Assembly (NCBI GenBank): GCA_937942145.1
Contig: CALDFV010000101.1
Location: 1-43,718 of the forward strand
Source of the DNA: an uncultured Opitutaceae bacterium
Lineage (GTDB): Bacteria > Verrucomicrobiota > Verrucomicrobiia > Opitutales > Opitutaceae
DNA length: 43,718 bases
Direction: 5' to 3'
Shown: positions 1 through 43,718 of the stretch, in pieces
Layout: each line of letters starts with the position of its first letter
Position numbering within the stretch: the first letter of the stretch is position 1
The notes under the pieces: model-generated
What the model saw: the letters and a program-made list of their open reading frames with translations, nothing else
What the model was told of the DNA's origin: nothing
Databases searched by the model: none
Translations under genes and position numbers: made by a program

Positions 1-870
1 AGATCTGCCTTCAGATCGAATGTGAGAGGTGAACTCTCGGCGCTTTTCTTTGCTGCCATTGCTATAGTGTGGTTATAATGTTTTAACAGTATTGTTTTAA
101 GGACGTAATTCCCGCCCTACCCTAATCTGGATACTACCATCCCGTATAATTTCAATAACATTCGTGTTATAATAATTTGGTTACACCCATTTTTCCCCAA
201 AACGTCGAGTTTGGGTACATTGTATTCAAAATATTTGTCAAAACCGAAGAGCAAAGAGCCTAATCTAGATGAATTCACCCTATTTCCGCTTACAGTCAGA
301 GGTACCCAACCTCGAAATACAGCCAAAACCGCCATTTTTACAGTTCAGAATCTTGAGAAAGCATGAATCTAAAGCGCGTATTGCGCATTACCCTACTCCA
401 TTTCTCAGTTCTGGATCGAATTCCAGGGCTAGCCAATCGTATCCAGACATTGGCAACCTCACAATCTCCTCTGGTATAGCAACTTGGATACGATCCCTAT
501 TTCACTTACGTTTACATTAGGAAAATTTCAATGCTCAAAATATGCGGCAACACTTGCCTTGCATTCTCAATGCCAAGGCACTTGATGCCCAATCTCTCTT
601 CCGGTGGCTCCTTCAACGAGGTCGAGAAAATCTGTCACTAGAAAGGTTTGGTCCAATCACGCCTTCCACCATGGGTGGCTGAAGGTTAATTGCCTCTTCC
701 TTAAATGGGGTCCACGTATCATAATACCATGGACAGTAACTCGGTCAGCCCACCGAAAGGTTAATTTCAATGATCAAGACCATTTAAGCATCTCGATCCT
801 AGAACAGAAGGTATTCAACCGGTATTGGAGATATTCGAATACGTTGGTGAGCCTCAAAAAAAGCGCCGAA
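1..870. other. gene-poor left end, nothing recognised
   Basis: No convincing gene was found here. Several short open frames exist on both strands, but they are low-quality in composition, overlap one another and lack ribosome-binding sites. On the minus strand around 600-760 an interrupted frame reads through peptide-like words (for example WYYDTWTPFKEEA) before stopping, which could be a decayed coding remnant, but I cannot name a family. The stretch is more AT-rich than the genes to its right. Bases 855-862 form an A-tract just past the stop of the leftmost minus-strand gene; on the transcript this would be a U-tract, but I see no strong stem in front of it. Confidence 0.5.
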
Positions 871-1809
871 CTACTGGACGGATTCAAACGTCTCTTGCCT
901 GACAATCGGGATCGTCTGATGTTGCAAATCATCCATCAAAGACTGAGCGGTAAATAGACTCGCAGGCAATTCCAGCCCCATCTTTGCATCCAATATTTTA
1001 AGTCGTGTCTTGTCACGAGTCACTTCATTGCGAACATCCAACTCTCTAAAAATCGTCTGACCATCCGCCTTGTCGACACCGATGATATAGATTGTTTTCA
1101 GCTTCGTCTTCTCAGGGTCAAAAATCTCCGTTTGAGTTAGGACGTTGAACTGGTCGTTTATAAAGATCCGCACACCTCCAATACGTTCATTTAGCAACCG
1201 ATCCTCTTCTGGCGGATACATCCAGAAAAGATGGGTTGGGCTTCCCCGGAATGTCGTTCTGCCTTCATAACGAAATTTTGGCCAATAGACGTACGGAGCT
1301 AGTAGATCGAACAAGCTAAACTCCGATCCAGCAATGGGCTCTAGAGCGGCCTCTGAATCGAATACAAGCGGCGGGCCTGTTTCCCCAGTCCGCTTGCCCA
1401 TGGCATAGGAATTTTGGCCGCTCTGCAAAAGCAATCGCAAGACCCGCTTCTCAATCTGGTTCCCGTTCCCATCCACATCAACTGGCTGCTCAACAATGTC
1501 GATCCGACTAATGGGACCCCTATCTGACCGATCCCCGTATATCTCCCCGTTCAAGTACCAAGTTCTCTCCCGCCTCGGCATATTTTTAAGCTGCACGCGC
1601 CAGTGATACCCGCCATCCCAACCAAAAGACCGAAATCGCTTCAAGATCTCCCAACCCGTTTCCTGGCTCGGATTTTTTCCTAGCGTATCCAATGGGCTCG
1701 ACTCTGAAATCCTGCGCTGGGCATTCGAGGAGAGCATTAGCAAGGCCGCCAAACAGGCAGCCACAAAAAAGGCCGGAATCTTGCGCATTGAGCGAATAGA
1801 CCCGGCCAT
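871..1809 (-). CDS. exported LolA-fold / outer-membrane lipoprotein-sorting-like protein
   Basis: A 312-residue protein with a basic N-terminus and a hydrophobic stretch at about residues 10-28 (IPAFFVAACLAALLML), consistent with a Sec signal peptide, so it probably acts in the periplasm or outer membrane. The rest resembles the outer-membrane lipoprotein-sorting family (LolA-like half-barrel): a long run of beta-strand sequence with phrases such as RTTFRGSPTHLFWMYP and a late stretch on how the value changes between states. This family assignment rests on overall look, not a catalytic motif. It starts 19 bp after the secG stop and is likely co-transcribed with secG. Two nearby in-frame Met codons (1 and 8) are possible starts; either leaves the signal peptide intact. 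Confidence 0.75.
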   Translation of the reverse strand: MAGSIRSMRKIPAFFVAACLAALLMLSSNAQRRISESSPLDTLGKNPSQETGWEILKRFRSFGWDGGYHWRVQLKNMPRRERTWYLNGEIYGDRSDRGPISRIDIVEQPVDVDGNGNQIEKRVLRLLLQSGQNSYAMGKRTGETGPPLVFDSEAALEPIAGSEFSLFDLLAPYVYWPKFRYEGRTTFRGSPTHLFWMYPPEEDRLLNERIGGVRIFINDQFNVLTQTEIFDPEKTKLKTIYIIGVDKADGQTIFRELDVRNEVTRDKTRLKILDAKMGLELPASLFTAQSLMDDLQHQTIPIVRQETFESVQ

Positions 1810-1828
1810 CGGAAAAAAGTTTTATGAC

Positions 1829-2266
1829 TTACTCGCTTTTCGTTTCTTCAGTGGCCGCGGCTTCCGCTTCGGTGGCTAAAGAATCGACCTGGTCACCCAA
1901 GGCGTCCGCTGCCTGGTCTGCAGCTGATTCAGGACCTGATAGCGTTTCCAGCAATCCGGCAGCATCCATTTCAGGCGCGGCGAATTCCGGCAGCGCATTC
2001 TCATCCGCCATTTGCTCAACGTTATGCAGATAGATATAGGCCAAGCCTAAACCGAAAACCATGACGAAAAAGACGATCGCCGTATTCCTCGTTATCTTGG
2101 TTAGAACATTGGATGTCTCAGCGCCTAGAGCGGCTTCTGCCATTCCCCCACCCATTGCAGCGCCCATGCCTCCATTGGCGTTTCCTTTTTGCATAAGTAC
2201 AACGAGAATGAGAAACAAGGAAAGGAGAACGAGAACGATCGTAAGAATATCGGCTAGAATGCTCAT
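1829..2266 (-). CDS. secG: preprotein translocase subunit SecG
   Basis: A 145-residue protein with the SecG layout: an N-terminal transmembrane helix (about residues 3-24), a loop containing LMQKGNANGGMGAAMGGG, then a second helix (about residues 58-82). The glycine-rich loop following LVVLMQKG is the family hallmark. SecG joins SecY and SecE in the membrane and assists protein export. The C-terminal 55 residues are acidic and Ala/Glu-rich (AATEAEAAATEE-like), longer than in typical 75-110 residue SecG proteins. The gene lies 118 bp downstream of dapL and 19 bp upstream of the LolA-like gene, so it may be read from the dapL transcript or from its own promoter; a TTGACA hexamer occurs on the minus strand at 2301-2306 but without a good -10. 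Confidence 0.93.
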   Translation of the reverse strand: MSILADILTIVLVLLSLFLILVVLMQKGNANGGMGAAMGGGMAEAALGAETSNVLTKITRNTAIVFFVMVFGLGLAYIYLHNVEQMADENALPEFAAPEMDAAGLLETLSGPESAADQAADALGDQVDSLATEAEAAATEETKSE

Positions 2267-2384
2267 AAGGGACGCAGACAGTCGAAAAACGATCCCAGCT
2301 TGTCAAGAGCGTATAAACAAGGTTCAGAAACCCTGCATTCAGGCTCCCTGGCCCGCGAAAGGGCAGATTTTAGGATCGCGTGGG

Positions 2385-3608
2385 CTAGGCTAAGGCCTCT
2401 CGAATTCGCTTCATGGCTTCCTCAACATTCTCCCGGCTATTGAATGCGCTGATCCGAATATGGCCCTCACCACAGGAACCAAATCCCGCGCCTGGAGTGC
2501 AAACCACTCCCGCATCATTCAGCAAGGTATCAAAGAACTCCCAGGAAGGTCGGCCCGCATTAATCCAGACGTAAGGGGAATTATCTCCTCCTACGCAGGA
2601 AAAACCGAGTGCTGCAATCTCCGCCCTTACAATCTTCGCATTAGCCAAATAGAAATCGGTCAAGGCCTTAACCTCCGCCTTGCCAGCTTCACTGTAGACC
2701 GCCTCAGCTGCTTTTTGAACAGGATACGAAACTCCATTGAATTTGGTGCAGTGACGGCGGTTCCACAATGCGTGGACAGAATGCTCTTTCCCCGTCGAGT
2801 CGGTTGCGACCAGACTTTTAGGAACCACAGTGTAGGCGCAGCGTGTTCCGGTAAAACCCGCGTTCTTGGAAAAACTGCGAAACTCGACCGCTACATCACT
2901 CGCTCCCTCGATTTCGTAAATGCTCTGCGGCAAAGACTCATCCCGAATGAACGCCACATAGGCCGCATCAAATAGGATCAGCGCCCCTGAAGCCTTTGCG
3001 TAATCCACCCAGGCTTTCAACTGTTCCCTAGTCGCCGTCGCTCCAGTTGGATTGTTTGGAAAACACAGATAAACCAAATCTACCGCCTCTTCAGGGATCG
3101 ACGGAACGTAGCCATTTTCCGGAGTCGACTCCAAGTAGACAAATCCCTGGTAGCGGTCGTTGATGTTCTCACCCGCTCGGCCCGCCATTACATTGGTATC
3201 CACGTAGACGGGGTACACGGGGTCGGGAACCGCTATCTTGATGTCCTCAGCGAAAATTTCCTGGAAATTCCCGCTATCACACTTAGCGCCATCGCTAACG
3301 AAAATTTCGTCGGCAGAAATGTTCGCGCCTCTGGCCTGAAAGTCGTTTTCCGCAATGGCCTTGCGCAAAAACTCGTAGCCCTGCTCGGGTCCATAGCCAT
3401 GGAAACCGCTTCGGGTACCCATCTCATCGATCGCAGAGTGAAACGCAGCTCGGCAGGCTTCGGGCAACGGTTCCGTCACATCGCCAATCCCCAACTTGAT
3501 GATTGAGCTATCGGGATTCGCCTCCTGGTAGGACGCGATTCGTTTCGCGATATCTGAAAAAAGATAGGAAGCCTTCAGCTTCAGGAAGTTCTCGTTGATG
3601 CGGATCAT
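2385..3608 (-). CDS. dapL: LL-diaminopimelate aminotransferase
   Basis: A 407-residue fold-type I PLP aminotransferase converting tetrahydrodipicolinate directly to LL-diaminopimelate, for lysine and peptidoglycan synthesis. Visible features: substrate-side [12 protein letters not shown] (about 71-82), [17 protein letters not shown] (about 181-197), LFDAAY with the pyridine-nitrogen Asp (about 214), the PLP-lysine motif [12 protein letters not shown] with Lys248, and the C-terminal PGAGFG and HIRISAF segments. DapL is the variant typical of plants, Chlamydiae and Verrucomicrobia. The ATG at 3608 is chosen because it gives the family's usual length and N-terminus ([11 protein letters not shown]); a TTG at 3638 would add ten unrelated residues. 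A GGAG lies about 14 bases before the ATG, a loose ribosome-binding site. Confidence 0.95.
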
Positions 3609-3640
3609 GATTTTAGAAGTGTCTCCAAACAGAAACAAGG

Positions 3641-3680
3641 GAGACTCGAAAAAGTTCGAGAGCTGTCAACCTCTGAGGTT
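3641..3680 (-). promoter_or_regulatory. possible dapL promoter with palindromic operator
   Basis: On the minus strand a perfect -35 hexamer TTGACA (plus positions 3664-3669) overlaps a 13-base palindrome AACCTCTGAGGTT (3668-3680). A second small perfect inverted repeat, CTCGAA/TTCGAG with a 4-base loop, is at 3645-3660. The -10 position (about 3641-3646) is a poor match, so promoter activity is inferred only from the -35 and position upstream of dapL. Confidence 0.3.
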
Positions 3681-3787
3681 TCTAGATCAACGAAAGCCAG
3701 TCCACACGGCCTGGTGTTCCAGGACCCATACAGAATGAGCCGGGCTAGCGATCTTAACGTATTCGGGTCGCGGGTCTTGCCAATGCA

Positions 3788-4438
3788 CTAGCGCCTTTCG
3801 ATCATTTCCTCCTTGGGAAATCGTGCCTTGTTCATGCTAGCGTACTTATCGCTGTCAGCGCGGTATCCCAAAGCGCAGCCGAGCACCACGTGATAATCGG
3901 TCCCATTTAATCCAAGGATTTCGTCGTACTTGTCCGCTTGGATGCCTTCCATGGGACAGGCATCAATTCCCAGAAGAGCCGCGCTGGACATCAACTGGCC
4001 GATCGCAATGTAAACTTGGTGAGTGGACCAATGCTCAATCCATCCCTCACTCACCCCTTGAGCCACGAAACCTCCGGCGAATTGCTTATAGCCTTCAAGA
4101 CTTTCCACCGAAACATTTCGACTGGCGGCAAGACAATCGATGAAATGGCTCACGTCTGCTTCTGCGAAGCTTCTCTTTATCGCAAGAGCCACCATGTGAG
4201 AACAATCCTTTGGCTGAGGCTGATTCCAAGAAATCTCAGGAAGCTGGTCTTTGATAGCCTGGTCTTCTATTAAATAGAACTTCCAAGGCTGTAGCCCAAA
4301 CGACGACGGGGTCAACACAAGGGAATCTTCTAGGGCAGAAACCAGTTCTTCCGGAATCTTCTTACGGGAATCGAATTCTTTGACGGCATACCGCCATTTG
4401 AGTTGCTCCAATAGATCGGTACTCGAGATCGTTGCCAT
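3788..4438 (-). CDS. nitroreductase-family NAD(P)H-dependent flavoprotein
   Basis: A 216-residue protein of the FMN-dependent nitroreductase family (NfsB-like subgroup). Evidence: N-terminal WRYAVKEFD for the FMN-phosphate region, LTPSSFGLQPWKFYLIED around residues 37-54, the central QVYIAIGQLMSSAALLGIDACPMEG typical of the family, and a C-terminal VVLGCALGYRADSD. Members reduce nitroaromatics, quinones or, in related subgroups, dihydropteridines using NAD(P)H. The true substrate cannot be read from sequence. It follows nadB by 58 bp on the same strand and may share its transcript; it starts with ATG and is of normal family length. Confidence 0.88.
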   Translation of the reverse strand: MATISSTDLLEQLKWRYAVKEFDSRKKIPEELVSALEDSLVLTPSSFGLQPWKFYLIEDQAIKDQLPEISWNQPQPKDCSHMVALAIKRSFAEADVSHFIDCLAASRNVSVESLEGYKQFAGGFVAQGVSEGWIEHWSTHQVYIAIGQLMSSAALLGIDACPMEGIQADKYDEILGLNGTDYHVVLGCALGYRADSDKYASMNKARFPKEEMIERR

Positions 4439-4496
4439 GGTTCGTACTGTTTGATTTTTTGCTGAGAGGGCAATTACAAATACAACGCGGACGAGC

Positions 4497-6098
4497 CTAT
4501 TTCATTTCGTCCGTGGCTGTCGCTGGGTTGCCAACTTCATCATCCTCAACCGCGACAAAGTGGCTTCCTTTGCTTTCCGAGTTCAAACTCGCCGCATGAA
4601 CGACGAGCAAGGCAGTTCGAACCGCATTGCGAAGATCAATCAAGGAACGGGTCAAGCGGTTGCCCGAATAAAACTCGCTGATCTCCTGGTCCAGTTCCAA
4701 TAGAATGCGCCTTGCCCGGTGCAGGCGACGCGAAGATCGGATCAAGCCAACGTAATTCCACATAGTACTTCGAATCAGCCGCATGTCTTGCTGGATAAGG
4801 ACCTCGTCAGGACTCTCGTCCGGGCTTTTCCACTCACGAACGGCCGGCAAATGGAAGTTAGCCGATCGAACATCTTGGCAATCCGCTTCCGCCGTTAGTT
4901 TCGCCGTTACAAGGCACTCGAGCAAAGAAGTGCTCGCGAGGCGATTCGCTCCATGTAATCCTGTACAGGCCGTCTCGCCAATCGCATTCAGATTCAAAAC
5001 CGAGGATCGACCTTTGAGATCCGTAAAGACGCCACCACAGCTATAATGGGCCGCCGGGGCAACCGGTATCGGCTCTTTGGTGATGTCCACTCCACTCTCG
5101 AAACACCGCTGGTATATGGAGGGAAAACGTTCTTTAATGAAATCAGATTCCATCGACGAAAGGTCGATATAGACGCAACTTTCCCCCGAAGAAATCAGTT
5201 CCTGGTGAATCGCCCGGGCCACGATGTCACGAGGGGCCAAAGACTTCATCGGATGAATCGTATCCATGAATGCTTTACCTTCACTATTTACGAGCACACC
5301 TCCCTCCCCGCGCACCGCTTCCGAAACGAGAAACAAGGGACAGTTCTTCTTGAGGAAAACGGTCGGGTGGAATTGAATGTACTCCAAGTCGATCACTCGC
5401 GCCCCCACCCGCTTGGCCATCGCGACTCCATGGCCGACGACCCCTTCCTGATTGGTTGTATTCTGGAAAATCTGGCCCATGCCACCCGTCGCCAGAATCG
5501 TCTTTTTCGCAATGATGGCCCGAATGTTCCCGGTTTGGGTATCCAGGACATAAGCCCCGATGCAGGTAATTGGCTTATACTTGTCGAGCGGATCAAGCGA
5601 ATTGTGCGAAAGCGTCAAAAGGTCCACCGCAACCGTGTTGGTCAAAACGGATACGTTTTTCAAACCCACCACATGCTCGTGCATGTTCGTCAGAATCGCC
5701 AAACCCGTAAGATCTTTCGAGAAAATGATCCTACGGTCAGTGTGGCCTCCTTCGCGGGTATACTTAAGATCACCCGTTTTCTCACGGTCGAACGGCACAT
5801 TAAGCTCATCCAGCAAGAGCGACTGCACCGCTTCCTGTCCATGTTCGACCAGCGAGTCGACCGCCTCGGGATTCGAGGTACCATCAGACGCGGATATGAT
5901 ATCCCGCTTGAGCTGCTCCGCATTTAAAGACGTATCGAAAATGATACCCCCTTGAGCCCACTGGCTGTTCGCTCCCTTGGAAAGTTCATTCGAACACACA
6001 AGTGTGACCGACATTCCTAGCTGGGAAGCGTAGTGGGCATAGGAACAGCCCGCCAGTCCTGCTCCGATGACCAGGCAATCTGTCCGAATCGTATCCAC
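4497..6098 (-). CDS. nadB: L-aspartate oxidase
   Basis: A 533-residue FAD-dependent oxidase that turns L-aspartate into iminoaspartate, the first step of de novo NAD synthesis. The N-terminal dinucleotide-binding motif VIGAGLAGCSYAHYASQLG starts near residue 10; SQWAQGGI, EGGHTDRRIIF, the catalytic-region HPTVFL and VRGEGG, AAHYSCGGV, and ANRLASTSLLECL are all present, followed by the three-helix C-terminal domain. The start is GTG at 6098, sharing one base with the nadA stop (TAGTG), so nadA and nadB are translationally coupled. Length is normal for NadB. The C-terminal tail (HFVAVEDDEVGNPATATDEMK) is slightly extended and acidic. Confidence 0.96.
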   Translation of the reverse strand: MDTIRTDCLVIGAGLAGCSYAHYASQLGMSVTLVCSNELSKGANSQWAQGGIIFDTSLNAEQLKRDIISASDGTSNPEAVDSLVEHGQEAVQSLLLDELNVPFDREKTGDLKYTREGGHTDRRIIFSKDLTGLAILTNMHEHVVGLKNVSVLTNTVAVDLLTLSHNSLDPLDKYKPITCIGAYVLDTQTGNIRAIIAKKTILATGGMGQIFQNTTNQEGVVGHGVAMAKRVGARVIDLEYIQFHPTVFLKKNCPLFLVSEAVRGEGGVLVNSEGKAFMDTIHPMKSLAPRDIVARAIHQELISSGESCVYIDLSSMESDFIKERFPSIYQRCFESGVDITKEPIPVAPAAHYSCGGVFTDLKGRSSVLNLNAIGETACTGLHGANRLASTSLLECLVTAKLTAEADCQDVRSANFHLPAVREWKSPDESPDEVLIQQDMRLIRSTMWNYVGLIRSSRRLHRARRILLELDQEISEFYSGNRLTRSLIDLRNAVRTALLVVHAASLNSESKGSHFVAVEDDEVGNPATATDEMK

Positions 6099-7150
6099 TA
6101 ACTCATTTCGAACATCCGATCAATCGAGTGAAGCGCTTTCACGCGAAGCGACTCTTCGAGTTCGACTATTTGCTCAGGTCGAGGCGAAACGAGAACATCC
6201 CGAATCTTTTCCAGAGAGTTCATTTTCATGTAAGGACAGAGCTTACACCCTGAAATAAATCGCTTTTCCGGACTCTCGACTTCAATGCGCTCCACCAACC
6301 CGCATTCTGTCAGCATCATAAAGTACGGCGCTTCCGTTTTTTTCACGTAATCCATCATGCCCCCCGTACTTCCAACGTAGTCGCTTTTGCCCGTGATTTC
6401 CATCGTACATTCCGGGTGGGACACGACTTTCAAACCTGGAAACTTGGTCCGCGACTCGGCAATCAGATTGGGATCAAACTGGTCATGCACAATACAAGTA
6501 CCATCCGAGGAGATTATCTCCTTGTCGATACCTCTCCTTTTCATCTCGACGCGGATATTGTCCGCCATTAACCGATCGGGAACGAACAGGATCTGCTTTT
6601 GCGGCATGGCCGCAACAATCTTGTAAACGTTGCTAGACGTCACACAAACATCACACTCGGCTTTCACCTCCGCGGTGCTATTTATATAGCAGACCACTCC
6701 CGCTTCGGGATAGGCCGCTTTGAATTCTCGCAGCTGCTCGCCAGTCAGCGAGTCTGCTAGAGAACAACCGGAGTTTCGATCAGGCACGAGGACCTCGGCT
6801 GCGGGAGACAATATTTTTGCCGTCTCCGCCATGAACACCACTCCTGAAAAGACGATTCGACGTGCTTTCGCCTCCTTCGCTTTCATCGATAGAAAATACG
6901 AATCGCCGGAAAAGTCAGCCACCCCGTAGACAATCTCTGGCTCCACGTAGGAGTGAGCCAGGATGATTGCCTCTTTTTCCTTTTTGAGGGCGTTGATCTC
7001 CAGGGTCAATGGCGCGACCGAGCGGCACGTTTCGATATTCCAGGAATGCCGGGAATCACACTCTACGTGCATGAGTTTGGCAAGCAGACGCTCCGCCTCG
7101 GTTTCAATTTCCGTTTCTGAAAACGGTGCCTCAATCGTCGTCAGTGACAT
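6098..7150 (-). CDS. nadA: quinolinate synthase
   Basis: A 350-residue [4Fe-4S] enzyme condensing iminoaspartate with dihydroxyacetone phosphate to quinolinate. Three sites for cluster cysteines are visible: in CYINSTAEVKAECD, in SHPECTMEI and in GCKLCPYMKMNSLE. Other family signatures are ILAHSYVEPEIVYGVADF, DSYFLSMKAKEA, FVPDRLMADN and GSTGGMMDYVKK. The N-terminus carries about 40 residues before the first core domain, as in the longer NadA class. It is followed directly by nadB with a one-base overlap, giving a channel-like arrangement of consecutive steps, and preceded by folE2 after 97 bp. No clear Shine-Dalgarno sequence precedes the ATG. Confidence 0.96.
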   Translation of the reverse strand: MSLTTIEAPFSETEIETEAERLLAKLMHVECDSRHSWNIETCRSVAPLTLEINALKKEKEAIILAHSYVEPEIVYGVADFSGDSYFLSMKAKEAKARRIVFSGVVFMAETAKILSPAAEVLVPDRNSGCSLADSLTGEQLREFKAAYPEAGVVCYINSTAEVKAECDVCVTSSNVYKIVAAMPQKQILFVPDRLMADNIRVEMKRRGIDKEIISSDGTCIVHDQFDPNLIAESRTKFPGLKVVSHPECTMEITGKSDYVGSTGGMMDYVKKTEAPYFMMLTECGLVERIEVESPEKRFISGCKLCPYMKMNSLEKIRDVLVSPRPEQIVELEESLRVKALHSIDRMFEMS

Positions 7151-7247
7151 TGTTGTGAATTAATGGGGAGGTTAAGGTGGAGGATTCCATTGAAGTCCGC
7201 AACTCATTGTTGCCGTCCCTCTGTAAAAGGATGTCTCGTTCAGCCAG

Positions 7248-8231
7248 CTAGCAAATTAAATCGTTGAAGTCTGAAAAGTCTGCTTGGTAACCCCCTTCAA
7301 CTCCTTTGCAAATAACAGACACCGCGTCGTGCGAATGCAGCGACTCCAAATGCGAACACGCTACCTGAAAATCGGCGATACGGGGATCTGCATTCAATTC
7401 TTTAAAAATCGACCTCGCGGCATCCTCGACAAATTTAATGTAGGCACCGTTCAACTCGGCAAAAGCTTGCTCGTCCTCACGCTTGACCATCACTTGTGTT
7501 TCGGTCTTCAGCCCATTTACGCAATGCCCTTGAATCTCCTCTAAAGACAAGTCCGCCCCTTCAGCAAGCGTGACCCAAATCCGCGCCTTGCTTCGCTGGG
7601 AGTGCGGAATTGAATAAGCGTTCCGCGTATCACGAGCATGTTCCGCCAACTCAGCTGAGCAGGGACAGGCCGACGAATAGATGAAGTCGAAAACAATTCG
7701 TTTCTCGAATACCCCCATCTTCGAAAGTCGACCTTCTAGAGCGCTTTGATAGTATTGGTATCCATTCAAGCCACTTCTTAAACTTTCCTGAGCAATCGGG
7801 TAATTAAAACGCAATGCCACCCGGGCATCCAAACTCTCCACCTTTTCCCGAAATTTATCTAGCACCTGCTTGATCGTGTCTAAAGTGAACGCCTCATCTT
7901 TGTGCTCGTAGAACGAACGCATGATACGGGACATGTTGATCCCCTTGAGACTCGCTTCCAAGGAGACGGTCCCTACTACGCTGGTTTCGAGTTCAATTTC
8001 CGATCCATCAAGTCGTCGGTACTTCAGTGGCAAACGAAAGTTGGAGACACCTACTTGCTGGATCGGAACGGACGCGCCATGCATCGACTCCACCGAATCC
8101 ATAATATCTGGCATCGAGTCCCGGTATTCCTCCGAGGGACGAAACGAAGCATCGTACCCACGCGCGATCGGAGCCTTTGCTTCGGCTTTGGTCTTATGCA
8201 GGTACATTTTTGGCTTATCTTTGGTGGACAT
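7248..8231 (-). CDS. folE2: GTP cyclohydrolase FolE2-type
   Basis: A protein of the COG1469/MptA family (FolE2), which converts GTP to 7,8-dihydroneopterin triphosphate for folate or queuosine precursors and works with metals other than zinc. Evidence: [14 protein letters not shown] near the core start, the metal-cysteine segment [16 protein letters not shown], the family motif [16 protein letters not shown], and [16 protein letters not shown] near the end. The start is uncertain: the frame stays open to 8348, but ATG at 8231 (327 residues) is the first plausible one, and ATG at 8114 would fit the shorter (260-290 residue) family norm. None of the three has a good ribosome-binding site. It is probably the first gene of the folE2-nadA-nadB-nitroreductase run. 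Confidence 0.9.
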
Positions 8232-8383
8232 GAACTTACAAGATGCAATCAGTCGGCTGAACAGTGGATTCGACGTTCCAACTGCCCCATTGACGGCTCT
8301 CGCCCCCAAATCGTCGCATATCCGCCAGCAATCTGCCAAACCCGCCACGATCCGAAATTAGCAATCCGCCACTAGATACCCCG

Positions 8384-8410
8384 AAAAAAAAAAGGCAAGC
8401 ACTGCCTTTT
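8384..8410 (-). terminator. terminator-like hairpin upstream of folE2
   Basis: Plus-strand inverted repeat AAAAGGCA (8390-8397), loop AGCAC, TGCCTTTT (8403-8410). Read on the minus strand the stem is followed by an uninterrupted run of ten T (plus A-run 8384-8393), the classic intrinsic terminator form. On the plus strand the U-tract is much weaker. No minus-strand gene ends here; folE2 begins just downstream on that strand, so it may be a leader attenuator or a barrier to antisense reading from the right. Confidence 0.6.
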
Positions 8411-8589
8411 ATTCCAAAGTAACGACCTAGATGGATTTCGTACCCTATCGAGGAAGGTTCATCGCGATCTCACAACCCGATCCCTCGTTCTTTGCCTTGA
8501 AATATCCCTCTGAAAAAGGAAAATTCAAAAATTCCGCCTATTGACCCCGAGTCTCCAAACCCTCCTAGCTTCCGATCACAACATCTTCC

Positions 8590-8841
8590 ATGGAATCCTC
8601 CGCCCAAGACATTTCACTTATACTCCCCGTTTTCCTTTTCATGTGCCTGGGTCTCGTGGGTTTTTCCCTCCTCGGTTTTTGGATCTGGATGCTGGTCGAT
8701 TGCATCAAACACGAATCGGATGAGGGAAACAACAAATTGATCTGGGTGCTCGTAATCCTATTCACCCAACTGCTCGGAGCTATCATCTACTTCTTCGTCC
8801 AGCGCAGAGAGCGACTGCGAAAACAGAACTCATCAGCATGA
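8590..8841 (+). CDS. small PLDc_N-type membrane protein
   Basis: An 83-residue protein with two transmembrane helices: about residues 9-36 (ending LLGFWIWMLVDCIKHE) and about 49-68 (LIWVLVILFTQLLGAIIYFF). The phrase WMLVDCIKHESDEGNNKLIWVLVILF...LGAIIYFFVQRR is the signature of the PLDc_N domain, a membrane anchor first named from phospholipase D/cardiolipin synthase N-termini but very often found as stand-alone proteins of unknown role. It is followed by a short charged tail. The gene is separated from the folE2 leader by the divergent region 8411-8589. Function is unknown. Confidence 0.85.
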   Translation: MESSAQDISLILPVFLFMCLGLVGFSLLGFWIWMLVDCIKHESDEGNNKLIWVLVILFTQLLGAIIYFFVQRRERLRKQNSSA

Positions 8842-8938
8842 ATTTCGCTGTAGAACGAATCCCGCTTTCGAACAATTTTGAGCCCCACTCCATTTCGCAT
8901 TTGAGTTCCGCGGTGTCTCCGCTTCATTGTGTTCCTCG

Positions 8939-9736
8939 ATGTCCATGCAGTTCTCGATCCTTGGCAGTAGCAGTTCCGGCAATAGCGGACTCTTGATCAC
9001 GGAAAACTGCAAAGTCCTCGTGGACGCCGGTTTTAGCTGCAAACGAATCTGCGGCATGCTCGAGGAACGCGGTGTCCAGCCCGAAGAAATCGACGCCATA
9101 TTCATCACCCACGAACACAGCGATCATACCGCGGGCATTTCTACATTCGCCAAGAAATTCAATCCAGTCGTGTTCGCCAATATCATGACGGCTAAGGCGG
9201 TTCAGCCCAAGCTAAAGCACAAGCCTGACTGGAAGATCTTCAACACCGGATCGACATTCGAGTTTCGAGATCTTACCGTTGAGAGCTTTTCGGTGCCGCA
9301 CGATGCCCACGATCCAGTCGGATTCAAGTTCAAGAGCGGCCGCGGCGACGACCTGTTTTCCCCCATCCGCAGTCTCGCCTGGCTAACCGACCTTGGGTTT
9401 GCCCCTGTCGGTATTGCCGAGCGCATTCGAGATGTTGATACGCTCATCGTCGAATCCAACTATTGCCCTCAATTGCTTGAACGGGACGAAAAACGCCCCT
9501 GGTCAATCAAACAGCGCATCAGTGGCCGGCACGGCCACCTTTCCAATCGGGCGGCTTGCGACCTGCTCGAATCGATCGATAGCCCAAGCTGGAGCCAGGT
9601 TTTCCTCGCCCACTTGAGCCGGGACTGCAACAGTGCCGACGCTATCCAAAATGTATTTTCCGGTTTGAGACAGCGATCCTCTTATCGTATCGACACCATC
9701 GAAGCGGGCGAAGGCTCAGCCTTACGTTTGGTTTAA
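8939..9736 (+). CDS. YycJ/WalJ-type MBL-fold metallo-hydrolase
   Basis: A metallo-beta-lactamase-fold hydrolase of about 265 residues. The N-terminal FSILGSSSSGNSGLLI and the metal motif ITHEHSDHTAGI (HxHxDH) are clear; further ligands appear in SVPHDAHDPVGF, the LIVESNY strand and FLAHLSRDCN. This arrangement matches the YycJ (WalJ) group, linked in Firmicutes to cell-wall/DNA-repair-related functions, probably as a nuclease or phosphodiesterase; here the substrate is unknown. ATG at 8939 (or 8945) is favoured over an upstream TTG at 8927, because conserved sequence begins immediately after it. No strong ribosome-binding site is visible. Confidence 0.88.
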   Translation: MSMQFSILGSSSSGNSGLLITENCKVLVDAGFSCKRICGMLEERGVQPEEIDAIFITHEHSDHTAGISTFAKKFNPVVFANIMTAKAVQPKLKHKPDWKIFNTGSTFEFRDLTVESFSVPHDAHDPVGFKFKSGRGDDLFSPIRSLAWLTDLGFAPVGIAERIRDVDTLIVESNYCPQLLERDEKRPWSIKQRISGRHGHLSNRAACDLLESIDSPSWSQVFLAHLSRDCNSADAIQNVFSGLRQRSSYRIDTIEAGEGSALRLV

Positions 9737-9807
9737 TCGTTGGGCATCTACTTGCGCCGACAGGTTGTCCCTCCATTCGCTTATTTAGGATCCCTAACCT
9801 AATTGCT

Positions 9808-11256
9808 ATGACTCACAATCCACCACGAAGAGCGCGACGGACAAAGATCGTCTTCACCATCGGTCCCTCTACCGATAGCGAAGAAATTCTCGAGACTTTG
9901 ATGTCGGTTCACTTTGTCGATGTGTGTCGCATCAACATGGCTCATGCGAACCACGACTATGTGCGTAAGGTTTGCCGTCGCATTCGAAGTATCGGCGAAA
10001 AGATCGAGCGCCCCCTTTCTATCATGATGGATATCAAGGGACCGGAGATTCGCACCGGAGTGGTCGAAAAGCCAATCGTGCTCGAAGTCGGCCAGCTCTT
10101 CGATTTCATCGTCTCGCCTGATGCGCCATTGTCTGAAGATGTTCACTCAGTCAGCGTCAACTACCCCAATCTCGCAAGAGGGATTGAAGTTGGCGGTGAT
10201 ATCCTCGTAGACAACGGGCTCATCCGTCTTGAGGTACTTGAGAAAAACGACCAACGAATTCGCTGCAAAGTGATCATTCCGGGCGAGCTCCGCAGTCGGC
10301 GGCACATCAACCTACCCGGAGTCAAAGTCGACTTACCTCCTCTCACCGAAAAGGACCAGGGAGATGCCTTGGTGGGAATCGAGGAAGGCGTTGATCTTTT
10401 TGCCCTTTCGTTCGTGCGCGAAGAAAACGATATAAGAATCCTTAGAGGATTTCTCGACGAAAATGGAGGTCACGACGCGCGCATTATCGCCAAAATTGAG
10501 GACCAGTCAGCAATTACCAACTTGGAAGGGATCATCGGAGAATCAGATGCCCTCATGGTCGCTCGCGGTGACTTAGGCATCGAGTGCCCGTTTGAGACTC
10601 TGCCCATTATCCAGCACAATGCAGTAAAGTCCTGCCTTCGCTTGGGCAAGCCGGTCATCATCGCAACCCATATGCTTGAATCGATGATTTCCAATCCGAT
10701 TCCGACTCGAGCCGAAGTCTCGGATGTTGCGATCGCCATCGAAGAAGAAGCTGACTGTGTCATGCTTTCTGGTGAGACCACAATTGGCAAATACCCGATC
10801 CAATGCGTGGAAGCGCTTACGAAAATATCCAAAGCAATCGATCAGGAAGGAAAGAAATTCAACTTCGCCCAGGAACTTGCCCTCATTACTGACAAGGCTC
10901 GTATCCAACATTCGGCTGTCATCATGGCCAACGAGTTGGATGCGGTTGCGATTCTCTGTTTCACGCGAAGCGGTTCCATGGCTCGCGGGGTATCCGCTCA
11001 ACGACCACGAACCTCGCCTATATTCGCGTTTACCAATTCAATCGATACCGTTCGAAAACTACGCCTCCATCACGGAGTCGTACCCTTCCAGATGATTTTC
11101 TGCACCGAGCCAGAAGCCACCGTGGCTCGGGCCATGAAGGTTCTAGTAACACGCGGGTACTTGAAGTCCGGTGATAAAATAGTGCTCGTCTCAGATACCC
11201 TTGCAAGCGATCGAGTCATCGACAGCATCCAGCTGAGAACCGTGGATGAATACTAG
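9808..11256 (+). CDS. pyk: pyruvate kinase
   Basis: A 482-residue glycolytic enzyme converting phosphoenolpyruvate and ADP to pyruvate and ATP. Motifs in order: RTKIVFTIGPSTDS, INMAHANHDYVRK, MMDIKGPEIRTG, the B-domain DILVDNGLIRLEV, NLPGVKVDLPPLTEKD, the active-site IIAKIEDQSAITNLEGI with the catalytic Lys/Glu, MVARGDLGIE, and the potassium-site ATHMLESMISNPIPTRAEVSDVA. The usual ATQMLESM has His for Gln here. The C-terminal allosteric domain (about 355-482) is present but without an extra PEP-utiliser domain. It converges on the DUF2064 gene with only 12 bp between stops. Confidence 0.96.
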   Translation: MTHNPPRRARRTKIVFTIGPSTDSEEILETLMSVHFVDVCRINMAHANHDYVRKVCRRIRSIGEKIERPLSIMMDIKGPEIRTGVVEKPIVLEVGQLFDFIVSPDAPLSEDVHSVSVNYPNLARGIEVGGDILVDNGLIRLEVLEKNDQRIRCKVIIPGELRSRRHINLPGVKVDLPPLTEKDQGDALVGIEEGVDLFALSFVREENDIRILRGFLDENGGHDARIIAKIEDQSAITNLEGIIGESDALMVARGDLGIECPFETLPIIQHNAVKSCLRLGKPVIIATHMLESMISNPIPTRAEVSDVAIAIEEEADCVMLSGETTIGKYPIQCVEALTKISKAIDQEGKKFNFAQELALITDKARIQHSAVIMANELDAVAILCFTRSGSMARGVSAQRPRTSPIFAFTNSIDTVRKLRLHHGVVPFQMIFCTEPEATVARAMKVLVTRGYLKSGDKIVLVSDTLASDRVIDSIQLRTVDEY

Positions 11257-11268
11257 AATATCGAAACC

Positions 11269-11913
11269 TTAAGTATCGGGGAGAGACAAGCGCTCCCAGA
11301 GATCTGGATCTACAAATGTGCGTTGGCTTAAAAGGTCCTTCCAATCATCCACGTCTACGCGTTGTTCCAAGAGTTTCACCGCTTTGTCCAGCAACCGTAT
11401 TCGATCGATGGTTTGTTTTAGAACAGACGGACTTCCCCAATTCATTCCATGGAATATTGAAGATTCAAAGGACTTGATACCTAGTAAATAGTATCCTCCA
11501 TCAGATGCGGGGCCCAAGACGAAGTCGGAGCGGTCCAATGCCAAAGCGGCCTTCTGCAAAGCGGGCTCGTCAAGCCCGAGGCAGTCTGCTCCCAGAAAAA
11601 TAACCTTTCTCTCAGCGCCGTCCTCCAAACACGATCGAGCGGCTCGCATCATCCGATCCCCCAAATCTCCCTCGCCCTGGGGCCTCATAAGCGTCCGAGA
11701 ACCGAGCCACTCTCTCATCATCGATTCATGGCCATCCGGCGAAAACCGAGTCTCCACCTCCCATTCGGCTGGGATCACATTCAGTTGCCGGATCCCCATC
11801 CACCGGTAGAGCTCCAAGGCTGCCCGGTCGCCAACACTCTTGGCGAGTCTCGTTTTTACGCATCCCAATTCGGGCGCCTTATACATGAGGATCGCCCTAG
11901 TAGGAACGGACAT
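11269..11913 (-). CDS. DUF2064 / TIGR04282-type glycosyltransferase
   Basis: A 214-residue GT-A-fold protein of the DUF2064 family, related to nucleotidyl- and glycosyl-transferases such as CofC. Signatures: MYKAPELGCVKTRLAKSVGDRAALELYRWM at the N-terminus, QGEGDLGDRM, VIFLGADCLGLDEPAL (the metal-binding Asp region) and FVLGPASDGGYYLLGI. ATG at 11913 is chosen because the family's first strand (RAILMYKAPELG) follows at once; the frame is open further upstream but that would overlap the neighbouring membrane protein by over 100 bp. With this start it overlaps the end of that gene by 17 bp, implying co-translation. The sugar donor and acceptor are unknown. Confidence 0.85.
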   Translation of the reverse strand: MSVPTRAILMYKAPELGCVKTRLAKSVGDRAALELYRWMGIRQLNVIPAEWEVETRFSPDGHESMMREWLGSRTLMRPQGEGDLGDRMMRAARSCLEDGAERKVIFLGADCLGLDEPALQKAALALDRSDFVLGPASDGGYYLLGIKSFESSIFHGMNWGSPSVLKQTIDRIRLLDKAVKLLEQRVDVDDWKDLLSQRTFVDPDLWERLSLPDT

Positions 11914-13291
11914 AAAATCCACTGCTCTTCGAACGGCAGGTGAGCGCGTACCACAGGATGCCGAGCAGAAAGGGTATCCACAATGCGACGCTGTACCACG
12001 AGCCAAGCGCCACAGGCCCCTCTCCCCCAAGATAGGATGCGTAATAAATAAATGCGGACAAAGAAACCAAACGAAAACCTAAGTGCATCGTTCCTAGAGC
12101 AAAGGGGGCCATCCACAAAAAGCTCGACGGGTAAACTGCTACTGCCAAGACGAGATAGGTCCCGATATAGAGATTCGCGAATCGCTCCATACTCGAATTT
12201 CGGAAAACCAACAACAAGGATATCACGACAACAAGCCAGAAGAAAAATTCGGGACTCAACCCGACACCTATCCGGCTCAAGGTTCCTGGAACGAGTGACA
12301 AGGTATCAGCGAAGACGCTCGCTGAAAAGGGCGAGATCATCTTCAAGTCTGTATTCAGCGATAACGAGCCCCAACCGTTGAACGCGAGCAATGGGATCAA
12401 GCCCACTAGCAAAATGGCTATTCCTGTTTTGATGCCCGACTTCACTAGGACATGCCAAAACATCCAAATGACGATAGGCAGAAAAACAAGATTCATGGCA
12501 GCCGCGAGTCCCATTAACAGTACCGCGAAGCTAACCATTTGACCAGGCCCACCACTCAACCCTCCATTGGTGCTGATAATGACAGCACCTCCTTTCCGGT
12601 CAACCCAAGCTTCCCAAATGAGAAAGCCCCCCAGAGCGGGCAGGAGCATCAGGCTTTCCATATGCCCTTCCCCTGCTACTGAAAACGCAACCAAAGGATT
12701 CCACCCGTACAGGGCAGCTTTCCGGGAGCCGTATCGCATTGCCAGAATGATGCATATCCAAATATCTACTACGACTAGTATCGTTTTGATACCCCACTCA
12801 TTAAAACCCATCCCATACAGAAGCCTAAATATAGCTAGGCTCAACGGCGGCTGGCTTGAAACCTCATTTTTATCCCTTATCCGTTCCCACGCATCGCCGC
12901 GCAGCAATTCCAGCTCCTGGGCTCCCGGTGTAACCTGATACGGATTGAAGTTTGAATCCAAAACTTCACCCTCCCACATTCTCCGGACCAGATCTTCAGA
13001 AGCGGGTAGTGGCAGAAGCAAAAGTCGACCTGCGACCGCTACGCCAATCATGAGCCACATCCAACGTTTTCCATTGAACCAGCTCAGAAAAAAACCGACC
13101 GATGCCAACACAGCCCCCACAAGGAAGCTCGATACGTTTTCACCCAACTCGGGTAATCCCGCAACGGACATTCGATAACACCCGAGCAAAAACAGAAATG
13201 CAGAAAACAGAAAGAGAATTAACTCTTTCTTGGTAGCTCGATAAAAGACCGAACCAGAAGATTTCTCATAATATGAAAGCGACCTTAACAT
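11897..13291 (-). CDS. integral-membrane GT-C-type glycosyltransferase
   Basis: A 464-residue protein with around ten or more hydrophobic segments spread over the length (for example FLFSAFLFLLGCYRM, FLVGAVLASVGFFLSW, MWLMIGVAVAGRLLLLP). The first large loop has ASEDLVRRMWEGEVLDSNFNPY, which resembles the acidic-loop pattern (xD/ExxRRxxWxG...NPY) of polyprenol-phosphate-sugar-dependent mannosyltransferases of the GT-C class; the acidic pair is the likely catalytic site. It would move a lipid-linked sugar onto an acceptor on the outer face of the inner membrane. It is paired with the downstream DUF2064 gene (17 bp overlap). I cannot assign the sugar. No strong ribosome-binding site precedes the ATG. 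Confidence 0.75.
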   Translation of the reverse strand: MLRSLSYYEKSSGSVFYRATKKELILFLFSAFLFLLGCYRMSVAGLPELGENVSSFLVGAVLASVGFFLSWFNGKRWMWLMIGVAVAGRLLLLPLPASEDLVRRMWEGEVLDSNFNPYQVTPGAQELELLRGDAWERIRDKNEVSSQPPLSLAIFRLLYGMGFNEWGIKTILVVVDIWICIILAMRYGSRKAALYGWNPLVAFSVAGEGHMESLMLLPALGGFLIWEAWVDRKGGAVIISTNGGLSGGPGQMVSFAVLLMGLAAAMNLVFLPIVIWMFWHVLVKSGIKTGIAILLVGLIPLLAFNGWGSLSLNTDLKMISPFSASVFADTLSLVPGTLSRIGVGLSPEFFFWLVVVISLLLVFRNSSMERFANLYIGTYLVLAVAVYPSSFLWMAPFALGTMHLGFRLVSLSAFIYYASYLGGEGPVALGSWYSVALWIPFLLGILWYALTCRSKSSGFYVRSY

Positions 13292-13638
13292 CAGAGCCTA
13301 GCCAACAAGTTCCTAATAGTTAAGCACTTAATTTGATATCGAGGATTCAGCATTGAGGGTTTCTCAAACGGGGGATTGTGCAATTGGGTCTTCTTCAAAA
13401 ATCGCGCCTCCTTCCGGGTCGATTCCCGGCAAGCAAATCGCTCAACAAAGCCACTTTATTTATCCCGTTCTAGCAAGCCGCAATCCATTGATAGGCAGAT
13501 TTTTCCATCCCTAAAGCGGGCTGGAAAGGTCATCCGCCTCCTTCGCGGTCTAAAGAGCATCGGCTGCCAAATAAGCTTGAACGCCCTCTCACTAATCCTG
13601 TCTCTAGTTCTATGCCAGGCCGCAACACCCCTCATTTC
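13292..13638. other. divergent intergenic region
   Basis: About 350 bp separate the minus-strand glycosyltransferase gene from the plus-strand YyaL gene and must hold both promoters. The only open frames are short, and one at 13376-13642 runs into the next gene without a ribosome-binding site. A tRNA-arm-like hairpin (13414-13429) is present, but no complete tRNA. I see no convincing -35/-10 pair or operator. Confidence 0.5.
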
Positions 13639-15846
13639 ATGATCATCACCGCTCTCACGCTTAGCGGTATATGGGTCTCCGCGGAAACCTCCCCGTCTGA
13701 CGCCACCCCCAATCGGCTCCTGTCAGAGCAATCGCCCTATCTGCAACAGCACGCCTACAATCCGGTAGACTGGTTCCCATGGGGTGACGAGGCGTTCGAA
13801 AAAGCGAAAGCGGAAGAAAAAGTCGTTCTTCTCTCGATCGGCTACTCCACTTGCCACTGGTGTCACGTGATGAATCGCGAGTCGTTTTCCAACCCCGAAA
13901 TAGCCGCCTATCTCAATGAGTATTTCGTTTGTATCAAAGTCGACCGCGAAGAGCGTCCCGACGTCGACGGCGTTTACATGAACTTCGTCCAGCAACTGAC
14001 CGGTAGTGGAGGTTGGCCCCTCAACGTTTGGCTCACCCCAGACCGTAAACCCTTTTTTGGCGGTACCTACTTTCCTCCAGACCGGAGTAGAGGAACGCGA
14101 GGCGCCACATTTCCCGAACTGCTTACCCGTATTCACGATATGTGGAAGACAGATCAGGGTAGTGTGATCGAGCGAAGCGAGCAAATGGTCACAGCCCTCA
14201 ACGACTTCGCTTCCCAATCAACAAGCCATTCCAGTGGAGAAATCGAAATAGGCCTGGTCTCTGCGGCGATCGAGTCGTTCCAAAACGCTTTCATTGAACG
14301 GACAGGGGCTTTTGGAGCCGGTCCCAATTTCCCCAGCGCCGCCAGCCTCTCCTTTCTACTCAAAACAAGCGTAGTAAAGGAGGTCAGCGACGTTCAGCGA
14401 GAGAAAGCCAGGCAAATGGCTTTGGCTTCACTGAAAGCCATCATGACAGGCGGTATCCAGGATCACATTGGAGGGGGATTTCATCGCTACACGGTCGATG
14501 GAGAATGGAAGCTTCCTCACTACGAAAAAATGCTCTATGACCAGGCTACCTTGATAAAGGCCTATGTAGATGCCTGGAAAAGTACACGTGACGACAAATA
14601 CCGGGAAGTGGTTATTAACACTTCCGAATACCTCCTCCGCGACATGCGTCACGCACAAGGAGCCTTTTTCAGCGCAGAAGACGCGGAGAGCTACGAATCC
14701 AGTGATGCCAAGGTAAAACGGGAAGGTGCATTCTATGTATGGAGTAGCGAGGAACTCAACACTGCCCTAAACGATGCCCACTTGGCTTCCATTGCCCATT
14801 CCTACTATACGCTCAGCGAAACCGGAAATGCTCCGAGCGGTCCTTTCAATACCACAGAAGTTGAAGGCTACAACACCCTTCGCATTGAGAAATCTATTGC
14901 CGATCTAGCACGCGAGTTTCAACTCTCTGAAACCGAGATCGATGCGAAACTTGATCTCATAAAAACAACGCTTTTCATAGCTCGAGCCGAGCGGCCTCGC
15001 CCGCACCTAGATGACAAAATTATAACGTCCTGGAACGGTCTCACCATATCCGCGCTGTCTCAAGCGGCCCAAACCTTGGGCAAACCTGAATACGCCCAGG
15101 CAGCAACTGAGGCCGCTCAATTTATAAGGTCGAATCTCTTCAACGCCAAGAACGGACAGCTTACTCGACTGTTTCGGAATGCCCCTTCCACCGTGGAAGC
15201 ATTTTCCGATGACTACGCCTACCTTATTGAGGGCTTGGTCGACCTCTACGAAGCCACCGCGGATCCTCAATGGCTCGAATGGGCAAACACGCTGCAGGAA
15301 ACTCAAATAGCGTTGTTCTACGACGAGAAGAATGGTGGTTTCTTTGGGTTTCAAGCTAGTGATGAAATCGTTTTTAACCAATCCAAGGACGGTTTTGACG
15401 GGGCTATTCCCAGCGCGAATTCGACGAGCGCGAAAAACCTCGCCCGCCTCGGACAGTTTTTTGACAACTCTGATTATTCGGATAAGGCCAAGCAGTCGAT
15501 ATTGTCTTTTCTTCCTTCAATCGCTGACGCTCCCATGCGAATGCCCGCTTTGATCGACGCGGCCCTTTATGTTATCAAAAAGCCGATACAGATCGTAGTC
15601 GCAGAGAACCCAGGCAGCACAACGATGAAAACCATCGCCAGCGAAATTCTGTTGCCAAACCGCCTTCTTCTTCACGCCGATGCAGGCGCCAGTCAGAGGT
15701 TTCTCGGGAAGCATCTTCCATTTATCCAGAGCGCTCAAGCCATCGAGGGGAAACCGACCGCCTATGTGTGCGAAAACTTTGTCTGCCAGCTTCCCGCTCG
15801 ATCACCGGAAGCGCTCAAAAAACAACTTGCTCATCTAGTGCAGTAG
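13639..15846 (+). CDS. secreted YyaL/DUF255 thioredoxin-domain protein
   Basis: A 735-residue protein of the YyaL (SSP411, spermatogenesis-associated protein 20) family. Residues 1-17 ([16 protein letters not shown]) form a signal peptide when the ATG at 13639 is used, so I prefer it to ATG at 13612. After [23 protein letters not shown] comes a thioredoxin-fold domain with the redox motif TCHWCHVM (Cys72, Cys75), then an (alpha/alpha)6-barrel region resembling glycosidases ([54 protein letters not shown]). The role is unknown; family members are often near sugar or thiol-related genes. It converges on the small DUF6941-like gene with 19 bp between stops. Confidence 0.9.
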
Positions 15847-15865
15847 AACGGGAGAGGGAAAGTCC

Positions 15866-16288
15866 TCAATTATCCATCGTTCCACGCACTTGCTTCTTCA
15901 TTGCGCTAGCTACCGTTAAAGGAACGGTTCCTTGGAGAGTCTCATCCACAAAAAGAGCGATCTCATGGTTTCCAAACTCGTCAATTTTCAACTTGTTGAG
16001 GTTCAGAACCATATTAACTGCGACAGAGGGCCGGTTGGGCGGAACCTTTACTGAGAAATTCGCCTTCATTTCAGGCATCAGTTGTACGCCTTTGCTGTTG
16101 CGTAGACTGATTTTCAACTGATGGGGTCCCACCTCATTCCTCCCAAACCTTAGGCGAGTCACGATACAGCACCGCTCTCGAACGACCGGCGTCTTGGGAG
16201 CGGCGATTCCCTCAAAGACTCCCAGTACATTGAGCCGACCTTGATAATCGGTCGCCGCATCGCAAATCGCTAGCATTTCAATCTTCAT
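15866..16288 (-). CDS. DUF6941-type small protein
   Basis: A 140-residue protein beginning MKIEMLAICDAATDYQGRLNVLGVFEGI, the pattern I associate with the DUF6941 family (a beta-sandwich protein of unknown role). The rest is beta-strand-rich (RLRFGRNEVGPHQLKISL, VAVNMVLNLNKLKI, HEIALFVDETLQGTVPLTV), with no signal peptide or membrane helix. It lies 57 bp beyond a protein that follows floA, on the same strand, so it is the last member of this five-gene run. Function cannot be deduced. Confidence 0.72.
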   Translation of the reverse strand: MKIEMLAICDAATDYQGRLNVLGVFEGIAAPKTPVVRERCCIVTRLRFGRNEVGPHQLKISLRNSKGVQLMPEMKANFSVKVPPNRPSVAVNMVLNLNKLKIDEFGNHEIALFVDETLQGTVPLTVASAMKKQVRGTMDN

Positions 16289-16345
16289 AGGGAACGCGAG
16301 CGAAACAAAGGAACCTCCGATGTCTGCCTTTCCAATTTCCTCAAA

Positions 16346-16948
16346 CTACCTGAGAGCCACAGGCACATCGAGGATCTCTTTAAGTACGATCGCTCGCCGA
16401 AGTGACTCCGGATCGTCCAGGTCATCCCAGAGCTTTGCATACCGCATGCGGTCCATATCGCTTCGAGCTTTCTTTGACATCGGACGCGCGTAGGCCGTCC
16501 CGACATCGGCCAAGCGAGCCCTTTCCGCAAATTCACGGGTTTTTCGAACCTGCTCCTCGATTTCCTTTCGCTGTTCTTCGTAAAAATCCAACGGGTTCGT
16601 CTGCCGCGGTTCTGGCGGGGGGGCACTGCTTTCTAGACCGGGGAATGCCTCCACCTCAGCTTCTTCTCGATAAGATCTTTCAAAATTTGGCGGCAACGGC
16701 TGGGCATCTTCAAGCGTTGGAAGCTCAGGAGGTGCCTGTCGTTCGACCGGCACGTTCCCCCGTTGCTGACGCTCTAGAATCTTACGACGAATCTCTTCCT
16801 GAATCTTGCGAGCCCGTTCGTCGGCTTTCGGGTCCGGCACACCCTCCGCTTCAGCGTTCTTCTTCGCCTTGCTCGTTCCTAGGAAATAGAGCAAAGCGAT
16901 GACGATGGGAACGAGTTTTTCGAGATTATCTAAGAACCAAGTGTCCAT
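16346..16948 (-). CDS. membrane-anchored charged hypothetical protein next to floA
   Basis: A 200-residue protein with one N-terminal helix (about residues 9-25, LEKLVPIVIALLYFLG) and then a long charged region: KADERARKIQEEIRRKILERQQRG (predicted coiled coil or long helix, about 42-65), a Pro/Glu-rich linker (about 70-110), and a second charged helical block (QRKEIEEQVRKTREFAERAR, about 124-145). The C-terminal part looks folded (DLDDPESLRRAIVLKEILDVPVALR). No family is recognised. It begins 19 bp after floA, so it is translated from the same transcript; the likely place is the inner membrane with a cytoplasmic tail, perhaps as a partner of the flotillin assembly. Confidence 0.78.
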   Translation of the reverse strand: MDTWFLDNLEKLVPIVIALLYFLGTSKAKKNAEAEGVPDPKADERARKIQEEIRRKILERQQRGNVPVERQAPPELPTLEDAQPLPPNFERSYREEAEVEAFPGLESSAPPPEPRQTNPLDFYEEQRKEIEEQVRKTREFAERARLADVGTAYARPMSKKARSDMDRMRYAKLWDDLDDPESLRRAIVLKEILDVPVALR

Positions 16949-16967
16949 TTAATCGTGTTTCAAGGAC

Positions 16968-18026
16968 CTACCCCTTTATTTCGCCATCACTCTCGTCTTT
17001 TTCCGGCTTGGCAATGGAACCGCGCATTTGAGTGTCTGCATCGATGTTCTTCATCTTGTAATAGTCCATGATACCCAAATTACCACTACGAAAGGCTTCA
17101 GCCATAGCGAGCGGGACTTGAGCTTCTGCCTCAACCACTTTGGCCCTCATTTCCTGAACTCGGGCCTTCATTTCCTGCTCGACCGCCACCGCAGCAGCGC
17201 GGCGTATTTCCGCTTGGGCCTGGGCCATGTTTTTGTTCGCCTCTGCTTGGGCCTCCTGCAACGAAGCTCCTACGTTTGCTCCTACGTCAACGTCGGCGAT
17301 ATCGATAGAGAGGATTTCAAATGCCGTACCAACATCCAATCCTCGCCCTAGAACGGTCTTCGAAATCATGTCAGGCGATTCCAACACAACTTTATAGGTA
17401 TCCGCAGAACCGATCGTGGTCACGATTCCTTCACCCACACGGGCGATGATGGTCTCTTCTTTCGCTCCCCCAACAAATCGTTCCAGGTTTGTGCGAACCG
17501 TAACCCGAGCCTTCGCCTTCACTTGGATACCATCTTTGGCAACGCCATCAATTGACTTCTTAGGACCATCTTGACTGGGACAATCTATCACTTTCGGATC
17601 AACGGAAGTGCGGACCGCATCCGTCACTGATTTACCTGAACCTTTCGTAGCCAGATCGATCGCACAGGCGCGGGAAAAGTCCAAACTGATGCCCGCTTTC
17701 ATCGCTGCGATAATCGCTTGCACCGTCGGGATCAGATTTCCTCCCGCCAAGAAGTGAGCTTCCAAATCGTCCGTGGACAAATCAACACCCGCCTTGACCG
17801 CTGTTATTCGAGCGTCCACCACTAAACCGTAGGGAACTCCTCGCAATTTCATCGCGATAATATTGAGAAAACCAACCGGAGCTTTGGCTAGCATCGCCTT
17901 GAGCCACGTATTGAAAAAAGAGATGACGACGAACCCCAACACCAACAATACGAGCAGGATCGGAACAATGACGATTAATGAGAGGCCTTCGACGAAGGCA
18001 AATGAGTATGGCATATTGAATTTCAT
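16968..18026 (-). CDS. floA: flotillin-like protein FloA
   Basis: A 352-residue bacterial flotillin of the FloA (YqfA/UPF0365) family, which scaffolds functional membrane microdomains. The N-terminal hydrophobic hairpin ([35 protein letters not shown], about residues 9-45) anchors it in the membrane. Family signatures include [77 protein letters not shown] and the Glu-Ala-rich domain [43 protein letters not shown] (about 250-300). The C-terminal [16 protein letters not shown] matches family ends. It sits after two NfeD genes, the gene order of B. subtilis yqeZ-yqfA. The ATG at 18026 gives four residues before a second Met; either start is possible. Confidence 0.95.
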
Positions 18027-18040
18027 TGAGCTAAGTTTCG

Positions 18041-18505
18041 TTATAATTTGGATACGATTATTCTAAAATTGTCTTTTCCAGTCACTTTGACTTCTTCGTT
18101 TTTTTCAATGAAGCCAGACTTCGAAGCGGCTTCCAGCTTTTTACCACCCAGGAGAACAAAACCGGTTGGACCCAATGCGGTGACGGTCCGCCCTGTCTGA
18201 CCGACTACGTCGTCGCCGGCTTTTGAATATGTTGTAGAATCTTCGATCGATCCTGACATGAACAACTGTTTCCCCATTGGGGTTTTGGGCAGTATTTTAA
18301 ATTCAAAAAAGAGTGCCAGAACCACTAAGGTAATTGCTACAATAGTTGCGATAAACGCGCCAAACGCGCCAAATTCAGTGTAGGAGACGGCAATCCCTCC
18401 GATCATTAAAGCCCCCCCGATCGCCCCAATAATTCCACCGGGCAGGAAAACTTCGCTACCAATGAGGACAACGCCGGCGAGAAAAAGAAGAATGATCGTA
18501 ATCAT
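18041..18505 (-). CDS. short NfeD-family membrane protein
   Basis: A 154-residue protein with three hydrophobic segments (about 1-24, 29-48 and 52-70: [28 protein letters not shown] and [22 protein letters not shown]) followed by a soluble OB-fold NfeD domain (about 100-154) with [26 protein letters not shown] and [17 protein letters not shown]. It has no protease domain, as with short NfeD proteins, and partners flotillins. The ATG at 18505 overlaps the TGA of the upstream long NfeD gene (ATGA), and a strong AGGAGGTGAAGGC ribosome-binding site precedes it, so it is translationally coupled. floA follows after 14 bp. Confidence 0.88.
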
Positions 18506-20010
18506 GCCTTCACCTCCTCTATAAAGTACCCAAACACGTCCGATTTTAAGACCCTAATTCGCGATCCTTTGGATACGGAACCCACTTCCACTCGAGCTTC
18601 AAAACGCTGTCCGCCTATCTCGATTTCACCCGTCGGGAAAAGATCGGTTACGGCAACCCCTTCCGCCCCCGCAACCGGTCGCTCGCTCTTTATCGAGTCC
18701 AATCCTTGGCTCGTTCCTTCCACCGATCCCGCGAGTATCATTCGATCCCAGAAAACCGATTTCGGCAAAAAACGGGCCAAGGCCATGAACAAGACCACCG
18801 CAATCAGGATACCACCAAAAAGGTTGTACATAGGGGTCAGAAAGAGGTCGAATGTAATGTCGAAATCGGGAGTTTCCTGCGGCCACATGTCAGCCATGCT
18901 CCAAACAATGCCTCCCAACATCATGATGATTCCTGGTAATGCCAGAAAAACGACCCCTGGAAAGAAAACCACTTCTATAAAGACAAGGAGTGCCCCTATC
19001 ACAAATACGATGAGACCCTCGTATCCCGAAAGCCCCGCAACATTGTGTCCAAAATTCACGATCGCTATCAACGCGATGCCTGCGACCCCGAAAACTCCAA
19101 ATCCCGGTGTTTTGAATTCCACAAGCAGGGCCAATATTCCCAAACCTAAAAGCACTGGGCTCAGAGTCATCAAATGAGCCGCCAAACTTAAGGACCAGGT
19201 CGTTACAAAATCGTGCCTAACGATCTCTCTTCCATCCGCGATCGATTCGATGAGGGAGTCTAGATCATCATGAATTCCAGCGCCGAGGAGAGGCTGGGGT
19301 GGGTCTCCATAATTTTCATGGGCTCTACGAGCATTCAAATTCAAAAGCTTGCCTTCCTTCGAAAGGGTCTCCCCATCGATGACCAGTTCCACATCGGGAT
19401 CAATCATCGCCTCCAGAACTTGGCTACGATAACGATACTCGCCGATATAAGCGTCCACTTTCGAGGTTAGAAAGGCATTAATTTTTCGCTTCATCGAGTC
19501 GTCCACGTCCTGACCCGAACCCGTCACTACTTCCGAGCTCCCCATCGTCGCTCTTGGGGTGAAGTAAATGTCCCGAGTTACCGAAGCGATGATCGCGCCT
19601 GCCGAAATCGCCTCCTCATTTATGAAAGTAGCCGTGGCCCCCTCAAAACGGTCGATCGTTTTCATAATATCCAGCGTCGCGCCCAGCTCTCCACCTGGGG
19701 TATCCATTTCCAAAATCACCAGAGACGCATTCTTTTCAATGGCATCTTTGATTCCAGACCGAATGGCGAAAAGCGTGGGTTGACCGATCGCGTCTTTGAC
19801 CGGAATTACATAAACGGAAAGCGTCTTCTCCGGATCAATGGGGACAGCTAGATCTGGATCGCTCTGAACCAGCCTTTCGGAGGGATTTTCCATTACCGTC
19901 TCGGACTGTGAAGATTCTTCCGCTAAGGACGAATCTTCCGTTTGGGCAAACAAGCCGAAGCCAGCGAAATAGATCGCTGATATAAATATGACTGCAAAAC
20001 GAAACTTCAT
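18502..20010 (-). CDS. membrane-bound NfeD serine protease (NfeD1b-like)
   Basis: About 502 residues: a signal peptide (1-22, MKFRFAVIFISAIYFAGFGLFA), a ClpP-class/SppA-like protease domain (about 60-240), then about four transmembrane helices (GIALIAIVNFGHNVAGLSGYEGLIVFVIGALLVFIEVV and beyond) and a C-terminal OB-fold NfeD domain (about 425-502). The protease domain has LVILEMDTPGGELG (about 97-110) and AISAGAIIA with the presumptive nucleophile Ser137; Lys176 in the following KRKINAF segment is the candidate general base, inferred by analogy with archaeal PH1510. ATG at 20010 is chosen because the signal peptide starts there; an upstream frame to 20187 would bury it. It is the first gene of the nfeD-nfeD-floA set. 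Confidence 0.88.
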   Translation of the reverse strand: MKFRFAVIFISAIYFAGFGLFAQTEDSSLAEESSQSETVMENPSERLVQSDPDLAVPIDPEKTLSVYVIPVKDAIGQPTLFAIRSGIKDAIEKNASLVILEMDTPGGELGATLDIMKTIDRFEGATATFINEEAISAGAIIASVTRDIYFTPRATMGSSEVVTGSGQDVDDSMKRKINAFLTSKVDAYIGEYRYRSQVLEAMIDPDVELVIDGETLSKEGKLLNLNARRAHENYGDPPQPLLGAGIHDDLDSLIESIADGREIVRHDFVTTWSLSLAAHLMTLSPVLLGLGILALLVEFKTPGFGVFGVAGIALIAIVNFGHNVAGLSGYEGLIVFVIGALLVFIEVVFFPGVVFLALPGIIMMLGGIVWSMADMWPQETPDFDITFDLFLTPMYNLFGGILIAVVLFMALARFLPKSVFWDRMILAGSVEGTSQGLDSIKSERPVAGAEGVAVTDLFPTGEIEIGGQRFEARVEVGSVSKGSRIRVLKSDVFGYFIEEVKA

Positions 20011-20102
20011 TTCAGGAGTGTGAGAAATTTTGTCTGACTCATTATCAAAAAGCAAGGATAGGTGGTTAAGAGTACAACGCTCCAAACGCTTGCATAACTG
20101 AT

Positions 20103-20118
20103 ATTTGTTGCAACAAAT
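20103..20118. promoter_or_regulatory. 16-bp perfect palindrome between divergent genes
   Basis: ATTTGTTGCAACAAAT is a perfect 16-base palindrome midway between the long nfeD gene (start 20010, minus) and the aldose epimerase (start 20213, plus). Its position in the divergent promoter region makes it a candidate transcription-factor operator, perhaps of LacI/GntR-like type; no matching regulator gene is in the window. One such palindrome would be expected by chance somewhere in a window this size. Confidence 0.4.
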
Positions 20119-20212
20119 TCCAGATTTCCCATCGGCTGATCCAAATATATGACCGAAACGACAATTTCGTTTCGCATTCTCGGCCAAATCGGTTTTTAAA
20201 CACGCTTCGCAA

Positions 20213-21130
20213 ATGGAGGAAATCGACTACTTAGGATCAAGCATTCGACGGTGGCAGGTGGGGGCATCGACCTTCTTAGCCTGGCCCGAGGCGGGGGCCC
20301 GTCTCATGAATTGGAACATCACCTATCCGGATGGCACCTTCCGTGATATCATCACTTGGCCGGAACTCTCAGATGAGCGTGAAGTCGTGAAAGCTCGTGG
20401 GGGAAACCCGATCTTGTTTCCCTTCTCCGCCCGCACCTTCCACCAGGGCGAGATCAACTTCTGGGAAGACTCGGAGGGAACCAAGCGACCGATGCCGATG
20501 CATGGAATTGCGCGGCAAGGCCAATTTGAACTCACCCGAATAGACGAGACGGGATTCGCCGCTCATTTTCTGCCCGATCAAAATGCATTGGACGTGTATC
20601 CCTACGACTACGATTTCGAAGTTGTCTACCGCTTCGAAGAGAAGGCGTTAACCGTTGAGCTTCGACTGCGCAACAATGACAAGATCCCCATCCCCTGGTC
20701 TGCCGGGCATCATTTCTACTTCAATCTACCCTGGACCGATGGCGCTTCCCGCAAGAGCTACCAGATCGAAATTCCTGCCGGCAAAGCCTGTCGGCATGCG
20801 GCGGACGGAAGCCTGTTCCCCATCACGGGCAATAAGCAGGTCGAATCTCTAGCCAATCCAGAACTCGTCGACCGCATTCATTACGGTCTAACCAGCCCGA
20901 AGATCCTTTGCGAATGTCTGGACGATCATTCCAAGATCGAAATCGAAATCGGCACGGATGAGAAACCGGATCCTGAATACGCCGTCGTTACCTGGACTCA
21001 ATCCGACACCGCTCCCTTCTACTGTATCGAGCCCTGGATGGGGCCGCCTAACAGCCCGGAAACCAAGATTGGTCTTCACACGGTCAACCCCGGAAAAACC
21101 GAGGCCTTTTCGGTTACCGTTAGAGTTTAG
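20213..21130 (+). CDS. aldose 1-epimerase family protein
   Basis: A 305-residue beta-sandwich protein of the galactose-mutarotase family. It has the substrate-side ARGGNPILFPFSARTFHQG, MPMHGIARQGQFEL, IPIPWSAGHHFYFNLPW (the histidine-containing strand) and a late FYCIEPWMGPPN block. The family interconverts alpha and beta anomers of sugars or sugar phosphates; the HGIARQ plus GHHFYF pattern also fits the hexose-6-phosphate mutarotase group. Substrate is not certain. It begins 203 bp from the divergent nfeD gene with a palindrome between them. Confidence 0.87.
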   Translation: MEEIDYLGSSIRRWQVGASTFLAWPEAGARLMNWNITYPDGTFRDIITWPELSDEREVVKARGGNPILFPFSARTFHQGEINFWEDSEGTKRPMPMHGIARQGQFELTRIDETGFAAHFLPDQNALDVYPYDYDFEVVYRFEEKALTVELRLRNNDKIPIPWSAGHHFYFNLPWTDGASRKSYQIEIPAGKACRHAADGSLFPITGNKQVESLANPELVDRIHYGLTSPKILCECLDDHSKIEIEIGTDEKPDPEYAVVTWTQSDTAPFYCIEPWMGPPNSPETKIGLHTVNPGKTEAFSVTVRV

Positions 21131-21170
21131 TCGCTGGTCTTCAGTTTGATAGGTAAGCTGTACACCAAGA

Positions 21171-21464
21171 CTACCGATTCAGCAACGCTGCCACAATCGA
21201 TTCCCATTCTTCCGAAAGTGACCCCTCGAAACGAGACTGGCTCGCCCGACTGTACCAATACGATGCATTGGGCAGGTCTCCTTCCACTCGATGCAAATAG
21301 GCGTGCACCCAATCGCCATCCCCATTGCCCGCGCTCTGGCAAAGCTCATGCGCTTTCTCCCAATCCCCTTTGGCATCGTACCAAAGCGCCTTGAGGACGT
21401 CATTTAGTTCGGAATCCGGCCGATCCGCGGTCTCCACACTGGCTTTAAAATCATCAACTGTCAT
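21171..21464 (-). CDS. small hypothetical protein (helix-rich)
   Basis: A 97-residue, helix-rich soluble protein. The stretch ALWYDAKGDWEKAHELCQ...HAYLHRVEGDLPNASYWYSRA looks like one or two tetratricopeptide-type helical hairpins, and the same HRxEGDxxNAxYWYxRA wording recurs in conserved hypothetical proteins I have seen in Verrucomicrobia and other bacteria. No signal peptide is visible. It is convergent with the epimerase gene (40 bp) and divergent from nadC. It has no assigned function. Confidence 0.75.
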   Translation of the reverse strand: MTVDDFKASVETADRPDSELNDVLKALWYDAKGDWEKAHELCQSAGNGDGDWVHAYLHRVEGDLPNASYWYSRASQSRFEGSLSEEWESIVAALLNR

Positions 21465-21542
21465 GGTTCGAAAGAAGGATGCTCGCTGCCGAGCGATTTT
21501 ATACTTTATATTAGAGCATTCGAATCAGATAACCCTGATCCA

Positions 21543-22472
21543 GTGACTCGAAACACAAAAGAGATCCTCCGATCGTGTTGCCAGCAAATACGCTGGGAAG
21601 CGCTCGACCTAAAACCCATTCAGGAACTCATTGCTCTCGCAATCGAGGAGGACACACTCGGTTCCGGACTCATCGACAAGCCAAAGGTTACCGGGGACCT
21701 TTCGAGTTGCCTAGTACCGGAAGACCACGAAATCACCGCCACATTTCATGCCCGGCAGCCCCTGACTCTCTGCGGTATCGAGCTCGCCCAACTAACGGCT
21801 GCTTTCAGTCCTCAATTGTCTCTCACAGCCCTGGCCGACGATGGCGCCACCCTAGCTGCGGGGGATCCGATCGCCACTCTACGCGGTCCCACTCGCTCCG
21901 CCCTCACCGCGGAGAGGACGCTTCTCAATTTTCTTCAACACCTTAGCGGGATCGCTACAAACACGCGAGCCTATGTCGATGCCCTTAGCGGTTCTCACAC
22001 TCGGATTCTCGATACCCGCAAGACGACACCGGGATACCGCTATCTGGAAAAATACGCCGTGGCCTGCGGCGGCGGCTGGAACCATCGCATGGGACTCTTC
22101 GATCGGGTCATGCTCAAGGACAATCATCTAGCGGCATTCGGTGACGATCTCATGGGAGCAACGGCTAAAGCGGTGGCCCAATCTCGACGGACAAATCCGG
22201 GTGTGCTTGTCGAAATGGAGGTGGATCGCCTCGAACAGATTTCCGCAGCTCTCAAAGCAGAGGTAGATATCATTCTGCTGGACAATTTCTCTGTGCCAGA
22301 CCTGAGGAAAGCGAAAGAGCTGATTGGCGATCAGGCCGTCACCGAGATTAGCGGTAACGTCACTTTGGATACCCTCCAATACTTAACGCCTCTCGGCTGC
22401 GATTTCATATCGACAGGAGCATTGGTTCACAAGAGTGTGTGGGTCGATATTGGGTTGGACTGGGATGAATAA
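21543..22472 (+). CDS. nadC: nicotinate-nucleotide pyrophosphorylase (carboxylating)
   Basis: A 309-residue type II phosphoribosyltransferase converting quinolinate and PRPP to nicotinate mononucleotide, the third de novo NAD step and the one following NadA. Signature sequences: TAERTLLNFLQHLSGIAT, ILDTRKTTPGYRYLEKYAVACGGGWNHRMGLFDRVMLKDNH, LVEMEVDRLEQ, IILLDNFSVPDLRKA and the C-terminal GCDFISTGALVHKSVWVDIGL. GTG at 21543 is the best start. It is about 15 kb from nadA/nadB, so the pathway genes are split here. birA follows on the same strand after about 97 bp, an arrangement common in bacteria. Confidence 0.96.
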   Translation: MTRNTKEILRSCCQQIRWEALDLKPIQELIALAIEEDTLGSGLIDKPKVTGDLSSCLVPEDHEITATFHARQPLTLCGIELAQLTAAFSPQLSLTALADDGATLAAGDPIATLRGPTRSALTAERTLLNFLQHLSGIATNTRAYVDALSGSHTRILDTRKTTPGYRYLEKYAVACGGGWNHRMGLFDRVMLKDNHLAAFGDDLMGATAKAVAQSRRTNPGVLVEMEVDRLEQISAALKAEVDIILLDNFSVPDLRKAKELIGDQAVTEISGNVTLDTLQYLTPLGCDFISTGALVHKSVWVDIGLDWDE

Positions 22473-22569
22473 ACCGATAGACCCAAATTCCTTCAACCTC
22501 CCCAATCGTCATCAGATACTTAATACTCGGCCTCATGCTGCCTAATTCATCCCCAAACCAAGGAATCAG

Positions 22570-23553
22570 ATGTTGACGAAAGAGGTCATGATACTGAGGG
22601 AACTTCTGGACGCAAAAAAAGAGTTCGTATCCGGAAACCATATTGCCGAACGCTTGGGAATTTCCCGAGTAGCCATATGGTCACACATGGAAAAACTACG
22701 ATCCCAGGGCTTTGATTTTGAAGCCGTTCGCAGTAAAGGCTACCGACTAACCCTCCGCCCCGACTCGCTGAACGAAGCATTGATACGGGCTTTGCTTCCC
22801 CGGGCCGCCAAAGATTTAAATGTCGTAGTACGCGACCGTATCGACAGCACCAATTCGGAGGCCGAGCGTCTTCTGGCAAATGGCCAGGAAACACCGGTCC
22901 TCGTCCTCGCTCGCGAACAAACCGAGGGCCGCGGCCGTCTGGGACGGCGATGGCACAGTCCTGACAATGGGAACCTGTACGCCAGTTTCGCTTTTCGCCC
23001 TGAGGTCTCCCCAGCGAGGTTATCGACATTCACTCTTTGGATGGGAGTAAACATTTGCGAATGCATCAATTCCTTCTTCAGAATTGAGAGCAACATCAAG
23101 TGGCCCAACGACATCCACATCGAAGGACGCAAAGTCGCCGGAATTTTGACGGAAGCCCGTATGGATGCGGATCAAACCCGCGATGTTGTTCTCGGAATCG
23201 GCCTCAACGTAAACGGGGACACGAACGACTGGCCTGAAGACCTGAAAGCGATCGCAACGTCGATCCGGCAGGAAACCGGGTCCGCTCAAGACATAAATCG
23301 CTTTACCGCGGCTCTCGCCGGTCGGGTTGCGCTCGCATACGAACAATTTGTTTCCGATTCGCACAGAGCCGCATTGAAGGAAAAGTGGAACGCCTATGAT
23401 GCTTTGCAGGGCCGTGAGGTTAGCCTCCTGCAAGGGAAAGACAAGATCACTGGAATCGCTCGCGGAATTGACGTCCATGGAGCGCTCGTTTTGGAACGGG
23501 TGGATGGATCTAAACTCCTCATACGAGCGGGAGAGGTTACGATCGAAAAATGA
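22570..23553 (+). CDS. birA: bifunctional biotin ligase / biotin-operon repressor
   Basis: A 327-residue BirA. The N-terminal winged helix-turn-helix (residues 1-60, including HIAERLGISRVAIWSHMEKL) suggests it can bind DNA and repress biotin genes; the catalytic domain follows with TEGRGRLGRRWHSP (119-131, the biotinyl-AMP loop), KWPNDIHIEGRKVAGIL (177-193) and the C-terminal SH3-like domain (about 280-327). It attaches biotin to carboxylase subunits. No biotin-biosynthesis genes or obvious bioO-like operators lie in this window, so any repressor target must lie elsewhere. Confidence 0.95.
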   Translation: MLTKEVMILRELLDAKKEFVSGNHIAERLGISRVAIWSHMEKLRSQGFDFEAVRSKGYRLTLRPDSLNEALIRALLPRAAKDLNVVVRDRIDSTNSEAERLLANGQETPVLVLAREQTEGRGRLGRRWHSPDNGNLYASFAFRPEVSPARLSTFTLWMGVNICECINSFFRIESNIKWPNDIHIEGRKVAGILTEARMDADQTRDVVLGIGLNVNGDTNDWPEDLKAIATSIRQETGSAQDINRFTAALAGRVALAYEQFVSDSHRAALKEKWNAYDALQGREVSLLQGKDKITGIARGIDVHGALVLERVDGSKLLIRAGEVTIEK

Positions 23554-23708
23554 ACGTTATTCGAAAAGTCGAGGTCACAGGTCAAGAGGGTCAGAAATTA
23601 GGTGATCCCTCTCCCCTCTTTCAACGGATACATATTGGGATTGCGGCCATCCGGAAGCCTCTCATTGTTTCTCGGATCGTTTAGATCAAACTAAGTTAGC
23701 CCTAGGAC

Positions 23709-24758
23709 GTGGATCAGAAGGAATATACAATAGAAGTCGAAAACCTGTGCAAACGTTTCGGTAAGCTCGAAGCCGTAGCTGGAATTTCCTTCCAGGTTGA
23801 GAAGGGCCAGATTGTCGGATTCCTAGGGCCCAATGGAGCCGGTAAAAGTACCACAATGCGTATCTTAACTGGTTACACACGAGCTACTTCTGGGATAGCA
23901 AGAATATGCGGGTTCCCGGTTGCTTCAGAGCCTCACGAGATCAAGCGACGCGTTGGCTACATGCCGGAGAATAATCCACTGCCGCTCGAGCTCAGGGTGC
24001 GCGAATACCTTAAATGGAGAGCCCGACTTAAGGAGCTGCCTTTGCGCCATCGCAGCAAACGCGTCGATGAAGTCATGGAACGGTGCGACCTCACAAGGGC
24101 TCGCGACCGCATAATCGGAAAACTCTCAAAAGGTTTCCGCCAAAGAGTAGGCATCGCCGACGCCATACTAGCCCATCCGGAAGTTATCATAATGGATGAG
24201 CCAACGATTGGGCTGGACCCCCATCAAGTCATCATGATTCGCGATCTTATCGCGAGCCTGCGGGGAAAGATGAGTGTCATCATTTCCAGTCACATCCTCC
24301 CGGAAATCGAGATGACCTGCGACCAAGTCATAATCATCAACGGCGGAAAGATCGTCGGCAAGGGCACGCCCAACGAGCTTCGGGAAACCTTCATCGACTC
24401 CACGATCTACGAGCTGGAAATCAATGGAGATCTGGGAGATCTTCGGGAGTCGCTAAAAAATGTAGCTTCCAATCTTGAAGTCGCCCAGTACACCGAAGCC
24501 GATGAGCGGGGTTTTTCCAAGGTGACCATCCGCATTCCAGGCCGACACGACTATGGGGAAATGCTCTTTAGTTGCTTGTCAGACAATCCCCTGATTCGAA
24601 CACGGTCCTTGAGAATGCGGGAAGCTCCTCTCGAAGATGTCTTCCTTGCTGCCACACGCCGCAGTTGGGAAACCCTGGATACAGATCTTACTAAGAAACC
24701 GGAGAGTATCGCTTCGGAAACCGAAGAAAAAGAGGTTTCGACAGCGGGGCAGCAATAG
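23709..24758 (+). CDS. ABC transporter ATP-binding protein (Gld-like)
   Basis: A 349-residue ABC ATPase of the ABC-2/GldA-like class. Walker A is GPNGAGKSTT (40-49), the Q-loop region MPENNPLPLELRVREYL follows, the signature is LSKGFRQRV (140-148), Walker B is IIMDEPTIGLDP (161-172), and His196 is the switch (ISSHILPE). It has an additional C-terminal domain of about 100 residues. GTG at 23709 is the start; an AGGA precedes it. It opens a five-gene operon: the permease ATG begins one base beyond its stop (TAGAATG). It probably energises an exporter or an envelope assembly machine. Confidence 0.92.
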   Translation: MDQKEYTIEVENLCKRFGKLEAVAGISFQVEKGQIVGFLGPNGAGKSTTMRILTGYTRATSGIARICGFPVASEPHEIKRRVGYMPENNPLPLELRVREYLKWRARLKELPLRHRSKRVDEVMERCDLTRARDRIIGKLSKGFRQRVGIADAILAHPEVIIMDEPTIGLDPHQVIMIRDLIASLRGKMSVIISSHILPEIEMTCDQVIIINGGKIVGKGTPNELRETFIDSTIYELEINGDLGDLRESLKNVASNLEVAQYTEADERGFSKVTIRIPGRHDYGEMLFSCLSDNPLIRTRSLRMREAPLEDVFLAATRRSWETLDTDLTKKPESIASETEEKEVSTAGQQ

Positions 24759-24759
24759 A

Positions 24760-25521
24760 ATGAGACATTTCATTACGCTACTCCGAAACGAGATTTGGAA
24801 GCTCCTGATAAGTCCGAGCACCTACATCGCCGCGTTTCTATTCCTGCTCGTCATGGGATTTCTGTTTCAGCTGATTCTCCTCGAATATGCAAGCGACCCC
24901 AAAGAGGAAAATCCATCCATCACCTTTTTCCGGCTCTTTTTCCTTCCCGTTTTCTTTATGGTACCCCTCCTCACGATGAAGAGTGTCGCCGAGGAAAGAG
25001 CGACCGGAACGATCGAGACACTCATGACGACCCCGGTCACCGCAACGGAAGTCATTCTCTCGAAATTCTGCGCTGGATACCTATACTACTCCCTACTTTG
25101 GATGTTCACGGGGAGCTTTCACATTCTGTTTTATTCATTCGTCCAGGAGGACTCCTTGTTTGACCCGTATCCAATTGTTGGTGGCTACGCCTACGTTGCC
25201 ATCAGTGGGGGGCTGTTTCTCAGTCTGGGGATATTCGCCAGCGCATTGACTCGAAGCCAGCTCATTGCCGGTATTGTCAGCTTTTCACTTGTTTTCGGAT
25301 TCATTGTTGTCGGCAGCTTTCTCGACGAGATGGCTCTGCCCTGGATTGACCAGCCTCGATGGGTAGAGATTCTGGCCAACCACACCGACGTCCTTCAACA
25401 TATGAGGGACTTTTCATCTGGAATCATCGACACCAGGGCTATCGTTCTCTATGCAAGCTGCTCATTGGCCTTTTTATTTTTGAGCATTCTCATCCTAGAA
25501 TATCGGGAGGGAGGTTGCTAG
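24760..25521 (+). CDS. ABC-2 type permease (GldF-like)
   Basis: A 253-residue membrane protein with about six transmembrane segments (ISPSTYIAAFLFLLVMGFLFQLILL, FFRLFFLPVFFMVPLLTM, YLYYSLLWMFTGSFHILFYSF and others). LLTMKSVAEERATGTIETLMTTPVTATEVILSKF is the conserved coupling region of ABC-2/GldF-like permeases. ATG at 24760 is used because MRHFITLLRNEIWKLLISP is the family N-terminus; an earlier frame from 24637 only overlaps the ATPase gene. It is translated immediately after the ATPase and is followed after 4 bp by the GldG-like gene. Confidence 0.9.
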   Translation: MRHFITLLRNEIWKLLISPSTYIAAFLFLLVMGFLFQLILLEYASDPKEENPSITFFRLFFLPVFFMVPLLTMKSVAEERATGTIETLMTTPVTATEVILSKFCAGYLYYSLLWMFTGSFHILFYSFVQEDSLFDPYPIVGGYAYVAISGGLFLSLGIFASALTRSQLIAGIVSFSLVFGFIVVGSFLDEMALPWIDQPRWVEILANHTDVLQHMRDFSSGIIDTRAIVLYASCSLAFLFLSILILEYREGGC

Positions 25522-25525
25522 CTGT

Positions 25526-26998
25526 ATGAGCTTGATCGAATCCTATCAGTCCAACCGAATCGTCGATACGTTTCACACGATCGCCCAGTTCCTATTGGTC
25601 TTTCTCATCCTCGCGGCAGTCAACGCCATTGCCATGCGTTCCTACAAGCGAATCGATACCACGATCGGTCGCACCTACACCCTTTCAGCCCAAACCGTTG
25701 CCTATCTCCATCAGCTCGAACAGCCGATTCAGATTATCGTAACGCTTTCAGACCAAAATGTAGATCTGGGGATTAGAGACATCTATTACGACGTCAAATC
25801 CTTGCTCAGCGAATACGAATATGAAACGCGTAACCAAGGCGAGAACCGCGTTAGCGTTGAATACGTAGACATCTACCAACAAACGAGACGCACTAAAGAG
25901 CTCAACATTAGCGAGGATAACGCGATTATCTTTAGAACTCGGGGTTTGGAGACGCCTAAGTCGATTCAAATTGACGAGCTCTACCGCCTCGAGAATGGCG
26001 AGCTGAGAGAGTTTCTAGGTGAAAACATCTTCACTCGCGCGATACTGGAAATCTCCCAGAAGGAGATCCCCGTCATTTATTTCACCACTGGACACGGAGA
26101 ACTCAACCCAAACGACTTCTCCCCCTCACAGGGAATTTCCAAATTGATGGACGAGCTGAAAAGTCGAAACTTGAAAACCGCTACCCTGGATTTTTCGGCG
26201 AACAGAGAGATTCCCAAAGACGCGGCGCTAGTAGTTATTCCCGCTCCGAAAACGAGGATTCTTCCCCGAGAGCAAGAATTGCTGAAGAGTTTTCTACGAA
26301 AAGAGTCCGGCCGCGTATTGATATTGCTAGAGCCGGATGCAGATCATGGACTAGACGATCTGCTTTTCGAATGGGGGCTTCTGACCGACAAAGCGCTGGC
26401 CATCGAAGCCAGCCGAAACAGCCTCATCGACGGCGGTGACCTCATGGTCCGACGATTCGCGCCCCACCCCATAACAGACAAGCTGCTGAAATTGAACATG
26501 TCCATCATTACAGATCGGGCTCGCGTCGTTCGCGAAGATCCTGGAAGACCGATCGACGAATCACTCATTATAAAAGAACTGATGGCTACTTCGGACAACA
26601 GTTGGGGCGAAAAGAATTACGCCGTCGAGGGCTTCCCCCAGTTCGACCCAGCCGTCGACTTAAAAGGTCCCGTCCGAGTCGCAGCGGTCTCAGAGAAAAA
26701 GGTCGATTCCTCTCTGGGCATCAGCATTCCCGGAGGGCGGCTTATTGTCATCGGCACCTCAAGTTTCATCGCGAATAATCGCATCCAAGCTTCAGGAAAT
26801 CTCTTTCTCGCCCTCAACGCGATCAACTATGCCATCGACCGAGTCGCTCAGCTCAACATTCCTCCAAGGCCGATACAAAAGGTAAAACTGGACCTGAGCA
26901 TGGAACAGCTCCTGCTTTCTCGATATCTCATATGGCTGGGTCCACCTCTTCTCGTCGGTTTCTTGGGAATTCTCATGTATTTAGCCAGAAGGCAGTAA
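25526..26998 (+). CDS. GldG-like ABC transport auxiliary protein
   Basis: A 490-residue protein with one N-terminal helix (about 14-36, TIAQFLLVFLILAAVNAIA), a large soluble domain and one C-terminal helix (about 463-485, LIWLGPPLLVGFLGILMYLA). The GldG/ABC-auxiliary family signature is present: YTLSAQTVAYLHQLEQPIQIIVTLS, SLLSEYEYETRN, VIYFTTGHGELNP, and LEPDADHGLDDLLFEWGL. In Bacteroidetes GldG works with GldA and GldF in gliding motility; here, with no other gliding genes in the window, a general envelope-transport role is equally likely. The strong GGGAGGGAGG upstream of ATG is the ribosome-binding site. Confidence 0.9.
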   Translation: MSLIESYQSNRIVDTFHTIAQFLLVFLILAAVNAIAMRSYKRIDTTIGRTYTLSAQTVAYLHQLEQPIQIIVTLSDQNVDLGIRDIYYDVKSLLSEYEYETRNQGENRVSVEYVDIYQQTRRTKELNISEDNAIIFRTRGLETPKSIQIDELYRLENGELREFLGENIFTRAILEISQKEIPVIYFTTGHGELNPNDFSPSQGISKLMDELKSRNLKTATLDFSANREIPKDAALVVIPAPKTRILPREQELLKSFLRKESGRVLILLEPDADHGLDDLLFEWGLLTDKALAIEASRNSLIDGGDLMVRRFAPHPITDKLLKLNMSIITDRARVVREDPGRPIDESLIIKELMATSDNSWGEKNYAVEGFPQFDPAVDLKGPVRVAAVSEKKVDSSLGISIPGGRLIVIGTSSFIANNRIQASGNLFLALNAINYAIDRVAQLNIPPRPIQKVKLDLSMEQLLLSRYLIWLGPPLLVGFLGILMYLARRQ

Positions 26999-27005
26999 CG
27001 CCACC

Positions 27006-28934
27006 ATGCGACTAAAAATCACACTCACGCTTCTCATAATTCTCTTAGGTCTTCTGACCTACATATTCTACATTGACCCATGGAGTTCCCGTTTACAATT
27101 GGAGGGTGAGGATGACAATGCCCTCGCCTCCCTAGCGGTGGACATCGACTATCTGCGAATCTACGACAATACGAAGAATAGAGCCCTCACGTTGGAGAAA
27201 TCGGAAAACGACTGGATGCTAACCGAGCCTTTCCTCTGGCCGGCAAACACCTTTGCAGTAGAGCGAATTCTCACACAACTTCAATTTCTGGATACCAAGG
27301 TCACCTTCGACGCGGACCGCATCGGCCAGACCGGATCCAGCCTGGCGGAATATGGCCTCGCTCCACCTAGCCTTACGCTTGAATTCGGCAGCAGCGGGAG
27401 CCGCTACTCCATTGGGATCGGAAAAGCTACGGATTTAGGAAACCATCTCTACCTACTCTCATTCGATAAGACCAAAATCCACGTGGTGGATCGCAGCCTG
27501 CTAGACAGCCTTTCCATCGACATTGAGAGCCTTCGCAATCCTCGAATCTTTCGCAGCAACATATTTGAGGTAGATTCCTGGAATCTGCAATTGCAGGACA
27601 ATCTTCGAACCCGAGTCACAAAGAACGAAAACATCTGGACGATCGAAACGCCTATCAATACTCGAGCGGACTCTATCGAGGTAAACACTCTTCTAGGAAA
27701 ACTGCTCGAGTTGAAAAGTCTTCGCGTACTGCAACCCACCCCGGCGGACCTTAGGCTATACGGGTTGCAGGAGCCGTCATTGCGAATCGCCATCGAGTCA
27801 GACCAGAGTCGTGAGGCTCTGGAAGTTGGCAACCCCATAAGTCCAACCGATCCCCTCATACGCTACGGCAAACTCGAAAATCGCAATACGGTTTTTGAAA
27901 TTGAATTAGACTATTTGCCTGAACTGGAGAAAGCGCAGACCAATCTGCGGGACAGACGTATCTTCGAGATCGATACGGCTTATGCCACATCCGTTTCTTT
28001 TGAAAAGGGTGGATCTGAATCCTTTTCACTCCAGAAGTTGGAAACGGACGAATGGGAAATTCTCATTCCCGACGAGGAACAAGGATTCATACGAGAAAAG
28101 GGCTCGAACGAAGCGGTCAAAGACGCCCTCGATTGGCTCAACAAAGTAAAAGCCATCGCCTCGTCAATCTCATCAGGCTTTGTTCACGACGCTCCCACTG
28201 CCGCCGACCTGGAAACCTATGGACTCGAAGTTCCTGAGTATTCGATCCGTATTGCGTCTGGAAGATTGAAGGACCGCACGGAAGAGTCCAAGCCCCCAAA
28301 AGTGGAGACGCTTCTCTTCGGCGATCTTCACAGCGGAGACCGCACATTGAGGTACGTCAAACTTGCCGAATCAGATTTCGTCTATCTCGTTTCAAACGAT
28401 ATTTTGGAAATGGTCCCTGACGTATTGTTCCAATATCAAAGCCGTCGCTTGTATGAAATCCCCGATGACGCGACGATTAACAAATTGTCGATCACTCGCC
28501 TTTCCAACGAGGAGACCTTGCTGGACACATCCATCGAGGACAGTAACTTGCCCCTCGAACTGGTCGATTCGCTTACCCCTCTAGAGGTAAAGTCCTATCT
28601 ATTCGATCAATACACTTCTAACGTCTCCATCGCGGGAAAACGGCAAAGTTGGGCCTACTTGATGAACGTCACTTTCCAGTGGGCGAGCGCTGACACAGGA
28701 CACTCGAAAAGCGTCGAACTCTACGTTTCAGAATTGACGGGAGGACCACTCCTCCTTGGCGGCTCGATCGATAGAAACTCGGTTTTTGAGTTTCGGCAGC
28801 CATTTATCGACGCTTTTAGCTCGGTAGTTTTCGATCGTATTAAGCGCCCCGTTCCCGAAGAACCCTTTGATTCTGATCTGCCTCTCCCATCTGTAGGGGA
28901 AGAACCCGCCAGTCCCGATACCGAGCAGCAATAG
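27006..28934 (+). CDS. DUF4340 protein with three repeat units
   Basis: A 642-residue protein with an N-terminal transmembrane helix (about 3-22, KITLTLLIILLGLLTYIFYI) and extracytoplasmic body. The DUF4340 pattern occurs at least three times: about residues 50-160 (LRIYDN...WMLTEPF...LAEYGLAPPSLTLEFG), about 190-300 (IWTIETP...LRLYGLQEPSLRIAIE) and about 340-440 (WEILIPD...LETYGLEVPEYSIRIAS). The repeat ends each time with a YGL-E/A-PP/PS/PE motif. DUF4340 genes are typical companions of GldFG-like ABC modules. It starts 7 bp after the GldG-like gene and is followed by an AsmA-like gene, so it acts with that machine; its molecular role is unknown. Confidence 0.9.
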   Translation: MRLKITLTLLIILLGLLTYIFYIDPWSSRLQLEGEDDNALASLAVDIDYLRIYDNTKNRALTLEKSENDWMLTEPFLWPANTFAVERILTQLQFLDTKVTFDADRIGQTGSSLAEYGLAPPSLTLEFGSSGSRYSIGIGKATDLGNHLYLLSFDKTKIHVVDRSLLDSLSIDIESLRNPRIFRSNIFEVDSWNLQLQDNLRTRVTKNENIWTIETPINTRADSIEVNTLLGKLLELKSLRVLQPTPADLRLYGLQEPSLRIAIESDQSREALEVGNPISPTDPLIRYGKLENRNTVFEIELDYLPELEKAQTNLRDRRIFEIDTAYATSVSFEKGGSESFSLQKLETDEWEILIPDEEQGFIREKGSNEAVKDALDWLNKVKAIASSISSGFVHDAPTAADLETYGLEVPEYSIRIASGRLKDRTEESKPPKVETLLFGDLHSGDRTLRYVKLAESDFVYLVSNDILEMVPDVLFQYQSRRLYEIPDDATINKLSITRLSNEETLLDTSIEDSNLPLELVDSLTPLEVKSYLFDQYTSNVSIAGKRQSWAYLMNVTFQWASADTGHSKSVELYVSELTGGPLLLGGSIDRNSVFEFRQPFIDAFSSVVFDRIKRPVPEEPFDSDLPLPSVGEEPASPDTEQQ

Positions 28935-28945
28935 AGGAGGACACA

Positions 28946-31708
28946 TTGCACACCGAGGGGAAATCAAAGGGAGAGTTCGCTTGGCGAAGCACCTGTCTGG
29001 TCTGCAAGGCAACTCTCGACTGTCTCTATTCTCTAGGAGTCGGCCTTCTCGCTATCATCGTTTGCCTCGTCGCTTATTCAATCACCATCGACGAGGCCCC
29101 CATGCCCGAATCTCTTGTCCGGTTGCTGGAGAAAGAGCTCAAAGCGCAAGGCGCTACGATGAGTATGTCAGGTATTCGCATTCAGCCCAATGGTCGAATC
29201 ACGATTGATAATCCGAAGATCTATTCTACTGATTTACAGTCTGAAATCGCTAATGCCGACCGTATCAGCCTGAAAGTTAACCGCGCTTTGCTTCTATTTG
29301 GAAGAGCTCGAATAACCGAGCTGAATGTCATAAACGGGTCGTTAATCATCCCCGCCCTTCTTTCAAAGTCCGGAGTTCCCGAACCACAGGTCGATCAGAT
29401 TGACCTCAGAGCTAAAAACCAACGCGAGGGCTGGGTGATCCACCAATCCAAATTCCAATTTGGAAATGCCCGAGCAATTATCAGCGGCATCATTGATCCT
29501 ACCGACTTGACGTTGAGGGAGGTTCCAGAAAAGCCCCTGCCCCTGAGCCAACAACTTATAACCTTTCACAACAAGGCATTGGAGATCAAGGAATCTCTCT
29601 CTCAGATCGAAGGGCTCGAAGCGAGAATCCGTTTTGATGCGTCTCGCAAGGGTCCGAAGTCGGCTACCGCTGTCATCACCGCGCTTGGCGGGAAATGGCA
29701 GGACAAGGCTGCAGCGGACGAAGTTCTCGTTGAGATTCAAGCCTCACTGGGTAGTGACACTTCGCTATCGGCCCACGTCGGCTCAATCAACGCTCCACAA
29801 AACACGTTCGCCAAAGATCTCGAATTGTCTGCGGCTTGGCCCCAAATTCCGACCACTGAAAATTGGCAGCCAAGCCACGTTCACCTAACGATTGGCTCGG
29901 GTGGCCAGGAATCAAATTTCGCGTCGAATCTTTACTTTACTTTTCATCCCCTCGATCCCGAGACCTGGCGGACGAATGGATACTTTCAGATCGCTGACTC
30001 ATCCTGGAAAGTCAATTCAGTCGCCAACCCAAAGAACAAGACCGCTTCTGTAGATCTGACGGGTTCTCCCACACAAGGACTGGTCGAGCTGGGCATCAAT
30101 CTGGCGAAGCAGGTGGCTCCGAAGATGGGTAAGCTCCCCCTTGAGAGAATGGCTCGTGTCATAGATCCTCCCGACCTGCACATTTCTGCTGAATTCGAGG
30201 GAGCGCTCAAACCCAAGTCCGTGGACGCCACACTCGAGGCAAACCGGCTAACCTCACTGGACGCTCCTTTTGATCGCGTTATCGCTCAAGCGAATCTTCG
30301 CGGCAATCAGGTCGAAGTCCCCAATCTCTGGCTACGCAGCGGCAAGCAAAGGGGACGCCTTTCGGTATTCCTTGATTTGGAGACCATGCACCGACGTCTG
30401 TTAATAGATGGCTTGTTCAACCCCAACACCGTCAATGGCTGGATTCCTGACCCTTGGTGGACGGAGCTTTGGTCTAACTTTCGTTTCCCGGAGGAAGGCT
30501 TCTATTGCTTGATGGACTCCAGCCAAATCATCAAACGACCTGAAACTCTTTGGCTGACCGGGTACGGTATCTGCAAAGAACTGGATATCCGGGGTCACCC
30601 AATGGAGGAGATCGAAACCCACATGTTCATCCTTCAGCGCTACATCGATCTCTACAATCTAACACTAACCCGAACGGAGGGCTCGATCAAAGGAGATGGC
30701 CAGTTTTCCATCGGCCAAGACCCTCGCGACGGCATTTATAAAATGACCGCTCTATGGCTCGATGCCGAATCGACGATCGACCTGAGCATCGGCCCGGACC
30801 TCATCTATGAAGTACGAGAAAACGTTGAGGAGATACTGGAGCCCTACGGATACAGCGTTCCGCCAAAGGTCGACGCCCGCTCCGCCAGCGTCATGCACAA
30901 GAATCGCTTCACCTATGACGTCGATCTGCAGATCGATACGGACGAAGCCTTCAACTACTACGACTACCCACTCGATTCGCTCAGCGCAACGGTCAGCGTT
31001 GGCAATGGTCGAGCGGACATTCCCGCCGTCAAGGCTCGCTTAGCAGGCGGGATCGTTGATGCGAACGCCACCGTTCGAAACGAAAACATCGCTTTGAGCG
31101 TTACGCTCAGCGACGCCCGCTTCGGAGACACGCTCAAAGCGTCCGCCGAGTACTTTCGCGCCAGTGATCCAGAAAGCTCCGCTCATGGAATCACAGCGGA
31201 GGAACTGTCCGCCTATGGTGGCACGACGAGCCTGCACTTCACTGGCAAGGGAGTCGTTGGAGACTCGCTCTCATACGACGGCGAGGGGACGTATCAAATT
31301 TCTGGGGCCAATCTTACGGATCTCCCGCTTTTGGGCGGGATTTCTCGAGCCCTGGATAGCGCGGGACTCCCGATCGCTACTCTCAAGTTCAATGGAGCAG
31401 AGGGAGAATTTGCCGTACAGAAGCGCTACGTGGAATTTCCCGAACTCATTCTGGTAGGCCCCATCGCTCAAATTAAGAGCAGCGGGAAGTACGACCTTAA
31501 GGAAGACGAGCTCGACTTCAAAGCCCAGCTTCAGCCGTTCCGCTCCATTCCTCTAGTCCAAGTACCCCTCCGACTTCTCGATGTCTTTACGGGCATTTTC
31601 GAAGTCCGCCTGACCGGTCCCATTTCCGATCCGAAAAAGAGCGTTTTTCGCGAGGCTCCAAAGCGCGAAGAAGCGGTTTCAACGGAAAACGAAAACGTAT
31701 CCGAATAG
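28946..31708 (+). CDS. AsmA-like / TamB-superfamily large envelope protein
   Basis: A 920-residue protein with a short cytoplasmic N-terminus, one transmembrane helix (about 28-50, YSLGVGLLAIIVCLVAYSI), and a very long beta-strand-rich periplasmic domain. The N-terminal domain matches AsmA-like proteins (NPKIYSTDLQSEIANADRISLKVNRALLLFGRARITELNVINGSLIIPALL), and the C-terminal block (IKSSGKYDLKEDELDFKAQLQPF...FEVRLTGPISDPKKSVFRE) matches the AsmA C-terminal/DUF3971 repeat. AsmA-like proteins act as bridge-like lipid carriers between membranes. The start is TTG at 28946, supported by a perfect AGGAGG at 28935-28940. It is the last gene of the ABC/GldG/DUF4340 run, an uncommon partner. Confidence 0.85.
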   Translation: MHTEGKSKGEFAWRSTCLVCKATLDCLYSLGVGLLAIIVCLVAYSITIDEAPMPESLVRLLEKELKAQGATMSMSGIRIQPNGRITIDNPKIYSTDLQSEIANADRISLKVNRALLLFGRARITELNVINGSLIIPALLSKSGVPEPQVDQIDLRAKNQREGWVIHQSKFQFGNARAIISGIIDPTDLTLREVPEKPLPLSQQLITFHNKALEIKESLSQIEGLEARIRFDASRKGPKSATAVITALGGKWQDKAAADEVLVEIQASLGSDTSLSAHVGSINAPQNTFAKDLELSAAWPQIPTTENWQPSHVHLTIGSGGQESNFASNLYFTFHPLDPETWRTNGYFQIADSSWKVNSVANPKNKTASVDLTGSPTQGLVELGINLAKQVAPKMGKLPLERMARVIDPPDLHISAEFEGALKPKSVDATLEANRLTSLDAPFDRVIAQANLRGNQVEVPNLWLRSGKQRGRLSVFLDLETMHRRLLIDGLFNPNTVNGWIPDPWWTELWSNFRFPEEGFYCLMDSSQIIKRPETLWLTGYGICKELDIRGHPMEEIETHMFILQRYIDLYNLTLTRTEGSIKGDGQFSIGQDPRDGIYKMTALWLDAESTIDLSIGPDLIYEVRENVEEILEPYGYSVPPKVDARSASVMHKNRFTYDVDLQIDTDEAFNYYDYPLDSLSATVSVGNGRADIPAVKARLAGGIVDANATVRNENIALSVTLSDARFGDTLKASAEYFRASDPESSAHGITAEELSAYGGTTSLHFTGKGVVGDSLSYDGEGTYQISGANLTDLPLLGGISRALDSAGLPIATLKFNGAEGEFAVQKRYVEFPELILVGPIAQIKSSGKYDLKEDELDFKAQLQPFRSIPLVQVPLRLLDVFTGIFEVRLTGPISDPKKSVFREAPKREEAVSTENENVSE

Positions 31709-31723
31709 CCCCTCTCTGCTCGC

Positions 31724-31744
31724 AAAAAATTGCGCAATTTTTTT
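31724..31744 (+). terminator. possible terminator after the AsmA-like gene
   Basis: AAAAAATTGC followed by GCAATTTTTT forms a perfect palindrome centred at 31733/31734, ending in a T-run, beginning 15 bp after the stop. It would form an 8-bp A/U stem with a GCGC loop on either strand. The stem is weak in GC content, so termination is only moderately likely. Confidence 0.4.
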
Positions 31745-31847
31745 AGGAGTTCCCCCATTTCCAGACAAGCTATTGTAGATGAGCTTGTTAGCGATAAAAA
31801 CCCCCTGCTTTATCGGAAAATTCGTTAGAAAAAACGATACAAACTCG

Positions 31848-31877
31848 TTGACGTCGCAAAAAGTATCACAATATCTT
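31848..31877 (+). promoter_or_regulatory. nrdB promoter candidate
   Basis: TTGACG (31848-31853), an 18-base spacer and TATCTT (31872-31877) resemble a sigma-70 promoter; the -10 lies inside the first NrdR-like box, so repressor binding would block it. The first transcribed base would be about 31884, leaving a leader of about 165 bases before nrdB. Confidence 0.45.
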
Positions 31878-31881
31878 GTGG
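31866..31881 (+). promoter_or_regulatory. NrdR box 1
   Basis: TCACAATATCTTGTGG matches the NrdR consensus (acaCwAtATaTwGtgt) at 13 of 16 positions. NrdR represses ribonucleotide reductase genes and is expected in this organism, although its gene is not in the window. It overlaps the putative -10 element. Confidence 0.65.
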
Positions 31882-31896
31882 TCTTATTCTAAAGGG

Positions 31897-31912
31897 CCAC
31901 ACCATCTAGTGG
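31897..31912 (+). promoter_or_regulatory. NrdR box 2
   Basis: CCACACCATCTAGTGG is a weaker match to the NrdR consensus with the same CAC...GTG half-sites. It starts exactly 31 bp after box 1, the three-turn spacing that NrdR sites usually have. The spacing is the main reason for the call. Confidence 0.55.
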
Positions 31913-31921
31913 TTAGCAAGA

Positions 31922-31930
31922 GGTGGATAA
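31922..31930 (-). promoter_or_regulatory. DnaA-box-like 9-mer
   Basis: On the minus strand this reads TTATCCACC, one base from the DnaA consensus TTATCCACA. DnaA regulates nrdAB in E. coli. One near-match alone can occur by chance, so this is only a suggestion. Confidence 0.3.
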
Positions 31931-32048
31931 CTTAAAATAACTTACATTCGCCACTCCCCAGTGATTGTGATCCTTTTTGCTCCCTTTCAGTAAATTCAAG
32001 ACAATACCATACCATCAATTAACACTTCATCTACCATAAATTCCTCAC

Positions 32049-33134
32049 ATGGATAAAACGTACACAGTCGGCAATAAAACCTTCTTACTAGACCAGGAAA
32101 AAGCAGAAAGAGCATTCGCGGAAAAGCGTGTCATCAATGGCCGCCAATCGATGTGTTTTAACCTCCTCCCGCTTAAGTACCACTGGGCTTACGACTTGTA
32201 CAAAACGATGAAGGCGAACCACTGGGAGCCGGAGGACATCATCATGAACCGCGACATCGAGCAATGGAAGGACAACTCCGTCGTTTCCGATATCGAGCGC
32301 TGGATCATTATGATGGGCGTGGGCTACTTTTCCGCTGCCGAAGGCATTGTAGGGGATAACGTTATACACGTCATCCGTGAGCGCGTGACCGCTCCCGAGC
32401 TCAAGCTCGTCCTCGGCCGCCACAGCCACGAAGAGAACATCCATGCGGACTCGCTGCTCTACATGATCAGCTCGTTGGGCATCAACCCGCACGAGTGCGA
32501 GGCGATGTTCGAAGACATCGAGACCATCGTAAAGAAGAACGAGTTCGTCACCCGCACGTCGCACGGCCTGCGTCGGGACATGGATCTTACCGAGCCTCGC
32601 AACAAGCAGATCTTTGCCAAGAACCTTTTCGTGTTCGGACAATGCATGGAAGGCACCCAGTTCTACGGAATGTTCGGGATGATCCTTTCTTTGTATCGGC
32701 AGAACAAATTCCGGGGCATCGGCGAAATGTTCCGCTACACGCTGCGCGACGAGTCCAACCACATCGAATTGCTCCGCAACCTCCTCATGGAACTCGTAGA
32801 CGAGAATCCGGAGATCTGGACCAAAGCGTTCAAGCAGGAATTGCGCGACACCATGGCGGAAGCGGTCGCCTTGGAAAAAGATTTCATTAGCGATTGCCTG
32901 CCCATGGATTCCATCGGCTTGCGCAAAGAAGATTTCCTCCAGTACATCGACTACATTGCGGACCGGCGACTCGAAGGAGTCGGCCTCGAGCCGCTCATTG
33001 GTGATGTCAAAAACCCGCTGCCTTGGCTAGCGGAAATGATGGACATTAAGAAGGAGCAAAACTTCTTCGAAGGACGCGTTACGGAATATCAGAAGGCGTC
33101 CTCTCTCGATCTCGATAGCGACGACGACCTCTAG
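32049..33134 (+). CDS. nrdB: ribonucleotide reductase small subunit, class Ic-like (Leu at radical site)
   Basis: A 361-residue class I R2 subunit that generates the oxidant for ribonucleotide reduction. The dinuclear metal site is complete: Glu98 (SAAEGIVG), Glu129 and His132 (EENIH), Glu201 (MEGTQFY), Glu235 and His238 (RDESNH). The residue four after His132, where E. coli has the radical Tyr122 and Chlamydia trachomatis Phe127, is Leu136 (HADSLLY). The first ligand is Glu rather than Asp, as in chlamydial class Ic. Trp73 and Tyr230 match the chlamydial Trp51 and Tyr222 relay, and Tyr347 matches the C-terminal coupling tyrosine. Hence it is probably a tyrosyl-radical-independent, Mn/Fe-type R2; the metal is inferred. 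The C-terminus is acidic (LDSDDDL). It precedes nrdA by 124 bp. Confidence 0.95.
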   Translation: MDKTYTVGNKTFLLDQEKAERAFAEKRVINGRQSMCFNLLPLKYHWAYDLYKTMKANHWEPEDIIMNRDIEQWKDNSVVSDIERWIIMMGVGYFSAAEGIVGDNVIHVIRERVTAPELKLVLGRHSHEENIHADSLLYMISSLGINPHECEAMFEDIETIVKKNEFVTRTSHGLRRDMDLTEPRNKQIFAKNLFVFGQCMEGTQFYGMFGMILSLYRQNKFRGIGEMFRYTLRDESNHIELLRNLLMELVDENPEIWTKAFKQELRDTMAEAVALEKDFISDCLPMDSIGLRKEDFLQYIDYIADRRLEGVGLEPLIGDVKNPLPWLAEMMDIKKEQNFFEGRVTEYQKASSLDLDSDDDL

Positions 33135-33258
33135 TCCGAGTCCTTCTTTAATAATATACAAGGTCTTTTGATCTTATTGTCTCTGAGTCTCTCGATCTCA
33201 ACGCAATCACCATTCCTATTCCCGTTCCCACCCATAACCACCTGCCGCATCTAAAACT

Positions 33259-36200
33259 ATGATCAATCCCACCCTCGAAGAAGACATCGCTCTAAAGCGC
33301 CTCGTATCCGTTTCCCGTGAAAAGAAGCTGGGATACAATTGGCGTGCTGAAAGTAGTGACGTAGACGAATCGGAAAAATCCAAGATTCACGTCGTTACCC
33401 ACGAAGGCGAAGCCACTTTCGACCAGAACGAGATTATGGACACCATTGGCAACGCTTTGGCCAACGTGCTTATGTCCAAAAACGAGAAAGACATTTTTAC
33501 CGACAAGAACCGGGATTGGGTACAAGTTGTCGCTAAGCAGGTATGCGAAAAGCTTGAGGCAAAGTCCGCTTCGACTCGGGAGACGCGTTTTGGATTGGGT
33601 GAACTGTACGATGTTATTGAACATACTCTGGTAGAAAATGACGCATATGATGTAGCCAAATGCATGCTCATGAACCGCCAACGCAAGATCGCCACGGAGC
33701 AAAACCCTGGCCTGAAAACACTTCGATTGATCCGCCGCAACGGGCAGGTCGTGCCTTGGAAGGAACAAAAGATCGAAATCGCCGTTCGCAAAGCCTTCCT
33801 CACATTGGAAATGAATTCCGAGCCGTCCGTCGCGGTGGCCCGCGGCATTACCGAACGCCTCGAAGCTACTGGCCAAGCCTTCGTGCAAATCGAGGAAGTC
33901 CAGGACATGGTTCAAGAAGAGCTCATGCGCCAAGGCCATTTCAAAGTAGCCGAACACTACATTCTTTATAGAGCCCAACGCCGTGCCTTGCGCGAGGCGG
34001 AAGCCCTCCAGGGCGTAGACACGCCGGAGCAAAATTCCATGGTCGTCGTCAAAAACGACGATGGCTCCACCTATTTCTGGGACGGCGTTGATCTCAAAAA
34101 GCGAATCGACTTCGCCATGATCGGACTCGATCTCTGCCTCAGTTTCGAGGAAATCGAAACCGAGCTCCGTCGCTCCATCTTCGACGAGATCAGCGAGGAT
34201 GGCCTGCAGAAGACCGTTACCCTCAACGCTCGCACCTTGATCGAGCAAGACGCGGACTTCGCCAAGTTCGCCGCCCGTATCCAGCTCTCTTATATCTATG
34301 AAGAGGTGCTCGGCTGGGACATTGTCAAAGACGGCGTACGAGCTCTCAAGAAATTCCACCAGAAGAAATTCAAGGAGTACGTCAAATACGGCACTAAAAT
34401 CGGCCGCCTCAACGACAAGATCAAAGACTACAATATCGACGAGCTCGCTAAAAGCCTCGATCCGTCCGCCGACCTCGAGCTCGACTACCTCGGCGTACAG
34501 ACCTTGTACGACCGCTACCTCATCATCGATAAGACCAAAGGTCTTTCCAACCAGCGCCGCATCGAAACGCCCCAGTTCTTCTGGATGCGCGTCGCTATGG
34601 GACTCTTCTCGGCAGAGGAAGAGAAAGAAGTGAAGGCCAAGGCCCTCTACAAACTCTACAAGAGCCGTCGCTTCTGCTCGTCCACCCCCACTCTTTTCAA
34701 TTCCGGCACCTGCCACTCCCAGCTCTCTTCCTGCTATCTCTACTACGTGGATGATTCCATCGAGGGCATCATGCAGCGCGGTATCGCTGAAAATGCCTAC
34801 CTCTCCAAATGGGCCGGTGGACTCGGCGGAAGCTGGACCGCCGTTCGCGGAACGGGCAGCCACATTTCCGGCACCAACGGCGAGAGCCAAGGCATCGTTC
34901 CTTTCCTCAAGCTGCACAACGACCTTCTCATCGCGGTCAACCAAGGTGGTAAACGTCGCGGTTCAGGCTGCGCGTACTTGGAAACGTGGCACAACGATCT
35001 CTACGATTTCCTAGAGCTCCGCAAGAACACCGGTGACGACCGTCGCCGCTGTCACGACATGAACACAGCCAACTGGATTCCCGACTTGTTCATGAAACGT
35101 ATGGAGGAACGCGGCGAGTGGAGCTTCTTCCGCTCCAGCGAGGCTCCCGATCTCCACGACGCCTATGGCAAGGACTTCGAAGAGAAGTACACCGCCTACG
35201 AAGCCAAAGCCCTCAAGGGTGAAATGTGGTCCAAAACCGTTCCCGCCATCGAAGTGTGGAAACTGATGCTCCGCATGATTTTCGAGACCGGCCACCCATG
35301 GATCACCTTCAAAGATCCTTGCAACGTCCGCTCGCCTCAGGATCACGTCGGCGTGGTCCACTCGTCCAACCTTTGTACCGAGATCACGCTCAACACGAGC
35401 AATGACGAAACGGCCGTGTGTAATCTTGGTAGCGTCGTCCTCGATCAGCACTTGGATAAGGATGGCAACATCGACCACAAGAAGCTCAAGGAGACGGTCC
35501 ACACCGCTATCCGTGCACTCGACAATGTGATCGATATCAACTTCTACCCGACCGAAGCAGCCAAGCGTTCCAACCAGGCCCACCGTCCGATCGGACTCGG
35601 CGTCATGGGGCTGCAGAACGCGCTCTACATTCGTAACATTCCGTTCGCTTCCCAGGAAGCCGTCGAATTCAACGACGAAGCCATGGAAGCCATCGCCTAC
35701 TACGCCATCGAAGCGTCTAGCGACTTGGCAGCTGAGCGCGGCGCCTACAACAGCTACAAGGGCTCCAAGTGGGATCGCGGTCTCCTGCCGCAAGACACAC
35801 TCGACCTTCTCGAGGAAGAACGCGGCGCAGTCGTGGATGTCCCCCGTGGCGGCAAGCTTGACTGGACTCCCATCCGTAAGAAGATCGCCAAACACGGCAT
35901 GCGCAATTCCAACGTCATGGCCATCGCCCCCACGGCGACCATCTCGAACATCACCGGCACCTCCCCTTGTATCGAGCCTTCCTACAAGAATCTCTTTGTT
36001 AAGAGCAACCTCTCCGGAGAATTTACCATTCTCAACCAGCACCTCGTTCGCGACCTCAAAGCCCGCGGCCTCTGGAACACGGACATGCTCAACAACCTGA
36101 AGTACTTCGACGGCGAACTCGACGAAATCGAGGAAATCCCCGAAGACCTCAAGCTCAAGTACAAGACCGCCTTCGCCGTCGACTACAGCTGGTTGGTATT

Positions 36201-36459
36201 GGCTGCCGCGCGACGTCAGAAATGGATCGACCAAAGCCAATCAGTAAATCTCTTCCTCGCCACGCCAGACATGAAGACCCTGTCCCACATGTACCGTGCC
36301 GCCTGGAAGCACGGCCTCAAGACCACCTACTACCTCCGCACCCTCGGCGCCTCCAACATCGAGAAAGCCACCATCGGAGCTAAGAAAGACCTCCGAGGTG
36401 TAGTAGCCACCTCGCAAGCCAACACCGAAGAACCCGAGGTTTGCGAGAGCTGCCAGTAG
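33259..36459 (+). CDS. nrdA: ribonucleotide reductase large subunit with tandem ATP-cones
   Basis: A 1066-residue class I R1. Two ATP-cone allosteric domains sit at the N-terminus, about residues 42-150 (more degenerate) and 152-245 (IRRNGQVVPWKEQKIEIAVRKAF...VQDMVQEELMRQGHFKVAEHYILYRAQRR), then the ten-stranded barrel. Catalytic residues are present: Cys492 and Cys721 as the reducing pair, Asn704-Leu-Cys706-Thr-Glu708 (NLCTE) at the thiyl site, radical-transfer Tyr1024-Tyr1025, and a C-terminal Cys1062-x-x-Cys1065 (CESC) shuttle. It reduces ribonucleoside diphosphates with NrdB. The cone duplication and length resemble chlamydial NrdA, consistent with shared PVC ancestry. A strong terminator follows. 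Confidence 0.97.
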   Translation: MINPTLEEDIALKRLVSVSREKKLGYNWRAESSDVDESEKSKIHVVTHEGEATFDQNEIMDTIGNALANVLMSKNEKDIFTDKNRDWVQVVAKQVCEKLEAKSASTRETRFGLGELYDVIEHTLVENDAYDVAKCMLMNRQRKIATEQNPGLKTLRLIRRNGQVVPWKEQKIEIAVRKAFLTLEMNSEPSVAVARGITERLEATGQAFVQIEEVQDMVQEELMRQGHFKVAEHYILYRAQRRALREAEALQGVDTPEQNSMVVVKNDDGSTYFWDGVDLKKRIDFAMIGLDLCLSFEEIETELRRSIFDEISEDGLQKTVTLNARTLIEQDADFAKFAARIQLSYIYEEVLGWDIVKDGVRALKKFHQKKFKEYVKYGTKIGRLNDKIKDYNIDELAKSLDPSADLELDYLGVQTLYDRYLIIDKTKGLSNQRRIETPQFFWMRVAMGLFSAEEEKEVKAKALYKLYKSRRFCSSTPTLFNSGTCHSQLSSCYLYYVDDSIEGIMQRGIAENAYLSKWAGGLGGSWTAVRGTGSHISGTNGESQGIVPFLKLHNDLLIAVNQGGKRRGSGCAYLETWHNDLYDFLELRKNTGDDRRRCHDMNTANWIPDLFMKRMEERGEWSFFRSSEAPDLHDAYGKDFEEKYTAYEAKALKGEMWSKTVPAIEVWKLMLRMIFETGHPWITFKDPCNVRSPQDHVGVVHSSNLCTEITLNTSNDETAVCNLGSVVLDQHLDKDGNIDHKKLKETVHTAIRALDNVIDINFYPTEAAKRSNQAHRPIGLGVMGLQNALYIRNIPFASQEAVEFNDEAMEAIAYYAIEASSDLAAERGAYNSYKGSKWDRGLLPQDTLDLLEEERGAVVDVPRGGKLDWTPIRKKIAKHGMRNSNVMAIAPTATISNITGTSPCIEPSYKNLFVKSNLSGEFTILNQHLVRDLKARGLWNTDMLNNLKYFDGELDEIEEIPEDLKLKYKTAFAVDYSWLVLAAARRQKWIDQSQSVNLFLATPDMKTLSHMYRAAWKHGLKTTYYLRTLGASNIEKATIGAKKDLRGVVATSQANTEEPEVCESCQ

Positions 36460-36488
36460 GATACGCTTCAAATCAACTCAATTTCACC

Positions 36489-36521
36489 AAAGTCCCGTTT
36501 CGAATGAAGCGGGACTTTTTT
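36489..36521 (+). terminator. intrinsic terminator after nrdA
   Basis: AAAGTCCCG (36489-36497) pairs with CGGGACTTT (36510-36518); the interior TTTC...GAAG extends the stem to about 13 bp with a GAAT loop, and a six-T tract ends at 36521. It is a clear rho-independent terminator for the nrdBA transcript, 30 bp beyond the nrdA stop. Confidence 0.88.
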
Positions 36522-36816
36522 GCGATCACAGTTCATTGGCAAACGAATCAAGGCAGTCGTCGAAAGAATCACTTTCAGCGACTTCGCCATATGCCACAAA
36601 ACCGAAAAACGCTAACCAGCCGAACGTGGCCCTAAAAACAGCTCTTCCGCGCCTTCTCATTATTGTGTTCCAATGCACATAGCCAAAATCCGACAAGCTA
36701 CACAATCGAATTTCCTTCCACCGAAGAATCGACTCGGATTTCTCGAAAAAGACCAAGACAAAAAAATCGGAGTATTAAATATCTAATTTTCTAATACTTG
36801 ATTAATTCAAAAGGTC
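36522..36816. other. intergenic region between convergent nrdA and DUF4112 genes
   Basis: Together with the nrdA trailer this makes about 360 bp without a supported gene. A minus-strand frame at 36526-36756 would need a TTG start, has no ribosome-binding site and matches nothing recognised. The right end holds the terminator of the minus-strand operon (next entry). Confidence 0.5.
36760..36798 (-). terminator. probable terminator for the DUF4112 gene
   Basis: AGTATTA (36771-36777) and TAATACT (36792-36798) form a perfect 7-bp stem with a 14-base loop. On the minus strand it is followed by CCGA and seven T (plus A-run 36760-36766). The stem is A/U-rich, so efficiency is uncertain, but placement just past the stop of the DUF4112 gene fits. 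Confidence 0.5.
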
Positions 36817-37200
36817 TCAGACTTCCCCTTTCTTACCTTCCAGTGCATCAATCAGCAGCTTAGCGTTTCGAATGTTTGCCTTGAATACGACATCGAGAAT
36901 ATCGCCTAGCAGCGGCACCGCGCCAACGAGCATATCGATTAGCTGATTAAGAATGATCTTAACCGCCAAGGCCCAACCTAGGTTGAACTGGTACACGACT
37001 GAAAGATAATAGAAAAGCGGTGTCGCCGTAATCACGTCGCCTACACCCGGCAGCAATCCAACGATACTGTCCCAGCCGATTCGAATCCGGGTACCGGGAA
37101 TGGGAAATGCGGCATCGAGAAGATTCGCGATTCGATTAAGTCTCTGAATAGTATCCTCAATCTCCGGATTCACTTTGGTTTTTCCTAGGTCACTCACCAT
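36817..37200 (-). CDS. DUF4112 membrane protein
   Basis: About 127 residues. The core IRIGWDSIVGLLPGVGDVITATPLFYYLSVVYQ and LVGAVPLLGDILDVVFKANIRNAKLL is the DUF4112 signature, with two Gly-Asp turns (LLPGVGD, VPLLGD) between hydrophobic helices. The function of this family is unknown, though it is membrane-associated. The ATG at 37200 overlaps the end of the kinase gene by 11 bp, so it is translationally coupled with it; a GTG at 37209 is an alternative giving three more residues. Confidence 0.85.
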   Translation of the reverse strand: MVSDLGKTKVNPEIEDTIQRLNRIANLLDAAFPIPGTRIRIGWDSIVGLLPGVGDVITATPLFYYLSVVYQFNLGWALAVKIILNQLIDMLVGAVPLLGDILDVVFKANIRNAKLLIDALEGKKGEV

Positions 37201-38296
37201 CAAGCACACGCCGGAGTATCGACTCTCGAACTTCGATACTCTCGCAAAGTTTCATCTGCACCCGGGCTCGGTTCAGATTCTGAGAACGGTAACTAGTTTT
37301 AAAATACACATCTCCAGCCAGATAATCCGCAAAGAATCGTAGCCCTAGTTCTAATGCAATAAGACGTATTGAATCGTAAAGGTACTTCCGGTCCGCATCC
37401 GTCAGAAACTTGTCTGCCTGTTTCAAGTAGCCTTTCACCAGCGCTTGGAAAAGATCGGTGTCTACGAAAACCTCATTTAAATCCCGAGCCTCCTCGCCTG
37501 CGGGATTGCAGACAGAACGTACACAGTCGCCAAAATCGTACTGTATCAGACCGGGTTTTACCGTATCCAAATCGACGATCGCCGTACCCTTTCCCGTAAT
37601 ATCGTCAATCATTATATTAGATATCTTAGGATCTCCATGAATGGGACGGTGATGCAACTCGCCCCGCTCAACCGCGTCTTCTAGCTTCGAGGCGAACACT
37701 CGTCGGTCCTCGACGAACTCCGCTATACGGCGGGCTTCAGAGGACGCTGCCAGCCGCTGCTGAGCCTCGTCTTTTTCAATTACCTTATCAAACCGTTTCA
37801 AATACTGAGGCGTTACATGGAAGCCCGGCAAGGTATCCTCAAGTTGACCCGCTGGAAAATCCGCAATTACACTTTGAAAATGTCCCAACACATATCCGGC
37901 TTCGTGGGCATGCTCAGGATTCAGGACTTTTTCATGGGAGGTCGCCGAAGCAATCATCGACAGGGCTCTCCAGTAATTGCCATCGGCGTCCAGATGATAG
38001 TCCGAACCGTCTCGAGTTTGGATCACCCGAGGTAGTTGCCAGATTCGTTTCGAATTCTCGGACTGCGCCTCCAATTTATCGTGAGCGTAGTCAGTAATAG
38101 CCTTGACGTTCGACATTACCAAGTCAGGTCTCGGAAACACCGCTTGACTTATTCGTTGCAATACAAATTGGTTTTCTGAATACGTTGTTCGTTTTATGAC
38201 TCGGTAAGTATCGTTGACGTTTCCCGTATCGATATTTAAAACGGTGACGACCTGACCAGGGGCATTGAAGTGAGAGGCAATAGCTTCGGGATTCAT
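37190..38296 (-). CDS. NahK-like aminoglycoside phosphotransferase-family sugar kinase
   Basis: A 368-residue kinase of the APH/choline-kinase superfamily. It has a nucleotide-side N-terminal lobe (INIDTGNVNDTYRVIKR, FVLQRISQAVF) and a catalytic loop HGDPKISNIMID (His220, Asp222, Asn227), followed by the metal-binding VDLDTVKPGLIQYDFGD (Asp242/Asp244). The wording DLDTVxPGLxxYDFGDCVR and VNDTY closely recalls N-acetylhexosamine 1-kinase (NahK), which phosphorylates GlcNAc/GalNAc at C1. So a sugar or amino-sugar substrate is likely, not an antibiotic. The gene shares an overlapping end with the DUF4112 gene and has a TGTATACA motif 123 bp upstream of its start. Confidence 0.85.
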   Translation of the reverse strand: MNPEAIASHFNAPGQVVTVLNIDTGNVNDTYRVIKRTTYSENQFVLQRISQAVFPRPDLVMSNVKAITDYAHDKLEAQSENSKRIWQLPRVIQTRDGSDYHLDADGNYWRALSMIASATSHEKVLNPEHAHEAGYVLGHFQSVIADFPAGQLEDTLPGFHVTPQYLKRFDKVIEKDEAQQRLAASSEARRIAEFVEDRRVFASKLEDAVERGELHHRPIHGDPKISNIMIDDITGKGTAIVDLDTVKPGLIQYDFGDCVRSVCNPAGEEARDLNEVFVDTDLFQALVKGYLKQADKFLTDADRKYLYDSIRLIALELGLRFFADYLAGDVYFKTSYRSQNLNRARVQMKLCESIEVRESILRRVLDGE

Positions 38297-38418
38297 TCAA
38301 TTACGGGTGTTCGATGTATACGATTGTTTAAGAGAGTGTCTACTCGTTCAGAAAGGAAATTGTTGTTCGCCAGAAGGACCTGTTGCGATACCCCTTCTGA
38401 CTTATTGGAAAATCTCGG

Positions 38419-38426
38419 TGTATACA
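38419..38426. promoter_or_regulatory. TGTATACA palindrome, candidate operator
   Basis: An eight-base palindrome TGTATACA 123 bp before the kinase start. The plus-strand sequence nearby, CCCCTTCTGACTTATTGGA (38390-38409), precedes it by nine bases; a similar pair (CCCCTCTTCCTTATTGGA then TGTATACA) lies upstream of the BNR-repeat protein gene. The shared composite suggests common regulation by an unknown repressor. Confidence 0.35.
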
Positions 38427-38528
38427 AAAAGGGTCAACATTCATTTTTAACTACAAACCCACAACGAATCAGCCAATTAGGCATTGGCTCATTAATCTCT
38501 GACTTACTGGACAGTCTCTTAGGTAACT

Positions 38529-39344
38529 TCAAATCGCATCGCTATTCGGTAGCGGGTCCTCTCCGCCTCTGAGGCCGGCCGCTTTCCGAATCGCTTTCAG
38601 ATCTAGACTCAAGTGCTTTTGAAAAAGAAGAATGTCCGCACTATGGATCAGCATGTTGGCGCCGTTCTCGAGAAAACAGACCTGCTGTTTGGGCTCTCCC
38701 CAAAAGTGTATACCGGCACCGATTCCCGCTGCTCGCGCTTTGCGAAACACCGTTGAGCAGGCCTCGATAAAGTCTGGGTGCGCATACTGTTCGGGCACGC
38801 CTAGATTGCTCGAAAGATCGTGAGGCCCGATCAGTAACCCGTCCAGATCCGGAACAGCTAGAATATCGTCCAGCGCCTCAATCGCCGGAACGCTCTCGAT
38901 ATTGATAATCAACAGTCGCTCCTTGGCGCCCATATTCATGAATCGTTCGAGATCTGGCTCCACTACCTCGCCCGCCAGAATTCCGTCGAGCTTCCGTCCT
39001 TTAATAGGACGCTTTTTCACCGCTCCTCTAAGCGCTTGAACCTGGTCTACAGTCTCCACGTACGGAGCCACCACGCCCGCCGCGCCCCCGTCGAGCGCCA
39101 TGGTCGCGGCGAATGGATCTGGAGCAGGGATTCGCACGATCGGCGGCAAGCCAATCGCCGCGTAGGCCTGACACATCCAGCTCAGCTCCGATCGATCGAG
39201 TGCGATGTGTTCCGTATCTATGAATACAAAGTCCAAACCACATCCTCGAATAACATCGAGCCACCGGGGCGACGAAGACACAATCAGCGTACCGAATACC
39301 GGTTCCCGGCCACGCAGGCGTTGTCGCAATTCGCTAGAGGTCAT
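38529..39344 (-). CDS. HpcH/HpaI-family aldolase
   Basis: A 271-residue class II pyruvate aldolase of the HpaI family, splitting a 2-oxo acid (often 2-keto-3-deoxy sugar acids or 4-hydroxy-2-oxoheptanedioate) into pyruvate and an aldehyde. Evidence: REPVFGTLIVSSSPRW with the conserved start, FVFIDTEHIALDRSEL, GAAGVVAPYVETVDQVQALRGAVK, the metal-ligand IINIESVPAIEALDDI, and GLLIGPHDLSSNLGVPEQYAHPDF. The ATG at 39344 overlaps the TGA of the BNR-repeat gene (ATGA), so the two are translated together. The gene context suggests sugar-acid breakdown; the exact substrate is unknown. Confidence 0.92.
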   Translation of the reverse strand: MTSSELRQRLRGREPVFGTLIVSSSPRWLDVIRGCGLDFVFIDTEHIALDRSELSWMCQAYAAIGLPPIVRIPAPDPFAATMALDGGAAGVVAPYVETVDQVQALRGAVKKRPIKGRKLDGILAGEVVEPDLERFMNMGAKERLLIINIESVPAIEALDDILAVPDLDGLLIGPHDLSSNLGVPEQYAHPDFIEACSTVFRKARAAGIGAGIHFWGEPKQQVCFLENGANMLIHSADILLFQKHLSLDLKAIRKAAGLRGGEDPLPNSDAI

Positions 39345-40516
39345 TTTTCGAGTTTCAATTTGCCAAACAGAATTTGCGTGCGGGAACGTGTATCCGTCCC
39401 GCTATCCCAAACCGCCCGATAGTCTCCTGGAGCGATCTCAAAGAGCGTCGGATATGAGTTCTTGACCCCAGCATGAAAGAACGTCTTTTGCTCGCTCCAT
39501 TCGCCGCCGTCTACCTTAGTTTTGTATCGCAAAGAAGTGCGGCCTCCGTTGGGAAAGCCTGGCCAACTTAGGTCGCGCTGTGCCGGTCCGTCGCTGTACA
39601 CGTAGATATGCGTCCCGTCAGCGCCTCTTGAAAAATGTCCCTTGGATTTGGCATTGTGTAAATGCGGTTCCGGCACGGCTACACTCCATGTGTGCCCGCC
39701 ATCGCGGCTGATGCTAGAATAGGCGCGGGGAGGATCCGTCGTCAGATTCGTCTCGTCGTAATTCGCCGTACGCATAACGATTTTCAAGGCGTCGCTGCCC
39801 CACGTAGCAATATTTCCCTCGTGCAGGAACACCCGTGTTTTGTCTGGCTGAGGGATGAAGGCTTCCAATTCCCATTCCAATAGACTGCTACTGCTGAGGA
39901 CGAAGTGATCCCGACTGCCACGAGGATCCGAGCCCAAGGTATTGCGGTGGGCCGGAAGCAAGTACCGTTTCTTATCATCGATGGTTGTCTCTACTATCGT
40001 GGCGTTTGTAATGAGCGGGCCCGCGTAGTGCATGGCCAACTCTACGGGCGTCCAGGAGTAGCCGCCATCCGCTGTGAAGGCCGCAACGAGATAAGACTCT
40101 TCGCTGTTCTCTTGCTTGATCGAGCAGCGCATGGCGAAGCACCACACGACATTTTGGTCGCTCGGTTTGAAAAGAACCGGATTCGCATAAGCGAACTGAA
40201 TTTCTCCCGCCTTCTGATTGTGATCAAAAATGGCAATCGGCTCCTCCCAAGTGTCCCCATCGTTGCGGGAAACTGTAGCGAAGATATCGCCCATGTCCTT
40301 CTTTCCATTGGTCATCGCGCCAAATGCGACAATGAGATGCCTATTCTTCCACTGTGTTATGAAGGGCTGCCAGACCCGCCACGAATCCGGATGCAGCTCC
40401 ACATGCCGCAAAACGCGAACATCGGTCACGGCTCCTTCGTAGTTCGAAAGGTCAGCCTCTCCGTATGTAGCCGTGAGTAGAATCCAGGCTGAAAAGGTTA
40501 AAAGGGGTATTTTCAT
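39341..40516 (-). CDS. secreted BNR/sialidase-superfamily protein
   Basis: A 391-residue protein with a signal peptide (MKIPLLTFSAWILLTATYGEA) and a six-bladed sialidase-like beta-propeller. Asp-box repeats are visible: SRNDGDTWEEP, TADGGYSWTPVE and SRDGGHTWSVAVPE. However, the usual FRIP arginine motif near the start is not obvious (RVWQPFITQWKNRHLIVAF), so true sialidase chemistry is doubtful; it may act on another sugar or simply bind one. It is transcribed before the HpaI aldolase with an ATGA overlap. A TGTATACA motif lies 97 bp upstream. Confidence 0.82.
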   Translation of the reverse strand: MKIPLLTFSAWILLTATYGEADLSNYEGAVTDVRVLRHVELHPDSWRVWQPFITQWKNRHLIVAFGAMTNGKKDMGDIFATVSRNDGDTWEEPIAIFDHNQKAGEIQFAYANPVLFKPSDQNVVWCFAMRCSIKQENSEESYLVAAFTADGGYSWTPVELAMHYAGPLITNATIVETTIDDKKRYLLPAHRNTLGSDPRGSRDHFVLSSSSLLEWELEAFIPQPDKTRVFLHEGNIATWGSDALKIVMRTANYDETNLTTDPPRAYSSISRDGGHTWSVAVPEPHLHNAKSKGHFSRGADGTHIYVYSDGPAQRDLSWPGFPNGGRTSLRYKTKVDGGEWSEQKTFFHAGVKNSYPTLFEIAPGDYRAVWDSGTDTRSRTQILFGKLKLEK

Positions 40517-40612
40517 AACTCGTAAAAGTGTTAAGCGATCGCGCTATTTAGTGCGACTCTTTTCGATCTAGACTTCTTGATCAGTCCGATCCCCTCTTCC
40601 TTATTGGATTTT

Positions 40613-40620
40613 TGTATACA
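40613..40620. promoter_or_regulatory. TGTATACA palindrome, candidate operator
   Basis: Same octamer as at 38419, here 97 bp upstream of the BNR-repeat protein start and four bases beyond CCCCTCTTCCTTATTGGA. The paired elements and similar placement near genes of the same probable pathway suggest a shared binding site. Confidence 0.35.
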
Positions 40621-40840
40621 GCAAAGAGCCTTAAGGGCCTCCCAGGTTCGGCCCGACCAAGCGTCAACCGATTGATGACTTTCTGGTTAGACCAGCGAGT
40701 CATTCATTTCCCGTAAAACGTTCGAATGCCGTCAATCCGATTCCACTCTCCAGAACCCTCAAACGCCAATACTGAGCAATCTGAGAATCACTGTGAGAGT
40801 GCCTAAATAGTCCAATATCTGGGTCACATAGGTAGAGACC

Positions 40841-40907
40841 GACTACCAGACGGTCCGCAATGCCGAGGAAAACACTCTACTGACGCGTCTCGCCGGACCG
40901 TCGAGTC
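40841..40907. repeat. imperfect long hairpin
   Basis: GACGGTCCG (40849-40857) and CGGACCGTC (40894-40902) form a perfect 9-bp stem; GACT (40841-40844) and AGTC (40904-40907) may extend it after a bulge, and CGAG/CTCG may close an inner stem. The loop is 36 bases. No U-tract follows, so it is not an intrinsic terminator; it may be a structured RNA or DNA element. Confidence 0.45.
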
Positions 40908-41074
40908 CTACCTTGAGCGACTTATTGGACGCTCTCTAAAACGCTCCCATTCGAATGGTAAAATAATCGTCGAACAGTCGGGACAAACGACGTTTCCACC
41001 TCAGATACGCTCATCTCAGCCCAATCTGCCCCGAATCGCTTTGTACCGATCAATAAATTCCGTATATACTTTTC

Positions 41075-43021
41075 ATGAAAGCGTTCCCCTATGAACCCAT
41101 TCTGACAGGCTGCCTCGCGTTATTCAGTTCCCTCGACTGGACGGTCTCTTCTGTCGCCTCGGACATCGAACCGGAATGGTCAACCCAACTGGAGTCCGAT
41201 GTCAAATGGGTGGAATCGACTCCCTTTGGGGATCTGATGGTGGCCACGAACAATGGGCTTATCGGTGTGGACCCCGAATCTGGTAAGTCAATCTGGCAGT
41301 GGGACGATCGCACCTCCATCGCCAGCGGCCGCCCCAGCAGTATTCCGGGCTCGCCCTTTTGTCGCATCGACCTTCCCAATGGAATAAAAATTCTGGACCC
41401 ATCTACGGGCAAAGTCGTTTTCGACTCCGTTGACGCAGGGATCTATACACTGGAAGAGACCCACTTTCTTTATGACCAGAATGCTATGATCGCTGTGGGA
41501 AACGCGAGCATCGGGCGCAACCGTACGATCGCCTTTATCGACATGGAGTCCGCTCAAGCAAAATGGTCGCTCAAAGCGGACGCTGGTCGTATCCTAGGCG
41601 TGGAGAGCATCGGAGGCGATCGAACGCTTGTGGTATCGCTCTTCGAGATTCGCTGCTTTGAGTCAGCTTCCGGTCGCCTTCTCTGGACAAAGCCGACCAC
41701 TCCCGAAGCAGGTCAGCTTACCGGAGCGTTCGGCGGTTTCATGAAAGCGCTTGCGGAAACGGCCATCCAGGATACGGAAATACACGTCGATTTCTACAGC
41801 TCAGGCGATCGCTTCTACATCGGGCACGGGGATGACGCTCAGAGCACGTCAACTTACATAGCCTATGACTCGGTGACCGGCTCCCAGCTCTGGCAGTCCG
41901 ATCTCCGTTCCTATGTGGGCGACTTGCTTTTCACCCCAAATGGCATCGTCATCCTTCCCCGCGTATCCAATAGTCCTACACGCATAATCGGTGGCTATCG
42001 AGTCAATTTGCTCGACCCTGCCACGGGGAAGGGACACTGGGGTAAAAACGGTAACGGGCTCGCCTTGAAAGGCGGCGTCAGCAACTACTTTGCGGTGGAC
42101 GATCAGATAGTCATTTCAACGGACGCCGGCAAGAGCGTATTAGTCTACCTCCTGGACTTAAAAACCGGAAGCCTCATCCATGCCAAACCCGCCAAACTCA
42201 ATGGAAATCTGCAAGCCCTGTACCCCTGCCCCGCTGGCATCATCTGCATAGGTGATAGTGAGACGAATCTTTACGACCACAAAAAAGGTGAATTCGTTTG
42301 GAAAAAACCAATACGAACGACACCTCAATTGACCGACGTTCGAGAGGGCAAATTCTTCGCCTTTGATCTCAAGGCGGATACCCTGCATCAACTCGACCTG
42401 AGCAACGGTTCCCTAAAAACGCTCGGCCGCCTGGAAGCCAAATTCGGTGGGAAGGAACGCCCGAGCAGTCTAGAAGCTCGCGACTCTGGTCTACTGCTTA
42501 CGTCATCACAAAACCTCTCGCTAATCGACTATAGCGGATCGACTTTGTTTCACGAATACTATCCCGCTCCCACACGATCCGCACTGGTAAAGACCCTCTA
42601 TCTCGCCCAAGGAATACGCGCCTCCGTAATCGCCGCTCAGTCCTACTATATCACCGGAGCGGTTGCCGGAGCGTCACTCACTCCCGAATTCCAGGAGGCT
42701 GACCCAGTTGCCAAGGCGATCGTCGGCGGCATGGGCGCCGCGTACGGAGACCTTGCCGTTCAAGCCCACGGGGACGCTGCCGAATCCTTCCGCAGAGCCC
42801 AGCAACGCTTTAAAGCCACCCAAGAGCTGAACGACTCTTTACTCATCCTCGTAAAAGAGGAAGGCGGAACTGCCCTACTGAAAATTGGTAAAGATAGCGG
42901 TAGATCTCAGCAGCGGGTTGATCTCGGAAAAGACAAGCAACCAAAGTACACGATCGACGCTCTGGAGAACCGGCTCTACCTCCAGCAAAGCAATCAAACC
43001 GTCGCCGGATATAGCATGTAG
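41075..43021 (+). CDS. PQQ-like beta-propeller protein
   Basis: A 648-residue exported protein with a likely signal region (residues 1-29, GCLALFSSLDWTVSSVAS). The remainder is built of PQQ-like propeller blades; blades show the pattern LIGVDPESGKSIWQW, IKILDPSTGKVVF, IAFIDMESAQAKWSL, RCFESASGRLLWTK, YIAYDSVTGSQLWQ, NLLDPATGKGHWGK and LLDLKTGSLIHAK. The C-terminal 150 residues (YLAQGIRASVIAAQSYYITGAVAG, then a helical stretch) are less clear. Whether it binds PQQ or is only a propeller scaffold (like BamB) cannot be decided; no quinoprotein dehydrogenase catalytic motif is visible. Confidence 0.8.
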   Translation: MKAFPYEPILTGCLALFSSLDWTVSSVASDIEPEWSTQLESDVKWVESTPFGDLMVATNNGLIGVDPESGKSIWQWDDRTSIASGRPSSIPGSPFCRIDLPNGIKILDPSTGKVVFDSVDAGIYTLEETHFLYDQNAMIAVGNASIGRNRTIAFIDMESAQAKWSLKADAGRILGVESIGGDRTLVVSLFEIRCFESASGRLLWTKPTTPEAGQLTGAFGGFMKALAETAIQDTEIHVDFYSSGDRFYIGHGDDAQSTSTYIAYDSVTGSQLWQSDLRSYVGDLLFTPNGIVILPRVSNSPTRIIGGYRVNLLDPATGKGHWGKNGNGLALKGGVSNYFAVDDQIVISTDAGKSVLVYLLDLKTGSLIHAKPAKLNGNLQALYPCPAGIICIGDSETNLYDHKKGEFVWKKPIRTTPQLTDVREGKFFAFDLKADTLHQLDLSNGSLKTLGRLEAKFGGKERPSSLEARDSGLLLTSSQNLSLIDYSGSTLFHEYYPAPTRSALVKTLYLAQGIRASVIAAQSYYITGAVAGASLTPEFQEADPVAKAIVGGMGAAYGDLAVQAHGDAAESFRRAQQRFKATQELNDSLLILVKEEGGTALLKIGKDSGRSQQRVDLGKDKQPKYTIDALENRLYLQQSNQTVAGYSM

Positions 43022-43211
43022 ATCTCCTAGGCAATCAGGGGATTCACCCAATGAGTCATTGCCCTAAGAGTGCGTGAGCAATGATTCTTGGTTAAAACGC
43101 CGTATTTGCGCTCAATTCAATAGTATTCGTGCTAGTTTGCTAGCAAGTATCCGATTCTCCTTTACGTCGTTTAGATTTACGTGGCCCAAGTCAATTTCAA
43201 CCCATCTTAAT

Positions 43212-43712
43212 ATGAAAACATTAGCTAGTTTGATTGCCATTTTTACAGTTGCCACCCAGTCTCTTTTTTCTGGAGTCGATCTAGATATCGAATTACAGTT
43301 CGCTATAGGGACAAGGATCGAATCGCATGAGCACATTGTCCAATCAAGAAAAGGCCCTCCACCTTGGGCGCCCGCTCATGGTCATCGTGCCAAAGGAAAA
43401 TTTCACTATTATCCCACCCATCAAGTCTATAGAAATGCGAATACTGGCGCTTGGATTTTCTACCGTGACGGACGTTGGCAAGCGGGAGTGAACTTGCCTA
43501 GCACGATTCGAATCGGGACAGATTCGAAATTTGTCTCTCTAGAAATGAATTCGGAATTGCCCTACCTCCACCACGAGGAAATGGTGAGAACTTATCCAGC
43601 GTCGATTACTCGCGTAACCGTGAGCCATTTCGAACATAAATCCACTCCCGTAAGCAGGGGTCATGGGAATTCGAAAGGGAATCCAAGCAAGGGCAAAGGG
43701 AAGAAAAAGTAG
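43212..43712 (+). CDS. small secreted protein with aromatic domain and basic tail
   Basis: About 166 residues from ATG at 43212, where a signal peptide begins (MKTLASLIAIFTVATQSLFSG); an upstream ATG at 43074 would mask it. The central domain PPPWAPAHGHRAKGKFHYYPTHQVYRNANTGAWIFYRDGRWQAGVNLPSTI is rich in Tyr/Trp and matches small exported proteins of unknown role in Verrucomicrobia and Bacteroidetes that share the YYPxxxVY...YFYxxGxWxxxxxLP wording. The C-terminus is Gly/Lys-rich and basic (GHGNSKGNPSKGKGKKK). No ribosome-binding site is obvious. It may bind to cell-envelope or nucleic-acid polymers, which is speculation. Confidence 0.75.
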   Translation: MKTLASLIAIFTVATQSLFSGVDLDIELQFAIGTRIESHEHIVQSRKGPPPWAPAHGHRAKGKFHYYPTHQVYRNANTGAWIFYRDGRWQAGVNLPSTIRIGTDSKFVSLEMNSELPYLHHEEMVRTYPASITRVTVSHFEHKSTPVSRGHGNSKGNPSKGKGKKK

Positions 43713-43718
43713 GAATTG

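Follow-up and report, generated by a model that had tools for sequence, protein, structure and literature searches.

The window analysed here, a stretch of 43,718 nucleotides from an uncultured Opitutaceae bacterium of the phylum Verrucomicrobiota, contains the genes for both subunits of a ribonucleotide reductase (RNR), nrdB for the beta subunit (R2) and nrdA for the alpha subunit (R1) (Table 1). NrdB is matched by PF00268 with 227 bits and lies above the cut-offs of two NCBIfam ribonucleotide reductase beta models. In NrdA, C492, C706, C721, Y1024 and Y1025 align with C225, C439, C462, Y730 and Y731 of the E. coli protein, equivalents of E. coli N437 and E441 are also kept, and the C-terminal end carries a CxxC motif. 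The ATP-cone region of NrdA has one clear Pfam match, with three matched stretches at E values up to 1.

Table 1. Positions in the window of the RNR genes, of the codons discussed and of the putative regulatory sites
Feature	Positions	Strand	Basis or comment
NrdR-box-like site 1	31866-31881	+	13/16 to the assumed consensus
NrdR-box-like site 2	31897-31912	+	11/16 to the assumed consensus; starts 31 bp after the start of site 1
nrdB (R2, beta subunit), Leu/Glu type	32049-33134	+	ORF from ATG to TAG, 361 aa
Trp59 codon (C. trachomatis Trp51 equivalent)	32223-32225	+	alignment
Glu98 codon, first metal ligand (C. trachomatis Glu89, E. coli Asp84)	32340-32342	+	alignment
Glu129 to His132 codons, ligands Glu129 and His132	32433-32444	+	counted from ORF start, alignment
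Leu136 codon CTG (E. coli Tyr122, C. trachomatis Phe127 position)	32454-32456	+	alignment
Glu201 codon, metal ligand	32649-32651	+	counted from ORF start, alignment
Tyr230 codon (C. trachomatis Tyr222)	32736-32738	+	alignment
Thr231 codon (C. trachomatis I223, E. coli I234; Ile in 18/18 Phe-type R2 rows)	32739-32741	+	
Glu235 to His238 codons, ligands Glu235 and His238	32751-32762	+	counted from ORF start, alignment
Tyr347 codon, C-terminal relay Tyr (C. trachomatis Tyr338)	33087-33089	+	alignment
nrdA (R1, alpha subunit)	33259-36459	+	1066 aa, downstream of nrdB

The two sites upstream of nrdB were scored against what we take to be the NrdR consensus. None of 2000 base shuffles gave an equally good pair, and an NrdR gene is present in the genome. 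Among the 80 named relatives, 25 were inspected for such a pair; in 23 of these no more than 4 out of 200 shuffles equalled the best pair, and weaker pairs occur in L184 and L210 (22 and 50 of 200 shuffles, respectively). Comparison with seven relatives gave dN/dS values of 0.02-0.13 for nrdB (with dS above 1 in four of the seven and 0.91 in one), which points to strong purifying selection. No Rfam family reached its gathering score in the window. At 25526-28934, the window also contains adjoining genes with ABC_transp_aux/DUF7088 and DUF4340 domains, presumably resembling gliding-type ABC transporter auxiliary proteins; no link between these genes and the RNR operon was seen.

The motif region of NrdB aligns without gaps with the R2c protein of Chlamydia trachomatis (1syy), placing E129, H132 and L136 opposite E120, H123 and F127; NrdB of E. 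coli MG1655 has E115, H118 and Y122 in the same columns. The ligands E98, E129, H132, E201, E235 and H238 stand opposite E89, E120, H123, E193, E227 and H230 of the chlamydial protein. The initial annotation had placed a leucine at the radical tyrosine position and had described all six metal ligands as intact, with glutamate as the first. Both statements are borne out by the alignments to the C. trachomatis and E. coli proteins, in which the column of Tyr122 holds Leu136 and no tyrosine. Its pairing of Tyr230 with chlamydial Tyr222 is also correct, but Trp73, which it took for the Trp51 equivalent, lies opposite Trp65 of C. trachomatis and Tyr62 of E. coli. The equivalent of Trp51 is Trp59, since residue 14 of NrdB aligns with chlamydial residue 6 and there is no gap up to that point (offset 8). 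Trp59 is invariant across 11 aligned sequences. With Trp59, Asp234, Tyr230 and Tyr347, NrdB keeps the counterparts of chlamydial W51, D226, Y222 and Y338, of which W51, Y222 and Y338 are electron relay residues, and by homology the same roles may be expected here.

Among proteins of known structure, a phmmer search of the PDB ranked C. trachomatis R2c (1syy) first with 272 bits and 6y2n, the R2 of Saccharopolyspora erythraea (PMC7467353), second with 248 bits; E. coli chains scored about 62 bits. Both top solved R2s are of the Phe/Glu type. A first structure model, built from 43 sequences that were all close (alignment A2), was discarded at a mean pLDDT of 59.8. The model used was built from 42 sequences with viral R2s added (alignment A4) and has a pLDDT of 87.4, with low values for residues 331-361. 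When it was used for a fold search of the PDB, the 13 best matches were all C. trachomatis NrdB chains, followed by 6y2n (rmsd 1.3 over 303 columns) and then the Aquifex aeolicus R2m. The helix that carries Glu98 (residues 81-112) is unbroken in the predicted model. This is weak evidence, because in the class Id enzyme of L. blandensis the helix break is described as seen only upon metal loading (PMC8463856, PMC6754362).

With this protein as query, an R2 was found in 73 of 100 genomes from the family and in 125 of 387 from the phylum, the two sets overlapping. The sequences compared comprise 164 homologue loci, gathered from part of the places listed, plasmid, phage and E. coli references, and, as further named loci, the best 80 of at least 564 confirmed stretches (out of at least 588) from a scan of genome_contigs. 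All homologues come from searches started with the window's NrdB (P0001) or with an alignment that has it as first sequence, a sampling that does not extend to R2s of the Tyr/Glu type (class Id). Residue 136 is Leu in 191, Phe in 18 and Tyr in 24 of the 236 distinct rows, which include three references, and 3 rows have no letter there. Leu136, Glu98, Thr231, Tyr230 and Tyr347 are present in all 186 other rows that are at least 65% identical to P0001, a set chosen by identity and independently of residue 136. All six ligands are found in 185 of these 186 rows, and the exception, L102, has Gln at 201. At 45-54% identity follow L048 and three degenerate copies in tandem, which have Leu as well; the Phe rows come next, at 42%. 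The leucine is thus common to relatives across Verrucomicrobiota and not a one-off, and its presence in relatives from many separate assemblies rules out a sequencing error as its source. R2s 76-78% identical to NrdB were also seen in metagenome-assembled genomes labelled Rubrivivax, Akkermansia muciniphila and Planctomycetaceae (L205, L237, L238 and L240), for which the labels or bins are perhaps wrong.

With 80 viral sequences added, Glu98 occurs with Leu in 190 of 316 rows, with Phe in 23 and with Val in one, and Asp98 occurs with Tyr in 98; the remainder are one degenerate copy (Gln/Leu) and three rows that lack letters. Glu/Tyr and Asp/non-Tyr pairings are absent from these 316 rows, which include many close kin and do not cover class Id. 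The figures are counts of sequences rather than of independent events, and on a tree of 44 rows residue 136 needs five changes. The Leu type was absent from the 80 sequences kept out of 583 relatives in a wider search with alignment A3 (74 Tyr, 5 Phe, 1 Val), and when viral_contigs was scanned with alignment A1 of the Leu clade, none of the 29 pattern matches was confirmed.

A second mark of the group is found at position 231, which is Thr in the Leu clade, Ile in all the Phe rows, and Ile in 21 and Ser in 3 of the 24 Tyr rows. We take E. coli I234, the residue opposite Thr231, to be a pocket isoleucine that has been described in yeast numbering. That isoleucine is one of three residues reported to make up the pocket that surrounds the tyrosyl radical (PMC3824934). 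In the class Id protein of L. blandensis, Thr294 is described as hydrogen-bonding the silent tyrosine and precedes the fifth ligand, Glu298, by four residues (PMC6754362); the offset between Thr231 and Glu235 is the same. The Leu clade thus combines a class Ic-like inert residue with a threonine present in class Id, and we name Glu98, Leu136 and Thr231 as its three-residue signature. A viral R2 from IMG/VR (L275:2501-3454) has Val at the radical tyrosine position, Glu as the first ligand and Thr at 231, and is the sole Val protein among the 316 rows.

In each of three trees the Leu rows group as a single clade, with SH-aLRT support of 98 (64 rows), 94/83 (55 rows) and 97/92 (44 rows). The 64-row tree has very long branches, and dropping nine rows gave the 55-row tree. 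The 44-row tree, too, omits the degenerate copies and the Tyr rows that are distant, which leaves the position of the Leu clade relative to the deep Tyr groups weakly resolved. In all three trees the Leu clade lies outside the clade that contains C. trachomatis, which mixes Phe/Glu and Tyr/Asp members. The initial annotation had read NrdB as a class Ic-like enzyme free of a tyrosyl radical and had called for a phylogeny. The reading holds with respect to the missing Tyr122, the glutamate as first ligand and the chlamydial R2c as nearest solved relative, and the Leu rows do group together, but the three trees lend no support to membership in the chlamydial lineage of Phe and Tyr proteins.

A clade of Leu and C. 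trachomatis-type Phe rows was marginally rejected by the AU test (p-AU 0.044), which makes a direct sisterhood of the Leu clade with the chlamydial type doubtful. Grouping Leu and Phe as one clade gave a p-AU of 0.103, and grouping all Glu-ligand rows (Leu, Phe and Val) a p-AU of 0.172, so that a single origin of the R2s with Glu and without Tyr is compatible with the data. For a clade of Phe and plasmid Tyr rows, the p-AU was 0.569. In one group with a support of 83/100, Tyr/Asp R2s and Phe/Glu R2s interleave (L246-L249, L255 and L256 versus L250, L257 and 6y2n). Because of this interleaving, the switch between tyrosyl-radical and metal-only R2s seems to have occurred more than once near class Ic.

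Fourteen genomes with a Leu-type R2 were searched for other RNRs with PF02867 and NRDD, and nine of them also with NrdJ and RTPR. In the genome of the window, which is 88% complete, the searches for these four alpha families matched nrdA alone. The same holds for six of the other genomes searched with all four (G048, G078, G385, G012, G071 and G394), so that nrdA is the sole match in seven of nine; G048, G071 and G394 are single contigs. For these seven genomes, the four-family searches rule out that the Leu R2 is a mere extra beside another RNR. It is not the sole RNR everywhere, as 7 of the 14 genomes hold a further RNR-like match. In G045, G076, G254, G446 and G143, these are PF02867 or NRDD matches. 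In G020 and G049, class II-like (RTPR-type) genes that were missed by PF02867 occur alongside the Leu-type class I genes (G020:C1:3940871-3942883 and G049:C1:4041183-4043198); their best stretches score 104 and 94 bits with TIGR02505, below the family cut-off. Among 14 control genomes, PF02867 was positive in 11; it gave no match in C. glutamicum, which has a class Ib enzyme, so that misses are possible elsewhere. As the only RNR found in seven genomes, the Leu R2 must work, and if it works without the tyrosine, the oxidant would have to be held elsewhere.

Some relatives carry a second R2 gene. Directly upstream of the Leu-type nrdB, G446 and 12 g235 genomes (L339-L348, L361-L363; in G446 the gene is L047:2955-4013) and G473 and G505 (L359, L360) encode a full-length second NrdB without metal ligands that keeps a DDDL-type C-terminus. 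The residues at the ligand positions are Q98, R132, V/I/T235 and R238 in G446 and the 12 g235 genomes, and G98, Q129, Q132, A235 and R238 in G473 and G505. This copy is present in 15 of 145 genomes searched in that family, and at least two other g235 genomes have a fragment or no match; in G505, it is the adjoining Leu-type nrdB that is split over two frames. The ligand-less NrdB appears to be a conserved partner subunit that holds no metal, by analogy with the yeast Rnr2/Rnr4 pair; a narrow literature search with combined terms gave no match for a metal-free NrdB partner. A different second NrdB lies between nrdB and nrdA in two of the nine genomes of one genus (L045:4447-5529 in G045 and L046:6896-7993 in G076). 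It keeps the six ligands, has Asn for Tyr230, His for Tyr138 and His for Phe209, and has lost a conserved NFFE stretch. In the Pseudomonas phage vB_PpuM-Lauda, a 'hypothetical protein' that precedes the phage nrdB (L253:325-1107) matches PF00268 with an E value of 0.00016, below the cut-off, and without the ligand pattern; it is perhaps a degenerate R2.

According to PMC8463856, classes Ia and Ib are marked by Tyr/Asp, class Ic by Phe/Glu and class Id by Tyr/Glu. The Leu136/Glu98 pair of NrdB departs from the Tyr/Asp pair, from the Tyr/Glu pair and, in the strict wording of that source, also from the Phe/Glu pair of class Ic. The closest known system is nevertheless C. trachomatis R2c (1syy, 4d8f, 4m1i), the best match by both sequence and fold, with which NrdB shares the glutamate as first ligand, the six ligands, an inert residue at the Tyr122 position and the Trp/Tyr relay. 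It differs from this protein in having Leu136 for Phe127 and Thr231 for Ile223, in an identity of 37-38% and in belonging to a separate clade. The S. erythraea protein likewise has Phe and sits in the mixed Phe/Tyr group.

We consider it likely that NrdB is a class Ic-like R2 that uses its metal cluster, probably Mn(IV)/Fe(III), as the oxidant. The case for a metal-centred oxidant is strong, and that for the Mn/Fe identity of the cofactor, which relies on analogy, is moderate. Two observations weigh against this reading: the Leu clade does not group with the chlamydial Phe clade, so that the trees give no basis for a cofactor shared by descent from class Ic, and Thr231 is shared with class Id and not with the Phe-type rows. 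On the preferred reading, NrdB would be the beta subunit of a functional class I enzyme with which the cell reduces ribonucleotides aerobically. Since position 136 holds Leu, the stable tyrosyl radical known from classes Ia and Ib could not form. Instead, O2 would react at the dinuclear site made up of E98, E129, H132, E201, E235 and H238, and the metals, most likely in the Mn(IV)/Fe(III) form known from the chlamydial R2c, would retain the oxidizing equivalent. Each turnover would move an electron from Cys706 of NrdA via its Tyr1024/Tyr1025, then Tyr347 and Trp59/Asp234 of NrdB, to the cluster. During activation, electrons would enter by way of Tyr230, as they do by way of Tyr222 in C. trachomatis.

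Chemistry of the class Id kind, with a Mn2(IV,III) oxidant made with superoxide and Leu replacing the silent tyrosine, appears unlikely, although some features speak for it. P0001 scores only 35 bits against 6cwo, the best of the listed 6cwo, 6cwp and 6cwq chains, versus 272 bits against the C. trachomatis protein; we take 6cwo to belong to the same class Id set as 6cwp. The latter is a class Id structure (PMC8463856). NrdB shares the glutamate as first ligand with class Id proteins (NrdBi; L. blandensis, F. ignava, F. johnsoniae; PMC8463856), and the threonine four residues before the fifth ligand with that of L. blandensis (PMC6754362). However, class Id is described as conserving and needing its tyrosine (PMC8463856), where NrdB has Leu136. 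The Trp seven residues after the first ligand and the Lys that a class Id subgroup has four residues after it (PMC6754362) are Val105 and Gly102 here, and NrdA has an ATP cone, which class Id alpha subunits are said to lack (PMC8463856). A stable radical on another side chain is a good deal less probable still. One candidate, Tyr138, is present in all 186 rows that share 65% identity or more with P0001. Yet the same residue is found in C. trachomatis R2c as Tyr129, and that enzyme is metal-centred in spite of it; moreover, L048, the deepest member of the Leu clade with all ligands, has His at 138.

The loss of the radical tyrosine and the occurrence of degenerate paralogues in relatives could also be taken to mean that NrdB, rather than being a functional R2, is a dead paralogue or an oxidase of the R2-like kind. 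This is very hard to reconcile with the six ligands, Tyr347 and the C-terminal tail being kept, with the adjoining nrdA, the NrdR boxes and the lack of any other RNR match in the four-family searches of the genome, and with the apparent strong purifying selection. We also take position H_17, as it is called for R2lox, to be that of E. coli Phe208, where NrdB has Phe205. R2lox proteins are described as having a specific Ala at H_17 (PMC3824934). A more substantial, but still tentative, possibility is that R2s with Leu136, Glu98 and Thr231 form a separate metal-only subclass. Such a subclass might have lost the tyrosine independently of the chlamydial Phe type and rebuilt the tyrosine pocket in its own way, with an aliphatic residue and Thr (Val and Thr in L275), and its cofactor may differ from those of classes Ic and Id.

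If NrdB is assigned to the class Ic-like R2s, as we prefer, the leucine as such is not new. It had been expected to extend the residue range of R2c, but replacements of the Phe by Leu, Ile and Val are already documented in this group (Hogbom 2010, as cited by PMC3824934), and those variants resemble NrdB in having Leu instead of Phe. By 2014, 150 R2 sequences without the radical tyrosine were on record (PMC4118035). The available text of PMC5794259 and PMC11883743 makes no mention of a Leu-type R2, and among the titles and abstracts listed for Verrucomicrobia R2 proteins and for Opitutus ribonucleotide reductase, none deals with the Leu clade. As far as the literature searched shows, what is added here is a clade that spans the phylum, is marked by the Thr and stands apart in the trees.

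If the ligand-less NrdB of some relatives acts as a partner of the Leu-type protein, the two would be a bacterial counterpart of yeast Rnr2/Rnr4. In several free-living Verrucomicrobiota, the Leu-site R2 is part of the only RNR that the searches for four families detected (7 of 9 genomes). Tyr-less R2s are therefore no peculiarity of the intracellular chlamydiae.
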